A DNA stretch of 64,000 bases from a virus: positions 30,887 to 94,886 of the IMG/VR virus record IMGVR_UViG_3300025073_000036; one strand, given 5' to 3'. The notes beneath the pieces are model-generated. The model searched no databases and had not been told where the DNA came from. It saw only the letters and a program-made list of their open reading frames with translations. This document shows, one piece after another, positions 1-64,000 of this stretch. Within the stretch, counting starts at the first letter, position 1. Each line of letters starts with the position of its first letter. A program made the position numbers and the translations under genes.

Positions 1-81
1 CTGTCGCTGCTCGGCGCCTTCCTCGACGATCTGACCGTGGCCGGGGTGATCCCTGAGCTGGACGTGAGCCTGTGGACGTAG
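1..81 (+). CDS. C-terminal end of a gene that starts before the window
   Basis: Only the last 26 codons are present, ending in TAG at 79-81 with the peptide ending in DVSLWT. The fragment is too short to assign a function. The next gene starts 11 bases downstream, and the tail fibre gene follows, so it probably belongs to the same tail operon. Confidence 0.6.
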   Translation: MSLLGAFLDDLTVAGVIPELDVSLWT

Positions 82-91
82 GAGGTGGCCG

Positions 92-565
92 GTGGCTGAA
101 TATTACGAGGCGCTGGAGAAGATGAAGGCGGGCGAGAAAACGGGGCGTTTCGACATGACGCGCCGCACCGACGACCCGAAGAGCGGGCCGCACGCGGTCG
201 GCTACTGCGCCGGCTGGCCGGGCGACTGGACGAGCGGCGACGAGGCGCGCGACCGGGCGGCCATCCTGAACGCCTACCGCAGTCTCGAGGCCTACGAGGC
301 ATTTTTGCGCCGCGAGGAACCGCTGCGGGCCAAGTACCACACCGACGGCCACGACAGCGAGGCAGCGGCCGAGGCCTGCCACCGCGCGTTCCGCTTCGAC
401 CACGACCTGCACTTCCACGAAGAGCCGCAGACGTTCCGGCCGTGCGCGGAATGCGGCACACTGACCACCGCGCGCGCAGCCCTCCAGGGCTGCTTTGCGT
501 CCCGATCCGTGCCGTTGTGTCCGGCGCATCAGGACCGGGCGCAGGCCGAAAAACACCTGCCGTAA
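92..565 (+). CDS. Hypothetical protein with a C-terminal zinc-binding motif
   Basis: A 157-residue acidic protein that I do not recognise. The GTG start at 92 is preceded by an AGGAGG ribosome binding site at 80-85. The C-terminal third holds C118-x2-C121 and C143-x2-H146, which could form one zinc site. The region before it is rich in His and Glu. It lies directly upstream of the tail fibre gene, so a role as a small tail or fibre-assembly factor is possible but is only inferred from position. Confidence 0.65.
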   Translation: MAEYYEALEKMKAGEKTGRFDMTRRTDDPKSGPHAVGYCAGWPGDWTSGDEARDRAAILNAYRSLEAYEAFLRREEPLRAKYHTDGHDSEAAAEACHRAFRFDHDLHFHEEPQTFRPCAECGTLTTARAALQGCFASRSVPLCPAHQDRAQAEKHLP

Positions 566-584
566 CAGGCCCGAGGAACTACGC

Positions 585-3029
585 ATGAAGCGGCTGATCT
601 TCAAGCTCGACGGCCAGCGGGTCGACAAGCCCGACGCCAACGCGATCCACGACCTCGTCGTGAGCGAGTTCCGGCGGCACGCGCGCGACCTCGTGGCCGG
701 CACGTCCGTGCTGGTGGTCAGCGGCTTCACGGTGGCCCGCACCGGGCCGGCGGAGCCGAAACAGGTGCTCGTCAGCCGGGGCGTGGCCATCGTCGGCGAG
801 CTCAAGGGCGACGGCTCGCTCGAGCTGGGTCAGGTGCTCTCCGAGGGGCCGGCGCAGATCGCGTACAGCTTCATCGGCAAGGACCCGGGCACCTATAGCG
901 TGTGGGTTGGCTTCCAGTACGTCGAGGGCGACTCGGCCAACCGGGCCTACCTCGTGGACGTGGACGGCGCACAGGCCGAGCGCGTCGACATGACGCAGAC
1001 TCGCCTCGTGCCCACCTGGCAGGTGGTCGCCACCCTCGACGGGGTGGAGGACGATCCCGGGCCGGCCGGGGCCTGGGCGCGGGTCAAGCGCGTCACCTAC
1101 GACGGCGGCGACCTCATCGACGCCGACCTCGCAGAAGCGCGCGACCTCGTCTATGAGGGCCAGGGTGGGAGCGACTGGGCACTGCCCGACTTCGACCGCA
1201 ACAACAACCGCACCGGCGTGGCGCTCGGCAACCTGCGGGTGTGGGCCTGGGCGGTGATGAAGCGCCTCGAGGAAGTCAACGGCCGGCGCTGGCACAACAA
1301 ACCGGTGTTCGGCGAGAACCTGCGCAGCGCGAGCGCGCAGGTGACGATCCGGCACACCGGAGGTGACCCCACGACCGCGCACTTCACGCTCGGCGACGAC
1401 GGGAACACCAACCGGGCCGCCTTGACCCTGATGCTGCTGGCCCCGTCGAAAACGGGGGGCGATCCGCGCCTCGACCTGCTCTTCCTGCCCGACGACACCG
1501 ACGAGCTGGCGGTGATCCCCATCGACAGCTCGGCCGGCGGCGTCCAGTGCATCGGGGCCGTCATGCGCCGGAACATCGCAGGCGCGGCCAACCTGCGGCG
1601 CACGGTGGGCGACGGCGACCTCGTCACCACCCTGGGCGGCAGCGGGTACGTGGGCACCTTCGAGGGCCTGACCTTCTCGGCCTCGGCCGGGGCCGGCGTG
1701 CTCTTCCGCTCCAACAAGGCCGGCGACCGCCTGGTGTTCCGCGACTGCACCTTCGACGGCTCGGCCGCCGGCTCGCTCGTGGCCCTCGTGGCCGTGGACG
1801 CCAACGCCCGGATCACCTTCGAGCGGTGCAAGTTCGTGGCCCTCTCGACCACAAAGGGCGTGACCTTCGGGGTCAACAGCGAGGCCGTGGCCACCTTCAT
1901 CGGCTGCGACTTCATCGGCGGCAGCCGACAGATCGAGATGCTGGACTCGCCGAGCCCGCAGGTGACGTGTGCGGGCTGCACGTTCGTGGACGGCACCCGG
2001 GCGATCTTCGGCGCCGACGAGGACCGCCTCGTCCTGCACAACTGCTACTTCGAGAACACGATCCCCATCGACACCCCGGGCATGGTCTACCCGGCCGGCA
2101 GTGAGGTGGTCGCCAACGGCGGCACGCTGGCCGGCGGCATCACCTCCGGCCAGGTGATCGAGACCCGGGGGCGGATCATCTTCTTCGGCACCGGCCGATT
2201 GAGCGTGCTCTCGCACGACGGGACCATCATCAGCGGCAGCCGGGAGGCGGGCGGGGCCGCCGACTTCTCCGGCCGCTACCTGTACGCCACGGGCGACCGA
2301 ATCGCTTTCACCACGAGCTCGCCGGACTCGCTGCGCCTCCATCGTCTCAACCCGGCCTCTCCGGTGGTCGCGCTGCTCGACACGGCCGGCGACGAGCCGG
2401 TCGCCTCCATGCTGCGCATGTACCGCCTGCTGCTCGGCCCCACGACCGGCACGGGGCTCGACCAGTTCAACCGCAACCTGTTGCCCAAGGCCTGGGGCAA
2501 CATCCGGCGGGTGTGGGATGAGGACCCGCCCGGCAGCTCGTGGACGGGCACGGGCGACCGGGCGGCCAGTCGCGCCGGCCAGCTCGGCAACGGCTACTAC
2601 GAGAGCCGCACCGTGCGAGGCAACGGGACCGCGCTCACCGTGCGCGGCTATTTCATCGACGGCAGCGGCAACCTGCTGGAGTGGACGCAGGCCAACGGGG
2701 CCGGGGCCAACAGCGGCCCGGACTGCATGATCTTCCGCGTCAGCGGTCTCGGCCTGCCGGACAAGAAGTACCTCGTGCATGCCTGGGTCGAGAGCGACCG
2801 GACCCCCACCTTCGACCCCAGCGCGCGCATGACGACCGACCTGCCGGGTGTGTTCGTGTGGGGCAAGACGAACAACGAGTTCTACGTCGCGATCTTCAAC
2901 GACGCGGCGGCCGACCCGCGCACCACCGACATCCTGACCTGGCTGCAGGCGGCGACCGAGATCCGCGTGCAATTCGCCGTCCTGGCGATCTGCGACGCGG
3001 GCACGTTCGTCAACGGCGGGGCGGGCTAA
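585..3029 (+). CDS. Tail fibre / tailspike-like protein with parallel beta-helix
   Basis: An 814-residue protein that starts at ATG 585 behind GAGG; an in-frame upstream extension overlaps the previous gene and looks spurious. Residues ~355-490 contain repeated short strands with regularly spaced CTF, CKF, CDF and CYF turns, as in right-handed parallel beta-helices of tailspikes and pectate-lyase-like folds. The N-terminal ~300 residues are beta-rich and may attach to the tail. The last ~150 residues look like a separate globular or receptor-binding tip. There are no visible catalytic motifs, so enzymatic activity on host polysaccharide cannot be claimed. It is the last gene of the rightward operon and ends against a convergent gene. 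Confidence 0.7.
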   Translation: MKRLIFKLDGQRVDKPDANAIHDLVVSEFRRHARDLVAGTSVLVVSGFTVARTGPAEPKQVLVSRGVAIVGELKGDGSLELGQVLSEGPAQIAYSFIGKDPGTYSVWVGFQYVEGDSANRAYLVDVDGAQAERVDMTQTRLVPTWQVVATLDGVEDDPGPAGAWARVKRVTYDGGDLIDADLAEARDLVYEGQGGSDWALPDFDRNNNRTGVALGNLRVWAWAVMKRLEEVNGRRWHNKPVFGENLRSASAQVTIRHTGGDPTTAHFTLGDDGNTNRAALTLMLLAPSKTGGDPRLDLLFLPDDTDELAVIPIDSSAGGVQCIGAVMRRNIAGAANLRRTVGDGDLVTTLGGSGYVGTFEGLTFSASAGAGVLFRSNKAGDRLVFRDCTFDGSAAGSLVALVAVDANARITFERCKFVALSTTKGVTFGVNSEAVATFIGCDFIGGSRQIEMLDSPSPQVTCAGCTFVDGTRAIFGADEDRLVLHNCYFENTIPIDTPGMVYPAGSEVVANGGTLAGGITSGQVIETRGRIIFFGTGRLSVLSHDGTIISGSREAGGAADFSGRYLYATGDRIAFTTSSPDSLRLHRLNPASPVVALLDTAGDEPVASMLRMYRLLLGPTTGTGLDQFNRNLLPKAWGNIRRVWDEDPPGSSWTGTGDRAASRAGQLGNGYYESRTVRGNGTALTVRGYFIDGSGNLLEWTQANGAGANSGPDCMIFRVSGLGLPDKKYLVHAWVESDRTPTFDPSARMTTDLPGVFVWGKTNNEFYVAIFNDAAADPRTTDILTWLQAATEIRVQFAVLAICDAGTFVNGGAG

Positions 3030-3490
3030 CGGCCGATCCGAAGGGATAGATTCCAGGCGCGTTCGAGCTCGTCGGCCGTCGGGGTGTGTTCAGAGCAGGC
3101 CGATCCGAGGTCGGCCACGACCGGCCCCAACGGGTCGAGATGGCCCTCCGGCCGTGGTAGCACCCAGCGAGGCGGGGCGGTGGGCGAAAGCGCCTCCACG
3201 GGGCAGCCGAGAGCCTGCGCGAGGCGTTCGATGGTCACTCGGCCGCGTGAGCGGCCCCACGAGGCCGGCGGCCCCCGGTGGCCGGCCAGGACGGCGCGCA
3301 GGGCGCCCAGGTTGGCCTCCATGGCCTGCGCCAGCTCCGCCACGTCCGTCGGGCGCCCAGGCGTGCCGGCGGCGGCGTGGTAGGCCAGCGCGAGCCGGAT
3401 GCGCGCCCCGACGGCCAGCGCGTCGGGATGGCCGGCCGGGGGCGGTCGGTCCGGCCGGGTGGCGCGGGACGGCGTGCGGCCCCTACCCAC
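3026..3490 (-). CDS. Putative XRE-like helix-turn-helix protein
   Basis: A 154-residue protein. The chosen GTG start at 3490 overlaps the upstream stop by 8 bases and follows GGAAGAGG. Residues ~28-103 resemble an extended XRE/Cro-type HTH: an R-I-R-L-A-L-A helix, a variable helix, then an ERLAQALGCPVEAL helix typical of the end of such domains. It is the promoter-distal gene of a short leftward operon controlled by the palindromic promoter at 4620-4648. It could be a second phage regulator acting beside the 20595-20852 repressor. The sequence is divergent, so the HTH assignment is moderate. Confidence 0.5.
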   Translation of the reverse strand: MGRGRTPSRATRPDRPPPAGHPDALAVGARIRLALAYHAAAGTPGRPTDVAELAQAMEANLGALRAVLAGHRGPPASWGRSRGRVTIERLAQALGCPVEALSPTAPPRWVLPRPEGHLDPLGPVVADLGSACSEHTPTADELERAWNLSLRIGR

Positions 3491-4031
3491 GGTGCGCCTC
3501 TTCCCGGCTGACAGCGGGCACCATGGGCAGGAAGGCCGCCGAGACCTCGACCCCCACGCCCGCATCGGCCACGGCGCCCAGCGCGGCCGAGAGCCGCCGC
3601 CGCACGTTCTCGACCGGTTGACGGGTGTGGACGTGCAGCGCGGCCACGGCCTTCGCCACCTCGATCACCCCATCGGACACGTTGCGGATCAGCAGCTCGG
3701 TCGGGCAGCAGGGCCATTCCGGCGTCCAGGCATCTTCCTCATCTTCGATGTCATCCCACACCCAGCGCAGGTCGCCGTCCCGGTCGAGATAGGCGGTCAG
3801 GCCGACGGGGCCGCCGTTCACCACGGCGTAGTACCGGCCCGGCCGGTCGGGGCCGGGGAATGCGCCGGTGGCGGGGTTGGCGCGGGCGACACGGTGGATC
3901 TGCGAGGCCGACGGCCAGCGGTGATCGTCGGCGTGATCCTCGCAGTGCGAGTACCCGTGATTGCCGGGGCCGAAGTCCTGCCCACACTGCGAGCAGGACG
4001 TGGCCGAAAAGCGGGGGGGCGTGCGGTTCAT
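3483..4031 (-). CDS. Hypothetical protein with N-terminal zinc finger
   Basis: A 182-residue protein with a good GGAGG site 4 bases before ATG 4031. The N-terminus carries C14-x2-C17 followed by a His/Cys-rich stretch (YSHCEDHADDH), suggesting a zinc site. The middle is acidic (DDIEDEED). The C-terminal ~60 residues form predicted amphipathic helices. No family is recognised. Its start codon overlaps the stop of the upstream membrane protein gene. Confidence 0.6.
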   Translation of the reverse strand: MNRTPPRFSATSCSQCGQDFGPGNHGYSHCEDHADDHRWPSASQIHRVARANPATGAFPGPDRPGRYYAVVNGGPVGLTAYLDRDGDLRWVWDDIEDEEDAWTPEWPCCPTELLIRNVSDGVIEVAKAVAALHVHTRQPVENVRRRLSAALGAVADAGVGVEVSAAFLPMVPAVSREEAHRG

Positions 4032-4279
4032 GGTGCCTCCTGGCAGGACGTGGCAACAAACGGCCGGCCGCCTTCGGGATGGACGACGAGGCCGAACGGG
4101 GTATGCACGAGCGCATCCCGGCGCAGCGTCAGATCCACCGGGTTGTCGCCGTCGACGGTCTCGACCACGCAGCGGACCCGAAACTCCGCGCGGCCGGCGG
4201 TCATGGCGTGCAGGTAGAAGGCCGCCCCGGCAGAGACGGCCAGGATGAGCGGCAGGTGCTTGAGCAGACGGTTGGCCAT
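4028..4279 (-). CDS. Small membrane protein
   Basis: An 83-residue protein with ATG at 4279. Residues 8-25 (LPLILAVSAGAAFYLHAM) form one transmembrane helix or uncleaved signal anchor. The remaining ~55 residues are hydrophilic and beta-like with two cysteines. It overlaps both neighbours of the small leftward operon. The function is unknown; a membrane-located accessory to lysis or superinfection control is possible from context only. Confidence 0.55.
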   Translation of the reverse strand: MANRLLKHLPLILAVSAGAAFYLHAMTAGRAEFRVRCVVETVDGDNPVDLTLRRDALVHTPFGLVVHPEGGRPFVATSCQEAP

Positions 4280-4280
4280 G

Positions 4281-4577
4281 TCAGGCCACCGCCCGCCCGG
4301 TGGCCTGCGCGGCCAGCACGCCGAGCGCGGCCGAGGCCGCGTCACGGAAGGTCGCACCCGGGCCGCCCGTGGTCTCGCCGACCTTGAAGTACCATCCCCG
4401 GGCGGTCTCAGAGTGCCACACCCGGGCGAGATCGCCCCGGTCATCGCCCAACCGGTAGAAGCAGGTGAAGCCGACCCGGCGCCCCTCGTTGTCGGTGACC
4501 GGCTCGCGTCCGGGCTCCCATCGAAAGCCGCCGTGCATGATGGCGCGAGGCGCCCTATCCATTCCGAATCGCTGCAT
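4281..4577 (-). CDS. Hypothetical protein heading the small leftward operon
   Basis: A 98-residue protein. The ATG at 4577 was chosen because it lies just behind the recurrent leader GGACAAGGGGAACATC; a start further upstream would use up that leader. The protein contains several aromatic residues (WEPG, CFYRLG, GWYFKVG) and an Ala-rich C-terminus. There is no recognised domain. It is the first gene downstream of the operator-containing promoter at 4620-4648. Confidence 0.55.
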   Translation of the reverse strand: MQRFGMDRAPRAIMHGGFRWEPGREPVTDNEGRRVGFTCFYRLGDDRGDLARVWHSETARGWYFKVGETTGGPGATFRDAASAALGVLAAQATGRAVA

Positions 4578-4619
4578 GATGTTCCCCTTGTCCGTCGGCA
4601 ACGGGCCGACCGACCGCCG

Positions 4620-4648
4620 ACACTAGGCGCCGCGCGCCAATGTGGCAA
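4620..4648 (-). promoter_or_regulatory. Leftward promoter with internal 17-bp operator (site A)
   Basis: On the minus strand a TTGCCA -35 box (4643-4648) and a TAGTGT -10 box (4620-4625) are separated by 17 bp. The spacer and the start of the -10 box are the imperfect palindrome TTGGCGCGCGGCGCCTA (4624-4640). It is one of six promoters in the window with this exact arrangement. Predicted transcription start is near 4613, 36 bases before ATG 4577. Confidence 0.7.
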
Positions 4649-4779
4649 ACAAAAAGTGCGACTCTTGAAAAGGCGTGTTAAAACAGTGCGTTGCGGTAGT
4701 TGAGCCCGCTGTGTGTCGCAGGCCTACCTCACTTGTCGCGCGGCGCGTAGAATCCGACGCGACATCACGGGGGGACGCC

Positions 4780-5559
4780 ATGTACCGACAGACGCTCACG
4801 GTCGCCGACCTGCAGCAGCTCGGCCTCGAGGCCTTCGACCTCACCGGCCAGGGCACGGACAACCGGGATCGCGAGGCGGTCCCGCCGGGCATCGTCACGC
4901 ACACCCCTTCGGTGACCTTCGCCCGCAAGGCCCTGACCGCTTTCGAGGCCCATCACGGCCGGCTCCCCACGCCCCACGAGCTCGACGCCACGGCCGCCGC
5001 TCGCTTCGACCGCGCGGCCTACCAGCCGGGCTACCTGATCGGCACGGCGGCCGGTGTGTGGCAGCTCGACCTCGACCACCAGCGCGCGCAGCACTCCGGC
5101 ATGCTGGCCGACGACTCGCCGGCCGGTGATGTCTACAAGGCCGGCACCTGGCGCGAGTGGGCGAGCCCTTCGGACGGCTCCGGCTGGCAGCGCCACGGCC
5201 GGCCCGGCCACGTCGTCTACGACTACTGGGATGCGGCCTTCCCGGGCGCACGCTCGCCCTACGACGTGTTCGTGTGGGGCCGCTACCCGAACAACTGCAT
5301 CGGCATCGACCTCCTGCCCGATCCCATGACCGGGGCCTACACGGCCGAGCAGCGGCGCACCTACGTGGCCCTCGCCCGGGCGCTCTCCGGCCTGCACGCC
5401 TTCCCGATCCGCTTCGACCGTGTCACCACGCACACCTACGCCTCGCCGGTCGAGCGCGGCACGCAGCGGCTCAAGGGCGGCAAGATCATCGGTGTGCATT
5501 GGGACCCGGACGCAAAGGTGTGGCCGCACGCGCAGGTCGTGGCCGAGGCGGCCTCGTGA
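4780..5559 (+). CDS. Endolysin, probable N-acetylmuramoyl-L-alanine amidase (Amidase_2-like)
   Basis: A 259-residue protein with ATG 4780 behind a GGGGGGA site. The layout fits the Amidase_2/AmpD fold: a candidate metal ligand H41 in IVTHTP, an RAQHSG segment at 103-107, CIGIDLLP at 173-180, H218 in THTY, and WDPD at 241-244 where the family has its terminal ligand. The family cleaves the amide between N-acetylmuramic acid and L-alanine in peptidoglycan. The gene overlaps the holin gene downstream, giving a standard lysis cassette. No separate cell-wall-binding domain or signal peptide is visible, so export would depend on the holin. The exact ligand set is inferred, not proven. Confidence 0.7.
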   Translation: MYRQTLTVADLQQLGLEAFDLTGQGTDNRDREAVPPGIVTHTPSVTFARKALTAFEAHHGRLPTPHELDATAAARFDRAAYQPGYLIGTAAGVWQLDLDHQRAQHSGMLADDSPAGDVYKAGTWREWASPSDGSGWQRHGRPGHVVYDYWDAAFPGARSPYDVFVWGRYPNNCIGIDLLPDPMTGAYTAEQRRTYVALARALSGLHAFPIRFDRVTTHTYASPVERGTQRLKGGKIIGVHWDPDAKVWPHAQVVAEAAS

Positions 5560-6014
5560 GCGGCCCCGCCGTGCTCGCGCGCCGCCCGGCCGTCTCGACG
5601 GCCCGCATGGCCGGTTACCGGAAGCTGCTGGCCTTCGGGATCACGGCCGTGTGCGCCACCGTTCTCCAGGCGCTCGACAAGTTCGATCCCACGGTGGCCA
5701 CCTTCCTGGGCACGGCCCTGTTGACCTACGTGGGCGGCAATGTGCGGGAGCATGCCCACAGGGCCGCGCAGGCCCGCAGCGGCCTCGAGGAAGTCATGGC
5801 GGGCACGAGCCTGCCGCCGCTGCCGACCCGGCCGCTTGCGCCGCGTCCCGGGGTGCCGGCGCCCTTCGACGAGCGCGAAGCGGGCGACCGGACGGAATTC
5901 GACCCGGAACGGCCGGCCGTGGATCGCGAAACGCTCGTGAACCTGCTGACCGACCTCATGGCCGACCGCATGGCCGGCAGACCGAGCGGTCGGCCGGTGG
6001 GGGGCGGCCGGTGA
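5556..6014 (+). CDS. Holin-like protein with two transmembrane helices
   Basis: A 152-residue protein whose GTG at 5556 overlaps the endolysin stop. Two hydrophobic segments occur near residues 25-43 (LLAFGITAVCATVLQAL) and 50-65 (VATFLGTALLTYVGG). They are followed by a long hydrophilic, Pro/Arg/Asp-rich cytoplasmic tail. Two helices plus a charged tail directly after an endolysin is typical of holins, which form the membrane lesion that releases or activates the lysin. No specific holin family can be named. Confidence 0.65.
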   Translation: MSGPAVLARRPAVSTARMAGYRKLLAFGITAVCATVLQALDKFDPTVATFLGTALLTYVGGNVREHAHRAAQARSGLEEVMAGTSLPPLPTRPLAPRPGVPAPFDEREAGDRTEFDPERPAVDRETLVNLLTDLMADRMAGRPSGRPVGGGR

Positions 6015-6667
6015 ACCTGCTCGACGTGCTGGCCCGGTTCTTCGGCGTTGCGCGCCAGGCGTCAGACGCCGACGAGGCCGACGCGCGCCGCCTCGAGGCC
6101 GCGCGCGCTGCCGGACGGACGGCTGGGCAGATCGCCAGCGAGGCGGAGGCGGAGGCCAGGCGGTTGCACGCACGGACCGGGCCGCGCTGCCGCGTTTGCG
6201 GGGGGACTGGCTTTCTGCGCGCGCACGTTGACGAGCCTGGGGCGCCCTGCCCGCGCTGCGGCGGCAGCGGCGACGAGCCGGGCGGCCGGTTCTCGGGTGG
6301 TCCGCCGCCGGCCGTGCCGGTCCTGATCGTGGCTCTCATGCTGCCGGCGCAGCTCGCGGCCGCTGCACCGCCCGGGCTGGCCAGCGTGCCGCCACCCCTG
6401 CCGCAGCCTCCGCCGATCTACTGCGAGCGCATGCTCGCCGAGCCGGACCCGCAGGATGCGGCAGGCCTGCAGCGCGTGCTCGTCTGTGAGCGGCTGACGA
6501 GCGGCTACCGGTTGGGGCTCGACGCGCTGGCCCTGCATCGGGCAGAAGAGACGGCGGCCGCGCTGCGCGACCCGCCGAGCCGCCTGCAATGGCTGCTCGT
6601 GGGGGCCGGGTTGGCGGTGCTCACCTTTGGAGCATTCGAGACGTATCAGGAGGTCAACCGGAAATGA
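6011..6667 (+). CDS. Membrane-associated protein with DnaJ-type zinc motif
   Basis: A 218-residue protein with GTG 6011 overlapping the holin stop. It combines an N-terminal helical region, a CRVCGGTG...CPRCGGSG pair as in DnaJ-type zinc fingers (residues ~59-84), an internal hydrophobic stretch resembling a signal sequence (VPVLIVALMLPAQLAAAA, ~98-115), and a C-terminal transmembrane helix (LLVGAGLAVLTFGAF). This mix is unusual for one lysis-cassette protein. The second half could instead be a separate secreted product started at an internal ATG near 6340. The role is unknown. Confidence 0.5.
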   Translation: MNLLDVLARFFGVARQASDADEADARRLEAARAAGRTAGQIASEAEAEARRLHARTGPRCRVCGGTGFLRAHVDEPGAPCPRCGGSGDEPGGRFSGGPPPAVPVLIVALMLPAQLAAAAPPGLASVPPPLPQPPPIYCERMLAEPDPQDAAGLQRVLVCERLTSGYRLGLDALALHRAEETAAALRDPPSRLQWLLVGAGLAVLTFGAFETYQEVNRK

Positions 6668-6972
6668 TGAAGGGCAGCATGGGCGAATGGATACGGTGGC
6701 TGCTGGCAGCGGTCGTGATTCCGCTCGGTCTGATGGTGATCGACCTGCGGGAGACCATTGCACTCCAGGGCAAAGACATCGCGGGCCTTCAGAAGACCCT
6801 GACCGAACACATCCAGGCCGACGGCCAGCGCATCGAAAAAATCACGGAGCGCGGCCTCGCGCAGAACGACAACCTGATCAAGGCCAACGAGGCCTTGACC
6901 GCCCTCAAGGAGCGACTCGATGACCTTCTCGAAAGCCTCCGGGCATCATCACGTCGCAGCCGGGGAGGATGA
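6664..6972 (+). CDS. Spanin-like (Rz-like) inner-membrane protein
   Basis: A 102-residue protein with ATG 6664 overlapping the previous stop. It has an N-terminal transmembrane helix (WIRWLLAAVVIPLGLMVIDL) followed by about 60 residues of heptad-like coiled coil (IAGLQKTLTEHIQADGQRIE and onwards). One N-terminal anchor plus a periplasmic coiled coil is the topology of i-spanins such as lambda Rz, which disrupt the outer membrane at the end of lysis. The position just after endolysin and holin supports this. Sequence similarity alone could not establish it. Confidence 0.5.
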   Translation: MMKGSMGEWIRWLLAAVVIPLGLMVIDLRETIALQGKDIAGLQKTLTEHIQADGQRIEKITERGLAQNDNLIKANEALTALKERLDDLLESLRASSRRSRGG

Positions 6973-6976
6973 CCTC

Positions 6977-7276
6977 ATGCCGATGGCCGTTTCTCTATTT
7001 CTCGCCATGGTCGTGTCAGTCGTGCTCAGTGCGACCTCGTCGGCCATCACATCGCACGGCCGCAGCAGCCGCCCGTTGTCGGTAGAGCAGGCCCCGGCGG
7101 CCACGCCGACACCGGCCCCGTCCGCGCCGTCGGAACCTCCGGCGCACGACCCGCTCGACATGATGGGCATGCTCACGGCCGAGCTACAGGATCAGGCGTT
7201 GATCCTGGCGTTCGAGACCGAGCGCATCCGGGCCACGCAACGCCCGCCCGCCCGCCGCCGCCCGCCACCGCGCTGA
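6977..7276 (+). CDS. Small exported or membrane-anchored lysis-cassette protein
   Basis: A 99-residue protein. ATG 6977 is preferred because GGAGG sits 9 bases upstream; an earlier in-frame start at 6920 would overlap the spanin-like gene by 53 bases. The N-terminus (MPMAVSLFLAMVVSVVLSA) is a signal anchor, followed by an Ala/Pro-rich linker and a short helix. No lipobox cysteine is present, so an o-spanin lipoprotein is not supported. It ends the rightward cassette, two bases before a convergent stop. Confidence 0.5.
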   Translation: MPMAVSLFLAMVVSVVLSATSSAITSHGRSSRPLSVEQAPAATPTPAPSAPSEPPAHDPLDMMGMLTAELQDQALILAFETERIRATQRPPARRRPPPR

Positions 7277-7277
7277 T

Positions 7278-8399
7278 CTACTCGGCACCGATGGCCCGAC
7301 GCGCGTAGTCGCGGATTGCCCATAACACGCCGTCCTTGTGCGGCGCCGCGAAGTTGGGCGAAGCCGGATCGCCGATGGTCCGCAGCGCCTCGCGCAGGCG
7401 CGCCGCCTCGTCTCGGGCCTCGACGAGCTGCGCGTCAGCCGGTTCGGCCGCCGCAGCGGTGCCGGATGCCTTCCGCCGGTCGCGCACCGTCTCATGCACG
7501 CGGTCGACCCAGGCCACGCGCTCGGCCTCGTCCTGACTGCGCAGGAAGAGCACCCGCTTGCCGTCGTGGCCAAACGGGATCTCGGCCAGCAGGTCGAACA
7601 GCGACTCGTGATCTCTCTTGGCGCGTTCCAGCTCGGCGATGCGGTCCTTGGCCGTGGCAAGCGCGTTTTCGAGCTGCGACCGCATCCTCTCGTGCGCGCT
7701 CTCGGCGTCGAGCGCCCGTGTCTCGGCGGCGTGGATGCGCTTGGCGACCTCGCCGGACTCGACCGCCACCGGAGCCGGCCGGTGGGCGTCCACCCAGGTC
7801 CAGTCGTGCAGCCGGGTCGGATCGGCCGGGTTGTCGGTCAGGCCGGCGAAGTCAGCCCGCAGGCCTTGCACCCAAGCGCGCAGCGCGTCGAGCTCGCCCT
7901 GCGCGGCGCCGAGCGAGTGCACAAGCGAGCGGCCGCCCGGGCGGCGGATCTCGATGTCGCAGGCCTCGCCGTCCTTGCCATCGGTGCGGAACACGAGGCC
8001 GTTGCGCACGCCACCCAGGCGCAACAGGGCGCGCCCGGCGTTGCCGAGTACAATGTGCAGCGCCCGGTCAAGCGTGGCCTCCTGCAGTGGCGGCAGGGCC
8101 TCGCCGACGGCCTGGCCGAGGGCCACCGACTCGATGAGGCCTGAGAAGGCCTCGTACTGCTCGCGCGCGTCGTCGAAAAGGGCCAGCACGAGGGCCACGA
8201 GGCGCGGCGAGTAGGAGCGGGCGGGCAGGACGCAGTCGCCGGGATCAGCCCCCGGGTGCAGCGGAGCCAGCACGTCGCGTGCGAACCGTTCGTGCAGGGC
8301 CTCGATGGCCGCGCCGGATGATGGATGGTCGGCCCAGGCCTCGCGCATCTTGTCGAGCAGCCATGGGGGGAGAACGTCTTTCGTTTCGGCGTCGCTCAC
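7278..8399 (-). CDS. Hypothetical coiled-coil protein at the end of the leftward early operon
   Basis: A 373-residue protein. GTG 8399 overlaps the upstream stop. The first ~200 residues look globular and helical, with no recognised motif. Residues ~210-260 (HERMRSQLENALATAKDRIA and flanks) form a clear coiled coil. A second helical stretch and a short conserved-looking C-terminus (DGVLWAIRDYARRAIG) follow. It is the last gene of the leftward early operon. No function is assigned. Confidence 0.6.
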   Translation of the reverse strand: MSDAETKDVLPPWLLDKMREAWADHPSSGAAIEALHERFARDVLAPLHPGADPGDCVLPARSYSPRLVALVLALFDDAREQYEAFSGLIESVALGQAVGEALPPLQEATLDRALHIVLGNAGRALLRLGGVRNGLVFRTDGKDGEACDIEIRRPGGRSLVHSLGAAQGELDALRAWVQGLRADFAGLTDNPADPTRLHDWTWVDAHRPAPVAVESGEVAKRIHAAETRALDAESAHERMRSQLENALATAKDRIAELERAKRDHESLFDLLAEIPFGHDGKRVLFLRSQDEAERVAWVDRVHETVRDRRKASGTAAAAEPADAQLVEARDEAARLREALRTIGDPASPNFAAPHKDGVLWAIRDYARRAIGAE

Positions 8400-9022
8400 G
8401 CGGATCTCCGTTGCAGCAGTTGAGCGGCCACCGCAGCGGCGGCCGGTTCGTCCACGTTCCACAAGCCTTGCGCGCCCGCGTGAGGCACGGGCTCGGCCAA
8501 GGCCTGCACCTCTTCGAGCACCCATCCGAAGGGGCCGAAGTACCAGGGGTCATTGACGATTTCGCGCGCCCGCTGCGCGCTCACCCCGGAGAACGCATCG
8601 AGCACGCCATCCCGGCTCGTGGTGCGGGGCATGCCCTCAACCCAGCCGACCACGCGCACCACCCCCACGAGCACGCTCTCCGGGTGGCAATAGACCACCG
8701 GATCGCTGCCCTTCGCCCGAGGGAACGCCGATTCTCTCCAGGGCAACCGGATGCCGAGATCCGAGCAGTGCAGGCCGCAGCCGTCGTCCCATTTCTTCCC
8801 GGCGTGCAGGGCGATCAGGCCGTCGCGCGCGGCCTGCGGCGGCTTCATCGGCCGATTCTCGACTCGTTTCGGACCCGGGCCTTCACCCGGGCGGAGGTGA
8901 AAGATCGTGTACGGCCAGGGTCGCCAGAGAGTCAGCGCGCGCAGGATCATGACGGGCGGGTCCTTTCCGAAGCCCTTGGCGGCCAGCAGGCCGCGCACAT
9001 GGGAAGGGTGCAGGGTGGGCAC
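8396..9022 (-). CDS. ASCH-domain protein
   Basis: A 208-residue protein. The core runs from ALTLWRPWPYTI through KRVENRPMKPP and GLIALHAGKKW to SVLVGVVRVVGWV and DPWYFGPFGWVLEEV, the order seen in ASCH (PUA-related, predicted RNA/nucleotide-binding) domains of phages. GTG 9022 is chosen because the preceding codons keep strong GC3 bias; ATG 8950, just before the domain, is the alternative and has a GGAAAGGA site. ASCH proteins are thought to act in RNA or modified-nucleotide recognition, but the substrate is unknown. It lies next to a second ASCH-like gene. Confidence 0.7.
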   Translation of the reverse strand: MPTLHPSHVRGLLAAKGFGKDPPVMILRALTLWRPWPYTIFHLRPGEGPGPKRVENRPMKPPQAARDGLIALHAGKKWDDGCGLHCSDLGIRLPWRESAFPRAKGSDPVVYCHPESVLVGVVRVVGWVEGMPRTTSRDGVLDAFSGVSAQRAREIVNDPWYFGPFGWVLEEVQALAEPVPHAGAQGLWNVDEPAAAAVAAQLLQRRSA

Positions 9023-9028
9023 GGGCGG

Positions 9029-9664
9029 TCAGGTGGGGCGGGCGGTGACGTGCAGCACCCACGTCCAGGGGCTTGCCTCGGCGCCGACCGCCAGGCGGCC
9101 GCCGTGGTCGCTGCGGAAGGCCTCGACCAGGGCCTCTCCGGAGGGGAAACCCTCGGCCCCCGCGTCCTCGTCGCCCGCCTCGAGCAGCCGTTGAACGGTC
9201 AGGCCCGTCACGTCGAGGTCGAGCCTGGACATGGCGCGCACCATCTTCGGCGCCGGCTCCCACATCAGGTCATGGAAGCCGCCGCCGCTGGCGTAGTCCG
9301 CTTCGTAGGCGAGCCCGTCCCGCTCTCGGAACCGCTCGGCGTAGTAGGTGGGCGGGTGGTCAGCGTGGAAGCGTTCGCGCACCCACAGGCGCAGCCCGTC
9401 GTGGAAGCGGCAGTCGATCCGGTGCTCGGTGTCGAGGTCAGGATCGCGGGCCTTGAGGCATGGCCCGGGGCCGGTCCCCGCCTGGACGATGTCGAGGGCC
9501 GACCAGCGCCGGGGGCCAGCTCGCGACCCGTCCACGATGGACGTTCCGCAGCGCACGGGCAGGCGGAGGCGGGTGGCCGGCGCCCGCCCGTGCAGGCCGA
9601 GGAAGCGGCGCACCTGATCCGGCGAGAGCGTGAGCGGCCGCTCGGTGGCAACGTGGCGGTTCAC
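9029..9664 (-). CDS. Second ASCH/PUA-like phage protein
   Basis: A 211-residue protein. It matches a frequent phage type built from an RLRLPVRCG strand, a WVRERF-like segment, APKMVRAMSRLDLDVTGLTV (where other members read like 'MPRWASRITLEVTGVRV'), and a C-terminal WTWVLHVTA strand. These features place it in the PUA/ASCH-like group with moderate confidence. It is tandem to the ASCH gene just downstream, so the pair may cooperate on nucleic acid or modified-base binding. Confidence 0.55.
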   Translation of the reverse strand: MNRHVATERPLTLSPDQVRRFLGLHGRAPATRLRLPVRCGTSIVDGSRAGPRRWSALDIVQAGTGPGPCLKARDPDLDTEHRIDCRFHDGLRLWVRERFHADHPPTYYAERFRERDGLAYEADYASGGGFHDLMWEPAPKMVRAMSRLDLDVTGLTVQRLLEAGDEDAGAEGFPSGEALVEAFRSDHGGRLAVGAEASPWTWVLHVTARPT

Positions 9665-9867
9665 TCGGCCCCCTCCGCCGGGGGAGCGGTCTCGCCCCGC
9701 GTCGCGCGAATGACCTGGGCGGCGCGGTGGCGCTTGTAGGCCTGCACGGCCGGGTTGATCTCGTGCAGGCCACGCAGGCGACCGGCGGTGCGCTCCAAGG
9801 CCTCGGCGGTGCCGAGCAGGACCGCCTCGCTCACCATCACCGCCGCCGTGATGAGCGCGGCGGTCAC
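9661..9867 (-). CDS. Small hypothetical protein with hydrophobic N-terminus
   Basis: A 68-residue protein whose GTG 9867 overlaps the upstream stop. Residues 2-24 are hydrophobic and Ala-rich (TAALITAAVMVSEAVLLGTA), probably one membrane helix or a buried helix. The rest is basic. No family is recognised. Confidence 0.5.
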   Translation of the reverse strand: MTAALITAAVMVSEAVLLGTAEALERTAGRLRGLHEINPAVQAYKRHRAAQVIRATRGETAPPAEGAE

Positions 9868-11480
9868 GGGGCCACCGGGGAGACAGGCAGGACGCGGACG
9901 TTGGCCCCGGCCTCGCGCAGCCGATCCGCCACCTCGTCGAGCGGCTGCTCGCCCTTCGGCGCGCGCCCGGGCTGCCGGCGGGTCTCGTCGCCCATGTCCG
10001 ACAGGCCGGGGATCTCGCCGCGCCGGTAGGTCACCCAGCCGTCCGGCCCGCCTTCCTCGCACGCCCGCTTCATCAGGCCGCGCGCGGCGTCGCGCGACCA
10101 CCCGATCTCGCGCAGGACGGCCTCGACCGCCTCTTTGCATCCCACGGCGATGTCGTCCATGACCACGACGCCGTCCGGCCCCATGTCGACCTTGGCACTG
10201 CCGACAGCGCGCAGGTCCGTGATCTCGCACTGTCCGTCGAGGCCATCGAAGCGTCCGAACACGACAAACCGCTGCCCCCCGTTGACCTCGAAATGTTGCT
10301 GATCGGACCCGTCGCCGTCCGTGGCGATCCAGCGGGAGAACAGCGGCAGGCCGCGATGGGCGAGCAGGGCGGCCACGGCCGTTTCGAGCGTCGGGCCGCC
10401 CGCGATGGCATCCGGGGACGGCGCCGCGCTCTCGGCGCTCCCGTCGGGGTCGAACGGCGGGGCCTTGTCCGGGCCGCTGGCGGGCTCGCTGCCGCCACCG
10501 GTGAGCCAGTGCCCCGTCACCGTGCCGCCCGGGTTGAGGAAACCGCGCAGGGCACCCGCCCGACGCGCCCGCGCCCGGTAGCCGGTGTCGGTCTCGTGCG
10601 AGCTGCGCGTGAGATCGGGCAGGACGCCCAGGACGCCCGCGTCGAGCTCGGCCCCGGCCAGCTCGTCGAGGTGGGGGAAGAGATCGTCGGGGCTCTTCGG
10701 CGCGTCCTCGGCCCGATGTGGCTCGATGGCCTCGACCTCGAGATCCGCGCAGCGCAACTGGTCGAGGCCGCTGTGCAGGGCATTGCCCGACAAGCGCCCG
10801 ACGAAGCGGTGCTCGCCGTTGTCCACGGCGTCGATGTGGCCCTTGGCCTCGACGAGCGGCATGGAGCGGAAGGCGTTGCGCAGGGCGGCCACGGCCCGGA
10901 TCTTCTGGTTGGGCGCGCCGTTGAAGCGCCGCAGCCAGATCTCGCGCACGCCGTTGGTGGCCTCGAGGTCTCCGCCGTCGGCGTCGTCGGTCACGCGCGG
11001 CAGGGTCGGGCCGGTGTCGCCGTCGTCGGGGAGCGCGTGCAGGGGGAAGAGGTTGCCCTGCCGGGCCTTGGCCTCGGCCTTGAGGTCGTGCTCGCTGGCG
11101 GGCTCGGTGGCGAGGATCACGCCACGCAGGGCGCCGTCCACGTCCGTGAGGCCCATCACGAAGTACACCCGGCCCCGGTCGCGGTCGATGAACACGTCGA
11201 CGGCCACCTTGCGGGGCTCGGCCCGCTTGCTGACCACGTTCGCCAGGCGCGCGCTTTCGGCCACGAGCTCGTCCGACTGGGCCTTGAGCAGCTTGCGCAC
11301 GCGGGCCGAGTAGTCGTCGTGCACGCCGATCCGGACGTGCTGCATCGCCAGATCCTCGGCGCGCATGACGAACTCTTCGTCGGTGAGGGTGAACTCGTGC
11401 GTGTGCGTGTCCTTGCGAACGCGCACGCCGGGGATGTCCACCGCGTTGAGCCCGGGGGGGAGGGGCGGGGTGATGCTCAT
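9864..11480 (-). CDS. Large hypothetical early protein
   Basis: A 538-residue protein with ATG 11480 overlapping the previous stop. The N-terminal ~150 residues start with a short acidic segment and THEFTLTDEEFVMRAEDLAM, followed by a predicted alpha/beta region. The centre is low-complexity (Asp, Pro, Gly). The C-terminal ~170 residues contain a beta-rich region (HFEVNGGQRFVVFGRFDGLD) and an acidic helix. I do not recognise the family. Its place between zinc proteins and ASCH genes in the SbcCD operon suggests a DNA or RNA metabolism role by context only. Confidence 0.6.
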   Translation of the reverse strand: MSITPPLPPGLNAVDIPGVRVRKDTHTHEFTLTDEEFVMRAEDLAMQHVRIGVHDDYSARVRKLLKAQSDELVAESARLANVVSKRAEPRKVAVDVFIDRDRGRVYFVMGLTDVDGALRGVILATEPASEHDLKAEAKARQGNLFPLHALPDDGDTGPTLPRVTDDADGGDLEATNGVREIWLRRFNGAPNQKIRAVAALRNAFRSMPLVEAKGHIDAVDNGEHRFVGRLSGNALHSGLDQLRCADLEVEAIEPHRAEDAPKSPDDLFPHLDELAGAELDAGVLGVLPDLTRSSHETDTGYRARARRAGALRGFLNPGGTVTGHWLTGGGSEPASGPDKAPPFDPDGSAESAAPSPDAIAGGPTLETAVAALLAHRGLPLFSRWIATDGDGSDQQHFEVNGGQRFVVFGRFDGLDGQCEITDLRAVGSAKVDMGPDGVVVMDDIAVGCKEAVEAVLREIGWSRDAARGLMKRACEEGGPDGWVTYRRGEIPGLSDMGDETRRQPGRAPKGEQPLDEVADRLREAGANVRVLPVSPVAP

Positions 11481-11776
11481 GCTTCGCCTTTCGTTCCGTG
11501 CCGGGCGAACTCTTCGACCGGCATGTCAGAGACGGCGCGGATCGGGACACTCAAGGTCCGGCCGTCGAGTGAGACCACAGGTTCATCCGGCCCGGGCTCG
11601 CCGAGCGGGATGAGGTCAGAGAAGAGAAACGGGCTGCCGCAGAGACGACAGAGCACCCGCACTTCGACGGTCATGCCGACCACCCGGCCGTCGTCGGCGC
11701 GGTAGGCGGCGCCCTTGGCCTCGACGTGGACGGCGTCGTGCGGGCACGGCGCGGCAGCATGGGCGGGGCCGTTCAC
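11477..11776 (-). CDS. Zinc-ribbon-like small protein
   Basis: A 99-residue protein. GTG 11776 overlaps the upstream stop in GTGA form. It contains C-P-H and a later C-x2-C (CRLCG), which could form one zinc site, followed by a beta-rich stretch (PVVSLDGRTLSVPI). It is one of several small Cys-rich proteins in this operon. The function is unknown. Confidence 0.55.
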   Translation of the reverse strand: MNGPAHAAAPCPHDAVHVEAKGAAYRADDGRVVGMTVEVRVLCRLCGSPFLFSDLIPLGEPGPDEPVVSLDGRTLSVPIRAVSDMPVEEFARHGTKGEA

Positions 11777-12462
11777 AGGCCGTGCTCGTGGCAGGTCGAG
11801 TCGTGGCAGGTGTCCGACACGTCGCCGCAGATGTCGCACCACTTCATTGTCCCGTGGCATTGCCCATCGCCCGGGCACGACTCGGCCAGGCGGGCGGCCT
11901 CGCGCTCTTCATCGGCACGGCGCACAACCTGCCGGTGCGAACGCAGGGCCGACTCAATGTTGAGCGCGAGCCAGGACTTGAGCGTGCCCGCAGGCCAGCC
12001 GTGCGCGACGCCGAAGGTCAGATCGGCCCGGGTCTTTCGGTCGGCGGCGGCGGCCAGACGCAGGACGATCCGGCCCTCGACGCTTGGCGTGCCGTCGGCC
12101 TCGGGCGGTGCAAGCTGAAACGGCTCGGCCAACGACCCCAGGATCTCGGCCGTCTCCTGCTCGCCGATCTCATCGGCGTGGGGCGCCTCGACTCCGCACG
12201 GACGAACGTCGGAATGGGCGAGCTCCATCGTCTGCCACAACCGGCGGGCCACCTCGTCGGCCTTCACCCAGGCGGCATGCAACAGCGGCAAGGCCGGCAC
12301 CATGATCGACCGGTCGCTGCGTTCGACGATCCGGCGGGCCTCGTCTTCGGTGTAGAGCCCGGCTGCGGCCACCTCGTCGGTGTAGCCGGACGACTCCGGC
12401 CGCCAGTAGCGGCCCCGGCCCGATTGGTGTTCGGGCAGAACTTCCACGAGAAAGCGCGACAT
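11773..12462 (-). CDS. Hypothetical protein with C-terminal Cys/His cluster
   Basis: A 229-residue protein. ATG 12462 shares a base with the stop of the SbcC-like gene (TGATG), so translation is probably coupled. The N-terminus (RFLVEVLPEHQSGRGRYWRP) resembles short N-termini of uncharacterised phage proteins. The last ~40 residues hold seven Cys and several His (including WCDICGD and CHDSTCHEHG), likely binding two zinc ions. Co-translation with SbcC suggests a DNA-repair link, but this is inference. Confidence 0.55.
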   Translation of the reverse strand: MSRFLVEVLPEHQSGRGRYWRPESSGYTDEVAAAGLYTEDEARRIVERSDRSIMVPALPLLHAAWVKADEVARRLWQTMELAHSDVRPCGVEAPHADEIGEQETAEILGSLAEPFQLAPPEADGTPSVEGRIVLRLAAAADRKTRADLTFGVAHGWPAGTLKSWLALNIESALRSHRQVVRRADEEREAARLAESCPGDGQCHGTMKWCDICGDVSDTCHDSTCHEHGL

Positions 12463-15383
12463 CACATGACCTCGAGCGTGGAGCCGTTGACGCCCGGCCG
12501 GACTTCGACCCGGTGCGGCAGGCAGTCGGCCACAGCGTCGATGTGCGTGACCACGAGCACGAGCGGGTAGAGCCGCTGCAGGCCGGTGACGGTGTCCTTG
12601 AGCGCGTCGATGCCGCTCACGTCCAGGGCGCCGAATCCACCTTCATCGATCAGCAGCCATTCGACGGGCACACCTTCACGGTCGGCCAGCAGCCGGGCCA
12701 AGCCGAGGCGGAGGGCGATGTCGATGCGGAATTGCTCGCCGCCCGAGAAGTCCTCGTATTCACGCTCCCCCACGTCGTCGGTGACCACGAAGCGCATGAC
12801 CTCGCGCTGCCCGCCGTCGTCGGTCGTGGCCTGGGTCTCGATCCGCAGGCGCATGCCGCGCGTGGAGATCGCCCCGAGCACCCGGTTGGCCTCCAGCTCG
12901 AGCACCGGGATCGCTTTCTCGATCACGAGCGTGGGGGCCAGCGCGCAGGCCTCGGCCGTGCGGTCGAGCTGCCGCGCGGTCTCGGCGTACATGGCGGCCG
13001 TCTCCAGCTCGCCCCGGGCCTGCTCGGCACGGCGGGCCACGTCCTCGAGCACGGCCTCGGCCCTGGCGTGCAGCCGCTCGGCCTCGGTGACCGACTTCTC
13101 GGCCGCCTCGCGCGCCTGGCGGGCCTCGCTGGCGGCCGTCTCGGCCACCATGGCGTTCATGGCCTGCTCGTCCGTGCTGCTGGCGCGCTCGACCTCGGCG
13201 GCGCGCTCGGCGCGCTCGGTGTCCAGCCGGGCGATCTGCCGCTCGATGTCACTGCGCTGGGAGACGGCCAGCTCGGCCGCAGCGCGCTTCCCCGCCGTGG
13301 TCTCGCAGCTCGTCACGGCCGCGCGGGCGGCGGTCACGGCCGCTTCGGCGGCGGCCACGTTGGGCACGCCGAGCTCGTCGATCTTGCCGCGCACGCTGGC
13401 ACCCTCGCGGGCGAGGCGCGCCACCTCGTCGGCCTCGGTGCGGGCACGCTCGGCGGCGCCGCGTTTGGCGTCCACCGTGGCCGAGTCGCGCTCGGCCTGG
13501 GCCAGCGCGGTACGGGCGTTGTCGAGCGCGGTGCGCGCCACGCTCTCGGCGTGCGCGGCGGTGCGCCGGGCGGCGGCGGCGGCGGCCTGCCGCTCGCGCA
13601 GCGCGTTGCGAGCGTTCCCCAGCGCCCGACCGGCGTCGGCGTCCAGTCGGTCGGCCGCGTCGTAGGCCTCGGTCGCCTGTCGGACGGCGGCCTGGGCCGC
13701 CTCGTGGGCCGCCTCGGCCTCGGCCAGCTTCTCGCGCGCTGCGGGCAACCCGTCGCGCGCGGCCACCGCGTCGGCGATGAGGGGGCAGGTGCCGGCCAGG
13801 TCACACGACACCTGCCCGATCATCGGGTCCGTTGACATCCACTGAGGGTGCCGGGCGCACGGCGCCTGGGTCAGTCGAGCGGCCGCTTGGGTCAGCCGCT
13901 CGGCGTTGCTCGTCGCCGTGGCGAGCGCGATGTGCGTTGCGTTGCGGGCGTTGCCGGCCTGGATCTGCGCCTGCTGCGCTTCGGTCAGGGCGGCCCGGGT
14001 GGTCGTGGCCGTCGTCTCGTCCACCTGCTCGGCGCGCGCCGCGTCGTCCGCCACCTCGGCCGTGCGCATCGCCGCGCTGGCGGTGTCGAGCGCGCCCTTG
14101 GCCTCGTCCACCTTGACCCGCAGGCCTTCGATCTGCCCGGCCGCCGCTTCGGCCTGGGTCAGCCCGGCCGCTTCGGCGTCGGCGGCCTTCTGGCGGCCGC
14201 TGGCGGCCGTGTAGAGCTCGACGAGGCGCTTGCGCTCGACCACGAGCGCGTCGAGCTTCCCCTGCGCCTCGCGCACCTGCACAAGGGCCGCCTCGGCCTC
14301 GGCCAGCCGCTCACGCACGCCGGGCAGATCGGTCTCGGCCTTCGCTGCCGCGTCCAGCTCCGCCGCCGGCCCGGCCAGCTCGTTGAAGCGGGCACGCGCG
14401 GCGGTGATCTCGCCGTCCAGGGCGGAGATCCGCCGCCGTGCCTCGTCCACGTTGCGGGCGGCCGCCTGCGCCGCTTCGAGGGCCTGCTGCGCCGCCGTGT
14501 GCGCCGCGTGTGCGCTCGCCTCGGTGGTCTTGGCGCACGCGAGGCGCACACGGGAGGCCTCGACCACGCCGGAGGCCTCCTGGGCCAGCAGAGCGAAGAC
14601 CTCCGCCATGCGCGGCGCCTCGACCGCTCCGCCCGTGTTCTTCAACGTGAAGTAGATCACGTTCCACGCGCCTTCATCGTCGTACCGGGCGAGCTCGTGG
14701 CCGTCGGGCGCGCAGGCCAGGACCGGGCGGTCGACGGGCAGCATGGCCCGCAGGCCGGCCGCGATGGTCGCCGCCCGGGCGTTGGCCTCGTCCCGCTTGG
14801 CCGTGGCGTCCCGGGCGCCGGCCCGGGCGCGGTCGAGCCAGACGCGCCAGCGGCCGAGATCGAGCGAGCGACGCAGGATGTCGCGCCGCTCTTCCGGCTT
14901 CGCCCGGGTGAGCCGGTTGGCGTCGTTCTGCATCATCACCGACGCCGCGAGCAGGGTGTCGTACTCGATGCCCAGGATGCGGCGGATCTCCGCCTGCGTC
15001 TCGCGCGCGCCCTTGCCGCTCATCGGCTCCCAGTGCTCGTCGTGCACGCCGTCGACCGGGCTCGTCTCCAGCACCCATCGGTACAGGTCGAGCTCGCTCT
15101 TGGTGCCCGATCCGCGCACGCTGATCTTGCGCACGATCTTGTAGGTCTCGCCGGTGCTGCTGAACTCCAGCTCGCCCACGCAGTCGGTGGCGCCCTTGCG
15201 CACCACGCCGGTGATGCGGCTCGACCGGCTCTCGCCGAACGGCACCCACACGATTCCCTCCGCGAGCGAGCTTTTGCCCGCCCCGTTGGGGCCAGTGATC
15301 ACCGCGCCCGGCATGGTCGTGAAGTCGAGATCCACGTCCGCCCAGGCGCGGTAGTTCCGCAACCGAAACCGCTTCAAACGCAT
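12462..15383 (-). CDS. sbcC: SbcC/Rad50-like SMC-family ATPase
   Basis: A 973-residue protein starting at ATG 15383 behind GGGGGA. Walker A is GPNGAGKS at 31-38. The ABC signature FSGGEQ is near 879-884 and Walker B LLIDEGGFGALD near 910-921. Between them are ~700 residues of Ala/Glu/Arg-rich coiled coil. The hook region (~508-533) has scattered cysteines including CDLAGTC instead of the usual CxxC zinc hook, so the hook looks atypical. The SbcD-like nuclease is encoded in the same direction at 17828-19237. The pair would process DNA ends, hairpins or replication intermediates. It has its own operator-containing promoter at 15462-15489. Confidence 0.85.
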   Translation of the reverse strand: MRLKRFRLRNYRAWADVDLDFTTMPGAVITGPNGAGKSSLAEGIVWVPFGESRSSRITGVVRKGATDCVGELEFSSTGETYKIVRKISVRGSGTKSELDLYRWVLETSPVDGVHDEHWEPMSGKGARETQAEIRRILGIEYDTLLAASVMMQNDANRLTRAKPEERRDILRRSLDLGRWRVWLDRARAGARDATAKRDEANARAATIAAGLRAMLPVDRPVLACAPDGHELARYDDEGAWNVIYFTLKNTGGAVEAPRMAEVFALLAQEASGVVEASRVRLACAKTTEASAHAAHTAAQQALEAAQAAARNVDEARRRISALDGEITAARARFNELAGPAAELDAAAKAETDLPGVRERLAEAEAALVQVREAQGKLDALVVERKRLVELYTAASGRQKAADAEAAGLTQAEAAAGQIEGLRVKVDEAKGALDTASAAMRTAEVADDAARAEQVDETTATTTRAALTEAQQAQIQAGNARNATHIALATATSNAERLTQAAARLTQAPCARHPQWMSTDPMIGQVSCDLAGTCPLIADAVAARDGLPAAREKLAEAEAAHEAAQAAVRQATEAYDAADRLDADAGRALGNARNALRERQAAAAAARRTAAHAESVARTALDNARTALAQAERDSATVDAKRGAAERARTEADEVARLAREGASVRGKIDELGVPNVAAAEAAVTAARAAVTSCETTAGKRAAAELAVSQRSDIERQIARLDTERAERAAEVERASSTDEQAMNAMVAETAASEARQAREAAEKSVTEAERLHARAEAVLEDVARRAEQARGELETAAMYAETARQLDRTAEACALAPTLVIEKAIPVLELEANRVLGAISTRGMRLRIETQATTDDGGQREVMRFVVTDDVGEREYEDFSGGEQFRIDIALRLGLARLLADREGVPVEWLLIDEGGFGALDVSGIDALKDTVTGLQRLYPLVLVVTHIDAVADCLPHRVEVRPGVNGSTLEVM

Positions 15384-15461
15384 GTTGGTCCCCCGACCAT
15401 GAAGTTGTGCGCCGCCGGGCGGCGCCCGCCTGTAGGGCACCGGACAAGCGGCAGGTGCGAG

Positions 15462-15489
15462 CATTTAGCGCGACGCGCTAAGAAGTCAA
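15462..15489 (-). promoter_or_regulatory. Leftward promoter with internal operator (site D)
   Basis: On the minus strand a TTGACT -35 box (15484-15489) lies 2 bp before the perfect palindrome TTAGCGCGTCGCGCTAA (15465-15481), and a TAAATG -10 candidate follows (15462-15467, spacer 16). The operator register matches the five other sites, although the -10 is slightly shifted. The 121-base gap 15384-15504 contains this promoter and a ~70-base leader to ATG 15383, and nothing else that I can see. Confidence 0.6.
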
Positions 15490-15504
15490 CAGGAAAGCGC
15501 GCGG

Positions 15505-15951
15505 TCAGTCGGACCGCGACGACTCGGCGGTGAGCTCGTGAATGGACACGGTGCGCTCCGAGTGGCCGATGCACTCGTTGTCGTAGGTCTGGACGGACGC
15601 GGCCACCCGAATCAGGCCGCGCGCGAAGTCGATGCCGGACCGTGTCGGACGGTAATTGCCGCGCCCTTCGCGCTCGATCAGCCCCCAGTGCACGAGGAAG
15701 GCCAGATCGGTCGAGGCCTTGGTGGCCTTGGCGCTGCCCTGGACAAAGTCGCGCACCTGGCACCACTGGCCCGGCCGCAGCTCGTGAAGGTCCACGAGCC
15801 GCACGAGGTTGATCGCGATCTCACGGTGCAACTTGCGGGTGTAGATCTGCGTGGTGCGCTGGCAGCAGGGGCAGGTCACGGGCTTGCCACCCTCGAGGGC
15901 GACGAAGTGTTCGTGCGAGGCCTCGGCCAGGGTGCGCGGGGAGCTGGACAT
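15505..15951 (-). CDS. Hypothetical zinc/winged-helix-like phage protein
   Basis: A 148-residue protein with ATG 15951 behind GGAGGTAA. It has an N-terminal CPCC zinc motif at ~27-30, then IYTRKLHREIAINLVRLVDL, AFLVHWGLIE, and GNYRPTRSGIDFARG. This order (Cys motif, long helix, 'WGLIE', glycine-rich turn) is familiar from uncharacterised phage proteins with a winged-helix look. DNA binding is plausible but unproven. Confidence 0.6.
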   Translation of the reverse strand: MSSSPRTLAEASHEHFVALEGGKPVTCPCCQRTTQIYTRKLHREIAINLVRLVDLHELRPGQWCQVRDFVQGSAKATKASTDLAFLVHWGLIEREGRGNYRPTRSGIDFARGLIRVAASVQTYDNECIGHSERTVSIHELTAESSRSD

Positions 15952-15954
15952 GGG

Positions 15955-16134
15955 TTACCTCCGGCCTCGCAGGATCTCGCGCACGATGGTCCTGGCGTAG
16001 GCCTGATTTTCGCGGCGCAGGCGCCGGACGGTGGCGGTCAGACACATCAGGTCGAGCCGGTGCTCGAAACACCGCCAGGAGAGCCACACGAGGCCCGCAG
16101 CGAGCAGGCCGTGCATCACCTCGGCAAGGTTCAC
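15955..16134 (-). CDS. Small single-span membrane protein
   Basis: A 59-residue protein; GTG 16134 overlaps the upstream stop. Residues 6-20 (VMHGLLAAGLVWLSW) form one transmembrane segment, followed by an Arg-rich helix (TVRRLRRENQAYARTIVREI). The sequence gives no functional clue beyond membrane anchoring. Confidence 0.5.
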   Translation of the reverse strand: MNLAEVMHGLLAAGLVWLSWRCFEHRLDLMCLTATVRRLRRENQAYARTIVREILRGRR

Positions 16135-16892
16135 AGATCGTCCGTGTCCAGGCCGGCCGCGTCGGCCAGGTGCTCGACCACGAGGGCCAGATCGGTCGAG
16201 TCCACCTCGACCGTGGGATCGTTGCGGCGCGAGGCACGCAACAGGCGCAGCAGGGCCTCGTGCGTGTCGTCGTCGAGCCGGACGGTGCGTGGGGGCTCGA
16301 CGGTCACGACCGGAAGCGGCGCGGTGGTCGGGCGTCGGTCGGGCCGGGCGTCGGCGTAGACGCGGTCGAAGGCCTCGCGGTTGACCGGATCGCCGCCGAC
16401 CAGCAGCGCAGGGGGGTAGTGGGCCTCGATGCAGCCGGCGGGGTCGAGGCCGACGAACGCACCGCAGGTGCACCGCAACTTCATGCCCGGCGGGCCGTGG
16501 ACAACCCGTATCGGTGCGCCGGAGGCCGGGCAACGTGCTGAATCGCTCCGGGCGGCCGGCGGGCGAGGGGGGCTTCCCGCCGGCCGCCCGTGGGCGAATC
16601 CGATCTGTACGAGCAAGGCCGCCGCTTCGGTGAAGCGGCCGACGTAGGCCGTGTGCGCCCAGCTCCCGAGCGCGCCGCTGTACGTCCACCCCAGGGCCGT
16701 CAGGCCGCGCGCGTGATCCACGCTGCCCGTCCAGTAGTGCAGGCGGTTGCAGGCCGGGCACGGCCGGGCGTCGCAGGGCGGATCGCCGACGTTGTGGCAC
16801 ATGCCGTTGCACTTCCCCACGTCGCCCAGGAAGAGCACGTCGCAGCCGGAGCACTGCCACAGGTTGCGCACGGTCAGGTCAGGCAGGGCCAT
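16131..16892 (-). CDS. Cys-rich multi-zinc hypothetical protein
   Basis: A 253-residue protein with ATG 16892. The first 50 residues contain seven cysteines and a histidine (CSGCDVLF, CNGMCHNVG, CPACNRLHYW), a likely pair of zinc ribbons. A second Cys group (RCTCGAFVGL) lies near residue 140. The C-terminal ~60 residues are helical and acidic and could mediate protein contacts. No known family; zinc ribbons of this kind usually bind nucleic acid or act as protein scaffolds. Confidence 0.6.
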   Translation of the reverse strand: MALPDLTVRNLWQCSGCDVLFLGDVGKCNGMCHNVGDPPCDARPCPACNRLHYWTGSVDHARGLTALGWTYSGALGSWAHTAYVGRFTEAAALLVQIGFAHGRPAGSPPRPPAARSDSARCPASGAPIRVVHGPPGMKLRCTCGAFVGLDPAGCIEAHYPPALLVGGDPVNREAFDRVYADARPDRRPTTAPLPVVTVEPPRTVRLDDDTHEALLRLLRASRRNDPTVEVDSTDLALVVEHLADAAGLDTDDL

Positions 16893-17649
16893 CGGGCACC
16901 TCCGCCGGGGCCACGCGCACGCCGAAGGCGACGATGTCGGCCTCGTCGAGCATCACAGCGATCCCGGTGAACTCACACTGCCACGGGACCGCCCGGGCCG
17001 CGCAGGCCCGCACGAAGGCCTCGGCGTCGGCCAGCTCGCCCCCGTTCTCGCCCTCGTTCTCGTCGCTGCCGAAATCCTCGCTGAAACGCTCGGCCCACCA
17101 GTCGAGCAGGTCACGAGCTGCGCGCCGGATGTAGTCGTCGTCGATGTCGCGCCGTTCGTAGACGTGGAGCGCGACCGGGCCGGAGACCACGGGGCCGTGC
17201 ACGTCCTCGAGCGCGGCCTGTGGGTCATCCCACATGCGTTCGGCATCGTGCGGGCCATACAGCGGCTCCCAGCCCTGCGCGAGGGCCTGGAAGTCGCGCC
17301 AGGCCACCGTGCGGGTGGGCGCCTTGAAGCCGCTGCCACGACAGATCGGGCAGACCTCGTCCTTGTCGTCCGGGCACGGCGTCCAGCAGCAACCGTTCTT
17401 GCGCTCCGCCGTCTCCTGGCGGCCCCAGTCCTTCGGCTCGCCGTGGACCCAGGCGAACTCGTTTGGCTTCACACCCAGCCGGCCACCTGGCGTCAAAACC
17501 GACACCGCGCCGTAGTGATTCATGTAGGCCAGGTGCTCGGCCGGCTCGGCCACCGCAGTCGGCTTGTCCGGGTTCACCAAGCTGGCCAGAAAGGGGAAGT
17601 CGGCGGTCACGCGCTTGACAAGCCTCACGGTGGGGTTGTTGCGCTTCAT
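16879..17649 (-). CDS. Hypothetical protein with CPxCxGSG motif
   Basis: A 256-residue protein. ATG 17649 was chosen because it overlaps the upstream stop (ATGA). The N-terminal half contains alternating strands and a Cys pair in DEVCPICRGSGF (with CCWTPC just before it), a DnaJ-like zinc signature. The C-terminal half is strongly acidic (DFGSDENEGENGGELADAE) and ends in a beta-rich region. No family is recognised. Confidence 0.55.
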   Translation of the reverse strand: MKRNNPTVRLVKRVTADFPFLASLVNPDKPTAVAEPAEHLAYMNHYGAVSVLTPGGRLGVKPNEFAWVHGEPKDWGRQETAERKNGCCWTPCPDDKDEVCPICRGSGFKAPTRTVAWRDFQALAQGWEPLYGPHDAERMWDDPQAALEDVHGPVVSGPVALHVYERRDIDDDYIRRAARDLLDWWAERFSEDFGSDENEGENGGELADAEAFVRACAARAVPWQCEFTGIAVMLDEADIVAFGVRVAPAEVPDGPA

Positions 17650-17831
17650 CCCTCGCAACCCATCTGGTAGTGACCGCCGCAGGTGGGCGAGCAGAAGGTC
17701 AGTTTACGTCTGCGGACGTACTTCTTTCGCTTTACCTCGTCGAAGGCCAGGTCGGTGATCGTCGTCGTGTGTGGCGTGGCGATGAGCGCGCCGCACTGCG
17801 GACACTTGGCGGGCTGGTTGAGGGCGCTCAC
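17646..17831 (-). CDS. Small zinc-ribbon protein
   Basis: A 61-residue protein; GTG 17831 overlaps the SbcD stop. It has CPQC at ~10-13 and FCSPTCGGHY near 47, so C-x2-C plus C-x3-C probably bind a single zinc ion. The middle is basic (KRKKYVRRRK). It could be a nucleic-acid-binding accessory of the SbcD-like nuclease, based only on coupling. Confidence 0.55.
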   Translation of the reverse strand: MSALNQPAKCPQCGALIATPHTTTITDLAFDEVKRKKYVRRRKLTFCSPTCGGHYQMGCEG

Positions 17832-19237
17832 GCCGCACCGACCTTCCCGGCCGACCCCTGCTCGGCCGCCCAGTTGCGGATGTTGCCACGGATCGCTTCC
17901 TCGTCCGGGGCGAGGTCGGGGCGGGCGCTGAACACGGCGGAGAGCACACCCTCGAAACCGAGCTCGGTCTGCACGTCCTCGACGCGCGCCCGGTCGGCCC
18001 GGGCCACCTTGCAGCCGTTGGTGATCGTCACCCCGCAGGCCTTGAGCTCGCGCACGAGCCCGGCCACGACCTCGTTCTCGGCCTCGGTGATGCCGTCCCG
18101 GTCGGGCGAGACCACGCGGTAGACCCAGGCCTGGTCGCCCCGCTCCGCCTCGGCCTTGAGCTCGGTCAGGTGGTCGTGCACCTCGTCCGGGTGCAGGGTG
18201 ACAAAGCGGCGGGCGCCCGGGTTGGCGTGGAACTGGCAGGCCCACCGTTCGCGCACCGGCCCGCCATCGTCGGCCACGAACTCGCGCGCGAAGGTGCTCA
18301 CGCCCTTCGGCTGGCCCTCTTCGCCGAAGTCCATGCGGTCGGGGCTGCCGATGTAGCCGTGGGTGAAGAGCATGCCCCGCCCGTCGTCGGTCTCCGCGTC
18401 CTCGACCACGGGCGAGGCCACGGCCTGCCGCTTGTGCAGGTGGCCCCACACGGCCAAGTCGAAGGCGGGGAAGGTGTCGGTCGAGATCGGAGAGTCGGCG
18501 AGCGGCACGGTCTGGTAATCGTTGTATGCCGCGCTGGCGAGCGTGCCGTGCCCGAAGAGGATGCAGGGCGCCCCGGGCGCGACCTCGCGACAGAGCGGCA
18601 CGAGCTGCGCGTGCGCGCCCAGGACGGCGTTGAAGCCGCCGGCCAGCACCGCCGACGTAACAACCACGCTGCCGCTCACCTCCGCCGCCGCCGCCCGGGC
18701 CGGGTAGGGCACGGGGAAGATCCAGGCCTCGACCTCGAGCCCGGCCATCCCGGCCGGGTCGGTGAAGGCCACGGCGGCCAGCCGCCCGTTGACGCCGTCA
18801 CGCACGAGGGCCTGGGGCGCGAAGGTGTCGAGCACGACGACCTCGGCCGGCCGGAGGTGTTTCAGCGGCTCGAGCGCGTGCGTCCCGCTCCCGTTCGGGC
18901 GGTCGTGATTGCCGAGCAGGACGAGCACGAGAACGCCCGCGTCGGCCCACGACGCGAACGACTCCTGCACGACGGCCTCGGCGGCCGGCAGCGGGCGCGG
19001 ATCGGGGTAGACATCGCCGGCCACGAGCACGAGGTCGCAGCGGTTGGTGCGGGCGGTCTGGCCGATCCACGCGAGCGTCTGGCGGGCCTGGGCCAGGACG
19101 AGCGGCCGGCGGGTGGCCCGGTCGACCGGCTGGAGGCCGGCGAGGTTCTGTGTGGCGCTGACGTGCAGGTCGGCGCAGGCGAGGATGCGCAGCTCGCGCG
19201 CGGCCTCGTCAAAGTCGGTGTCAATGGTCTCGTTCAT
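17828..19237 (-). CDS. sbcD: SbcD/Mre11-like metallophosphoesterase nuclease
   Basis: A 469-residue protein; ATG 19237 lies 4 bases after the recurrent leader ACAAGGGGAAC. The calcineurin-like phosphoesterase motifs appear in order: D23-x-H25 (ADLHVSA), GD at 74-75, GNHD at 109-112, then FGHG and GHLH, which supply the two-metal site. Mre11/SbcD enzymes act as 3'-5' exonuclease and ssDNA endonuclease together with Rad50/SbcC, and the SbcC-like partner is in the same operon. The C-terminal ~150 residues would bind the SbcC coiled coil. The pair may open ends for the recombinase-like protein encoded upstream. Confidence 0.85.
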   Translation of the reverse strand: MNETIDTDFDEAARELRILACADLHVSATQNLAGLQPVDRATRRPLVLAQARQTLAWIGQTARTNRCDLVLVAGDVYPDPRPLPAAEAVVQESFASWADAGVLVLVLLGNHDRPNGSGTHALEPLKHLRPAEVVVLDTFAPQALVRDGVNGRLAAVAFTDPAGMAGLEVEAWIFPVPYPARAAAAEVSGSVVVTSAVLAGGFNAVLGAHAQLVPLCREVAPGAPCILFGHGTLASAAYNDYQTVPLADSPISTDTFPAFDLAVWGHLHKRQAVASPVVEDAETDDGRGMLFTHGYIGSPDRMDFGEEGQPKGVSTFAREFVADDGGPVRERWACQFHANPGARRFVTLHPDEVHDHLTELKAEAERGDQAWVYRVVSPDRDGITEAENEVVAGLVRELKACGVTITNGCKVARADRARVEDVQTELGFEGVLSAVFSARPDLAPDEEAIRGNIRNWAAEQGSAGKVGAA

Positions 19238-19358
19238 GGTGTTCCCCTTGTCGAAGTTGGTGCCGGTCTCTCCCCGGCAGTCACGCATGGTTGAGCGGCC
19301 GCGTTCCCTGGATCGCCCTCGGCCTCGCGGCGTCACCGGGCGATGCGTGTCCCGTCGC

Positions 19359-20543
19359 CTACCAGGGGATCGGGTCGTCTTCCACGTCGTCGAGCTTTGA
19401 CCACAAGCGGCACTGATGCAGGGGCGAGAGCGCGCGGATCGCCTGCTCGCTCATCGTGCCCGGACCGGGGCCGACCTTGCCCTTGCTGCGAGCGTACTTC
19501 ACGAGCTCGTCGACGCTTGCGCGCGGTGTCGGCTCGCCCGGCGGTGGCCCAGCGGCCCCCGGGTTGCCCGCGTCGTCGTCGGCCCATCCGTCGGCCGGGC
19601 CGTCGGCGGGGCCGAGCCCGTGCTCGTCGTCGTCGTCGATGTGCGTGACCGCCGTGACCGGCACCTCGGCGCCTCGCATGTCCGGTAGCAGGCCCCCGGT
19701 CATCATCGACCCGATGGCCCGGAAGAGCGCGTCGCCCATGCCCAGCGCCTTGCTGGCGGTCATCAGGGCCACGGCCCGGTTCGTCTCCGGATCGCCGAAG
19801 TCACCCGTCCACACCAGCCGCCCGGCCACGAACGGCTTGGCCAGCTCTTCGGCGGTGTACTCGTGCCGCAGGCCGAGCACCCGACGGATCAGGCGCGACC
19901 ACGCTTTCGTCTCGCAGTGCTCGGCGATGAAGGCGCGCGTGCGGCGGAGCTGTTTCGCGCCCGCTTCGGCCGAGCTGGCGCTCGCCAGCAGCTCGAGCGT
20001 GGCGGGCGAGTCGTCGTTGAGGTCGAGCGAGCGCGTGGCCGCGTAGAGGTGGTCGGCGCCGTCCATGCCGCGCAGCTTCCCGACCGCGCGGCAGCGCACG
20101 TACAGCGGATCGTCGCCCCGGTCGATGCGGGTGCACAGCTCCGGCACGCAAGAGAGCCCGGCCGCGTTGCCGATCCGGTCGAGCAGCGGGCGGAGCATGG
20201 AGAACATCGTAGGGCCGTCGCGCTTCGTGGCCTGGGTGTTCCGGTAGATCTCGCCCGACGTGGGCAGCACGGCCGACATGGCCAGCCGGTAGCCGGCTGG
20301 CACGGCGTCCACGGCCGTGACGGGCAGGATGAGGTTGGTGTGCTCCTGCAGCCACGCCATCGCCTCGCGCAGGCGGGCCGGATCGCCGTGGGCGAGCCGC
20401 TGGCCCACCTCGGTCATCAGCGACGGATCGGTGCGGATGATCTCGGCACGCTGCTGCCCGCCTTCGGGCGGGACGAAGTCGCCGTTGGCCGGTTTCTGCC
20501 ACGGCCGCCGCTGGCCCTGCTGGCCCTGCCTCGGTGGTGTCAC
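19359..20543 (-). CDS. Possible phage recombinase-type protein
   Basis: A 394-residue protein with GTG 20543 behind GACAAGGGGAACAAC. A Gln/Arg-rich N-terminus is followed by SGEIYRN near residue 96, by ETKAWSRLIRRVLGLRHEY near 212-230, and by ELAKPFVAGRLVW. The ETKAxxR...ELxKPF pattern resembles helices in phage recombination proteins, but the evidence is by eye and weak. The acidic, Gly/Pro-rich tail is typical of ssDNA-handling proteins. Its operon contains SbcC and SbcD, which fits an exonuclease-recombinase module. An unrelated early DNA-binding protein is also possible. Confidence 0.4.
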   Translation of the reverse strand: MTPPRQGQQGQRRPWQKPANGDFVPPEGGQQRAEIIRTDPSLMTEVGQRLAHGDPARLREAMAWLQEHTNLILPVTAVDAVPAGYRLAMSAVLPTSGEIYRNTQATKRDGPTMFSMLRPLLDRIGNAAGLSCVPELCTRIDRGDDPLYVRCRAVGKLRGMDGADHLYAATRSLDLNDDSPATLELLASASSAEAGAKQLRRTRAFIAEHCETKAWSRLIRRVLGLRHEYTAEELAKPFVAGRLVWTGDFGDPETNRAVALMTASKALGMGDALFRAIGSMMTGGLLPDMRGAEVPVTAVTHIDDDDEHGLGPADGPADGWADDDAGNPGAAGPPPGEPTPRASVDELVKYARSKGKVGPGPGTMSEQAIRALSPLHQCRLWSKLDDVEDDPIPW

Positions 20544-20594
20544 GTTGTTCCCCTTGTCCTGATGGCCCCCGGGGTGCCGACGGGGGCGTGCTGG

Positions 20595-20852
20595 TCAACT
20601 GGCGGCCGACTCCTGCGCCGGCCGCCGCTTCACCGGGTAGCCCCCGCTGTAGCCCGGCAGATCGTTCAGACTCACGCGCTCGTGGCCGTCCTTGTCGAGG
20701 CAGGCCTCGACGATGCGAGCGGCCAGGGGCGGGGACGGCATGAGCGTGCCGCAGCAGATGCGGTCGATGTTGCTCTTGGAGCACCCGACCCGCTCGGCGA
20801 ATGCGCGCCGTTCTCCGCGCCGCAGGAAATCCTCAAGTCGCATTGGCGACAT
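20595..20852 (-). CDS. Cro/YdaS-like helix-turn-helix repressor, candidate regulator of the six-operator regulon
   Basis: An 85-residue protein. ATG 20852 gives the motif order of YdaS/Cro-like proteins: MRLEDFLRRGERRAFAERVG, CSKSNIDRICCG (recognition helix), then PSPPLAARIVEA and RVSLNDL. ATG 20843 is an equally plausible start. It is the first gene of the leftward early operon and sits beside two operators in the divergent control region 20873-20930, so autoregulation is likely. Assigning it to all six operators is inference. Confidence 0.65.
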   Translation of the reverse strand: MSPMRLEDFLRRGERRAFAERVGCSKSNIDRICCGTLMPSPPLAARIVEACLDKDGHERVSLNDLPGYSGGYPVKRRPAQESAAS

Positions 20853-20872
20853 CCCGTACAAGTCAAGGCCCA

Positions 20873-20901
20873 ACAATAGGCGCCACACGCCAACAAGGCA
20901 A
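20873..20901 (-). promoter_or_regulatory. Leftward early promoter with internal operator (site B)
   Basis: The minus strand has a TTGCCT -35 box (20896-20901), a 17-bp spacer and a TATTGT -10 box (20873-20878). The palindrome TTGGCGTGTGGCGCCTA occupies 20877-20893. The predicted start near 20866 leaves a very short leader before ATG 20852. It would drive the leftward early genes. Confidence 0.7.
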
Positions 20902-20930
20902 GATGAAAATTAGCGTGTGAGGCGTATTGA
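20902..20930 (+). promoter_or_regulatory. Rightward early promoter with internal operator (site E)
   Basis: Operator TTAGCGTGTGAGGCGTA (20910-20926) overlaps a TATTGA -10 box (20925-20930), with a weak -35 (GATGAA, 20902-20907) in the standard register. An alternative is TTGACA (20927-20932) with TAGCGT (20951-20956) at 18 bp, whose -35 abuts the operator. Either would drive the replication genes from 20985 and would be back-to-back with the leftward early promoter. Confidence 0.6.
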
Positions 20931-20984
20931 CAGCCCGGCGACCCTGAACGTAGCGTCGCCGTAACGTATCGACGGGGGACGTTG

Positions 20985-21959
20985 GTGCACGGTCGCTGGG
21001 CGGCTACGCCGCTGCTCTTCTCCACATTGCGAATCGAGGCCTATCCCGACGGCACGCCGTTCAAGGGCCTGCACAAGATCGTCTTGGCGGTGCTGCTCGA
21101 GCGGTGTGACGCCGCAGACGGCAAGGACGGCCGTGGGCGGGTGCGCAACCGCGCCCTGGCCGAGGCCTCGACCGCCGCCGCCCTGGCCGAGGCGCACGCC
21201 CGTGGCGGCTCGCTCGTGAGCGTTGTCGAGCTGGCCCGGCAGGCCGTCGTGGCCGAGAAGGTGGCGCGCGAAGCGGTGCAAGCCTTCAAGGGCGCCGGGT
21301 GGGTTCAGGCGTTCGGACGGCCCGGGCGCCGTGACCTGCTCGTGGTGAACGACTCCGCCCTGCTGGCCGCCGATCCGCGTCTAGGGGTGGCAGATTTGCC
21401 AGGGGTGGCAGATTTGCCAGGGGTGGCAAAAGAGGAAGGCCCGGCAGATCTGCCACCACACCCCTTGCAGATCTGCCACCCCACCCCTGCCGTATTTGCC
21501 ACCCCCCTCAACGATCATGACGCGCGCGCGGCTGTCCCTACCCGGCCCTATCCGACCCTAAACGCACCCCCAGTGGCCCCCGGGCCTGATGAGGCGGAGG
21601 TCGCCAGGAAGGCGGCCGCCTTCCGGCGCTTGTCGGCCGCCTGGGGGGACGGATTCGGGCGGGCTCGACGTGGCCGGGGCGTGATGGAAGTGAACGGTGC
21701 CGAGACGGAGACGTTGCGGCGCCTTGTTGATGCGTATGCCGAGGCGGAAGTTGCGGAGGCGATTCGCCGGGAGATTCTTCGGGCTGCGAATGATCCGCGC
21801 GGCCCGCGTCTGGACTGGGTCGAGGACGCCTTGCGGGGCGCCCGGCCGAACACCAACCCGCCCGGAGCGGCCAGGCCACCAGCCAGGACCCGCGCGGGCG
21901 CCGTTCCCGGGGCGTCGAAATGGGCGCGTCCGGATGCACGAGGGGAGAAGCCAGGATGA
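20985..21959 (+). CDS. Replication initiator-like protein containing an internal iteron origin
   Basis: A 324-residue protein. GTG 20985 follows GGGGGACG; the TTG just before it is less likely. The N-terminal ~120 residues form a predicted winged-helix-like domain (KGLHKIVLAVLLERCDAADG, then a second helical set). Residues ~133-175 are low-complexity and coincide with the DNA iterons at 21383-21508. The C-terminal part is helical and basic. The gene lies directly upstream of a DnaC-like loader with an ATGA overlap, the arrangement of lambda O/P-type initiator-loader pairs. Function is inferred from context and iterons, not from strong sequence identity. Confidence 0.6.
   Translation: MHGRWAATPLLFSTLRIEAYPDGTPFKGLHKIVLAVLLERCDAADGKDGRGRVRNRALAEASTAAALAEAHARGGSLVSVVELARQAVVAEKVAREAVQAFKGAGWVQAFGRPGRRDLLVVNDSALLAADPRLGVADLPGVADLPGVAKEEGPADLPPHPLQICHPTPAVFATPLNDHDARAAVPTRPYPTLNAPPVAPGPDEAEVARKAAAFRRLSAAWGDGFGRARRGRGVMEVNGAETETLRRLVDAYAEAEVAEAIRREILRAANDPRGPRLDWVEDALRGARPNTNPPGAARPPARTRAGAVPGASKWARPDARGEKPG
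21383..21508. repeat. Iteron cluster, candidate phage replication origin
   Basis: Two perfect tandem copies of the 18-mer AGGGGTGGCAGATTTGCC (21383-21418) are followed by a partial third copy. Three inverted copies of the core lie around 21443-21457, 21468-21484 and 21491-21506, two of them containing the palindrome GCAGATCTGC. The core is GGTGGCARATYTGCC. Location inside the initiator gene parallels the lambda origin within gene O. The coding frame is maintained across it. Confidence 0.65.
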
Positions 21960-22849
21960 GCGACGAGACGACGCGGGCACCGTCGGCGCCGAAGGCGGAA
22001 CCGGAGATGCGCTACGCGCGAACCGACGGTTTTGTGACCGCCACGGTCAGCCCGTGTGGCCACTGCCACAAGGGGTCGATCTTCATCGAGGACGAACACG
22101 GCAATACGACGGTGAGGAATTGCCCGAAGTGCGGCCCGCTCCTGATGCAGGCCGCCGCGCTCAACATGGCGCGCCTGCCGGTCGATCCGCCCGGGGCCAA
22201 CCTGTCGGCCTTCCAGCTCGACCGCCCGGGTGATCCGCCGAAGATCGGCGGTGGCAACGGCGTGATCCTCGTGCACACCGAGGACGGGAGCATGCCGCAC
22301 CCGGCGCACTACCGCGCGGCCGCCCTCGAGGCGGCGGTGGCGTTCTGCAACGCGGCCATCGCTCGCGCGGCCGCCCCGGACGATGGGGGCGGCCTGCTGC
22401 TGGCTGGCCCGCCCGGGACCGGAAAATCGCACCTGTTGCACGGCATCCTGCGTCGGCTGGCCATGCGGGCACCGAAGATCCGGACCCGCTACGCCAGCGC
22501 CGGGCAGGTGATGGCCGACTGCCGGCGCTCTCTCCAGGCGCAGAAGGAAACGCAGAAGCTCGTCGACGACCTCGTGCTCGTCCCGCTGCTGGCCCTCGAC
22601 GAGCTCGGCAAGGGCCGCGCGACCGACTGGGAGGTCAGCATCGCCGACGAGATCGTGACGCGCCGCTACGAGGCCGGGAGGGCCACCATCTACGCCACGA
22701 ACTACTCGCTCGAGCGCGATCCGCCGGTGGACGATCTCGACGCGCTGGCCAACCGCATCGGGGAGCGCGCGTTCTCTCGCGTGACGCACCGCAACCGCGT
22801 GCTCGTGTTGGTCGGCAGCGACCAGCGATTCGAGGGGAGGGCCGTCTGA
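21956..22849 (+). CDS. DnaC-like helicase loader (AAA+ ATPase)
   Basis: A 297-residue protein. ATG 21956 overlaps the initiator stop. An N-terminal zinc finger uses C34, C37, C56 and C59. Walker A is GPPGTGKS at 151-158, Walker B LLALDE at 211-216, and a sensor-like YATNYS is at 246-251. This zinc finger plus AAA+ order is that of DnaC/DnaI-type loaders that place the replicative helicase at an origin. No phage helicase is encoded in the window, so it probably recruits the host DnaB. Confidence 0.8.
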   Translation: MSDETTRAPSAPKAEPEMRYARTDGFVTATVSPCGHCHKGSIFIEDEHGNTTVRNCPKCGPLLMQAAALNMARLPVDPPGANLSAFQLDRPGDPPKIGGGNGVILVHTEDGSMPHPAHYRAAALEAAVAFCNAAIARAAAPDDGGGLLLAGPPGTGKSHLLHGILRRLAMRAPKIRTRYASAGQVMADCRRSLQAQKETQKLVDDLVLVPLLALDELGKGRATDWEVSIADEIVTRRYEAGRATIYATNYSLERDPPVDDLDALANRIGERAFSRVTHRNRVLVLVGSDQRFEGRAV

Positions 22850-23484
22850 TGGGCCTCAACCGAGAGCAGGCCCGCAAGCTCCTGGGTCGGGACCTGCCCG
22901 AACCTGAGCTACCGCCGCAGCTCGCGGCCGTGTTCGGTCAGAAACCCGGGCAGCCGAAGGCCGTGGCCGTCGTGCACACGGTCGGTCAGGCCGGCCCGGT
23001 CGAGCGCGTGCGGCCCCACTGGGAAAAAGACGGCGAGGCCAAGAAGCCGAAGGCCACGAAACGAAAGCTCGAATGGGCCGAGCAGGTGAACCTCGTGAGC
23101 GCCCTGATCGCGGCCGAGCTGATGTTCTCCGGCTCGCTCAACGGCGTGCCGCTGCCGCCCGGTCAGGCCAAGATGGCGAAGGCGGCGGGCATGGTGCGCG
23201 GGGACGCGGACCTCACGATCTGGACGCACCCGCCCGCCCACCCGGACGCGCCGGGCATGATGGTCGAGCTAAAGTTGCCGTCGGCGGAGCCCTCGACCGA
23301 GCGCGCCGGCCAGTTCTCCGGCGCCCGCCCGCACCAGAAAGACCGGCTCGGCCAGTTTCAGGCCCTCGGCTGGCACGTCGTCATCGGCTACGGCTGCGCG
23401 GACGCGCTGTGCAAGATCCGCGCAGCCGGCTACGACCTGAGCATGCTGCCCGCGTGCTCGTTCGTGAAGACGGGGCAGCCGTGA
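22849..23484 (+). CDS. VRR-NUC-like nuclease
   Basis: A 211-residue protein; ATG 22849 overlaps the loader stop. After a variable, basic N-terminus comes QVNLVSALIAAEL, RGDADLTIW, GMMVELKLPS, a Gln-rich QKDRLGQFQALGWHVVIGYG and DALCKIRAAG. The D...ExK and 'Q..L...GW...V' pattern is that of VRR-NUC / Holliday-junction-resolvase-like PD-(D/E)xK nucleases common in phages. It likely processes branched replication or recombination intermediates. Catalytic candidates are the D in GDAD and E-x-K in VELK. Confidence 0.65.
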   Translation: MGLNREQARKLLGRDLPEPELPPQLAAVFGQKPGQPKAVAVVHTVGQAGPVERVRPHWEKDGEAKKPKATKRKLEWAEQVNLVSALIAAELMFSGSLNGVPLPPGQAKMAKAAGMVRGDADLTIWTHPPAHPDAPGMMVELKLPSAEPSTERAGQFSGARPHQKDRLGQFQALGWHVVIGYGCADALCKIRAAGYDLSMLPACSFVKTGQP

Positions 23485-23978
23485 CGACGCCCACCGAGCC
23501 GCAGCTCGACCTTTTCGGCGGCCCCGCGCCGCGCTCGGCGCACACGCCCGCGCCGGCCGTGGCAGGGCGGGCCACGAGCGTCCTGAGCGGTCAGCAGATC
23601 CTCGACGCGATGCCGGAGCTGCGCCGCCAGGTGTTCGCCTTCATCCGCGTCCAGGGCGGCAGGGGGGCCACCGACGACGAGATGCAGGCGGCGATGGGTC
23701 TCAACCCCTCGACGCAGCGCCCGCGCCGCATTGAGCTCGAGCGGCAGGGTTTCATCCGCCAGGACCCGGAGGGCCGCACGCGCGAGACCCGCAGCGGCCG
23801 TCAGGCCGTGGTGTGGGTGATGGTGCCGGAGGCCGAGCGGCAGGGCCTCGGGGAGCGCCGCCAGGTCGAGACCGAGGTGCGCGGCGCACTGCATCACTTC
23901 ATCGCTGCCCTCGACCTCGAGCAGTGTCGAGCGGCCATCGGTGTCCTGCGTGCGCGTTTCCCGAGCGTTTCGACCTGA
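23481..23978 (+). CDS. Winged-helix DNA-binding protein
   Basis: A 165-residue protein; GTG 23481 overlaps the previous stop. Residues ~40-110 read as a classical phage wHTH: LRRQVFAFIRVQGGRGATDD, MQAAMGLNPSTQRPRRIELE, GFIRQDPEGRTRETRSGRQA, VVWV. The C-terminal ~50 residues are helical. It may regulate replication or modification genes nearby, or act structurally at DNA ends. Its target is unknown. Confidence 0.6.
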   Translation: MTTPTEPQLDLFGGPAPRSAHTPAPAVAGRATSVLSGQQILDAMPELRRQVFAFIRVQGGRGATDDEMQAAMGLNPSTQRPRRIELERQGFIRQDPEGRTRETRSGRQAVVWVMVPEAERQGLGERRQVETEVRGALHHFIAALDLEQCRAAIGVLRARFPSVST

Positions 23979-24003
23979 CAGACCGACAGACAAGTGGAAA
24001 AAC

Positions 24004-24741
24004 ATGAAACGGAAAACGACAGACGAAGAGGCCGGCGGCGTCCCGGTCTACAACGCCACTAACGGCAACAACAACTGGGCGAGCCCGCGCGACTTCCTCA
24101 CCGCCGCGCTGGCAGAACTCGACCTGCCGGCCATCGGGCTAGACCTCGCGGCCGAGTGCTCGACGGCCCTGGCCCCGCTCTACTTCGCGCCCGACCACGC
24201 CGATCCGCGACGACGCAACGCGCTGTTGCCGCGCAGTTCGTGGCATATCCGGCGCGATGAGACGGCGCCCGGAGCGCCGAGCACGCGCTACCTCAATCCG
24301 CCCTATGGTCGCCTGTGCGTGCAGTGTCGAGACAAGGTGTGGAAGGGGAAAAAGAGCGGTCTGCCGAAAGCGAAGTGGTGCGAGAGTCGGAAACACACAT
24401 CGACGACGGTGTGGGAGTGGATCGAGCGCGCGGCCAGAGAAGGCACGCGCGGCCTCGACCCGCTGCTGCTGCTCGTCCCGGCCCGCACCGATACCGACTG
24501 GTGGCATTCCCACGTCCACGGCCTCGCGGCCCGCGTGGTGCTGATCAAGGGCCGGCTCACGTTCCTCGACGCGGCGTTGAAGGCGACAGACTGCCCGGCG
24601 CCGTTCCCATCGGCCTTGATCGAATACGTGCCGTGCCCGGCTGCGTCGGCGTGGGTGACGCAGTACGGCACCATGAGAAACGATGGACGGATGATTGACA
24701 AGCCGGAGCGGCGCCTGGTCGTGGCCGGCGAGGTGTATTGA
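24004..24741 (+). CDS. Phage DNA N6-adenine methyltransferase (Dam_phage family-like)
   Basis: A 245-residue protein. ATG 24004 follows AGACAAGTGGAAAAAC, a variant of the recurrent leader. NPPY at 98-101 is the catalytic motif IV. LLLVPARTDTDWWH (155-168) is the hallmark of this phage family. The inserted segment 105-130 with C105, C108 and C126 may bind zinc. It would methylate adenine, likely in GATC-type sites as in the family, giving protection from host restriction. No cognate nuclease is adjacent, so it is an orphan enzyme. Confidence 0.8.
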   Translation: MKRKTTDEEAGGVPVYNATNGNNNWASPRDFLTAALAELDLPAIGLDLAAECSTALAPLYFAPDHADPRRRNALLPRSSWHIRRDETAPGAPSTRYLNPPYGRLCVQCRDKVWKGKKSGLPKAKWCESRKHTSTTVWEWIERAAREGTRGLDPLLLLVPARTDTDWWHSHVHGLAARVVLIKGRLTFLDAALKATDCPAPFPSALIEYVPCPAASAWVTQYGTMRNDGRMIDKPERRLVVAGEVY

Positions 24742-24742
24742 C

Positions 24743-25054
24743 ATGACATTGAAGCCGTTGTCGCCGCGTCAGGCCCAGGTTTTGCGCGTGATGATCCTGC
24801 ACCTGCTCGAGTATCAGACACACGCGACCAAACGATTCATCGCAGAAGCGTTGAAAACACGCTCGCTCGTCAACGTCCACGAACACTTGACCGCCTTGGA
24901 GCGCAAGGGCTACGTGCGCAGCGAAGAGCGCGTGAAGGGACGCCTGACGTGGCTCATCCTGCGCACGCCGGAGGGCGTGACATTTCACCTCGGCAATCTG
25001 GCCGCCGTGGCCCCCGACTACGTGCCCGCCCGGGCCGCCGAGGCCTCGCCGTGA
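24743..25054 (+). CDS. LexA-like winged-helix protein
   Basis: A 103-residue protein with ATG 24743, one base after the previous stop. LSPRQAQVLRVMILHLLEYQ, TKRFIAEALKTRSLVNVHEH and LTALERKGYVRSEERV match the N-terminal DNA-binding domain of LexA-type repressors. No protease domain follows. It could be a stand-alone wHTH regulator. A second LexA-N-like gene occurs at 39903-40232. Confidence 0.6.
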   Translation: MTLKPLSPRQAQVLRVMILHLLEYQTHATKRFIAEALKTRSLVNVHEHLTALERKGYVRSEERVKGRLTWLILRTPEGVTFHLGNLAAVAPDYVPARAAEASP

Positions 25055-25572
25055 GTCGCCCCGTTCCCGACCTGCCGGCCTCGACGATCCGAGTGCTCAA
25101 CGCGCTCGTGGAGCGGCGGCCGCGCTTCCTGAACGTCCTGCAGGTGCATGGAGCGTCAGACGTTTCGATCAGCACGGCCCGCGCTGCCTGCTGCGAGCTC
25201 GCCCGGCTCGGCCTGGTCGAGAAGCTGCCGGTTCGCTCGCCCTTCATCGGCGAGGCGGCCACCATGACCTACGGCGCCCGGGCCGGTGTGTCGGGCATGG
25301 AAGTACCGGCCCCGAAGCGTAGGCGCACGTCGAAGCTCGGCCGGCCAGCATATCAGAAGGTCAGGAGCGCCATGCACGTCATGCCGCCCGGCGTTCTCAT
25401 CGCCGACGTGGCGCGCGCGACCGGCCTGGACATTGGCACCACGGGCACCGTGCTGCGCGACCTGCTCGAGGCTGGCGAGGTCACGCGCACGGCCGGAGAG
25501 TCGCACGCCGGTGGTCAACGGCCGTGGCTGTGGAGCCGGGCCGAGCCGGCGGAGGTGGCGGCATGCCTCTGA
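25051..25572 (+). CDS. Protein with two winged-helix-like domains
   Basis: A 173-residue protein; GTG 25051 overlaps the stop before it. The first domain (ASTIRVLNALVERRPRFLNV through LVEKLPV) and the second (YQKVRSAMHVMPPGVLIADV through LLEAGEVTRT) are both predicted wHTH units, joined by a basic linker (PKRRRTSKLGRP). Tandem wHTH proteins can act as regulators or origin-binding proteins. No closer assignment is possible. Confidence 0.5.
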   Translation: MSRPVPDLPASTIRVLNALVERRPRFLNVLQVHGASDVSISTARAACCELARLGLVEKLPVRSPFIGEAATMTYGARAGVSGMEVPAPKRRRTSKLGRPAYQKVRSAMHVMPPGVLIADVARATGLDIGTTGTVLRDLLEAGEVTRTAGESHAGGQRPWLWSRAEPAEVAACL

Positions 25573-25856
25573 TCGCCAAGGCCGCCGTGCGCTGGCAGGA
25601 CGTGCTCGGTACGACGCCGGAGACGCGCTGGGGTGTGGACCCCGCCAAGCTCGCGGGCGTCACGCCGGACATGGCCCGGCTCGTGCGCCGCACCGCGCAA
25701 CTTCCGCCGCACGATGTCATGCTGGCCATCGAGATCTACGTCGAGGATGGCAGGCCCGACCTGGCCGATATGTTTCTCGGCCTGATCGAGCAGGACATCA
25801 CACGCCTCAAGCTGGACAACGAGGTCCGCTTGCGGCGCCGGAGGGCGGGCCAATGA
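25563..25856 (+). CDS. Small helical hypothetical protein
   Basis: A 97-residue protein. ATG 25563 overlaps the previous gene by 10 bases. It is mostly helical (AKLAGVTPDMARLVRRTAQL; LADMFLGLIEQDITRLKLDN) and ends in a basic tail. No recognised motif. Confidence 0.5.
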   Translation: MPLIAKAAVRWQDVLGTTPETRWGVDPAKLAGVTPDMARLVRRTAQLPPHDVMLAIEIYVEDGRPDLADMFLGLIEQDITRLKLDNEVRLRRRRAGQ

Positions 25857-26212
25857 AACTGTTTCTCGCACAAACAGACGAACAGACCGACGCCGCGTTG
25901 CGCGATGCGCTCGACGAGGTGCTGCAGTCGCCGAAGGTCCGGCTTGCGCTCGTGATCCGCAGCGCGCCGGAGGCCACGCGCGCCGCCATTCAGACCGCCG
26001 ATGCCGTCTTCGGAGTGTGGAGCCCGGATGACGCCGACGCCGTCGGAGAGCTGGCCTACGCGGCCGGACAGGGGCGCCCGGTCTACGTCGTGGCCCCCGC
26101 TGTGGCGCCGCCATGGTTCTGCGCTGGCACCGGGCAGGGTGGGCACTACACGAGCGCGCTGCGGGCCGTGGCGGCCTTCCTGCGCGACCTGACGGCCAGG
26201 AGGGCGGCATGA
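25853..26212 (+). CDS. Nucleoside 2-deoxyribosyltransferase-like protein (first of two)
   Basis: A 119-residue protein with ATG 25853. It starts MKLFLAQTDEQTD, continues through an IQTADAVFGVWSPDDAD segment and ELAYAAGQGRPVYVVAP, which matches the 'ADxVxAx...GxExGYAxAxGKPV' layout of the NDT/TIR-like Rossmannoid fold. Members exchange bases on deoxynucleosides or bind nucleotide signals. Here the catalytic Glu position reads E in GELAYA. The role may be in modified-nucleotide supply or anti-defence; both are inference. Confidence 0.5.
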   Translation: MKLFLAQTDEQTDAALRDALDEVLQSPKVRLALVIRSAPEATRAAIQTADAVFGVWSPDDADAVGELAYAAGQGRPVYVVAPAVAPPWFCAGTGQGGHYTSALRAVAAFLRDLTARRAA

Positions 26213-27087
26213 CGGCCAGGACGCGCCCGGGGGTCGGCGTGGTGCTGCGCCGGCCCAAGAACGAAACACCGGAACACTGGGCGGCCAAGATGCACGCCTG
26301 GGTATGGCTGTGGCGGCGCGGCTGCCGACACATCGGCTTCGAGGTCGAGGTGACCGCGCGCTGGAAGGTGGACGTGCTCGGCATGGTCTTCACGCGCGAC
26401 CGTTCGCGCACCGTCGTGTATGCCGTGGAGGCCAAGGGCCACCGCTCCGACTGGCTGGCCGATCTGAACGCCGCCCAGGCCGGCCTGGCCGCCTTCGAGC
26501 GTCTGCGTGCCGTGCATGCCGAGGCCATTGCGCTCGGTGTGCCGGAGCCGGGCTACTACATCGAGCCGATCCGGGCGAAGAGTCAGCAGAGCGAGGAAGA
26601 GAAACACCGGGGCGAGATCATGGAACGCTACCGGAAGGCTCGCCGAGCTGCGTCGAAACACGGACACATCGCGGGCGAGCGTTCCGGCTACTGCGCTGCG
26701 CCGATTGGGGTGGATGATGCGGAGTGGGAGCGCGTTGTCCAGCCGGGCAAGGGCCTGCGTTTCCTGCCCAACCCGACGAAGGTGGCGTGCAAGGACCTGG
26801 CGCGGGTGACGAGCGCCCGCTACGTGATGGCTCCGCCGGGTGTAATCTTGCCCGAAGAGCGGCCGGACGGCTGGGGCATCCTTGAGCCCGGGCCGCGCAC
26901 CGTACACAAGATCGACAAGCCGCAACCCGTGTCCGACGAGGTCGCGGTCGACCTGCTGCGCAAGTTGGCGCTGGCGCAGACCTACCGGACGAAGGCGGCG
27001 ATCCCGGGTGAAGAGCGCGGGACCGATCTCACCATCGAGCCGTTCGACGACATCGTGCGCCGAGAGCAGGAGGCCGCTCGTGTCTGA
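26209..27087 (+). CDS. MmcB-like PD-(D/E)xK nuclease-family protein
   Basis: A 292-residue protein; ATG 26209 overlaps the previous stop. The N-terminal domain has EHWAAKMHAWVWLWRRG, RWKVDVLGMVF and VYAVEAKGHRSDWLADL. D...E-x-K followed by an 'R-S-D-W' motif resembles MmcB and related PD-(D/E)xK repair proteins. The remaining ~150 residues are unassigned and contain an acidic C-terminal helix. It probably binds or cuts DNA. The exact substrate is unknown. Confidence 0.55.
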   Translation: MTARTRPGVGVVLRRPKNETPEHWAAKMHAWVWLWRRGCRHIGFEVEVTARWKVDVLGMVFTRDRSRTVVYAVEAKGHRSDWLADLNAAQAGLAAFERLRAVHAEAIALGVPEPGYYIEPIRAKSQQSEEEKHRGEIMERYRKARRAASKHGHIAGERSGYCAAPIGVDDAEWERVVQPGKGLRFLPNPTKVACKDLARVTSARYVMAPPGVILPEERPDGWGILEPGPRTVHKIDKPQPVSDEVAVDLLRKLALAQTYRTKAAIPGEERGTDLTIEPFDDIVRREQEAARV

Positions 27088-27427
27088 GAGAACACCAGCC
27101 GGAGAGATCCCGGTCGATGTGCGCAAGCTGGCCGTGGCCTGGGTGCGACGAGAGATCGGCGCCGAGCGCCAGATCGTCGGCGCGCGCGGCCTGCCATTTG
27201 ACGGCGGTGTGGTCTATCACTTCCGCACCGAGCGGGGCGCCGATGGGGCGCCCGTCGTGCGCCTGGAGGTCATCGTCAACGCCGACGGCAGCGTACAGGG
27301 ACCCCGGCGCGTTGGGTCGCACGAGCGGCGGCGGGAGGCCCGCGCGGTGCGTTGCATCGAAGGTCAACCGGTCGCCCCGCGCACCCGCTACATGGACACC
27401 GAGTACAAGCGGCGGGGGTGGCGCTGA
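27080..27427 (+). CDS. Hypothetical protein
   Basis: A 115-residue protein. GTG 27080 follows CAGGAGG. It is rich in Arg and Val, with an alternating-strand look (GVVYHFRTERGADGAPVVRL). It overlaps both neighbours and has no recognised motif. Confidence 0.5.
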   Translation: MSERTPAGEIPVDVRKLAVAWVRREIGAERQIVGARGLPFDGGVVYHFRTERGADGAPVVRLEVIVNADGSVQGPRRVGSHERRREARAVRCIEGQPVAPRTRYMDTEYKRRGWR

Positions 27428-27804
27428 TGGCAAAGCTCTCCGCCTGCGTCACCTGTGGGGCCGTCGTGGACGGCTACAACCCGGGTGTGTTCACGCTCAA
27501 GATGGATGAAGTCAATGGCGGCCCGTGTGTCACGCTCGCGTGGTGCAACGGCGTCGAGGGCCGGCGCTGCGCCGAGGTCGATCCGCTGCACCTCGAGATG
27601 GCGGCCGCGCAGGGCATGTCGGACGGCCAGGAAGGCGACGACGCGGTCTGCACCGCTTACCTGCGCATCATCGACCGCATCGCGGCCGAGCGTGGCGCCG
27701 ATGGCCTGCGCGCGGCCGTGAAGGTTCGCCGCGACGTGGCCCACCCCAGGGTGACAATGCGCGGTCCTGGGCTCCTGTGGGGCCGCCGCGTGGAGCTCGT
27801 TTGA
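27427..27804 (+). CDS. Hypothetical protein with Cys pairs
   Basis: A 125-residue protein; ATG 27427 is in a TGATG junction. It has an N-terminal C-x2-C (CVTCG) and further cysteines at ~34, 40, 48 (CVTLAWCN, RRCAEV) that could complete a zinc site, then a helical half. The function is unknown. Confidence 0.5.
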   Translation: MAKLSACVTCGAVVDGYNPGVFTLKMDEVNGGPCVTLAWCNGVEGRRCAEVDPLHLEMAAAQGMSDGQEGDDAVCTAYLRIIDRIAAERGADGLRAAVKVRRDVAHPRVTMRGPGLLWGRRVELV

Positions 27805-28031
27805 GCCGTCGCCGCCCCACGAACCAGCAGCGCCGCGAGGTCGAGGTGTGCCGCTGCCCGTGCATCGAGCCCGTCACCGGGCTGCGCTGCGAGGCCGTGC
27901 TCGTGAATCTGCGTCACGCCGGCCGCTGCTGGTCCGTTCCGCGCAACGCGCAGGACTTGCCGAGCGGGCGCCGTGTGTTCTGGACGCCGGCCACGCCGCC
28001 GGCCATTCGTGAGACAAGGGGAAACACATGA
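27801..28031 (+). CDS. Small basic Cys-containing protein (TTG start)
   Basis: A 76-residue protein. TTG 27801 is inferred because it overlaps the previous stop in the same 4-base manner as its neighbours and no ATG/GTG fits. It is basic (SRRRPTNQQRREVE) and holds CRCPC and two more cysteines, a possible zinc site. Its 3' end carries the GAGACAAGGGGAAACAC leader of the next gene. Confidence 0.45.
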   Translation: MSRRRPTNQQRREVEVCRCPCIEPVTGLRCEAVLVNLRHAGRCWSVPRNAQDLPSGRRVFWTPATPPAIRETRGNT

Positions 28032-29086
28032 CAGGAATTCAGTGGACGGACGAGACATGGAATCCGATCTGCGGGTGCTCCAAGGTCTCGCAGGGGTGCC
28101 GGGGCTGCTACGCCGAGAAGATGGCGGCGCGCCTGCGGGCGATGGCGCTGGCCGACATCGAGGCCGGACGCGACCCTGGCCGCAAGCGGTACTACATCGA
28201 GGCCGTGGACGAGCGCGGCCGCTGGACGGGCAAGGTCGTGCCCGTGCCGGAAGCGTTGCCGGACCCGCTGCACTGGACGCGGCCGCGCCGTGTGTTCGTC
28301 AACAGCATGTCCGATCTCTTTCACCCGGAACTTTCGTTCCAATACATCGCGGCCGTGTTCGGTGTGATGTGGGCGGCGCACGAACACACGTTTCAGGTAT
28401 TGACCAAGCATCCCGACCGGGCGGCCGAGTTCTTCGCCTGGCTAGGCTGTGCCATCGGGCGAAACGTCAACGATGGGGCGGCCGTGAAGATGGCGACGGA
28501 CCCGCTCACGTCCTGCCAGATCCAAGCGGGCCGGCACGTCCGGCTCGGCCCGTACACCGTCGGGACGGGGCAGCCGAGCCGTGGGGCGTGGCCGCTGCCA
28601 AACGTGTGGCTGGGTACGTCCGTGGAGTCGCCGAGCGAGCAGCACCGCGTCGACGAGCTGCGCCGCTGCCCGGCGGCCGTCCGGTTCGTCTCGCAGGAGC
28701 CGCAGATCGAGGCCATCGACTGGGCCGGGCGCCTCGACGGGATCTCATGGGTCATCGTCGGCGGCGAGAGCGGATGTGGCGCGCGCCCGTTCAACGTCGC
28801 CTGGGCGCGGCGGACCATCGAGCAGTGTCGGGCGGCCGGCGTGGCCGTGTTCCTGAAACAGCTCGGCCGGGTGCCGCTCGTCCGTCTGTTGGAAACGCCC
28901 GGGTTGTCGGCGCCGGGCGCGCCCGGTGGGTGGCAGTGGCCCGTGCCGCTCGACACCGCGCCCTCGTCGCTCTCCGGCATCTTGGCCGCCTGGACGCCAC
29001 GCCTGCGTCACCCGAAGGGCGGCAACTGGGACGAGTGGCCGGAAGAGCTGCGCGTGCGCGAGTATCCGGCCCCGGTGGCGGCGTAG
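28028..29086 (+). CDS. Phage Gp37/Gp68-type (DUF5131) protein
   Basis: A 352-residue protein with ATG 28028 behind GAGACAAGGGGAAACAC. The N-terminal signature WTDETWNP-x-CGC-x6-C-x2-CYAE (C15, C17, C24, C27) is diagnostic of the phage Gp37/Gp68 family. Further family-like stretches are FVNSMSDLFH, QVLTKHPDR, NVWLGTSVES and WVIVGGESG. The Cys cluster and the fold suggested for the family are reminiscent of radical-SAM enzymes, but the reaction is unknown. It sits between DNA-modification and NDT-like genes, which fits nucleic-acid modification. Confidence 0.75.
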   Translation: MTGIQWTDETWNPICGCSKVSQGCRGCYAEKMAARLRAMALADIEAGRDPGRKRYYIEAVDERGRWTGKVVPVPEALPDPLHWTRPRRVFVNSMSDLFHPELSFQYIAAVFGVMWAAHEHTFQVLTKHPDRAAEFFAWLGCAIGRNVNDGAAVKMATDPLTSCQIQAGRHVRLGPYTVGTGQPSRGAWPLPNVWLGTSVESPSEQHRVDELRRCPAAVRFVSQEPQIEAIDWAGRLDGISWVIVGGESGCGARPFNVAWARRTIEQCRAAGVAVFLKQLGRVPLVRLLETPGLSAPGAPGGWQWPVPLDTAPSSLSGILAAWTPRLRHPKGGNWDEWPEELRVREYPAPVAA

Positions 29087-29095
29087 GAGGCGGCC

Positions 29096-29779
29096 GTGAC
29101 AGACACACGAGAACCGATCTACGTGGCCAGTCGTGCCATTCCCGAGCGCGTGGCGATGTGGCTCGCGATGCGCGAGCAGGGCTTCAACGTCACCTCGACG
29201 TGGATCAACGAGGCCGGACCGGGCGAGACGGCGTCGTTTCCCGACCTGTGGCAGCGCATCATCGCCGAGATCGGTCGGTCGTCTCGGTTCGTGCTCTACG
29301 CCGAGACGCAGGACTTCCCGCTCAAGGGCGCGCTGGTCGAGGCCGGGGCGGCCATCGCGCTCGGCAAGCCCGTGATCTGCGTTCTGCCCGGCGTGGTACT
29401 CGAGCCGCGCAACATGCGCCCGCTCGGCTCGTGGGCGCAGCACCCGCTCGTGACGCTGTGCCAGGTGTGGCCGGAAGATCTCGTGCCGTGGATGGCCGAG
29501 CGGCGTGCGCCGGTGCAGGGCATCGGCGACGGTCGCAGCATCACACCGACCTCGAGGCCGCCCGGTACGGTGCCGTGGCTTGTCCACATGCAGGCCTTTG
29601 AGGCCTACGCTCGGCACTTTGGGCTCGGCCAGTCGGCCGAACGCCTGGCCGAGCGAGGCGGTTTCAGTTACGGCGAGATGCAATGCCTGCTGGCAGGACA
29701 CTCGCCGATCAGGAGCGCATGCGGAGAGCATCCGGCGGTGCCCGGGTGGATGCCGCGCACGAAAGGGGACCACAAGTGA
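29096..29779 (+). CDS. Nucleoside 2-deoxyribosyltransferase-like protein (second of two)
   Basis: A 227-residue protein with GTG 29096 behind AGGAGG. EPIYVASRAIPERVAMWLAM, STWINE, SSRFVLYAETQDFPLKGALV and EAGAAIALGKPVICVLPG follow the NDT-fold pattern, with the acidic residue in LVEAGAA as catalytic candidate. The C-terminal half, from ~130, is a separate helical region of unknown role. It is paralogous in fold, not closely in sequence, to the gene at 25853. Confidence 0.6.
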   Translation: MTDTREPIYVASRAIPERVAMWLAMREQGFNVTSTWINEAGPGETASFPDLWQRIIAEIGRSSRFVLYAETQDFPLKGALVEAGAAIALGKPVICVLPGVVLEPRNMRPLGSWAQHPLVTLCQVWPEDLVPWMAERRAPVQGIGDGRSITPTSRPPGTVPWLVHMQAFEAYARHFGLGQSAERLAERGGFSYGEMQCLLAGHSPIRSACGEHPAVPGWMPRTKGDHK

Positions 29780-29910
29780 GAGTCGGGACTGCAGTGTGTT
29801 CCATCGGCCTGTGTCTCATCGGCGCCGGCATGGCCTATCTCAAGTTTGATCCTGCATGGCCCGGGTGGGTCTGTTTTGCGTTCGGCATCGTGATCGGAGC
29901 GGCTCGGTGA
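29776..29910 (+). CDS. Tiny two-span membrane protein
   Basis: A 44-residue protein; GTG 29776 overlaps the previous stop. Two hydrophobic segments (AVCSIGLCLIGAGMAYL and WVCFAFGIVIGAA) are separated by a Pro/Trp turn. Hairpin topology resembles small holin-like or superinfection-exclusion proteins, but there is no direct evidence for either. Confidence 0.45.
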   Translation: MRVGTAVCSIGLCLIGAGMAYLKFDPAWPGWVCFAFGIVIGAAR

Positions 29911-30209
29911 GCGGCATCGTGCGGCTCGTGGCCGCGTTCAAGTTGGCATGGCTGGCCTTCCGCATGGGGCTGGCCGGGTGGACGGTCGAGGAATTCGAGG
30001 CCCCAAATCAGGCCGGTGGCGGTCGTGTGTTCACGGTCAATCTGTCGCGGGCAAATTGGGGCCTTGGAGCGCCAGAAGGATGGAAAGTCTCAAGCGGAGG
30101 CGCGACCTTTCAAACGGTCTACCCGACGGCCACGGCGGCGGCACGCGGCGCGCGTCGTCTGCCGTGCCAGTTCCGAGGCGGCGTCGCCCCGTGGGAGCGC
30201 CGGCAGTGA
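29907..30209 (+). CDS. Hypothetical protein
   Basis: A 100-residue protein; GTG 29907 overlaps the previous stop. The N-terminus is hydrophobic (IVRLVAAFKLAWLAFRMGLA), possibly membrane-associated, followed by a small beta-rich region. No family is recognised. Confidence 0.45.
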   Translation: MSGIVRLVAAFKLAWLAFRMGLAGWTVEEFEAPNQAGGGRVFTVNLSRANWGLGAPEGWKVSSGGATFQTVYPTATAAARGARRLPCQFRGGVAPWERRQ

Positions 30210-31012
30210 GCGGCCGTGTCGTCGTCGAGCTCTTCGCAGGCCTCGCGGCCTGGACGCTCTACATGCACGACCTGCGGCCGCCGTGCTCGCGCATCGGTTG
30301 CAAGAGCGGCTACGCAGCGGCGCTGGTCGAAGCCTTCGGTGTGCCGGACAAGCCCGCGCGCTCGCTGCTCGTCGAGGCCGATCCGCAGCTCGCCAACGCG
30401 CTGCGCTTCCTCGTGCGCCAACCGCGCGACCTGGCCCGCACGATCCGCCTGCTCGGCGGCCCGTCGAGCGAGCCGCGCGCGATCTGGCAGCGCGCCAAGG
30501 AAGAGAAGGCCGCCGGGGCGCTGCTCGGTGCGGCCTCGTGGTGGATCTGGACGGCGGGCGCGCGCGGCGGCATCGGGGGCTTCAAGGGGGCGCACAAACT
30601 GCGCCCGAGCGTGGAGGGCTTCATCCCCACCCTGGACTCGTTGCAGCGGCGGATCTCGCTCTTCCCGGCGCTCGACCACGTCGAGGTCATCCATGCCAAC
30701 GCCGAGGCCGTTCCGCCCATGCCTGGCGCCCGCGTCTACCTCGACCCGCCTTACGTGGGCACACAGGTCTACGGCGGCCCTGCGCCGTCCGTGGAGGCCG
30801 TCTGTGAGCTTGCCCGGCAGTGGCGCGACGAGGGCGCCCTCGTGGGGGTCAGCTACAACCGCCGGCTCGACACCTACGCGGCCGGCCTGCCGGAGTGGCG
30901 TGCGCTCGACCTGACCGAGCGGCGGCGCGGCCAGGTGCGCCGCTCGCTCACCCGGACTCGCGACGAATGGCTCACGATCTCGGCGGAGGTGTCATGCCCA
31001 GGATCTACCTGA
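30206..31012 (+). CDS. D12-type DNA adenine methyltransferase (first copy)
   Basis: A 268-residue protein; GTG 30206 overlaps the previous stop. Motif I appears as VVELFAGLAAWTLYM and motif IV as LDPPY at 179-183 (YLDPPYVGTQ). The gap between the two motifs (about 165 residues, with a GFKGAHKLRPS segment) and the C-terminal RRSLTRTRDEWLT fit D12/Dam-type N6-adenine enzymes. The target is unknown. It is one of four DNA methyltransferases in this operon and has no restriction partner. Confidence 0.7.
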   Translation: MSGRVVVELFAGLAAWTLYMHDLRPPCSRIGCKSGYAAALVEAFGVPDKPARSLLVEADPQLANALRFLVRQPRDLARTIRLLGGPSSEPRAIWQRAKEEKAAGALLGAASWWIWTAGARGGIGGFKGAHKLRPSVEGFIPTLDSLQRRISLFPALDHVEVIHANAEAVPPMPGARVYLDPPYVGTQVYGGPAPSVEAVCELARQWRDEGALVGVSYNRRLDTYAAGLPEWRALDLTERRRGQVRRSLTRTRDEWLTISAEVSCPGST

Positions 31013-31821
31013 CGAGCGCGGCGGCCGTGGCGGCCGTGGACCGTGCGAAGGCCAAGGCGGTCGCGCTGCCGCAGAACGCGCCGGCCAGCGCCAAGGCGAG
31101 CGCGCGGTGGCACGGTGTCATCCCGCCCGTGGCGGCCAGCGTGGGGCCGGGCCGTGTGTTCAGCATCATGCGCTGCCCGCCCGACTGGCTGCGCGAGCGG
31201 ATCGTCGGTCAGGTGCTCGCCTTCACGCCCACGATGGAGCTCTTCGGACGTGCCTACGAGAGCCGTCAGGTGGTCGAGGGCAAGCGCAAGGCCCGCCGAC
31301 ACACGCAGCACTGCCTCACGCGGCAGAAACATGGGGACGGGGAGTGCGAGTGCGGCGCGGCCGTGCTGCGGTTCGCCGAGTACGCCCGGCGCCTGCTCGA
31401 GGTGTGGCCCCGCCCGGCCCGCGTGGCCCCCGGCGTGCTCCAATTCGGGCGCGAGCTGACCGAGCAACAGGCCGCCGGACTCCGGGCCGCTGGCGAGGTC
31501 ACAGAGGGCGGCCCGCGCGTGGCCGAGTGGGATCGCTCGCTGTGGCACGGCCCGCTCGGCCAGGTGGAGGACGGCGACACGCTGGTCTGTACCTGCGGGC
31601 TACACGCGCAGTGTCATCGCATCGCGGGCGCCCTGCGCCTGCACGAGGCCGGCTGGGACGTGGTGCTCGACGGCAACGAGCTGGACGAAGTGCATCGGGG
31701 TTTCGCCTGGGTGCAGGTGAACGAGGACACGCTCGCTCGTGGCGGCAGCGGATGGCACAAGACACCCGACGGCGTGGCGGTCCACGTCAACGCCGGGGAC
31801 GGGAAAGGAGGGGCGCGGTGA
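30994..31821 (+). CDS. Hypothetical protein with a CxC...CH motif, possibly DUF4326-like
   Basis: A 275-residue protein; ATG 30994 overlaps the methyltransferase. The C-terminal half holds LVCTCGLHAQCHRIAGALRL, resembling the 'C-x-C...CH' metal-binding signature of DUF4326-type proteins. A second group (HCLTRQKHGDGECECG) lies near residue 110. The link to that family is by eye and tentative. Confidence 0.45.
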   Translation: MPRIYLTSAAAVAAVDRAKAKAVALPQNAPASAKASARWHGVIPPVAASVGPGRVFSIMRCPPDWLRERIVGQVLAFTPTMELFGRAYESRQVVEGKRKARRHTQHCLTRQKHGDGECECGAAVLRFAEYARRLLEVWPRPARVAPGVLQFGRELTEQQAAGLRAAGEVTEGGPRVAEWDRSLWHGPLGQVEDGDTLVCTCGLHAQCHRIAGALRLHEAGWDVVLDGNELDEVHRGFAWVQVNEDTLARGGSGWHKTPDGVAVHVNAGDGKGGAR

Positions 31822-32042
31822 TCTTCCATGTCCACGTTGAGGCCGGCGTCGAATTCATCACGGCCGAGCTCGACCCGGGCGAGCTGACCTACAACCCCGC
31901 GACGGACGTGGCCACGTTCACGATCTCGCTGCCCGGGCATGTCATCGGCCACGAGCTGCGGCCCCGCGAGTGGATGGCCATGGCCCGGGCGATGGTCGAG
32001 GGCGCCCGCGCAGCTCGTGAGGCCCGGGTGCCGTCGTTGTGA
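31818..32042 (+). CDS. Small hypothetical protein
   Basis: A 74-residue protein; GTG 31818 overlaps the previous stop. It has a beta-strand-rich first half and an Ala/Arg helical end (WMAMARAMVEGARAAREARV). No recognised motif. Confidence 0.5.
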   Translation: MIFHVHVEAGVEFITAELDPGELTYNPATDVATFTISLPGHVIGHELRPREWMAMARAMVEGARAAREARVPSL

Positions 32043-32464
32043 GCGCGCCGGACACGCTGCGCAAGGCCACCGAGCGAGTCGACGCCGCGCGCCGGACCCT
32101 GGACGCCTGCCTGAACCGCGCCCAGCAGTTCATCGAGCCCCGCCGGGTCGAGAAGGCCCGCCAGCGCCTCGCAGATGCAGAGGCCGCCTACGCGGCGGTG
32201 GTCGAGCGCGAGAGCCGGGAGGCGGCGGCACGCCGGGCCGAGATCGAGCACGCGCGGGCGTTGCAGGCGCAGACCGGGATGGACCGCGCGAAGGCCTGGG
32301 TAGAGGCCGGATTCGAGCCCGTGGCCAGCGTCGAGGTGGCGGCCAGGATGGCGCGCGTCACGGTGGACGAGATGCGCCGCGCGCTCGGCGGCGGCGTGGT
32401 CCGTGGGCAGGTGGTCAAGGTGAACGGCCGCTGGGAGCACTGCGGGCGAGTCGGTGGCCTGTGA
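32039..32464 (+). CDS. Coiled-coil hypothetical protein
   Basis: A 141-residue protein with GTG 32039. About 90 residues are coiled coil (LRKATERVDAARRTLDACLN through RAEIEHARALQA). It ends in an HTH-like segment (SVEVAARMARVTVDEMRRAL) that might bind DNA. The function is unknown. Confidence 0.5.
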   Translation: MSAPDTLRKATERVDAARRTLDACLNRAQQFIEPRRVEKARQRLADAEAAYAAVVERESREAAARRAEIEHARALQAQTGMDRAKAWVEAGFEPVASVEVAARMARVTVDEMRRALGGGVVRGQVVKVNGRWEHCGRVGGL

Positions 32465-32688
32465 CAGGCTCTCGACGTCTTCTACGAGCCGTGACCCCGG
32501 GAAACCGGCCCGGCCCATCATTCCCGACGTCTCGCGGCGACGAGCCGCCCCCGGCCCAACCGCCGCACACCTGGGCACGCGCCGTGGACGGCCCCGGCTG
32601 GTACTGCCTCGACTGCACACGCGCACCCGGCGAGCTCGGCGTCTGCCCTGGTCCGGCGCAGCCGGCGGGCCACGGGGACGGCACATGA
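32461..32688 (+). CDS. Small zinc-finger-like protein
   Basis: A 75-residue protein. GTG 32461 overlaps the previous stop; GTG 32491 is an alternative. WARAVDGPGWYCLDCTRAPG provides C-x2-C with a later single Cys. The rest is Pro-rich. No function. Confidence 0.4.
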   Translation: MTGSRRLLRAVTPGNRPGPSFPTSRGDEPPPAQPPHTWARAVDGPGWYCLDCTRAPGELGVCPGPAQPAGHGDGT

Positions 32689-32930
32689 GCGCGCAGCGCC
32701 TACGAGTGCGCGACCGAGTGCGACGAGAGCAGGCCCGGAGCGGCCTGAAGGGCTACTCCGGCGAGACCCTGTTGACGGTCGTACAACTGTACGATATTCC
32801 GACTGGGCCAGATGCACCCGAAACGCACCCGAAACGCACCCGTTCGCACCTGTTTTGCACCCGACGTGCGCTCGCAGGTGGTCGGCCGAGTGCGCCCGGG
32901 GCGCATGAGACAAGGGGTTTGCGAACGTGA
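32685..32930 (+). CDS. Doubtful 81-residue frame spanning a promoter and phased repeats
   Basis: ATG 32685 overlaps the previous stop, so translation may run through here. The second half of the frame, however, covers the predicted promoter 32772-32800 and the 11-bp repeats 32814-32878, which are not in multiples of three. Real coding may therefore be limited to the first ~30 residues, or the frame may be incidental. It overlaps the TerS-like start by four bases. Confidence 0.35.
   Translation: MSAQRLRVRDRVRREQARSGLKGYSGETLLTVVQLYDIPTGPDAPETHPKRTRSHLFCTRRALAGGRPSAPGAHETRGLRT
32772..32800 (+). promoter_or_regulatory. Rightward promoter with palindromic spacer upstream of the TerS-like gene
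   Basis: TTGACG (32772-32777) and TATTCC (32795-32800) are 17 bp apart. The spacer contains the palindrome TCGTACA-AC-TGTACGA (32779-32794), unlike the six-site operator family. It suggests separate regulation of the packaging or late-middle genes starting at 32927. Confidence 0.55.
32814..32878 (+). repeat. Six ~11-bp phased direct repeats before the TerS-like gene
   Basis: Units start at 32814, 32825, 32836, 32846, 32857 and 32868, with the consensus GCACCCGNNNY. The first two are identical (GCACCCGAAAC). Spacing of 10-11 bp puts every copy on the same helix face. It lies between a predicted promoter and the TerS-like start, where pac or TerS-binding boxes occur in several phages. Confidence 0.65.
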
Positions 32931-33664
32931 GCGAGGCGGGCACACCCGAGACCGCGCAACCCAGGCCGGCCGAGGCGGACGAGAGGGCCTTCAAGGTGCT
33001 CGAGGCCATCGACGGCGGGAGGTCTCTGCGGACTCTCAAAGTCGAGTTCGGCATCGGGCAGTCGAAACTTGCCAAGATCAGGACCGACGAGGCGCTACGA
33101 GCTCGGTGGGTGGCATACAAGGCGGCGGTCAAGGCGTGGGAGGATGCCCAGCGTCGTCGAGCGATCTGCGAGACCGTGCTCGAGACGGGGAACATGGCGG
33201 AGGCGGCACGGCGTCACGGTGTAACAAACGTGACGGTCATGGAGTGCCTTCGGGACGCCGGCCTGCTGACTCGAATTCGGGAGCTTCGGCGGGTGCAGGC
33301 CGAGTTCTTCGGCTACACGGTGATGCACCAGGCCTTGCGGACGTTGCCGGCGATGGCCGATCTCGCGCTCAACCAGGAAGCGGCGGCCGGCGGCCGGGCG
33401 ATGGCCGGGGACGTGGTGCGCAAGTTCCACCAGGGGGGCGACCCGACGACGATCAACGTGGCCAACGCTCCGGGCGGGGTGGCCGTGGCGGGCAACGGGG
33501 CGCAGACCGCGCTCGCGCTGCCCAAGCCGCCGAGCGAGCAGGACTTGCCCCAGCCGGTCGTACACAAGTTGGCCCGGTTGCTGCTCGAGAGCGAGCCGGG
33601 GGGCACGGCCAACCCAGGAGGGGACGACGATGACGACGATGACGGAATCATTGGCCGCCGGTGA
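32927..33664 (+). CDS. HTH protein, possible terminase small subunit
   Basis: A 245-residue protein with GTG 32927 behind GAGACAAGGGGTTTGCGAAC. Two HTH-like units are seen: RSLRTLKVEFGIGQSKLAKI (~33-52) and MAEAARRHGVTNVTVMECLR (~88-107). A central helical part follows, then an acidic C-terminus (a run of seven Asp). DNA-binding N-terminus plus helical oligomerisation region fits small terminase subunits, which recognise packaging sites. TerL is 8 kb downstream, farther than usual, so a general late regulator is an alternative. Confidence 0.45.
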   Translation: MSEAGTPETAQPRPAEADERAFKVLEAIDGGRSLRTLKVEFGIGQSKLAKIRTDEALRARWVAYKAAVKAWEDAQRRRAICETVLETGNMAEAARRHGVTNVTVMECLRDAGLLTRIRELRRVQAEFFGYTVMHQALRTLPAMADLALNQEAAAGGRAMAGDVVRKFHQGGDPTTINVANAPGGVAVAGNGAQTALALPKPPSEQDLPQPVVHKLARLLLESEPGGTANPGGDDDDDDDGIIGRR

Positions 33665-33719
33665 GCTGGCCGAGTGGATCGCCGTTCAACAGCGATTGAC
33701 CGCCGCTCGCGCGGCCTGA
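33630..33719 (+). CDS. Possible 29-residue minigene
   Basis: ATG 33630 lies 6 bases behind an AGGAGGGG site and inside the end of the TerS-like gene in another frame. The peptide is MTTMTESLAAGELAEWIAVQ plus RLTAARAA. The strong ribosome binding site is the main support. Nothing else confirms expression. Confidence 0.3.
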   Translation: MTTMTESLAAGELAEWIAVQQRLTAARAA

Positions 33720-33735
33720 ACGAAGGGGGTTTCCG

Positions 33736-34146
33736 ATGTGCCAGCAGCACGCCACCGCCGAGTCCACCGAGCCGAAGTCGCCGACATGGGCACACGCGGC
33801 CTGGGTGGTCGTCGCCGTCTACACCTTGGCGCAGTTCGGCGCGTGGCTGGTCGAGCGTGGCACGGGGCAGTCCGTGCGTCTGGCGGCCGTGGCCACGCTC
33901 GAGGCGGAGCCCGGCACGGTCCGGGCGGGCAACGCCTGCGACGAGGTCGGGACGCGCTGCGCGGCCATGCGCGACGCCGACATGCTGGGCGTGATGATCT
34001 GCGCCCGGGTGGGCATCCGGGCCTACGAAGAGACCGGCTCGGCCAGGACGCCGCCGCCCGCGCACTGTGAGGCGGCCGAGCGCGCTCTCGACCTGTACGC
34101 CGAAGGCGGCCCGGCCGCGCTGCGGGGCGGGGGGTGGCGGTGGTGA
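33736..34146 (+). CDS. Single-span membrane protein
   Basis: A 136-residue protein; ATG 33736 follows AAGGGGG. Residues ~21-39 (AAWVVVAVYTLAQFGAWLV) form one transmembrane helix, with the remaining ~95 residues outside. Several cysteines (CDEVGTRC, ICARV, HCEAAE) suggest disulphides if exported. The function is unknown. Confidence 0.5.
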   Translation: MCQQHATAESTEPKSPTWAHAAWVVVAVYTLAQFGAWLVERGTGQSVRLAAVATLEAEPGTVRAGNACDEVGTRCAAMRDADMLGVMICARVGIRAYEETGSARTPPPAHCEAAERALDLYAEGGPAALRGGGWRW

Positions 34147-34442
34147 GCGGTCGCGTGCAGGCCTTGAGCCCGGCCGCGCTCTTCAAGAGCCTCGACTCGG
34201 CGGAGGTCGAGCGCGCCGTGATCGCCATCAACGACGCGCTCGTGGAGGCCGCGCGGCACAAGGACGCGGGTGTCCTGCGCATCGACCGTAGGTTTCGGGC
34301 CGGCGTCACATTCGAGGACCCGCGCGTCATCACCGCCGCCATCGAGCGGTTCAAGGCGGAGGGGTGGACCGTCACCGAGGGCAGCAACGGCGTCCACGGC
34401 GATCTGTGGTGGGACTTCACGCCGGGACGGGGCACGGCATGA
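34143..34442 (+). CDS. Small hypothetical protein
   Basis: A 99-residue protein; GTG 34143 overlaps the previous stop. A helical first half (ALFKSLDSAEVERAVIAIND) is followed by an alpha/beta part ending in GDLWWDFTPG. The pattern VITAAIERFKAEGWTVTEGS is also seen in uncharacterised phage proteins. No function. Confidence 0.5.
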   Translation: MSGRVQALSPAALFKSLDSAEVERAVIAINDALVEAARHKDAGVLRIDRRFRAGVTFEDPRVITAAIERFKAEGWTVTEGSNGVHGDLWWDFTPGRGTA

Positions 34443-34744
34443 GCAGCGGTCGCGTCACGAGCGCGCCGTGTCTCGTCGTCGGCTCGCCGATCCCACGGTC
34501 GGGCGCGTCCATCATCCAGGCGCCGACCCGGCCGCCGGCCGTGCTGCGCGAGGACGGCACCTGCGAGGTGCGGCTCGGCTCAGGCGTGCGGACGTTCACG
34601 ATGGGGATGGTCAGCCTGCGCGGCGCCCGGCGCCTCGTGGTCGTGTCCGATCCTGCGATGCCGCCCGACGAGGTGCAGGTGATGAACGCGGGCGGCGAGA
34701 TGGTCCGCCTGCTCAACGTGGGGAACGGCGGCGGTGCATCGTGA
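34439..34744 (+). CDS. Small beta-rich hypothetical protein
   Basis: A 101-residue protein; ATG 34439 overlaps the previous stop. It is beta-rich (RLGSGVRTFTMGMVSLRGAR; LVVVSDPAMPP). No recognised family. Confidence 0.45.
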   Translation: MSSGRVTSAPCLVVGSPIPRSGASIIQAPTRPPAVLREDGTCEVRLGSGVRTFTMGMVSLRGARRLVVVSDPAMPPDEVQVMNAGGEMVRLLNVGNGGGAS

Positions 34745-35045
34745 CCGCCGCCGCTACCCGTCGGGGGCCGACCGGCGCCGCGTCGCCGAGATCGCCCGCA
34801 CCCTGCTCGGCTGGTTCATGCACGAGCCGGAGGTGCGCGCCGTCGAGGGCGCAGGCCGGGCGCGCGGCTACCTGGCGGTGCGGATCTCCGGCGCGCGGGC
34901 GCCACGTCGTTACCTCGTCTTCCTCGACCGCCTGCACCGGGGCCGGGGCTGGCACGAGCGCGAGGGGCGTTACGTCGCCCTGCGCGCCCTGGAAGTGATG
35001 AGGGGGCGCGGGTGCTGCCTGTCGAGATCGCGGCCGTGGCCTTGA
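34734..35045 (+). CDS. Small basic hypothetical protein
   Basis: A 103-residue protein. GTG 34734 is chosen over GTG 34741 because this frame has a natural composition (ARTLLGWFMHEPEVRAVEGA; LVFLDRLHRGRGW), while the other gives mostly Ser, Arg and Pro. It overlaps the next gene by 34 bases. The function is unknown. Confidence 0.4.
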   Translation: MHRDRRRYPSGADRRRVAEIARTLLGWFMHEPEVRAVEGAGRARGYLAVRISGARAPRRYLVFLDRLHRGRGWHEREGRYVALRALEVMRGRGCCLSRSRPWP

Positions 35046-35473
35046 AGCTGACCTCGTGGGCGGCTGCGCTCGTCATGTGCGCCGAGACCCGGGGCCTCGA
35101 GGACGCGCGCGGGCAGGCCTTCGCCGACCGGGAGCGCGTGGCCATCGTGGAGCTGGCCAGGACGAGGACGCGCTACAGCGGGGCCAGCGTGCTCGCCGAG
35201 CTCGTCCGGCCGGGCCAGTTCGCCAGCGCCGCCACCTGCGGGCCGACCCGGCTGCGCCGGTATCAGCAGCTCGCCGCCGAGGTGCTGATCGGCCGCCGCA
35301 AGGCCCCGGCCTGGGCGCGCCGGGCCACACACTTCGCCGCTCCGCATGCGCTGCGCCGCGTGCTCAAGTCGTGGGGCCGGCGGGGCCTCGTTTCGATCCG
35401 GGGTACGCGCACGGTGCACACGTTCTTCGAGCCGACCGCACGAGCGTCGAAAAAACGGAAAAGGGGGAAGTGA
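35012..35473 (+). CDS. SleB-like cell-wall hydrolase (Hydrolase_2 family)
   Basis: A 153-residue protein with GTG 35012. LVMCAETRGLEDARGQAFAD, RVAIVELARTR, and SVLAELVRPGQFAS follow the 'E..G...G..AVA.VVLNR...SV..V...QFS' scheme of SleB-type lytic transglycosylases, with the Glu in AETRG as catalytic candidate. No signal peptide or wall-binding domain is present. It is separate from the main lysis cassette, so a virion-associated or entry role is as plausible as lysis. Confidence 0.55.
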   Translation: MLPVEIAAVALKLTSWAAALVMCAETRGLEDARGQAFADRERVAIVELARTRTRYSGASVLAELVRPGQFASAATCGPTRLRRYQQLAAEVLIGRRKAPAWARRATHFAAPHALRRVLKSWGRRGLVSIRGTRTVHTFFEPTARASKKRKRGK

Positions 35474-35475
35474 AC

Positions 35476-35817
35476 ATGCCGAAGGTCCCGCAACCGCCAC
35501 GGCCGGCAGCGCCCCGCCTGGACGGGCCGCAGCCCTCGCCACCGCCACCCCCGCCGAAGTGCGGGTGCGACGGTGGTCTGATGCGGATCTCCGGGGTGGT
35601 GCTCACGCCGGGTGTCCCGACCACGGGCGGGGTGGTCTACGCTCGCGAGGCGCTGGCGGCCGCGTTGCGCGACTACAACGAGCGGGTGGGGGACGCGGGC
35701 GGTGAGGTGCGCGGCCCGGACGGGCAGGTGATCCCGGGCCTGCGCTTCTCGCTCGACCTCGGCGCCGACGGCCGCCTGCGTTCCGTCGTCCTGCACCGTG
35801 GGGCGGGTGGCGCGTGA
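35476..35817 (+). CDS. Proline-rich hypothetical protein
   Basis: A 113-residue protein; ATG 35476 follows AAAAGGGGGAAG. The N-terminal 30 residues are Pro-rich (a six-Pro run before KCGCDGG), followed by a beta-rich globular part. A role is not evident. Confidence 0.5.
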   Translation: MPKVPQPPRPAAPRLDGPQPSPPPPPPKCGCDGGLMRISGVVLTPGVPTTGGVVYAREALAAALRDYNERVGDAGGEVRGPDGQVIPGLRFSLDLGADGRLRSVVLHRGAGGA

Positions 35818-36179
35818 AGTTCGACCCCTGGCTCTATTCGGCTGGCCCGACACCACCCGCCGAGCTCGTGCAGCGCCTCGCCCGGGCGGCGCGCGACCTG
35901 ACCCCGCTGGGCGAGCTGGCCGGCCTGCTTGTGCTCGTCCAGGGTCAGCGCCTCGTGGCCCTGCGGGGCAGTTCGCCCCGCCTCGTGCTGGCCTACTACA
36001 GCAACCGCTGGGCCGTCGTGGTCGCGCTCGGTCCGAACCGCTCGCGCTGGCAGGTGCAGCGGGTGCTCGACAACGTCGAAGCCGGCGTCGACGCCTTCCG
36101 GGCCACCCTGCGCCTGATGGCGCTGGCCTGGCGATCCGAACCGACCGCCGGGTTTGCCCGGCCAGGAGCTACCCCGTGA
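35814..36179 (+). CDS. Hypothetical protein
   Basis: A 121-residue protein; GTG 35814 overlaps the previous stop. It alternates helices and strands (ELAGLLVLVQGQRLVALRGS; LVLAYYSNRWAVVVALG). No motif is recognised. Confidence 0.45.
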   Translation: MKFDPWLYSAGPTPPAELVQRLARAARDLTPLGELAGLLVLVQGQRLVALRGSSPRLVLAYYSNRWAVVVALGPNRSRWQVQRVLDNVEAGVDAFRATLRLMALAWRSEPTAGFARPGATP

Positions 36180-36733
36180 CCACACCTCGCCTGCGCGCCC
36201 TACTCGCAATCTCGATGCTGGCGTCCGGCATCGACCCGATCCCGCGTCCGATTCGGCGAGAGCCGCCGCGCGATCCGCCGAAGCCGGCCACGGACGCCGA
36301 GTTTCACGCCCACCTCGACGCCTGCGCACGCTGCCGCAACGAGCCCTTCAACCTCTGCTCGACGGGCGCGGACATCGCCGAGCGGGTGGGCACCGTGAGC
36401 TTCGGTCGGCCGCTGGCCGAAGCCCTGCCGCCGGGGGTGGATACCGTGAGGGTGGCGCCCCTCGGCGGATCGGGCGATGGCCGGCCGGTCGAGGGCGTGC
36501 CGGTCGCGCGAGTTTTGCTCGACGACATGGAGCCGCAGACCTACCGGGTGTTGCGGTCGGGCATCGCGGACCAGTTGCCCGGCCTGCCCACCATGGGCGA
36601 GGCGGAGCGGGCGCACCGCGAGCTCCATGTGATGCGACGCGAGCCCTGCCGCTCGACCTTGAGCGAGGCGGCGCAGAAGGACCGGAAGAAGCGCAACAAG
36701 GCCGCGCGCAAGGCCCGGCGGGGGAACCGATGA
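36176..36733 (+). CDS. Hypothetical protein with a Cys cluster
   Basis: A 185-residue protein; GTG 36176 overlaps the previous stop. HLDACARCRNEPFNLCSTGA near residues 46-65 has C-x2-C plus a third Cys and a His before it, a common small zinc motif in phage proteins. The C-terminus is very basic (KKRNKAARKARRGNR), as in nucleic-acid-binding tails. Confidence 0.5.
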   Translation: MTTPRLRALLAISMLASGIDPIPRPIRREPPRDPPKPATDAEFHAHLDACARCRNEPFNLCSTGADIAERVGTVSFGRPLAEALPPGVDTVRVAPLGGSGDGRPVEGVPVARVLLDDMEPQTYRVLRSGIADQLPGLPTMGEAERAHRELHVMRREPCRSTLSEAAQKDRKKRNKAARKARRGNR

Positions 36734-37353
36734 AGCCCGAAGATCAGCTCGCAGGCCTGTGCGTCGCCAACGCCGAGCTCGGCCTCGTGGTGCTCGACCT
36801 GCTCGGCAAGGTGGGCCGCCTGCAGGACGTGGCGCGGGCCGCGCAAGCCCTACAACTGCGCTTCGAGCGCGACGGGCACACCTTCGCAAGCGATCACGAC
36901 GCACTGGCCGCCGCCGGCTCCGCCCTTCTGCCGGGCGACCTCGACGCGCCGCCGGCCTCGTCGGGTCCGGCCGTGGCTCGCATGGTCGCCATCGCCGAGG
37001 TTGCTGCCGGGCGCAGCAGCGACGAGCGCCGGGCCGACCTGTTCACCGCCACGGGCGTTCCGGGCCACCTGCTGCGCGACCCGCGCATGACGGTGGACGC
37101 GCCGCCCCCGGAAGATCTCGTCGAGGCCACCCGGCCGCCCGTCTGTGGGCACATGCACGTCGAATACCCGACCGGCCTGGACGTGGGGCGCTGCCTCGAC
37201 TGTCACGAGGCCATCGGGCGCATGAACGTTCCGCCGAAAGGCGCACCGCTCGGCGTGCCGCAGTCGATGTGCCCGCACCTGCACACGACCCGGACGGCCG
37301 ACGGTGCGGCCGAGGCCTGCACCGGCTGCGGGGCCGAGGTTCCGGCGCTGTGA
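36730..37353 (+). CDS. Hypothetical protein with C-terminal zinc sites
   Basis: A 207-residue protein; ATG 36730 overlaps the previous stop. The N-terminal half is helical (QLAGLCVANAELGLVVLDLL). The C-terminal ~70 residues carry CGHMHVEYPTG, CLDCHEA, CPHLH and CTGCGAEVP, enough ligands for two zinc ions. It could bind nucleic acid. No family is recognised. Confidence 0.5.
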   Translation: MKPEDQLAGLCVANAELGLVVLDLLGKVGRLQDVARAAQALQLRFERDGHTFASDHDALAAAGSALLPGDLDAPPASSGPAVARMVAIAEVAAGRSSDERRADLFTATGVPGHLLRDPRMTVDAPPPEDLVEATRPPVCGHMHVEYPTGLDVGRCLDCHEAIGRMNVPPKGAPLGVPQSMCPHLHTTRTADGAAEACTGCGAEVPAL

Positions 37354-37547
37354 ACGCCCTCCGCCCTCGCCTGCACCGCTCCGGGCACCTGCTCGCCGGG
37401 CTCCTGATCATGTTCCGCGTCGGCCCGCCGCATGAGGTCGTCGCGGGCGTCTGCCGCGACGACGGCAGCGAGCTTGCCCGGGCCGCGTTGCGGGTCTTCA
37501 ACGTGCCCCAGCGGCCGCGCGTCCGGCACCGTCGAGGCGTGCTGTGA
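37350..37547 (+). CDS. Small basic protein coupled to the C5 methyltransferase
   Basis: A 65-residue protein; GTG 37350 overlaps the previous stop and its own stop overlaps the methyltransferase start. It is Arg/His-rich with one hydrophobic stretch (LLAGLLIMFRVG). No function is assigned. Confidence 0.4.
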   Translation: MNALRPRLHRSGHLLAGLLIMFRVGPPHEVVAGVCRDDGSELARAALRVFNVPQRPRVRHRRGVL

Positions 37548-38974
37548 AGGTGGGCTCGCTCTTCTCCGGCATGCTCGGCCTCGACCTCGCGGTGGAGCTG
37601 GCCTGCCCGGGCGCGTCGTTGGCCTGGGCCTGCGACATCGAGGCCTTGCCCGGCAAGGTCGTGCGCGCCCGCCGTCCCGCCGCCCGTCTCTTCCGAGACG
37701 TGCGCGGGCTCCGCCCGCCGCCCGTCGACTTCCTCACCGGTGGCTTCCCCTGCCAGGACATCAGCGTCGCGGGCAAGCAGGCCGGCCTCGCAGGCCAGAA
37801 GAGCGGCTTGTGGGGCGAGATGTACAACGTGATCAAACACATCCGCCCGCGCCGGGTGCTGATCGAGAACGTGCGCAACCTGCGCACGTTGGGCCTGCGC
37901 GAGGTGCTGGGCGATCTGGCCGCCATCGGTTACGCCGCCGAGTGGCAGACCGTCCAGGCCCTCGCCGCCGGGGCCTTGCACAAGCGGTCGCGCATGTTCA
38001 TCGCCGCCTACCCTGACGAGGCCGGGGCGCCGCTCCTGCTCGGTGAGCACCTGCGTGGCGAGTACGAAGCGGCCTTCCAACGCAACCGGGCGCTCCTGTG
38101 GTCGGCCTTCCCCTGCTCGCCGGTGATCCGCTCGTCCGATCTGCCCACCGACGTGCGCGGCGACCGGCTGGTCTGCACCGGCAACGCGGTGTGCCCGCAG
38201 CAGGCCGAGCCAGTCGTGCGCGCCATGCTCGGTTCGGGCGAGGCCTTCGGCGCGCAGATGCCGCACGAGCTGGACGAGATGCCCTTCGCCGGGGCCATCC
38301 GAGGGGGCGAGATCTACGTGCGGCCCGTGGCCGTGCCAGAGGCGCTGGCGATGGCCTGGCACACTGGCTGGTGCGAGGCCAATCCGGCGGCCGCGCGGGC
38401 GGTCCTGCCGGCCGGGCGTGACACCTACCCGACGCCGTCGGCCACCGACTGCGGCTCGTCGCAGAATGGCGTCAACGGCGTGGGGGGCGAGAACGAGCGG
38501 CCGAGCGCGGGCACACCGAGCCTGACCACGATGGCCCGCCGGGGCGAGTTCCCACTGTGGCCGACCGCCTGCACGACCGACGCGGCCAGCGCGGCCCGCC
38601 ACACGACCACGGCGGACGGCATGCACGCCGGGACCACGCTGACCGACGCGGCGCGCTTGTGGGCGACGCCGGCCGCCGCGAATTGGCGATCCGGCAGCGT
38701 CGGCGACGCCTGTTTCGACGGCAACAGCCGGCCGCTACAGGAGCAGGTCTTGCGCCTGCACCCCACGCCGACCACGTCCGACATGAACGGTGCGGCCGAC
38801 CCGGCCAAACGGCAGGGTGCGCCCGCGCTGCGCGACGTGATGAAGGTCACGAGCGCCGCCGGCGGCCGCTTCCTGAATCCCGAGTGGGTCTCGTGGCTGA
38901 TGGGGTTTCCGCCCGGCTGGTTTGAAGGGACGAGCGAGGCCGAGAAGCAGATCGCCCTGGGGCTCTTCGCATGA
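37544..38974 (+). CDS. C5-cytosine DNA methyltransferase
   Basis: A 476-residue protein with GTG 37544. Motif I LFSGMLGLDLA (6-16), motif IV GGFPCQDIS with catalytic C70, ENV at 108-110 (motif VI) and a motif VIII-like KRSRMF are in the right order. TGNAVCPQQAEPV near 210 matches motif X, so the target-recognition region between VIII and X is unusually short. A further ~250 residues form a long C-terminal extension. It would methylate cytosine in an unknown site. With the adenine methyltransferases it gives layered protection against restriction. Confidence 0.85.
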   Translation: MKVGSLFSGMLGLDLAVELACPGASLAWACDIEALPGKVVRARRPAARLFRDVRGLRPPPVDFLTGGFPCQDISVAGKQAGLAGQKSGLWGEMYNVIKHIRPRRVLIENVRNLRTLGLREVLGDLAAIGYAAEWQTVQALAAGALHKRSRMFIAAYPDEAGAPLLLGEHLRGEYEAAFQRNRALLWSAFPCSPVIRSSDLPTDVRGDRLVCTGNAVCPQQAEPVVRAMLGSGEAFGAQMPHELDEMPFAGAIRGGEIYVRPVAVPEALAMAWHTGWCEANPAAARAVLPAGRDTYPTPSATDCGSSQNGVNGVGGENERPSAGTPSLTTMARRGEFPLWPTACTTDAASAARHTTTADGMHAGTTLTDAARLWATPAAANWRSGSVGDACFDGNSRPLQEQVLRLHPTPTTSDMNGAADPAKRQGAPALRDVMKVTSAAGGRFLNPEWVSWLMGFPPGWFEGTSEAEKQIALGLFA

Positions 38975-39915
38975 GCGGGCTGGCCTGGATGGAGCTGTGC
39001 GCCGGCACCGGCGCCGTGGCGCACCGTCTCGTGGGTGGCGCGGCGCACGACCCGGCGGTGACCTATCAGGGGGCAAAACGGCGCTACGCCACGGCCGTCC
39101 TGTCGGCTTTTGGTCTGCGGCCCGGGCAGGGCGCCGCGCGCGTGGTGCTTAACGATCCGGGGACCTGGGGCCTCGCCTGGCAGGCCATGCTCGATCCGCA
39201 GGCCGTCCAGGGCGCCGTGCGCGTCGTTCGTGGGTGGGCGCAGCAGCGCCTCGAGGGCCGCGCCCTCTTCGAGGCGCTGGCCACCCGCCCGCAGCCGGAC
39301 GATCCGGCCGAGTGGCTGGCCGCCTTCCTGGCCCTGCAGGACGGCTCGTTTGGCGCCCGCCCGGTCATCGCCAGCGAGGTCAGCGCGGTGTGGCGCACTG
39401 CCGGCTACGCGCGCGCCGCGTCGTTGCCAGAAGGCGCCGGGACTCGCAGCAACAATGGCTTCAAGTGGCGCCTCAACCCGGCCGGGCTGGCCCGCCGGCT
39501 CTCTCGTGCGGCGTCGGTGCGCTGGCCGGTGGCGACCACGATCCTGCGCTCGAGCGCGGCCGAGCTCGACCCGCGCGCGCTCGGCGTGGACCGTCACACC
39601 CGCGTCTACATCGACCCGCCCTACGCCGGCACCACCGGCTACGGGCCGACCCTGGGCCGGGCCGAGGTGGTCGAGGTGGCCCGGCGTTTCGCGGTTGCCG
39701 GGGCGACCGTGGCGATCTCCGAGGGCGAGCCCGTGGCCGAGCTCGTCGGCGAGGGCTGGCAGGTCGTGGACATCACCACCGTGCACCGGGGGCAACCGCG
39801 CAGCTTCACGAAGAGCCGGCGCGAGTGGCTGACCATGAACCGGCCGCCCGCGCACCGCCCTGCCGTGCAGGCCTCGCTCTTCGACCTCGACGAGGTGGCC
39901 GCGTGCCCGACCTGA
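38971..39915 (+). CDS. D12-type DNA adenine methyltransferase (second copy)
   Basis: A 314-residue protein; ATG 38971 overlaps the C5 enzyme stop. Motif I is WMELCAGTGAVAHRL, and motif IV is IDPPY at 214-218 (YIDPPYAGTTGYG). TYQGAKRRYATAVLSAFGLR and SFTKSRREWLTMN are typical flanking helices. It shares the layout of the 30206-31012 enzyme but is clearly divergent. The recognition site is unknown. Confidence 0.7.
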   Translation: MSGLAWMELCAGTGAVAHRLVGGAAHDPAVTYQGAKRRYATAVLSAFGLRPGQGAARVVLNDPGTWGLAWQAMLDPQAVQGAVRVVRGWAQQRLEGRALFEALATRPQPDDPAEWLAAFLALQDGSFGARPVIASEVSAVWRTAGYARAASLPEGAGTRSNNGFKWRLNPAGLARRLSRAASVRWPVATTILRSSAAELDPRALGVDRHTRVYIDPPYAGTTGYGPTLGRAEVVEVARRFAVAGATVAISEGEPVAELVGEGWQVVDITTVHRGQPRSFTKSRREWLTMNRPPAHRPAVQASLFDLDEVAACPT

Positions 39916-40232
39916 CCCCCCGACAGGCGGCCGTGCTCGGCGCGCTCGTGGCCGGCCTCGTCCACCGGGGCCGCGCCCCGACGGCGCGCGAGGTCTGCGC
40001 CGCGCTCGGTCTGCGCTCGCCCGGCACGGTCTCGGCCCACTGCGCCGAGCTGCGCCGCAAGGGCTACCTGGGGCCGGGCGGGGCCGTGCTCGTGGGCCTC
40101 GACGGTCGCCCCTTCGACCTGTGCACCGCCACCCTGGCCGGTGTGCCGACCCGCACCCTGGCCGAGCACCTAGCCGGCCGCCCTGACGCGGGGGCGCTCG
40201 GCGCCGCCCTGCGTTCCCACCTGCCGCAGTAG
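39903..40232 (+). CDS. LexA-N-like winged-helix protein
   Basis: A 109-residue protein; GTG 39903 overlaps the previous gene by 13 bases. LTPRQAAVLGALVAGLVHRG, APTAREVCAALGLRSPGTVS and CAELRRKGYLGPGG match the LexA DNA-binding domain. A short C-terminal extension replaces the protease. It is probably a regulator of nearby genes. Confidence 0.6.
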   Translation: MPDLTPRQAAVLGALVAGLVHRGRAPTAREVCAALGLRSPGTVSAHCAELRRKGYLGPGGAVLVGLDGRPFDLCTATLAGVPTRTLAEHLAGRPDAGALGAALRSHLPQ

Positions 40233-40242
40233 GAGATCCACC

Positions 40243-40683
40243 GTGGGCAACCTGTTGAAGAAGGGCCGCCGCGCCGCCGCGCGCGCGGCGTTGAAGGCCG
40301 GCCCGGCTGCGCAGCGTCGGAAGAGCGCGGAGGACCAGTTGTGGCTGGCCCGCGTGCTCGACGCGGTCAAGCGGTTCCCGGCCTACGGCGCGGTCTACCA
40401 GAAGACCGTGGCCGTGCTCTCGCAGATGGACGAGCTGGTCAAGGTGTTCGGCGCCGCGCGCGAACGGCTCGAGGACGAGCAGCGGGCCGCCGGTCGCAAG
40501 CTCACGCTCGACGAGCTGCGCGAACGCATGACGGACGCCGAGCGGCGGGCCATCGACGAGCACCGCCACCTGCGCGACGAGCTGGAGACCGCGCTGGGGA
40601 TCAAGCCGGCCGCGCCGCCCGAAGTGGTCGAGATCCACGCCTGCTCGGCCTGCTCGGCCGAAACACAGACGCCGCTCGGGTGA
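40243..40683 (+). CDS. Helical hypothetical protein upstream of TerL
   Basis: A 146-residue protein; GTG 40243 follows TAGGAGATCC. It is basic and helical at the N-terminus (LLKKGRRAAARAALKAG), then coiled-coil-like (DELVKVFGAARERLEDEQRA), and ends with HACSACSAE. The position two genes before TerL makes it an alternative small terminase candidate, but it lacks a clear HTH. Confidence 0.45.
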   Translation: MGNLLKKGRRAAARAALKAGPAAQRRKSAEDQLWLARVLDAVKRFPAYGAVYQKTVAVLSQMDELVKVFGAARERLEDEQRAAGRKLTLDELRERMTDAERRAIDEHRHLRDELETALGIKPAAPPEVVEIHACSACSAETQTPLG

Positions 40684-41210
40684 CCCCGGTCGAGGCCGCG
40701 CTGCGGGCCGTCGCGCACCTGCAAGCCGTTCTCCCGACCCGCCCGGGAGGCTGGCAGGTCGAGCCCGTGCACAACGGCTGCGCCGCCCTCGTCGGCGAGG
40801 GCCAGCACGGCGAGATCCGCGTGGAGGTGGACGGCGCCGCCCGCCTCGTGCGCCTGACGTTCGTGGCCCTCGAGGTCGGCGTCCTGCGCGTGGTGCGTCT
40901 GGCCATCGGCCCCGTGGAGGCCGGCCGCTCGTGGCCTGAGCGCCTGGCCGACGGGGCGGCGGCCTTCATGCGGGGCGAGCCGGACGCCGCAATCCGGCAC
41001 CGCCGCGCGCCGCCGCACTCGGCGCTGGCCGAGATCCGGGTGCGCTGGGCCTGCCCGGCCTGCGAGGCCGGGACGTGGACGCCCATGGGCCTCGTCCTGC
41101 ACCGGGGCGGGGCGGTCGCCTGCGCCACCTGCCGCAAGCCGGCCACCGTCGAGCTCGCGGCCGCCGCACAGCCCGTCCGGCTGCGCCTCGTGCAGGCGGG
41201 TGTGACGTGA
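40680..41210 (+). CDS. Hypothetical protein with C-terminal zinc ribbon
   Basis: A 176-residue protein; GTG 40680 overlaps the previous stop. The first ~115 residues are alpha/beta. The C-terminal part has WACPACEAGTWTPMG and VACATCRKP, a four-Cys ribbon. It overlaps TerL by 4 bases. Confidence 0.5.
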   Translation: MTPVEAALRAVAHLQAVLPTRPGGWQVEPVHNGCAALVGEGQHGEIRVEVDGAARLVRLTFVALEVGVLRVVRLAIGPVEAGRSWPERLADGAAAFMRGEPDAAIRHRRAPPHSALAEIRVRWACPACEAGTWTPMGLVLHRGGAVACATCRKPATVELAAAAQPVRLRLVQAGVT

Positions 41211-43372
41211 TTCGGCGCGCGCTGCTGGCCCTCCTGGCGGTCGCGCTGGCCGTGGCCGGCCTCGACCATGTCCGGCAGGTCGAGCGGGCCGGCGCGCGGG
41301 CGCTCGCGGCCGCGCTGGACGAGATCCGGGCGCGCTTTCTGAGCAACGACGAGGCCCGGGCGCTGCTCGCCCGCTGGGACACCGCCACGCACCTCGAGCG
41401 CGTGCGCCTGGCGGCGTGGAAGCTGCGCCGGGAGGACGCGGAAGCCACGGCCGCCGTGGCCCCCGTGGACGAGACCACCAAGGCCATGCTGGCGGTCGCG
41501 CACGAGCAACTGCTGCGCGACTCGCTGGCGTACTGGATGCGCCACGCGGCCGGCATGAAGGTCGGGCCGCATCACGTCGAATGGTCGGAGCTGCTGGTCG
41601 GGCACTCGCACCTCGCGCTCCTGGCAGCGCGAGGTCACGGCAAGTCGAGCTTCTGGTCGTATGCCTTCCCCCTGTGGCGGAGCTGGCGCGATCCGCACAC
41701 GCTCGGCCTGCTCGTCAGCAACACAGAGGGCCAGGTCTCGGCCCTGATGCGGCTGATCAAGGACGGCAAGAGCTTCACCGACGAGTACGGCGACGAGTGG
41801 ACGATGCCACCGGCGGCCACGATCCCGTGTCTCGCCCCGCTCATCCCGACCTCGTGGGAGACGACGTGGACCACCGAGCGGATCTGGTTCGAGAACGGCT
41901 CGCAATTCGTCGCCAAGACGTTCGGAAAGTCGTTTCGAGGCGCGCACGTCCAGTGGATCGTGGTCGACGACCCGCTGCGCGAGAATTCGCAATACAGCTC
42001 GGTGGACCGCAAGAAATCCAAGGACTTCCTGCACCGCACCATCGCCAAGATGCTGCTACCGGCGGCCTTCGCGCACCTCGTCGTGATCGGGACGCCGATG
42101 CACGGCGACGACCTGCACGCCGATCTCGCCGCGCTCTCGAAACGAGCCGACGACCGGGGCCGCGAGAAGGGCGACTGGTTGCACCGGAAGTATCCGGGGC
42201 ACTGGCGGACGAAAAACGGCCGCGACCGCTTCCTGTGGCCGGCCCTGCGGGCCGAGAAGTGGCACCGGCGCGAGAAGGAATCGAACAGCCTGGCCTACAT
42301 TCAGGAGGTCGAGCTGCGCCCGGTCTCCGACGAGACCTCGCTCTTCCCGCGCGAGCTCTTCTCGCGCCACCCGGACACGCTCGACAGCCTGAGCCGCCTC
42401 AAGCCGTCGCGGGGCGACATCGTCGCCGCCGGCTGGTCGGTCTACATGGGCGTCGACCTCGCGATCTCGGCCGAGGTAGGGGCCGACTTCACGGTGATCC
42501 TCGTGGTCGGCGTGGACGCGCACGGCGCCCGTCACCTCATCGACCTCGTGCGGGGCAAGGGCTGGTCGTTTGACGAGCAGTTGCAGCGGATCAAGGACGC
42601 CCACGCCAGCTACGGGACGGACCTGATCTTCATCGAGAGCAATCAGATGCAGATCTTGTTCGCCCAACAGCTTGCGCGGCGCACAGACCTGCCCGTCCGG
42701 CCGTTCCGCACCGGGGAAGAGAAACACACGCTCCGGCGCGGCGTGCCGTCGCTGCGGCCGTTGATCGAGAACGGCAAGTGGCGATTCCCGCGTGGTGACG
42801 CGCTCTCGGTCGAGCTGACCGACCTGCTGCTCGACGAGCTCAACGACTTCGGGTTCGTGGATGGCAAGGTCCAGGGCATCGGCAATCACGACGACTGCGT
42901 CATGGCCATGTGGATCGCCGATCAAGCCATCCGGGCCGGGGGCGAGTTCGGCTTCTCCGAGGGCGAGGACGACGGCGATCCGGCCGCGCGCGCCCGCCGG
43001 GCGGAGGCCGAGCGCCTGGCCGCGCTGGCGGACGCCAAGGGGCCGCAGGAACAGCTCGCGGCGCTGGTCGAGGCCGACCGGGCGGCCGAGAGTGCAACCC
43101 GGACGGCCGCGCGCGACGCTGTGGCCCCCCGGGTCAACCCGCACGCGGTCACCTGGCGGCACGCGGCCCTCATCCACCCCGACGGTGTCGAGGGCGTGCG
43201 CGACGCCTCGCGCGACCTGCCCGCCGACCGCGCCGATCATGTCCGGGCCTGGAATGCGCTCTCAGTCGAGCCCCCCAAAGTGGTCGAGTGCGATCCGGCC
43301 TTCGGGCAGCTCGTGCTCGTCCAGGGCATCGACATCACACGCGCGATGCTGCGCGACCTGCTCGGCCTGTAG
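41207..43372 (+). CDS. terL: Terminase large subunit
   Basis: A 721-residue protein (GTG 41207). The ATPase domain has a Walker A-like ARGHGKSS at ~141-148 and Walker B WIVVDDPL at 250-257. The nuclease domain has D417 in MGVDLAISAEVGADF, E477 in FIESNQ and the HDD of GNHDDCVMAMW at 561-563. These are the motor and headful- or cos-cutting centres of TerL proteins. The N-terminus starts with a hydrophobic stretch (ALLALLAVALAVAGL), odd for a cytoplasmic motor; ATG 41486 would remove it. A ~150-residue acidic C-terminal extension is also longer than usual. Confidence 0.9.
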   Translation: MIRRALLALLAVALAVAGLDHVRQVERAGARALAAALDEIRARFLSNDEARALLARWDTATHLERVRLAAWKLRREDAEATAAVAPVDETTKAMLAVAHEQLLRDSLAYWMRHAAGMKVGPHHVEWSELLVGHSHLALLAARGHGKSSFWSYAFPLWRSWRDPHTLGLLVSNTEGQVSALMRLIKDGKSFTDEYGDEWTMPPAATIPCLAPLIPTSWETTWTTERIWFENGSQFVAKTFGKSFRGAHVQWIVVDDPLRENSQYSSVDRKKSKDFLHRTIAKMLLPAAFAHLVVIGTPMHGDDLHADLAALSKRADDRGREKGDWLHRKYPGHWRTKNGRDRFLWPALRAEKWHRREKESNSLAYIQEVELRPVSDETSLFPRELFSRHPDTLDSLSRLKPSRGDIVAAGWSVYMGVDLAISAEVGADFTVILVVGVDAHGARHLIDLVRGKGWSFDEQLQRIKDAHASYGTDLIFIESNQMQILFAQQLARRTDLPVRPFRTGEEKHTLRRGVPSLRPLIENGKWRFPRGDALSVELTDLLLDELNDFGFVDGKVQGIGNHDDCVMAMWIADQAIRAGGEFGFSEGEDDGDPAARARRAEAERLAALADAKGPQEQLAALVEADRAAESATRTAARDAVAPRVNPHAVTWRHAALIHPDGVEGVRDASRDLPADRADHVRAWNALSVEPPKVVECDPAFGQLVLVQGIDITRAMLRDLLGL

Positions 43373-43373
43373 A

Positions 43374-44402
43374 TCAGCAGGCGGGGAAGAGCTCGCACTG
43401 TACCCAGGCCTCGACCGGGGCCTCGACGGCGCAGGCTTCGACCGGGTCGAGCACGTCCCAGCGGGCGGGCAGCGCGGCCGGCCCGGCCTCCCAGCGGATC
43501 TTGTCCGGCGCGGCGTAGTCCAGGCGGTTGCCCGCCCGGGAGCCGCCGCCGCCGGGCGTCACCTTGCCCGGGCAGAGCGCCACCGGCCGCAGGCCCTTGT
43601 CGACCAGGGCGCGGTACGTCGTGCCCGCCTCGCTCGTGAGCTGGTAGGTGACGAAGAGCCACGAGCCATCCGGGTCACCGCGCCGAGAGCGCGGAGCGAG
43701 GTCGAGCAGGCGCGAGACGAGCATGGAGGCCGCGCCGAGCGTCGTGCCGTCCGAGGCCACGCGGGTCAGCTCGAGCACGTTGCGGGCCTCGACGCGGCCG
43801 GCGCCCCAGCGCCCGGTCGGGTGGCCTGCAGTGGCCACGGCCACGAGGCGCCCGCCGCGCTTCACGCCGACCGCGTACATGAGGCCGCGCGGGTTCATTT
43901 CCGGCATGGCGCTGTGATGCTCGGCGATGAAGGCCCGGGCCTCGTCGAGCGGCACGTTGACGAGACGCAACTTGCCCGCCGGGGCCAGCGCGTCGGCCAG
44001 GATCTCGCGCACGATGGCGTCGGGGATCTCGCCGCCGCGTGCGCTCGACCGCGCGACGAGCATCGCCGCGTCGGCCGCCTCCTCCGGCGTCCACCCGGGC
44101 ACGCCGAGCGCGAAGGGCAGTTCGTCCAGGGTGAAGGCGAATGAATCGGCCTCGTCGTCAACCTCGTCGAGCTCGGCCGGCGTCCAGTCGTAGACCTCGT
44201 GACCGGCGGCGCGCAGCGCGCCCTCGACGAGGTGCAATTCGCCGCCGTCGTAGAGCGCGACCACGCGGGCCACGAAGTCGTCGACGGCGGCTTCGGCCTC
44301 GGCCCGTGCGGGGCTGATCTCGCGGTAGCCGCGCTCACCCGGGCGAGGCGCAGCGGCGGAGCCGAAGCGGACGTGCAGGTCCACGCGGCCGTTGCTGCTC
44401 AT
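43374..44402 (-). CDS. XF1762-type GNAT-like protein
   Basis: A 342-residue protein with ATG 44402 overlapping the DpdA stop. After an acidic N-terminal region, residues ~160-290 carry EARAFIAEHHSAMPEMNPRG, YAVGVKRGGRLVAVATAGHP, VLELTRVASDGTTLGAASML and VTYQLTSEAGTTYRALVDKG. This is the pattern of phage XF1762-type N-acetyltransferase-fold proteins. The GNAT fold is also that of phage Mu Mom, which modifies adenine in DNA. Here, coupling to a DpdA-like gene suggests a second step in base modification; that is inference. Confidence 0.65.
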   Translation of the reverse strand: MSSNGRVDLHVRFGSAAAPRPGERGYREISPARAEAEAAVDDFVARVVALYDGGELHLVEGALRAAGHEVYDWTPAELDEVDDEADSFAFTLDELPFALGVPGWTPEEAADAAMLVARSSARGGEIPDAIVREILADALAPAGKLRLVNVPLDEARAFIAEHHSAMPEMNPRGLMYAVGVKRGGRLVAVATAGHPTGRWGAGRVEARNVLELTRVASDGTTLGAASMLVSRLLDLAPRSRRGDPDGSWLFVTYQLTSEAGTTYRALVDKGLRPVALCPGKVTPGGGGSRAGNRLDYAAPDKIRWEAGPAALPARWDVLDPVEACAVEAPVEAWVQCELFPAC

Positions 44403-45355
44403 CGGAAAGCCTCGACGCCGTAACAGGCCTCTTCGGCCGCGAAGTAGGCGGCCTCGCCCAGGCTGCACTCGTCGCCGGCCAGCAGGTCGCCCCATTCCTC
44501 GTGAGCGGGACCGATGCCATCCGGCGCGCCGGGGGCGAAGATCGCCGGCTGGAAGAAGTCAGCGGCCGCCACGGCCTCGATCTGCCGCCCGTACCAGTCG
44601 GCCATCGCCTCGATCCGAACGTCCATCGTGCGGCTGGCGAACTTGTTGCCGAACCTGGCGCCCGTGTCCCAGGCCATCGAGTCGATGGAGGCCACGCGCG
44701 GGTGAGCCGCCAGCGCCGAGAGGCCGCTCGACTTCACGCCGAAGAGGTGCAGGCGGACACCGGCGGGCAGCACCCGGTCGAGGGCGTCGACCACGGCGAG
44801 CAGGCCTTCCGACCCGTACACGCTGCGGCGACACATCGACCCCACGCCGACGAGCGCGAGGCCTTCGAGGCGCGCGCCGAGCTGCTGGACGTGCCAGACG
44901 TAGTCTTCGACCGTTCGGCCTTGGAGCACGGGCATCGGGGGCGCGATCCCGGCCTCACGGGCCAGCACCTCGCACTGGCCGAGCAGGCGGATCGTCTCGG
45001 CCTGCCGCAGGCGAACCGTGCCACGGTCGGCCGCGATCTCGGCCTCGCAGCAGGCGTCCATTTGCGCCCACCATGCCCAGCGACGCGAGGCCGCGAGGGC
45101 CACGTACTGCTCGACCGTCCAGGGGAATGCACCGTAGTGCGCATGGGCCACGAAGCCGGCCGAGTCGAGGGCCACGTCCAGGCCGTCGAGGTCGGGGCAG
45201 TCGGTGCGGAAGTCGGAGAACGTGCGCTCGAGGCCGCGCCCACGGTAGCGAGCAAGCGCGTTGGCGCTCACGAGCACCGCCGCGCCGAGCGAGCGAGCGG
45301 CGGCCGGCAGAGCGCCGCCGACGAGGGGCAGGCCAACGCGGATCGTGGTGCTCAC
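44399..45355 (-). CDS. dpdA: DpdA-like DNA 7-deazaguanine transglycosylase (TGT fold)
   Basis: A 318-residue protein with GTG 45355. TIM-barrel landmarks of tRNA-guanine transglycosylase relatives are present: LDSAGF (D64), QMDACCE (D100), PVLQGR (Q145), LVGVGSMCRR, LHLFGVK and SIDSMAWD (D225). DpdA enzymes replace guanine by a 7-deazaguanine such as preQ0 in DNA, protecting phages from restriction. No preQ0 synthesis genes are in this window, so the precursor would come from the host or from genes elsewhere. It is the middle gene of a three-gene operon under the operator at 45623-45639. Confidence 0.7.
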   Translation of the reverse strand: MSTTIRVGLPLVGGALPAAARSLGAAVLVSANALARYRGRGLERTFSDFRTDCPDLDGLDVALDSAGFVAHAHYGAFPWTVEQYVALAASRRWAWWAQMDACCEAEIAADRGTVRLRQAETIRLLGQCEVLAREAGIAPPMPVLQGRTVEDYVWHVQQLGARLEGLALVGVGSMCRRSVYGSEGLLAVVDALDRVLPAGVRLHLFGVKSSGLSALAAHPRVASIDSMAWDTGARFGNKFASRTMDVRIEAMADWYGRQIEAVAAADFFQPAIFAPGAPDGIGPAHEEWGDLLAGDECSLGEAAYFAAEEACYGVEAFR

Positions 45356-45564
45356 TTGCTGGTCACCCGGCAGGTCTCGCAGGCCGGGCGGCCGCGCAGG
45401 TAGGGCGTCAGCTCGGCCATTTCGGTTTTCGTTACCCGGTGGATCTTCTGGCCGCTGATGTCTCGGCCGGTCATCCGGGCCGACGCTCCGAGGTGCGACG
45501 AGCAGTAGCAAGCGCCGTTGTCGCAGAAGTAGTGAGCACCTTCGACCAGCTTGAAACCGGGCAT
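45352..45564 (-). CDS. Small zinc-binding protein in the dpdA operon
   Basis: A 70-residue protein with ATG 45564 and an AAGGAGACGG site. Ligands are FCDNGACYCSSHLG near residues 13-26 and CETC near 62-65, a probable zinc ribbon. It is the first gene of the operon with the DpdA-like and GNAT-like genes, so it may deliver the modification enzymes to DNA. Confidence 0.6.
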   Translation of the reverse strand: MPGFKLVEGAHYFCDNGACYCSSHLGASARMTGRDISGQKIHRVTKTEMAELTPYLRGRPACETCRVTSK

Positions 45565-45618
45565 CTTCCGTCTCCTTACAACAGGTCTTCCGCCGCCCCG
45601 GCAGTCAGGGCAAGGTCA

Positions 45619-45647
45619 ACAGTAGGCGCGGCCCGCTAACAATGCAA
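45619..45647 (-). promoter_or_regulatory. Leftward promoter with internal operator (site C), dpdA operon
   Basis: The minus strand has TTGCAT (45642-45647), a 17-bp spacer and TACTGT (45619-45624). The operator TTAGCGGGCCGCGCCTA covers 45623-45639. Transcription would start near 45612, about 48 bases before ATG 45564. Confidence 0.7.
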
Positions 45648-45670
45648 CGGAAAAATGCACAACGGTACAA

Positions 45671-45693
45671 GCAACGTGATTCCAGCACGTTGC
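45671..45693. repeat. Inverted repeat between divergent promoters
   Basis: GCAACGTG and CACGTTGC form perfect 8-bp arms around a 7-bp centre. It lies between the leftward promoter at 45619-45647 and the rightward one at 45714-45742, a likely site for a second regulator acting on both. Confidence 0.5.
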
Positions 45694-45713
45694 GCGCGCC
45701 GTGTCGGATGCGC

Positions 45714-45742
45714 TTGTCGGGTAGGCGCCGCACGCTCATAGT
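45714..45742 (+). promoter_or_regulatory. Rightward promoter with internal operator (site F), virion gene operon
   Basis: TTGTCG (45714-45719) and CATAGT (45737-45742) are 17 bp apart. The spacer and the first -10 bases form TAGGCGCCGCACGCTCA (45722-45738), which differs from the reverse of the operator consensus at one position. It would drive the operon starting at 46284 with a leader of about 530 bases. Confidence 0.6.
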
Positions 45743-45750
45743 TGTGCGCG

Positions 45751-45813
45751 GACACCCCTTGTCCCCGGGTCCAGGGCGGCGCAGCGCGGGTGCCCAACGC
45801 GCTGCGCCGCCCT
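45751..45813 (+). ncRNA. Two strong hairpins at the predicted 5' end of the virion-operon transcript
   Basis: GGACA/TGTCC closes a five-base loop at 45751-45765. A perfect 16-bp stem follows (arms 45773-45788 and 45798-45813, loop GGTGCCCAA), and a short TCTTT comes four bases after it. The stem is far stronger than needed for a simple leader and begins within ~5-25 bases of the predicted start. An attenuator, an RNA antitermination element or a bidirectional terminator are possible. The rest of the gap 45814-46283 holds several smaller GC-rich hairpins and no credible gene. Confidence 0.5.
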
Positions 45814-46283
45814 CCGGTCTTTGACTACCCCCCGAGCAGGGCAAGGCCGCCCGTTCGATCCCCCGCCTCGACGCCTGGCAATCCGCCGTCGAGGCATTCG
45901 TGGGGCGCGGGCCAACGGTGTGCGTCCCCGACGCTGGTAAGTGCCGAGCCCGCCGCCACCTCCGGTGTTCCCCCACCGACGGCGGTTGAGAAGGACGAGC
46001 GGCCCGTGCGTCAAGCCAGGGCGGGCCGGTTCGTTGATAGATTCCCGTTGTGGCACCAGCCTGGGTAGCCGGTAGTGGACAATCCGGCCATCGCGGGCAA
46101 CCTTGCATCGGAAGGCGGCTACGCCCGACAACCCTGAAAGGGGCGGCCCGTCGGCAACGTCACAAAGCCGCAGCTCGCTCCCAAGCCTGCAGCAGGCAGC
46201 GAGCGCCCGGGCCGGTGCCTCTTCCTCTTCCGTGGCCGCGTGTTACGATGCGCGCCAGTCCAGCCTGGGGGAGCGGAAAGCGC

Positions 46284-49200
46284 ATGCGCCGTCTCGATCT
46301 CGACCATCCGATCAAGCGGTCTGCGCTGCCCCCGTCCCCCGACCCGGCGGCAGATGGCGACGATCCGGAGGTCTCGACCGCGATGGCCTTCGCGCAGCCC
46401 GCCCCGCCCCCCAGGCTGGACGCTCTACTTCAAGGCGTGCCGGAGGCCCGCCGGCCGGCCGCCAGGCGAGTGCTCGAGGAAGGCGGCCCCGGGTGGCGCC
46501 GCGAACTGCTGGCCCTCCTGGCCGGGCAGGACGAGGCCCGCGCACGGGCCGTGCTCGGCATGGCAGCCGAATACATGCAGGCGCAGCCGCGCCGGACGAG
46601 GGAGAAGCGCGTGAAGCTCACGGATACGCTGCGCAAGGCCGATGATCTGCTGCGCCGGGTGCGCGGCCTCGACGGGGCCGACGGTGGGGAGCGCGAGATC
46701 TCGGCCGAGATGGGCGCGATCCTGTGGGCGCGCCAGGAGAGCGACCTCGTCAAGGGTGAGTCGCACAAGTACCTGCGGCGTGTTCCGACCGGCAACCCGC
46801 GCCGGCCGTGGCGCTACTTCTACAGCGTGGCCGGCGGCAAGGGGCTCGGCCACGAGGACGAGCTCGTCGAGGGCGCCGCCTTCCTGCTCGAGCACAACGG
46901 CAAGCGCGGGCACTTCCATGTCATCGGCCGCACGCCGGACGGGAAGATCACGGTCCGGCACGACGAGAGCGGGCACACCGAAACGCTCGACCCGGCCGTG
47001 TTTGTGGCCATGCTGCACCGAGGCCACGCCCAGGCCATCGCGGCCCACGCCGAGCGCATGGGCCGCGATCTCTCCGCCGTGCGGCAGAGCGGCAGCGCCC
47101 GGCAGCGCGCCCGCCTCGAGGCCGAGGCGGGCAAGTACGGCCACACCCGACACCTCGTCGAGGCCCAGGCCAAGGATTCCAAGGTCGAGCGCCTGCTCGG
47201 TGCGCTGGCCACGGCCGAGGCCGACGCCGCGCGCTTCAAGCGCGAGGGCAAGTTGCGCTCGCTCTACGACGTGAACAGCATGATCGCCGGCCTCAAGCGT
47301 CAGATCCGCGAGGCCGGCGGCCAGGTGCCCGACGAGGTGGCACCTCCGCCGGAAGCGCCCGCCGCGCCCGCACCGGGCAAGGTGCTGACCTTTCCGGGCG
47401 CGAAGGCCTCGAGCGCAGCACCGGAGGCCGGGCCGCCGGGCCTGCCCGCCGCCACGCAGGCCAAGGTCGACCGCGTCGTCGATGGCATGATCGCCCAGGT
47501 CATTCCGCCGGGCCTCAAGGGGCATCCCCGCGTCGGCGAGTTGCACGAGGTCATCCGGGCCTGGGCACAGGAGAACGGCCAGGCCATCGGCGACGGCGAC
47601 ACGGACGCGGTCAAGGCCGCCATGCCCGCGCTCTCCGAGCGCATGAACGCCGTCGGGCGCGAGCTCGTGGCCACGCCGTCGAACACGGTGCCGCTGGCCC
47701 CGAAGAGCGCGGGCGGCAAGGACCCACACCGCGCGCCGGCCCCGGGCGACCGGATCGTCTACAACGCCCCATGGCACGGCGGGGGGCTGCGGGCGACCGT
47801 GACCGGCCTGGCGTCCGATGGGCACATGATGCTCGTCAAGTACGACGACGGCACGACGGGCTCGCTGCCCGCGAGCTTCATGCACCCGGCCTACACCGAC
47901 CACGGCAGCAAAGCCTACTTCGAGGAATTGCGGCCGTCCGGCCCGCCGTCGGAGGCGCAGATCGTCGAGATGAAGGCCCGAGCGGTGGCCCGCCGGCTGG
48001 AAAAGGAAGCCCAGGAGCGGGCCGAGGCCGAGGCCCACGCGCGCGAAACGGCTGGCTGGCACTCGCCCAAGGACCGCACCGAGAACAACAAGCGCCTCAA
48101 GGCCGCGCTCAAGAAGATCACCGGGCACGACTGGTCTGTCACCGGCAGCACCGGGACCGGTTACGGCTGGGTGCATGCCACCCCCGGCATTCCTGACGGA
48201 GAGACGGCCGAGTACCGGGACGGGCCGCACAAAGACCTCTACCGCATGGTCTCGATCATCAGTCCGGGCTCGCGTGACTACGTTCTGCGCGAGGTCGAGA
48301 AGCGGGCCGGCATCTTCACCCCGGGCGCGGTCACGCCGGAGCAGCACAAGGCCCAGGTCGAGACCGACAAGGCGGCGCGAGAGGCGGCCGGGCAGGCGGC
48401 CGCCTCGACGGTCAACGTCGGGTCGGTGGTCCAGATCGACGGCCACCCGCGCCGCTACCTCGTGACGGCGAAAAAGGCCTACGGCGGCAGCCCGCCGAGT
48501 TTCCAGCTCGCCGCACTGTCCGGGGCCGAAGCGGGCAGCGCGCCGAGCGGCGTGGCCGCCGCGCGCGTGACGCTGCACCCGGATCAGACGGTCGCCTTCC
48601 ACGGGGCCAACGCGCCGAAGCTGCGCAACAAGGCCGCCGCGCACGCTTTCATCTACCGCGCGGACCACCCGGAGGACACCGAGCGGGTGCGGGCGACGAT
48701 CAACGCCGCCCCCGTGAACCTCGACCCGCCTCCGGCGCCCACGAAGGCCGACCGGGTGCAGCGGGCGCGCGAGCGGGCCGTGGAGGCCGGGACGGCCTTG
48801 CCTACCGCCCCCGCGCCCTCCCAGGCGGCCGAGCCTTCAGCCGAGCCCGCTGCGGCCGCAGCGCCGGCCGGCGATGTGCGTTTCGGTGACGTGAAGACGG
48901 CCACGACCCGCAGCACCGGCGTCACGGTCTATCAGGCCCCGACGAAGGGGAACGTGCCGGCCGAGCGCCTGGCAGAGATGGACGCCGACGCCAAGGCCCG
49001 GGGCGGCTACCGCCTGCGGGGCGAGCCGCACACGTTCCGCACCGAGGCCGCAGCTCGTGACTTCATGGCGAAGTGGGGCACCCCGGCATCCACTGAGGCC
49101 CCGCTCGATGGTCGGGCAGCCGAGCACGAGGGCAAGGCCGCGCGCCACGAGGTCGAAGCCAGCCGCTTCGAGCCTGAGCATCCCGTCGCCGAAAAACACC

Positions 49201-52148
49201 GCGAGGCGGCCATCGCACACCGCAAGGCGGCGCGAGCATTCGACCGCGCGGCCGCGAGCCCCAGCATGGCGCCCATGGCTGGCCGGCTGGCCGACGAGGC
49301 GCAGGCCCGCAGCCGGGACGTGGAAAGCGTCGCCGGCCGCCTGGCCGAGCGTGACGCGCTCCGGCAGGCCGCAGGGCAGCCCGGGCCGGCGAGCAAAACG
49401 CCGGCCGAGCGGGCGGCGCCCGCCGCATTGCCCACGCCCGCCACGCCGACCGGCCTGCAGCCGGCGGACTCGGCGCACTATCAGGTGCTGGGCGGCGACT
49501 CTCACGAGGTCGCCCAGGCCCGTCAGAAGGCCAAAACGGCCGCCGCCGAGTACGAGCGGGCCACCGCCATGGCCTACGCGCGAAGCAAGGGCGCCAACCC
49601 CGGATCGGCCGCAGCCCGGGAGGCGAAAGAGGTCGCCGGTGACCGCCGGGAGCGGGCCGAAGCCGCGCACGATGCGCTCGTAACCGCCGTCGGCAGGATG
49701 GCCGGCAGCGTGGCCCCGGCGGCCCCGGTCGAGCTACCTCGCACCGGCGTTGTCGAGGTCAGCCGCCGCGACCCGCTGACCGACCGGGTCAGCATCGAGC
49801 GCGTGGATCTCGATGCCCACCGGGCGCAGTGGGCGGCCGCCGCGCGGACCTACGACGACGATCTGCTCACGGCCAAGATCAAAGGCCACCGGGGCAACGT
49901 CACTTCCATGCGTTTCCACCAGGCGGGCGAGCGGGCGCAAACTGTCGTTGCGCTCGAGGCCCTGGAGGCCGAGAAGGCCCGCCGCAAGGTCGAGCGGGCT
50001 GCGCCCGCCGCTGCCCCGACCATCACCGCCGAGCAGGCCTCGACGGCCGCCGCCGCGCAGCGCGACAAGCACACCGACCGCGCCGTCTGGCACCGAGATC
50101 GCGCCGACGCGCTCGAGATGATGGGGGACTCGAGCGGCGCCGCGAAACACCGGGACGCGCACGGCGCACACGCTGCCGCTGAGAGCGCGCACCACGCCGT
50201 TCGGGTCAACGTCGTCAACGGCCGCGCCAGCATGCTCGACACGCTCATCCCGGCCGCGCAGCAGAAGACGACCGCCGCCGAGCGGGCCTCACAGGCGGCC
50301 GACGCTCACATCGCCGCCCCGACGAAGAGCAAGGACGAGATCGAGCACGACCTGGGCCGCAAGGGCGTCGGGTACATGGACCGCGTCGAGCCCGTGATCG
50401 CCGAACTGGAGGCCAAGCGGGCAGCAGCAGGCCCCGGGGCCGCCAGCGAGCAGCAGGCCCACCCGGGGGCTGCGCCTGCAAAGTGGACGAAGCGCCACGA
50501 CGAAGGCGGCCGGCCGGTCTACGACTCGCCCAGCGGCCGCGTGCGGGTCATCGGCAACCCCAACGGCCTGCACCATGTCATTCAGCAGGATCTCGCCACC
50601 GGGCGCTGGGTGGGCACCTTCGACGGGCCGCGCTCCGAGGCCATGGAGGCCGCCGTGCGCACGGAGGCCTCCGCCGCGCAACAGACGGTCGAGACCGAGA
50701 AGGCCCGCGAGGCGGCCCTGCAGGCGGGCGAGCGCGAGGCCCGCGCCCGGGCCATGCTCGGCACCGAGACGGCTTCCGTCGTGGCCGCCGGGAACGCGCG
50801 CCGCACGGCCGAGCAGCGGGCGGCCGATCACGCTCTCGCCGACCGCGCGCAGGCCGCGCGCCACGCATTCAGCGCAGCGGTGCAGGAGCATCAGGGCGGC
50901 GCCGAGATCAACCGGCACTCGCGCCGGCTGATGGATCTCGACTCCGGCGTCAACGTCCTGCGCACCAGCCGGGACGCCGTCGGCGGGCAGATGAGCCCGG
51001 GCGCGCTCGATGGCAACCGGGCGCAGGTGCGATCCGAGGCCGAGGCCCTGGAGGCCGCAGCGGCGAAGATCAAGGCCGAGGCCGCGTCGCCGCCCCCGGC
51101 CCCCGACGCACCCCACGCGCACGCGCTCGGTGTCGAGGTCAGCCGTGCGCAGGTCAACCGGCGGCTGGCCCAGGCAGCGCACGAGGGCACGAGCCATGTG
51201 CCGGAGAAGCGGGCCGAGCAGGAGGTCGACGGTTACGTCTCGCACATGAACGAGGTGGCCGCCGATCTCGCGCGGCACGCCACGACGCCGGAGAAACGCG
51301 CGCAGCTCAAGGAAGAGCTGGAACGCTACCGGGACGGCTACCTGCAGCGGTTCCACGCCCACCTGTCGGCCCGCTCTCGCGTGATCTCGCCGCTCGTGAC
51401 CGGCCCGGCCCGCTTCCCGGTCGCACGCAATCAGAAGGCCAACGCCACGGCCGACAAGCGCACCGGCGAGCTCGTGGAGTGGTCGACCAGCGCCCGCCGT
51501 GCGATCCGCAACAAGCTCAACCCAGCGACGGTCTCGTCCGACCGGGCCGACGCACACGAGATCCTGACCGACCGAGTCGGGAAGCTCCGGCAGCGTCAGG
51601 AGTCGATGAAGGCGCAGAACGCCATCATCCGGGGCAAGGGCAGCGAGGACGAGAAGATCGCCCGGCTGCGCGAGCTCGGTCTCGGCGAGGCGGCGGCCCG
51701 CGCGCTCTTCAAACCAGATTTCGCCGGCCGCGTCGGCTGGCCCGACTACGTGCTCAAGAACAACCTGGCCGAGATCAAGCGCCTCGAGGGCCGCTCGGTC
51801 GAGGTGGCCAAGGAAACGAGCACGGCCTCGAGCGAGCACACCTTCGGGGACGTTCGCGTCGAGGACTCGGCGGAGGACAACCGGATCAGGCTCTTCTACC
51901 CGGGCAAGCCCGACGCCGAGACCATCGGGAAGCTCAAGCGGCACGGGTTCCGCTGGTCGCCGAGCGAAGGCGCCTGGCAGCGGTTCCGCAACGACAGCAC
52001 CCGGTCGGTGCTGCGCCATCACTTCGGGATGGATCTCGGCTCGTCGGGGGAGAGCGAGGGAGAGTCGCTGCAGAAGGCCGAGCCGCCCCGGTCGAGCGAG
52101 CTTGTGAGCCGCGCGGACGCGCTGCTCGCTCTCGTTCGTGGTGCCTGA
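46284..52148 (+). CDS. Giant polyvalent virion protein
   Basis: A 1954-residue protein. ATG 46284 is chosen for its GGGGGAG site; ATG 46248 is an alternative. Near residue 160 an HKYLRRVP...WRYFYSVAGGKG domain is followed by HFHVIGRTPDGKITVRHDES, nearly duplicated in the gene at 56887. The centre is Ala/Glu/His-rich and helical with repeated short 'EAAxxHRxAA' units. Near 1865-1925 the segment NRIRLFYPGKPDAETIGKLK plus GFRWSPSEGAWQRF is a domain known from polyvalent proteins. KADDLLRRVRG and the terminal SRADALLALVRGA resemble motifs in neighbours. Such proteins are often packaged and injected with the DNA to counter host defences. Confidence 0.7.
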   Translation: MRRLDLDHPIKRSALPPSPDPAADGDDPEVSTAMAFAQPAPPPRLDALLQGVPEARRPAARRVLEEGGPGWRRELLALLAGQDEARARAVLGMAAEYMQAQPRRTREKRVKLTDTLRKADDLLRRVRGLDGADGGEREISAEMGAILWARQESDLVKGESHKYLRRVPTGNPRRPWRYFYSVAGGKGLGHEDELVEGAAFLLEHNGKRGHFHVIGRTPDGKITVRHDESGHTETLDPAVFVAMLHRGHAQAIAAHAERMGRDLSAVRQSGSARQRARLEAEAGKYGHTRHLVEAQAKDSKVERLLGALATAEADAARFKREGKLRSLYDVNSMIAGLKRQIREAGGQVPDEVAPPPEAPAAPAPGKVLTFPGAKASSAAPEAGPPGLPAATQAKVDRVVDGMIAQVIPPGLKGHPRVGELHEVIRAWAQENGQAIGDGDTDAVKAAMPALSERMNAVGRELVATPSNTVPLAPKSAGGKDPHRAPAPGDRIVYNAPWHGGGLRATVTGLASDGHMMLVKYDDGTTGSLPASFMHPAYTDHGSKAYFEELRPSGPPSEAQIVEMKARAVARRLEKEAQERAEAEAHARETAGWHSPKDRTENNKRLKAALKKITGHDWSVTGSTGTGYGWVHATPGIPDGETAEYRDGPHKDLYRMVSIISPGSRDYVLREVEKRAGIFTPGAVTPEQHKAQVETDKAAREAAGQAAASTVNVGSVVQIDGHPRRYLVTAKKAYGGSPPSFQLAALSGAEAGSAPSGVAAARVTLHPDQTVAFHGANAPKLRNKAAAHAFIYRADHPEDTERVRATINAAPVNLDPPPAPTKADRVQRARERAVEAGTALPTAPAPSQAAEPSAEPAAAAAPAGDVRFGDVKTATTRSTGVTVYQAPTKGNVPAERLAEMDADAKARGGYRLRGEPHTFRTEAAARDFMAKWGTPASTEAPLDGRAAEHEGKAARHEVEASRFEPEHPVAEKHREAAIAHRKAARAFDRAAASPSMAPMAGRLADEAQARSRDVESVAGRLAERDALRQAAGQPGPASKTPAERAAPAALPTPATPTGLQPADSAHYQVLGGDSHEVAQARQKAKTAAAEYERATAMAYARSKGANPGSAAAREAKEVAGDRRERAEAAHDALVTAVGRMAGSVAPAAPVELPRTGVVEVSRRDPLTDRVSIERVDLDAHRAQWAAAARTYDDDLLTAKIKGHRGNVTSMRFHQAGERAQTVVALEALEAEKARRKVERAAPAAAPTITAEQASTAAAAQRDKHTDRAVWHRDRADALEMMGDSSGAAKHRDAHGAHAAAESAHHAVRVNVVNGRASMLDTLIPAAQQKTTAAERASQAADAHIAAPTKSKDEIEHDLGRKGVGYMDRVEPVIAELEAKRAAAGPGAASEQQAHPGAAPAKWTKRHDEGGRPVYDSPSGRVRVIGNPNGLHHVIQQDLATGRWVGTFDGPRSEAMEAAVRTEASAAQQTVETEKAREAALQAGEREARARAMLGTETASVVAAGNARRTAEQRAADHALADRAQAARHAFSAAVQEHQGGAEINRHSRRLMDLDSGVNVLRTSRDAVGGQMSPGALDGNRAQVRSEAEALEAAAAKIKAEAASPPPAPDAPHAHALGVEVSRAQVNRRLAQAAHEGTSHVPEKRAEQEVDGYVSHMNEVAADLARHATTPEKRAQLKEELERYRDGYLQRFHAHLSARSRVISPLVTGPARFPVARNQKANATADKRTGELVEWSTSARRAIRNKLNPATVSSDRADAHEILTDRVGKLRQRQESMKAQNAIIRGKGSEDEKIARLRELGLGEAAARALFKPDFAGRVGWPDYVLKNNLAEIKRLEGRSVEVAKETSTASSEHTFGDVRVEDSAEDNRIRLFYPGKPDAETIGKLKRHGFRWSPSEGAWQRFRNDSTRSVLRHHFGMDLGSSGESEGESLQKAEPPRSSELVSRADALLALVRGA

Positions 52149-52735
52149 TGGGCGACCCGACCCGGCTGGCCAAGGCCGACGGCGGGCCGGCGCAGCTCGT
52201 GCGGGCCGCCGTCGCGCGCGCCCCGCACCCGCTGGGGCCGCCGCCCGCCCGCAACCGGGCCACGTTCCCCTATCAGGGCACGGTGGACTTCCAAGGCCTC
52301 ACGATCCGGGTCGAGAACGCCGTCGGCTCGACTCGGCGCGGCACGAGCCCGGACGGAACACCGTGGGAGACGCGCATGCGCGTCCACTACGGCGAGTTCG
52401 CCGGCAGCATCGGCGCCGACGGCGACGCGGTGGATTGTTTCGTCGGCCCCGGCCGCTTCGAGCCCTACGTCTACGTGGTACACACGCAGGACCCGGGCAC
52501 GCGCCGCTACGACGAGGACAAGGTCATGCTCGGCTTCCGCAGTCGTGACGAGGCCCTGGCCGTCTTCCGCGCGCACTACACCGGGCGAGGTTTCGTGCAG
52601 AGCGTGCGCCGCTTGACCATCGGGGAGTTGCGGGCCTGGCTGGCCGCCCCGCAGAATCGCGGCCGCAAGATCAACGGCGGCGACGTGCTGGCCAAGGCCG
52701 ACGCGCTGCTCGCCCGCGTCCGGTCGGGGGAGTAG
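52148..52735 (+). CDS. Inorganic-pyrophosphatase-like domain protein of polyvalent type
   Basis: A 195-residue protein; ATG 52148 overlaps the previous stop (TGATG). DFQGLTIRVENAVGSTRRGT, WETRMRVHYGEF, GADGDAVDCFVGPG, YVYVVHTQDPGTRRYDEDKV and MLGFRSRDEAL match the InPase-type domain found in phage polyvalent proteins. The Asp cluster GADGDAVD could bind metal. The C-terminal VLAKADALLARVRSGE repeats the KADALL motif. Its substrate is unknown. Confidence 0.65.
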   Translation: MGDPTRLAKADGGPAQLVRAAVARAPHPLGPPPARNRATFPYQGTVDFQGLTIRVENAVGSTRRGTSPDGTPWETRMRVHYGEFAGSIGADGDAVDCFVGPGRFEPYVYVVHTQDPGTRRYDEDKVMLGFRSRDEALAVFRAHYTGRGFVQSVRRLTIGELRAWLAAPQNRGRKINGGDVLAKADALLARVRSGE

Positions 52736-52737
52736 TG

Positions 52738-54513
52738 ATGGATCTGTGGGAAAAGCTCGGCGAAATCGCCTTCGGCGTGCTCGAGCAGCGAGAGGAAGAA
52801 CGGATCGCCAAGGCCGCCAGGCCGGCCGGTAGCGGGCTGACGGACGAGGGCGACGACGAGGCCAAGCGCAAGCGGCAGCAAAAAGGCAAGGGGCCGGCCG
52901 GCATCTTCACGGACCCGGATCTCGAGCTCTACAACAAGAGCACCGGGGGCGACTACGTCGAGCGCCCGAGCGGCATCGACCTCGACGTGCTGCGCCGCAT
53001 GGCGCGCACGCCCCCCATCGCCGCCGTGGGCAACGTGATGTGCGACGGCCTGGCCGAGTTCTGCACCGCCCAGGCCGACCGCTCGCTGCCCGGGCACGAA
53101 GTCCGCATGCGCGGCAAAAACCGCCGCTACACGCCCACGAAGGCCGAGCGGGCCGAAATGGAGCGCGTGCAGCGGTTCGTCACCAACTGCGGCTACTACG
53201 AGAACGAGGCCGAGCTCGTGAACCGGCCCGATCTCGAATCGACGGTCCGAGCCACCTTCTGGGACTCGTTCAGGTTCGATCAAATGTGCTGGCAGGTCGA
53301 GCCGACCGCCGCATGGAAGCTCGGCGGCCGCTTCGAGCCGTTCCGCTTCTACGGCTGGCCCGGGCACACGATCCGGCTGGCCATGCCGCCCCAGGACGGC
53401 TCGCGCCTGCCCGACGACGACCTGACGAGCCCGCGCTACGTGCAGGTCGACCGGCACGACAACGTCGTGGCCTCGTTCACCGGGCAGCAGATGATGTTCG
53501 GCGTCCTGCACCCCATGACCGACATCGAAAACGCCGGCTACGGGTACGGCGTGCTCGAGCAGTTGATCGACGTGCTCGCCGCGTGGCTGTACGGCTACGG
53601 CTACAACAAGGCCTATTTCAAGCAGGGGGCCAACGTGCGCGGCGTCCTGCACTTCGAGACCGAGCCGCCGAAAGAGCAGCAGCGCCGGTTCGAGCGGTAC
53701 TTCCACGCCCTGATCGCCGGTGTCGGCAACGCGCACAAGGTTCCCATCGCCTGGGGCGGTAAGGCGCAGTGGCTCGGCCTGGGCGCGAACAACCGCGAGA
53801 TGGAGTTCTCGCAGTGGCTCGACTTCCTCAACAAGGTGCTGTGCGCGATCTGTGGCATCGATCCCGTCGAGATCAACTTCACCTATGGCAACAGCGGGCA
53901 GACGGCGGCCATCGGCGGGCAGGCCTCGGCCCCGGAGCGCATCCAGGCCTCGCGCGCCCGTTGGCTGCGGCCCCGGGTGCGGGCGCTCTTCAAGTGGCTC
54001 AATCGCTGGGTGGTCTACCCGCTGCGGCCGGAGATGGAGTGCGTGCCCACCGGCATCGACGAGAAGAGCGAGGCGGCCGAGCGCGAGCGCATGATGGATC
54101 TCGTCAAGCACACGCACTACGTCGACGAGGTCCGGGCCATGATGGGCGACAAGCCACTGCCCGACGGCGACGGCAAGGTCATCCTCGATCCCACATGGCT
54201 GCAGATGAAACAGGCCCAGCAGCCCGCACCGGGCGAAGGCGACGACGCGGCCGCCGCCGGTGATGTCCCGCCGGAGGACGCCGACGCAGCGGCCGAAAAG
54301 CTGCTCGCCGGAAAGGGCCAGGACGAGGGCCAGGAGGCCGCGCAGGAAGCGGACGAGGGCGAGGCCACGCCCGCCGCTGCTTCGGCCGCCAAACGACCGG
54401 CCAGGCGGCCCGGCAAGTCTGATCTCTTCGATGCCTCGCTGATCAAGGGCGAGGTCACTTCCACGCCGCCCGCGCGCCGTGATACATCGTGGACGGCCAT
54501 CATCAACCTGTGA
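52738..54513 (+). CDS. Portal protein (SPP1 gp6-like)
   Basis: A 591-residue protein with ATG 52738, 2 bases after the previous stop. Portal-type segments include FWDSFRFDQMCWQVEP, GYGYGVLEQLIDVLAAWLYG, AYFKQGANVRGVLHFE, FLNKVLCAICGIDPVEINF and an SAPERIQASRARWLRPRVRA helix. Its length and position before MuF match SPP1/HK97-type portals, which form the dodecameric DNA gate. The C-terminal ~110 residues are acidic and low-complexity (APGEGDDAAAAGDVPPEDAD). Confidence 0.8.
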   Translation: MDLWEKLGEIAFGVLEQREEERIAKAARPAGSGLTDEGDDEAKRKRQQKGKGPAGIFTDPDLELYNKSTGGDYVERPSGIDLDVLRRMARTPPIAAVGNVMCDGLAEFCTAQADRSLPGHEVRMRGKNRRYTPTKAERAEMERVQRFVTNCGYYENEAELVNRPDLESTVRATFWDSFRFDQMCWQVEPTAAWKLGGRFEPFRFYGWPGHTIRLAMPPQDGSRLPDDDLTSPRYVQVDRHDNVVASFTGQQMMFGVLHPMTDIENAGYGYGVLEQLIDVLAAWLYGYGYNKAYFKQGANVRGVLHFETEPPKEQQRRFERYFHALIAGVGNAHKVPIAWGGKAQWLGLGANNREMEFSQWLDFLNKVLCAICGIDPVEINFTYGNSGQTAAIGGQASAPERIQASRARWLRPRVRALFKWLNRWVVYPLRPEMECVPTGIDEKSEAAERERMMDLVKHTHYVDEVRAMMGDKPLPDGDGKVILDPTWLQMKQAQQPAPGEGDDAAAAGDVPPEDADAAAEKLLAGKGQDEGQEAAQEADEGEATPAAASAAKRPARRPGKSDLFDASLIKGEVTSTPPARRDTSWTAIINL

Positions 54514-54530
54514 GTGAGGGGGGAAACCCG

Positions 54531-54980
54531 ATGTCTCTCGCGAAGCGAAACGCAACCCCGTCCGACATGGCCGCCGCCGGCAGCCTGGACGATGCCCGCC
54601 TGCGCACCATCGAATTCGACGTGCTGGCCCCCACCGCCGACGTGTTCGGTTTCTGGAAGGCGCCGTGCTCCGGGCGCGTCCTGCGCATCGAGGGCCGCCT
54701 CAAGGTGGCGGCCAGCGGTGCCGGCGCCGCCGACAGCCTGACGTGCAACGTGCGCAAGGCCGGCGTGACCATCCAGTCGGCGGTCATGACGTTCGCCCAG
54801 GCGGACGGCGACGACAACGACGAGGTGGCCGGGCTCAAGACCGATCACGCCGACTACGACGCGGCCGAGAAGGGGATCAAGTTCAGCTCCGGCGAGGTGT
54901 TCGACCTGAACATCGCCGCCATTCAGGCCGGCGCCACGCCCGCCACGAAGCTGACGGTGCAGGTCACGATCCTCGTGTGA
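54531..54980 (+). CDS. Small beta-rich head protein, possible decoration protein
   Basis: A 149-residue protein with ATG 54531 behind GAGGGGGGAAA. It is beta-rich (TIEFDVLAPTADVFGFWKAP; SLTCNVRKAGVTIQSAVMTF; KLTVQVTILV) and has the size and position of head decoration or stabilisation proteins between portal and MuF. No specific family is recognised. Confidence 0.45.
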   Translation: MSLAKRNATPSDMAAAGSLDDARLRTIEFDVLAPTADVFGFWKAPCSGRVLRIEGRLKVAASGAGAADSLTCNVRKAGVTIQSAVMTFAQADGDDNDEVAGLKTDHADYDAAEKGIKFSSGEVFDLNIAAIQAGATPATKLTVQVTILV

Positions 54981-55020
54981 TGTCCGGCCGGCCTCGTGCC
55001 GGCCAGTGGGAGGTGCGACG

Positions 55021-55431
55021 GTGGCGATCCTGACGACGCTCGGCCTCGAGCTGGGTCTCAACCCGCAGCAGTTCGGCACGACGGACACCTCCGCCGCCCG
55101 GCGCGGTGTCATCGCGCAGCGCGAAATCAGGATCGCCGACTCGACCCTCAACCGGGCGAGCGCCCACCCTCAGATCGAGGTCGCGGCCGGGCAGACGTTG
55201 CAGATCGGCATCGGGTCCATCAGCTCGGCCCTCCTGCTCTACATCGAGACCGACCGCGAGGTGCAGGTGCGCACGAGTGCCGTGGACGGCGAGGCCTGGA
55301 CGGTGGCGCCGCTCTCCAGCGGCGCCCCGGGCATTCTGTGCAAGTCGGGCGCCTTCGCCGGTGTGTGGATCACCAACCCCGGCGCCAACCCGGCCCTCCT
55401 GGCCGTCGTGGTGGCCGGCCTCGAGTCGTGA
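55021..55431 (+). CDS. Small beta-rich structural protein
   Basis: A 136-residue protein; GTG 55021 follows GGGAGG. Mostly beta (IGSISSALLLYIETDREVQV; GVWITNPGANPALLAVVVAG), again typical of small virion decoration or fibre-like proteins. The function is inferred from position. Confidence 0.45.
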   Translation: MAILTTLGLELGLNPQQFGTTDTSAARRGVIAQREIRIADSTLNRASAHPQIEVAAGQTLQIGIGSISSALLLYIETDREVQVRTSAVDGEAWTVAPLSSGAPGILCKSGAFAGVWITNPGANPALLAVVVAGLES

Positions 55432-55441
55432 GGCCTCGACC

Positions 55442-56890
55442 GTGCAGGTCGAGATCCGAGAAGCGCAGCCGGGCGAAGTCGTCGAGAAGCTGCCCGCCAT
55501 CGTCGAGGCCCTGCTCAAGGCCGATCCGCAGGCCGACGACGCGCTGATCAAAGCCGTGGTCGGCCGGGTCCGTGCCGCAGGTCAGGAGCACGGCCACGAG
55601 GCCGCCCCGGAGGACCCGGGGGCGGCCGAACGGTTTTGGCGTTGGCAGGTCGGCGCCCGCCTGTCGCAGGCCGGCCGGGAGGCCTTCGGGCGCCGCTACG
55701 CCCGGATCTCCGCCCGCCTGTCGGCCGAGGTTTTCGGCGACGAGGACGAGCTCGTCAAGGCGTGGTCGGTGGGCGGATTGTGGGGCGCCGTCAGGGGCGC
55801 CGCCTCGCGCCTGCGGGCCACCCTGGCCGACCGTCTGGCGCGCCTGCGGGGCATCGTCTCCGACGAGCACAAGGCCCTCGCGGTCGACCTCTACGGCCCC
55901 GACGCCGTGGACGGGCAGACCCTCGAGCGTCTGCGGCAGGACGGCACGATCTCCGACACCGACCTCGAGACGGCCGGCCAGCTCGGCATCCTGGGCGGGG
56001 CCAGCGAGATCGGGGCGGTCCTGGCCGACGACGAGAGCGCCGACGATCTGAGCGTGCCGGAGGCCCGCCGGCTGGCCGAACAACTGGCGGCCGACCGCGT
56101 CGAGGCCCCGGAGGCGCCCCCGGCGCCGCCTCCGGCCCCACCGCCCCCGGACGAGCCACCGCCCGCCCCCCCGCCCGGCGGGGACGACGCCGCACGCACC
56201 CTGCGCCAGGTGGCGGCCGAGCAGGCCCGGACGAGGGGCGCGCAGCGCGTCGTCGGCCTGGGGAACACGGTCGGTGACGACCTCGTCACGGTGGCCATCG
56301 ACAGCGAGAACGAGCGCGCCCAGGAGCTCCGGCGCCGCATCGCGCAGTCGGTGGGCGAGGGCATCGCGCAGGGCGAGTCGCGCAACGAGATCCGCCGCCG
56401 CGTCGTGGCCGCGCTCGAGGGCGACTACGCCCGCGACATCGACCGCATCGTGGACACCGAGACGCACACGGCCATGCAGCAGGCCTACGCCGACCGCACG
56501 CTCGAGCGGTACGGCAAGGACGTGCTCGTCGCCGTCGTGCCGTCGCCGTCGGCCTGCGCGGCCTGCCTGCGCCTCTACACCGAGGGCGGCACGCCCAGGA
56601 TCTTCCGTCTGGCCGAGCTGCCGCCGTCGGCCGTGAACTTCCGGCGCAAGGCCGCCGACCGGGTGGCCTGCCTGCCGCCCCTGCATCCGTGGTGCGGCTG
56701 CCATGTCATCCGTGTGCCCGCCGGGTGGACCATCGACAAGGCCGGGATCGTGATGCCGCCACCCAAGCGCAAACCGGAGCCGGAGGGCGCGCCGCCCGCC
56801 GGGGGTGACCCGCTGGTCAAGGCCGATCCGCCCGCCGTCGCGCGCCCCGCCTGGACGTGGGGCCGCCGTTTTCGTGAGGGGAACCGATGA
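55442..56890 (+). CDS. MuF-like phage head morphogenesis protein
   Basis: A 482-residue protein with GTG 55442. A helical N-terminal half and a Pro-rich linker (PPAPPPAPPPPDEPPPAPPP near 225) precede the MuF core: DIDRIVDTETHTAMQQAYAD, SPSACAACLRLYTEGGTPRI and LPPLHPWCGCHVI, with the CxxC and HxxCxC ligands of the family. MuF proteins are minor head proteins attached to the portal and may be injected. It overlaps the next gene by 4 bases. Confidence 0.75.
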   Translation: MQVEIREAQPGEVVEKLPAIVEALLKADPQADDALIKAVVGRVRAAGQEHGHEAAPEDPGAAERFWRWQVGARLSQAGREAFGRRYARISARLSAEVFGDEDELVKAWSVGGLWGAVRGAASRLRATLADRLARLRGIVSDEHKALAVDLYGPDAVDGQTLERLRQDGTISDTDLETAGQLGILGGASEIGAVLADDESADDLSVPEARRLAEQLAADRVEAPEAPPAPPPAPPPPDEPPPAPPPGGDDAARTLRQVAAEQARTRGAQRVVGLGNTVGDDLVTVAIDSENERAQELRRRIAQSVGEGIAQGESRNEIRRRVVAALEGDYARDIDRIVDTETHTAMQQAYADRTLERYGKDVLVAVVPSPSACAACLRLYTEGGTPRIFRLAELPPSAVNFRRKAADRVACLPPLHPWCGCHVIRVPAGWTIDKAGIVMPPPKRKPEPEGAPPAGGDPLVKADPPAVARPAWTWGRRFREGNR

Positions 56891-58938
56891 AGCTGTTTTC
56901 GTGGGGAGAGCGTTTCACCGCCCGTGCCGGGCTGACCTTCACCATGCCGGTCTACGACGACGAGCTGCGCAAGGGCATGCTCGAGGACGGTTTGACGAGC
57001 ATCCGTCTCGTGCCGCTGCCGCCCGTGCTCGGCGCGCTGCTGTGGGCCGGCGAGTCGTTGCAGCTCGTGAAGGCCGCGACGCACAAGTACATCCGCAAAG
57101 TGCCGGACGGCAAAGGCGGGTGGCGCTACTTCTACGCCGTGACCGGCGGCAAGGGGCTCGGCCACGAGGACGAGGTGCAAACCGGGGCGGCGTTCAAGCT
57201 GACGCACAACGGCCAGGCCGGGCACTTCCACGTCACCGGTCGGGACGCCAACGGCAAGATCACGATCAAGCACGACGAGAGCGGGCACACCGAAACGCTC
57301 GACCCGGCCGTGTTTGTGGCCATGCTGCACCGGGAGCACGCCACCGCGCTCGACGCGCACACGAAGCGCCTGGCCGACACGCTCAAGGCCGCTCGTCAGC
57401 ACGGCACCGCGCGCCACGTCGCCCGCCTCGAGGCCGAGGCCGGCAAGTACGGCCACACCCGGCACCTGGTCGGCGGGGCGGAGCCCGAGCAGGCCGACGG
57501 CGACGCCGGCAACCGTTCCATCGATCTGAGTCGCAAGCTGACCGAGCTCCGAAAGCGACAGCCGCGTCCGCTGGCCAAGATGTTCGGGACCAAGGGGCCG
57601 ACCCCGGAGCAAAAGGCGAAGTACGACGCCGATGCTCGCGCTTGGCAGTCCGAGTACCGGAAGACGCAGGCGGCCCACAAGAAAGCCGTCGAGGCCTCCA
57701 ACGCGGAGATCCACGCGAAGCGGGCTGCAGAGACCGGCCCGGCATCCGATGCGCTGGCGACCGCCCGCGCTCACCTCGAGGACGCCAAGGCCAAGGCGAA
57801 GGCGGGGGACAAGGCCGGCGCGCAGGCCGAGATGAAAGCCGCCGAGGCCCACGCGGCCGTCGTGCGGGCGCACAAGGAAGGCGGAGACACCGAGAAGGCG
57901 GGCAAGGTGGCCGAGGCCGCTACGGCCGCCGCTGGCGGCCCACCGGAGCACAAGCGCGCCGTGCCCGATCAGGTCACGGGCGACGAGCAGCGCCAGCGCG
58001 AGGAGGCGGCCCGGAAGAGTGCCGACAAGCGGCGCGGGACGGGCAAGCCGGAGCAGGGCGCGCCGGTCACCGCCGGAGACGTGAAGGTCGGCGAGCGGGT
58101 GACGGACGGCAAAGGCCGCACCTGGGAGCGGACCGGCTCGTCGTGGAAGGGCGTGAAGGCCGACGGCTCGCCCACCGGCGACATCAGCACCGACAAGGCC
58201 ATCGGGCGCGAGACCCTGCGGCGTGCGCTGCACAACGACGGGGACCGCGCCGTCGCCGCCGATGCCATCCACCGCGCGGCCGGCGAGGCCCACGCCAAAG
58301 GCGACTTCGAGACCCGCAACCGGCTGCAGGACGAGGCCGCCAACCTCATGCCGTCCACGGCCAGTGGGCGGCCGATCCCGCCGGCCGATGTCACGGCCGA
58401 CGAGCGGGCCGAGCACGCGGCCGACTTCGGCGCGCGTGACCACGCCGACGCGGCCGCGCACCACGCGGCCGAGGCCCGGACGGCCGAGGCGTCGGGCAAC
58501 GAACAGGCGGCCGATCTGCACCAGACTGCGGCCGAGCAGCACCGCGAGGCCGTGGTCGAGGCCGTTCAGAGCGGGCAGATCCACGGGCCGAACACGCTGG
58601 CCCTGGAGAACGGCAAGGCCCTGCCGCCCCACGACGCGCCGCCGGCCGCCTGGGACAAGGCCACCGCCGGGTTCAGCGCGGCCGATCACGACGAGGCCGC
58701 CGCCCTGCACCGGGCCAAGTGGCTGGGGTCGCCCGACGACGACGCCGAATCGGCCGGACACATGGCGGCCGCTGCGCGCCACGCCAAGGCGGCCGAGGAC
58801 ATGACGGCCGATCCGAAGGGCGGCGAGCGCGGCCAGTCGCACACGAAGCTCGAGCCGCACGAGCGCGACATGCTGCGCCATTTCGTCGAGGACACGGTCA
58901 AGCACCGCCTCGACGACCTCAAGCAGGGCCTCAAGGAG

Positions 58939-58942
58939 GTAC
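58939..58942 (+). repeat. Target-site duplication, left copy (GTAC)
   Basis: GTAC flanks the left transposon end and is repeated at 63080-63083. Because GTAC is palindromic, it could also be read as part of the inverted repeat, but only its use as a duplication restores the host gene frame. It is shorter than the 8-10 bp expected for classical IS1 elements. Confidence 0.65.
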
Positions 58943-58958
58943 TGGTACAGTTTGAATC
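58943..58958 (+). repeat. Left terminal inverted repeat
   Basis: TGGTACAGTTTGAATC, perfectly inverted at 63064-63079. The next base differs between the ends. Confidence 0.85.
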
Positions 58959-58983
58959 GGGTGGGCGAGGCGGGCAGGGTGGG

Positions 58984-59001
58984 CCGTCAGCACTCTGACG
59001 G
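58984..59001 (-). terminator. Subterminal hairpin, left end
   Basis: CCGTCAG and CTGACGG form a 7-bp stem around CACT. It abuts the stop codon of the RHH gene (59002-59004), so it may end that transcript and shield the element from outside transcription. No T-run follows on the minus strand. Confidence 0.45.
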
Positions 59002-59199
59002 TTAAGCGGCTTCGTTGTCTTCGCTGGCAGCGTTGAGCACCAGCTCGCGAATCCACGCCGACAGGTCCAGGCCGCGCGCTTCCGCCGCCGCCTGAATCAG
59101 ATCGCGCTGCTCATCCGTGACCCGGAACCGGATCACGTCTTCCTTGCGCCCCGCGTCTTCTTTGCGGGGTCGCCCCCGCCGTCTCGTTGCTGTTTCCAT
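59002..59199 (-). CDS. Ribbon-helix-helix repressor of the transposon
   Basis: A 65-residue protein with ATG 59199. A basic N-terminus with an AT-hook-like RRGRPRK precedes VIRFRVTDEQRDLIQAAAEA and GLDLSAWIRELVLNAA, the beta strand and two helices of MetJ/Arc (RHH) DNA-binding domains. RHH proteins bind as dimers to inverted or tandem sites. The best targets are the palindrome at 59259-59282 and the related CTACAT sequence in its own promoter. It likely limits transposase and methyltransferase expression. The predicted transcript is leaderless. Confidence 0.75.
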   Translation of the reverse strand: METATRRRGRPRKEDAGRKEDVIRFRVTDEQRDLIQAAAEARGLDLSAWIRELVLNAASEDNEAA

Positions 59200-59206
59200 A
59201 CCCGTA

Positions 59207-59235
59207 TATGTAGCCACGAAAAATCGACCGGGCAA
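59207..59235 (-). promoter_or_regulatory. RHH gene promoter
   Basis: On the minus strand TTGCCC (59230-59235) and TACATA (59207-59212) are 17 bp apart. Only 7 bases separate the -10 box from ATG 59199, predicting a leaderless message. The -10 contains GCTACAT, shared with half of the neighbouring palindrome, which suggests autoregulation. Confidence 0.6.
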
Positions 59236-59248
59236 GCTCTTTTCCGCC

Positions 59249-59282
59249 TTGCACCCCTGAATTAATGTAGCTACATTAATTC
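59249..59282 (+). promoter_or_regulatory. Transposase promoter overlapped by a 24-bp perfect palindrome
   Basis: TTGCAC (59249-59254) and TACATT (59272-59277) are 17 bp apart on the plus strand. The 24-bp palindrome (59259-59282, arms GAATTAATGTAG and CTACATTAATTC) covers the spacer and the -10 box, as expected for an operator. It is strikingly AT-rich against its GC-rich surroundings. Confidence 0.65.
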
Positions 59283-59331
59283 CAGACGAGGGGGACAGCC
59301 CCGGAAAAAGAAACCCCGCCACGACTGCAAT

Positions 59332-59510
59332 CGGAGGCGGGGTCAACCCAGAGCGGCAAGCCGCCTTGAGCCCTTGGCAGGGACTCGAAGGATGGCCGGC
59401 CCGCTCCCCGTACGCAAGCGGAGGCGGGGTCAACCCAGAGCGGCAAGCCGCCTTGAGCCCTTGGCAGGGACTCGAAGGATGGCCGGCCCGCTCCCCGTAC
59501 GCAAGCGGAG
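59332..59510 (+). repeat. 87-bp in-frame tandem duplication upstream of the transposase start
   Basis: The unit at 59332-59418 is repeated at 59419-59505, followed by a third start of 5 bases (59506-59510). 87 bases is 29 codons, so the reading frame stays open across both copies and an upstream TTG at 59374 would add 48 residues. It sits in the leader between promoter and the likely GTG start at 59518, where copy number could change expression. Confidence 0.8.
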
Positions 59511-59517
59511 AGTCACC

Positions 59518-60372
59518 GTGGCCAACGTCCTGAAGTTCGAGAAGAAGGTCGCCGTCGTTTCCATGCTGGTCGAGGGCTGCTCGATCAACTCCATCGTCCG
59601 CATGACCGGCGTACACAAGACGACGATCCTCAACCTCCTGGTCGATGTCGGCGACGCCTGCGCTGACCTTCTCGATGCCAACGTGCGGGACGTGCCTGCC
59701 TGCGAGGTCCAGGTCGATGAGATCTGGTCTTACGTCGGGAAGAAGCAGGGGCACCTCACCCCGGACGACCGCATGGAGCGGCCGGAGCTGGGCGACGCCT
59801 ACACGTTCGTCGCCATCGACGCCGACTCGAAGCTGATCATCTCCCACATCGTCGGGAAGCGGGACGGATGGCACGCCAACCGCTTCATGAAGGACGTGGC
59901 GATGCGGGTGAACGGCCGCCGCATTCAGGTCACGTCGGACGGCTTCGCGCCCTACGTTGAGGCCGTCGAGGTCGCCTTCGGCTGCGACGTGGACTACGCG
60001 ATGGCGATCAAGGAATACGACGGCGAGGACGCCGGCCGGGGGCGCTACAGCCCGCCGCGCGTCAAGCGCGTCGAGAAGATCCCGATGGTCGGCAACCCGC
60101 GCATGGAGGCGATCAGCACCTCCTACGTCGAGCGGCAGAACCTCACGATGCGCATGAACATGCGCCGCTTCACCCGCCTCACCAACGCCTTCAGCAAGAA
60201 GCTGGAGAACCTCAAGGCCGCCGTTGCCCTGCACTTCGCCTTCTACAACTTCTGCCGGATTCACGAGTCGCTGAAGGTCACGCCCGCCATGCAGGCCGGG
60301 CTGGTCGGGTCCATGTGGACCATCGCCGATCTCGTCTCGTGGTCGGAGAGCGCAGTCGCCCAGGCGGCATAA
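59518..60372 (+). CDS. IS1-like DDE transposase
   Basis: A 284-residue protein. GTG 59518 is chosen because it follows GGAG and places the start (VANVLKFEKK) where relatives begin; ATG 59479 within the repeat is an alternative. An N-terminal HTH (CSINSIVRMTGVHKTTILNL) precedes the catalytic domain with D67 (VQVDEIW), D141 (VTSDGFAPYV) and E205 (YVERQNLTMRMNMRRFTR). The block after E205 (LTNAFSKKLENL, CRIHESLKVTPAMQAG) is typical of the IS1-like group widespread in environmental bacteria. All three acidic residues are intact, so it should be active. Confidence 0.85.
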   Translation: MANVLKFEKKVAVVSMLVEGCSINSIVRMTGVHKTTILNLLVDVGDACADLLDANVRDVPACEVQVDEIWSYVGKKQGHLTPDDRMERPELGDAYTFVAIDADSKLIISHIVGKRDGWHANRFMKDVAMRVNGRRIQVTSDGFAPYVEAVEVAFGCDVDYAMAIKEYDGEDAGRGRYSPPRVKRVEKIPMVGNPRMEAISTSYVERQNLTMRMNMRRFTRLTNAFSKKLENLKAAVALHFAFYNFCRIHESLKVTPAMQAGLVGSMWTIADLVSWSESAVAQAA

Positions 60373-60378
60373 CGCTTG

Positions 60379-60399
60379 ACGCCGTGGAAGGCGTTTTTT
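60379..60399 (+). terminator. Terminator after the transposase
   Basis: ACGCC and GGCGT form a 5-bp stem around GTGGAA, followed directly by six T. It sits 6 bases after the transposase stop, so the following restriction-modification gene probably needs its own promoter or read-through. Confidence 0.7.
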
Positions 60400-60437
60400 C
60401 TTGTGGTTATGTGGTTGTGTGTGATCCAATGTGATCC

Positions 60438-63031
60438 ATGACGCAAGCCGCAATCGACGCCGACTACCTCTTCTGCCCCGTTCGCGGGCAGCTCAACGTC
60501 AAGGAACGGGCCAAGGACGGCCTGAAGTTCACCGAGGAGAAGTGCCGGATCGATGCCATCCGGTACATGCTCACCAAGGGCTACCCCAAGGACCACTTCG
60601 GCATTGAGACGACGCTGCTGCGGCTGGGCAATCAGGGCAGAAACTCATTCCGCGTGGACTTCTCGGTCTACGACGTGCCCTTCACCGACATCGCCAAGGC
60701 CCCACTGGACGAGCGCACCCCGCACATCAAGCTCGTGGCGGAGATCAAGCGCGACAACAGCACGGCGACGACTGCCAAGGCCACGCAGGTTCTCCCCGCC
60801 ATCAAGCTCCTCGACGACTTCACCGCGTTTGGCGTCTATTGGGACGACGTGGAACAGCGGTTCTTCTACCGGACGCTGGAACAGAAGATTGCGCAGATCC
60901 ACGAGGCGCCGATCAGCAAGCTCCCGAGGTGGGGGCAGGGCGTCATTTCGACCGCATTGACCTACGGCGACCTGCGCACCCCACAGGAACTGCTCAAGGT
61001 CTTCGACGAGATCGAGGTGGAGCTGCATCCGCACGTCGCGGACAAGGCCAAGCGATACGCGATCCTGCTGCAACTGCTGCTGGTGAAGATCGACGACGAG
61101 AATCGGCACGTTCGCGCGCCGACCGCCGCCCTGGACCTTCAGGACTTCTCGGAGGCGGCGGTCGCCGACGCCGTGGTCGTGGCGAAGATGGACGAGCTGC
61201 TGGGCCGCGCCCTTCAGCACTACCAGCACCACCTCCCCGAGCCCATCGCCACGCGCATCCAGGCACCGCCAGAGGCCATCCGTCGGGCGACGAAGATCCT
61301 CGCCCCTGTGAACCTGCTGCGGTCCCAGAAGGAGGTCATTCAGGCGTTCTACATGAAGTTCGCCAAGAGCCTCTACAAGTGGGATCTGGCCCAATACTTC
61401 ACGCCCAACGAGGTCATCGACTTCATCGTGGACATCGCGAGCCCGCAGTACGGCGAGCACGTCAAAGACCCCGCCTGCGGTAGCGCGGACTTCCTCGTGA
61501 GCGCCTTCCGAAAGAGCGGCCAGTCGCCCGACGCGGCGCACTGCATCTGGGGGTCGGACAACAGCGGGCAGGCCGTTCAGGTGAGCGTGCTCAACATGCT
61601 GCTGAACGGTGATGGCAAGTCGAACATCACCAAAGAGGACAGCCTGGAGTGCTACGGCCCCGACGGCCGAACCTACGACGTGGTGCTGTGCAACCCGCCG
61701 TTCGGCGTGAAGATCGTCGAGAAGCGGTTTTCCGTCCTGCGGAAATTCGACATGGGCCACGCCTGGTCCCCCGGCGCCAGCGGACGCCTGGAGCGCACCG
61801 AAACCGTCCTGACGCAGCAGGAAACGGGCATCCTCTTCGCCGAGCTGTGCGTGCGGTCGGTGAGGCCGGGCGGCCGGGTGGGCATCATCTTGCCCAACGG
61901 CTACCTGGGCAACGCGGGCGGCACCTACCTCGCCCTGCGGGAATGGCTGCTGCGCCACGCCCGGATCGTCGGCGTGGTCGGCTTCCCCCGCTTCACGTTC
62001 AAGAAGTCCGGCGCCGACGTGAGCGCGTCGGTGGTCTTCCTCGAACGCCGGGATACCCCGCTGGCACGGGCCGAGGACTCTGACGACTACCGCTTCTTTG
62101 TCGGCATGGTGGACAACGTGGGCTGGCGGGCCGGGGACAAGGCCAGCGTGCCCGTGTTCAAGCGCACCCCCGAAACCGGCGCTTTGGAGCTGGACGAGGC
62201 CAACAACCCGATCATAGATTCGGACTTCGTCAAGCTCACCGAGGAGTTCATTCGCTCCGCGGCTGGGGACCGCTTTGCGTGGTTACGGGGGGGGGGGGGG
62301 GGGGGGGGGGGGGCGCAACTCCAGACCCCACCAAGGCCAACGCCTGGAGCGTTTCGGTCAAGGGCGTCGTCAGCTCGCCGCGTCTGCTCATCGACCCGAA
62401 GCGGCTGTGTGAGAAGTTCGTCCGACTCCAGACGGCGATCAAGGGCGCCCCGCACTTCCAGCTCCGTGACGTGCTCGAAGAGGTGAAGGCGGCCGGTTTC
62501 AAGGCCAAGGCGGCCGAATTCTACCAGTACGTCGAGATCCAGCGCGTGGGCATCGGCACCTTCGACTACGAGGAGCTGCGAGGCTGGCAGCTCCCATCGC
62601 GAGCGAAGTTGCGCGCCGAGGTCGGGGACATCTTCATCGCCTCGATTTGGAGTAGCGCCGGCAAGTGGTTCATGGCTGGCGGGGTGACGACCGCGATGGT
62701 TGTGACCAACGGCTTCACGCGACTGCGGCTCAAGGCTGGCATGGAGGAGTACCTGCCGGACATCGTGGCGGGCCTGTCCTCCGAAGCCTTCCGGGTACAG
62801 ATGCGGGGCTACGCGACCGGGTCTGACGGGCTGGCCGAGATCCCCACCACCGATCTGCTCGACATCGTGCTCCCCAAGCTCCAAGGTGAGGACGCCCGGA
62901 AGAAGCTGGGCGACACCGCCGCGCGGCTCCGAAATGCGGAGGTGACGCTGGAGCGAACCGTTGACGTGTCCTGCGCTGGCGAGGCGTTGCCCAAGGTGCC
63001 GCGGCGCAAGGATCACTGGGCGCTGGTCTAA
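60438..63031 (+). CDS. Phase-variable Type IIG-like restriction-methylation-specificity enzyme (out of frame here)
   Basis: In this copy the frame from ATG 60438 runs to a stop at 62486 (682 residues), passing through the G tract and then reading non-native sequence. The N-terminal domain has D74 (FRVDFSVYD) and E102-x-K104 (LVAEIK), a PD-(D/E)xK nuclease as in HsdR-type N-termini. Methyltransferase motif I is DPACGSADFL (344-353) and motif IV NPPFG (419-423), an N6-adenine gamma-type enzyme. The specificity half lies in a different frame from 62315. A tract of 25 or 28 G would join both into ~863-864 residues. A truncated OFF product would lack sequence recognition. No separate S or R gene is present. 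Confidence 0.75.
62287..62313 (+). repeat. 27-base poly-G tract
   Basis: A run of 27 G interrupts the restriction-modification gene between its methyltransferase and specificity halves. Slippage by +1 or -2 G would fuse them in frame. Tracts of this kind drive phase variation in other restriction-modification genes. The exact length is the part of the sequence most prone to sequencing error. Confidence 0.8.
62315..63031 (+). CDS. Specificity (target-recognition) half of the phase-variable enzyme
   Basis: After the G tract this frame reads TPDPTKANAWSVSVKGVVSS and continues to a stop at 63031, about 238 residues. VEIQRVGIGTFDYEELRGWQ, GDIFIASIWSSAGKWFMAGG and DLLDIVLPKLQGEDARKKLG resemble Type I S / Type IIG target-recognition domains with their closing helix. 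It has no ribosome binding site of its own. It can be translated only by frame repair of the tract. Confidence 0.65.
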   Translation, partial: ATPDPTKANAWSVSVKGVVSSPRLLIDPKRLCEKFVRLQTAIKGAPHFQLRDVLEEVKAAGFKAKAAEFYQYVEIQRVGIGTFDYEELRGWQLPSRAKLRAEVGDIFIASIWSSAGKWFMAGGVTTAMVVTNGFTRLRLKAGMEEYLPDIVAGLSSEAFRVQMRGYATGSDGLAEIPTTDLLDIVLPKLQGEDARKKLGDTAARLRNAEVTLERTVDVSCAGEALPKVPRRKDHWALV

Positions 63032-63049
63032 CCGTCATAGTCCTGACGG
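63032..63049 (+). terminator. Subterminal hairpin, right end
   Basis: CCGTCA and TGACGG form a 6-bp stem in an 18-base block directly after the stop of the restriction-modification gene. It resembles the left hairpin (58984-59001) in sequence and placement. It may act as terminator or as a transposase-recognition feature. Confidence 0.45.
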
Positions 63050-63063
63050 TTTCCTGTGGGTCG

Positions 63064-63079
63064 GATTCAAACTGTACCA
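63064..63079 (-). repeat. Right terminal inverted repeat
   Basis: GATTCAAACTGTACCA, the exact inverse of the left repeat at 58943-58958. It is followed by the GTAC duplication at 63080-63083. Confidence 0.85.
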
Positions 63080-63083
63080 GTAC

Positions 63084-64000
63084 CCGGCATCGCCGAAGAG
63101 GACCGCGAGAACGCCGTCACGCCCGGGATGGAGCGCGTTCTCGCGCGCGCCCTGCGAGGCGAGGCCACGGCGTCGATCCTGGGCCGGGGCGGCGAGGGCG
63201 GCAAGGCCTCCAAGATCCAGCGGCTCAACAACGACGAGCTGGCCGCCCTGCCGCCCGCCAAGGGGTCGAGCGGGTGGAAGGCCATGGCCGAGCGCGCCAC
63301 GCAGCAGCAGGCCGGCGTCCAGGCCAGCCGACAGGCCCGGGACCAGCGGGCGCAGGGCTACCTCGACGGGCTCACGGACAAGTCCCACAAGGCCTACGCC
63401 CTGGCCGCCGGCATCGCCATCATGCACGGCGGGGAGATCAAGCTCCCACGAGGCAAGGCCGGCCAGCCGGCGGCCGATCTGCCCAAGGACGTGAAGATGC
63501 GCCTACGGCGCGAGATCGCGCAGGCCATGGGGCACGGCGGCCCGGGCGCGGCCCCGGTCGAGATCGCCGAGACGCGCACCGACGCGCCGCTGCCGAAAGA
63601 CCTGTATCAGGCCGCCAGGAAGGGCCTCGCGCCGTCCGTGGAGACCACCGTTGGCGCCCGCCGGGCGCAGGAGGCCGCGCAGGCCCCGGCGGCGCCGAAG
63701 CCGGACAACGCGAAGGCGTCCGCTCACGAGAGCCGGGCACGCGCCTACGAGCTCACCGGCGACAAAGAAGGCGCGGCCCTGCACCGGGAGGCCGCAGCCG
63801 CTCACGGGAGCGGCGCACCTGGCGCGCAGGACGCCAGCGACAAGGCGGAGGCCTGGCGCGGCGGTTGGAATGTTGGCGCCGCCGACGATCCGGCGCAACC
63901 CGGCGCGGGCGGCAAGCACGATGAGACGTGGCAGGCCGGGCATGCCCACGGCGCGGCATTCAGCGCGGGCGGTAGCGCCAGCGGCAAGAATCCGCACCCG
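63084..64000 (+). pseudogene. 3' part of the interrupted polyvalent virion protein
   Basis: With codons set from 63086 the frame is open to the window end. It reads PGIAEEDRENAVTPGMERVL, KASKIQRLNNDELAALPPAK and, near the end, ESRARAYELTGDKEGAALHR, the same Ala/His-rich helical style as the 5' part. Joining codon 685 (GTA at 58939) to this segment after removing one GTAC gives at least 991 codons in one frame. ATG 63129 could start a separate product if the fragment is still translated. Confidence 0.75.

Follow-up and report, generated by a model that had tools for sequence, protein, structure and literature searches.

An IS1-like unit transposon with a putatively switchable restriction-modification gene, inserted in a phage gene

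Background

Insertion sequences (ISs) that carry passenger genes are an established class, the transporter ISs or tIS (PMC9330008, PMC3129680). Among larger elements, Tn7-like transposons carry cargo enriched in defence and toxin-antitoxin genes (PMC8649781). Likewise, phase-variable Type IIG restriction-modification (R-M) enzymes are known, e.g. Cj0031 of Campylobacter (PMC8355987). The open-access literature searched, which did not cover subscription journals, ISfinder or TnPedia, yielded no description of IS1-like elements of the tIS type with defence cargo.

The stretch of DNA analysed here (64,000 nucleotides, hereafter the window) is the final 64 kb of a 94,886-bp virus record, IMGVR_UViG_3300025073_000036. 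It very probably contains a unit transposon of tIS organisation, with an IS1-like transposase, that entered a phage gene by ordinary DDE insertion. Its cargo would be a Type IIG-like switchable R-M gene, restraint by a ribbon-helix-helix (RHH) protein is probable, and its relatives form a large family whose cargo differs and is often defence-like or toxin-antitoxin-like.

Organization of the element

The element spans positions 58938-63084 (4147 bp) and both of its termini are inverted repeats identical at 21/21 bp. A first-pass annotation of the window had recognized these repeats, yet its ends (58943-63079) were 5 bp too short on each side. From left to right, the element consists of the RHH gene on the minus strand, a 24-bp palindrome, two 87-bp units, the transposase gene and the R-M gene. 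The features of the locus are as follows:

56887..58937, plus strand: 5' part of the interrupted phage gene (ORF), downstream of portal and head genes
58930..58937, plus strand: left copy of the target-site duplication CTCAAGGA; the right copy is at record position 99-106, outside the window
58938..58958, plus strand: left terminal inverted repeat GGTACTGGTACAGTTTGAATC, from repeat comparison
58984..59001, no strand assigned: subterminal hairpin CCGTCAGCACTCTGACGG, like the one at 63032-63049, with which it is paired (21 bp, 90% complementary); possibly a terminator or a transposase site
59002..59199, minus strand: RHH protein of 65 aa, NikA-like (E=3e-9, above the Pfam cut-off) and TacA1-like; candidate autorepressor
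59259..59282, no strand assigned: perfect 24-bp palindrome GAATTAATGTAGCTACATTAATTC, flanked by the divergently oriented RHH and transposase genes; a possible operator, with binding inferred
59314..59487, no strand assigned: 87-bp unit in two tandem copies (92% identical) directly upstream of the transposase
59500..60372, plus strand: IS1-like DDE transposase, with an ORF that is open from 59374 and an uncertain start codon
60438..62288, plus strand: R-M gene, 5' frame, with a nuclease-like region and an N6-adenine methyltransferase (DPACGS, NPPF), from profile matches and homologue alignment
62279..63031, plus strand: R-M gene, 3' frame, putative target-recognition part, 51% identical to residues 641-854 of the homologue L003, with a weak Type I specificity match
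62287..62313, plus strand: G27 tract in the linker that separates the methyltransferase from the target-recognition part; by frame arithmetic, the frames join at 25 or 28 G
63064..63084, minus strand: right terminal inverted repeat; the same terminus also occurs at record positions 78-98
63085..64000, plus strand: right flank as assembled, a phage-gene variant 87% identical to record 373-1157 and without the duplication of the left flank

The GC content of the element (64.6%) is below that of its left flank (72.5%), which fits newcomer DNA. Neither Rfam families nor a sigma-70-like promoter were found in the element region, and the exact element was found complete only here.

Insertion site and record ends

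Within the window, the flanks assembled on the two sides of the element did not match each other. An adjacent deletion was our first reading of the missing duplication, until the record start revealed the real one. The first 98 bp of the record repeat the right end of the element and are followed by CTCAAGGAAGAGCAGCGG; directly after this end stands CTCAAGGA, identical to the left flank, i.e. a perfect 8-bp duplication. The window seemingly lacks a duplication because its right flank, at the record end, is a variant. When the left and right flanks were joined with a single CTCAAGGA, an open reading frame resulted (...DDLKQGLKEEQRFGGMSIYRTKNG...). Furthermore, the homologous gene of a related viral contig (L219) is uninterrupted and 73% identical over 962 aligned positions. 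This empty site displays CTCAAGGA in single copy, with a reading frame running straight across the insertion point. Duplication and empty site together indicate that the element was inserted by transposition.

That these are not transposon genes at all, but phage moron genes lying between chance inverted repeats, is barely conceivable. Methyltransferase or R-M genes are indeed common in phages and the element does sit in one, but the target duplication and the empty site rule this reading out, and the ends conserved throughout the family (see below) also stand against it. Mobility by transposition, which was an inference in the first-pass annotation, is therefore strongly supported at the sequence level by the ends, the duplication, the empty site and the family. 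In the mechanism that we propose, the transposase would move the element and generate the 8-bp target duplication; this step has the same strong support, the activity of the enzyme itself being inferred.

The interrupted gene had been called a phage virion gene in the first-pass annotation. Its phage origin stands, given the nearby portal gene and the uninterrupted copy in L219, but a role in the virion is only likely from the neighbouring head genes and was not shown. No match to its 5' part was found among named phages.

Two different flanks, CTCAAGGA... and CGGCATCG..., follow the right end of the element, and their downstream parts share 87% identity. A second insertion in a related phage, some 160 bp farther on, or an adjacent deletion that followed insertion in a related strain, may account for this, and we give this explanation an even chance. 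In its second-insertion version it implies a junction CGGCATCG-GGTACTGG, but none of the viral contigs with this end showed the matching left flank, and a purely computational mis-join is possible as well. Region 63085-64000 could thus represent another insertion, a strain variant or adjacent deletion elsewhere, or a mis-join, and the matter is undecided.

The contig ends overlap by 98 bp (the element end) and by 99 bp (record 1059-1157), a pattern seen when an assembler leaves a branch unresolved. It is by these two segments that the record start (1-1157, L184) and window positions 63085-64000 overlap, and the overlaps point to a probably circular or terminally redundant genome and to a contig that combines two strain variants.

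Two further observations concern the phage itself. Two of its large proteins (46050-52148 and 56887-58998) have a domain of about 180 aa in common, 60% identical, with the sequence HKYIRKVP..GKGLGHEDE..HDESGHTETLDPAVFVAMLHR. Neither protein had a Pfam match; encoded next to the head genes, both resemble large polyvalent proteins. Several DNA methyltransferases also seem to belong to the phage itself (29948-31012, 37544-38974 and 38971-39915), one of them apparently of the m5C type with a GGFPCQD motif; these assignments are based on ORF motifs only.

Transposase and candidate control region

The first-pass description of an intact IS1-like transposase held: the ORF is open and the catalytic motifs are complete, with D73, D147 and E211 (A1 numbering) invariant. 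The IS1 signature motifs DE-W, DG and ER-NL-R are conserved. The match to Pfam DDE_Tnp_IS1 is just above threshold (24.6 bits, cut-off 24.1), whereas the one to NCBIfam IS1 (NF033558) reached 58 bits, below the equivalog cut-off of 100.

The RHH regulator and the palindromic control region reported along with the transposase were both recovered, the former through its NikA-like and TacA1-like matches and the latter as a perfect 24-bp palindrome, its control role being inferred. The core of the palindrome occurs once in the window and never in shuffled sequence. The RHH protein would probably bind it, between the divergent promoters, and so restrain the transposase and possibly the cargo; that it acts as the repressor of its own element is likewise an inference. 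An RHH relative was detectable in just one other element of the family, so this regulator is not a family feature.

The restriction-modification gene and its G tract

Both frames of the R-M gene match one homologue, the 854-aa single ORF L003, with about 59% and 51% identity, which indicates that the two halves are one gene broken by frame. This agrees with the earlier proposal of a single gene for nuclease, methyltransferase and specificity parts, although the nuclease part is weakly supported. The methyltransferase is clear (N6_Mtase, E=2e-28). In the N-terminal region, D74...E102-x-K104 is invariant across six homologues, which fits a PD-(D/E)xK nuclease but does not prove it; a Pfam search of this region gave no match and a structure-database search only a weak one to RM.BsaXI. 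The AlphaFold model of L003 was of low quality (mean pLDDT 41) and did not serve for a fold search. The succession of predicted nuclease, N6-adenine methyltransferase and target-recognition parts in one gene is a Type IIG-like layout, cutting and methylation being inferred from it.

The G tract, already noticed in the first pass, comprises 27 G at 62287-62313. The window has no other homopolymer of at least 9, and the number of 27-G runs expected by chance is about 1e-7. As assembled, the two frames do not join, i.e. the gene is OFF, and no further stop or frameshift was found in either half. A tract that sets the frame between two parts of one gene, as required of a phase-variable gene, is present here; phase variation itself, enzyme activity and the earlier suggestion that the tract silences most copies are inferences. 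Slippage within the tract would probably switch the full-length enzyme on at 25 or 28 G and off at 27. The 27-G state would leave nuclease and methyltransferase without target recognition, and with the tract in frame the enzyme is inferred to methylate and cut. It may be speculated that an element that is off on arrival inside a phage avoids cutting ahead of methylation.

Two less favourable readings of the frame break have to be weighed. The G27 could be an assembly or sequencing artefact, the enzyme being in frame and constitutively on. This would agree with a contig made of a mixture of strains and with the homologues, which lack the tract and display an ordinary short linker at the same place; moreover, 27 G is far longer than usual phase-variation tracts. 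However, what precedes and what follows the tract align to neighbouring segments of a single homologue. Nor can poly-G read tails yield a stretch that runs on into correct downstream sequence on the same strand. These two arguments make some G tract probably real, though of uncertain length, and an artefact is in our opinion unlikely. Since tract length is unreliable in a metagenome assembly, the OFF state is nevertheless a reading and not a fact about the population.

Slightly less likely still is a dead or decaying insertion, with the R-M gene a frameshifted pseudogene and the element immobile. In the assembly the gene is out of frame and the right flank of the window is unlike the left one, as decay would have it, but the absence of other lesions in both halves and the open transposase with complete motifs argue otherwise. 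In addition, ends identical over 21 bp and a perfect duplication on the other assembly path are as in a recent insertion.

The R-M protein was not found at E<=1e-60 in 990 genomes from three phyla, sets that contained no positive control. There is no such transposase near L003, and where the R-M protein has relatives outside this element, the genes around them are different and transposon ends of this kind are absent. The first-pass annotation would have considered its transposon refuted if the methyltransferase homologues always had unrelated neighbours and the inverted repeats occurred nowhere else. The former is what we observed, but the repeats turned out to be widespread.

A family of elements with differing cargo

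Relatives of the transposase were gathered from viral contigs, plasmids, phages and bacterial genomes. They are mostly 46-57% identical to the window transposase and, as its best matches, do not form an unbiased census. Ends like GGTARTGNNNCAGTTTGAA were sought around 171 relatives and defined 125 distinct elements, which range in length from 1.35 to 6.65 kb around a median of 3.1 kb and have the end consensus GGTARTG... With ends chosen blind to duplications, perfect 8-bp duplications bordered 81 of 108 elements, against 0 in a shifted control. All but two of these relatives (106/108) exceed 1.5 kb, far above the need of a transposase, which indicates that they carry cargo. Named hosts include Proteobacteria, Acidobacteria, Planctomycetes, Verrucomicrobia, Myxococcota, Chloroflexi, Ignavibacteria and others, together with a Brevundimonas phage. 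Copies are few, with one to three per genome in 19 genomes. The member in that phage, vB_BpoS-Gurke (L014:1510-8163), measures 6.65 kb, has an 8-bp duplication and lies in a stretch without annotated genes.

Copies with the same boundaries in different flanks had been proposed as a check on the element. They exist at the family level, where like ends, bordered by 8-bp duplications, enclose different cargo in very different genomes. Closer matches of the ends exist as well: the exact terminal 19 bp of the window element are present in three other viral contigs (L179, L180 and L181), two of which (L179 and L181) have DNA methyltransferase genes as cargo, two of these genes with nuclease-like domains. 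In the first L179 element, the methyltransferase is fused to an Mrr-like domain and lies directly 3' of the transposase; the second carries a 508-aa methyltransferase. For L181, NA-iREase1 was just below cut-off, and no cargo was identified in L180. An identical 8-bp sequence, GGCGGTTC, flanks the first L179 element on its right and L181 on its left, as though these were opposite ends of a single inserted element from one metagenome. In the two contigs (IMG/VR 3300037722), several elements end exactly as the window element does, and methyltransferase-nuclease cargo occurs along with transposase fragments; this looks like an active, rearranging group.

The commonest cargo of the family, in 15 elements, is an XRE protein with a partner of about 160 aa. 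This unknown pair (L122, L079, L080, L123 and 11 others) combines an XRE-type protein of about 385 aa with a small protein without Pfam match. XRE-M78 proteins were found in 13 elements, with M78-type cargo matching the RmrA, PD-Lambda-2_B and CapP profiles, P63C proteins in 11 and ClpP-like proteases in 7. Proteasome-like, Panacea, Schlafen, HipA-like and AAA proteins were also recorded. The names RmrA/RmrT and Panacea point to toxin-antitoxin and related phage-defence networks (PMC10440598). Further R-M cargo consists of a Tsp45I-like nuclease with a methyltransferase (L018), a methyltransferase with HNH (L091), a methyltransferase (L099) and an 831-aa N6-methyltransferase protein adjoining a PIN-domain protein (L039). 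The nearest transposase neighbour had the same cargo class in only 18 of the 67 labelled elements, a nearest-neighbour count with coarse labels and no tree. Judging from these sequences, cargo is swapped freely between elements and is not tied to transposase kinship.

Comparison with known systems

Like Cj0031, the window enzyme would be a single-gene R-M enzyme with a homopolymeric tract as putative switch. It differs by its location on a transposon and by the great length of its tract; membership of the same protein family was not shown, nor was switching. RM.BsaXI (PDB 8w0p) and Type I M proteins match its methyltransferase core and, weakly, its N-terminal layout. Yet BsaXI has a separate specificity subunit, whereas the specificity part lies here in the same gene.

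The element resembles the IS1 family in the recognizable IS1 signature of its DDE transposase, an assignment that is tentative given the profile scores, and in its short duplications; its ends, beginning GGT.RTG, may be related to those of IS1 itself. The target duplication of about 8-9 bp typical of IS1 is also respected (8 bp in the window element and in the 81/108 relatives). In contrast, the present family is distinguished by a match below the NCBIfam equivalog cut-off, a single ORF, 8-bp duplications and the nearly constant presence of passengers. As in transporter ISs, a single IS-type transposase and its ends would move unrelated passengers, and the element qualifies as a tIS or unit transposon since the R-M gene lies within both the ends and the duplication. 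Tn7-like transposons likewise form a family with defence and toxin-antitoxin cargo, but they have median sizes of 14-29 kb, several transposition genes and target selection (PMC8649781), as opposed to about 3 kb and one transposase gene here.

One small transposase with well-defined ends would offer short defence and toxin-antitoxin cassettes a simple route to phages, plasmids and distant bacteria, any benefit to the carrier being inferred. As ends and 8-bp duplications fix the cargo boundaries, unknown passengers are well-delimited candidates for defence systems; the XRE protein with its partner of about 160 aa, P63C and the proteasome-like proteins could be tested as such. A phase-variable R-M gene on such an element, if real, would enter a new host unarmed and be switched on later. 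Compared with the systems above, the elements may constitute an undescribed, very widespread and compact (about 3 kb) IS1-like family, a proposal that we regard as evenly balanced. Its members would be interchangeable carriers of defence, toxin-antitoxin-like and R-M genes across about ten bacterial phyla and phages, the window element being an R-M carrier with a switchable enzyme.
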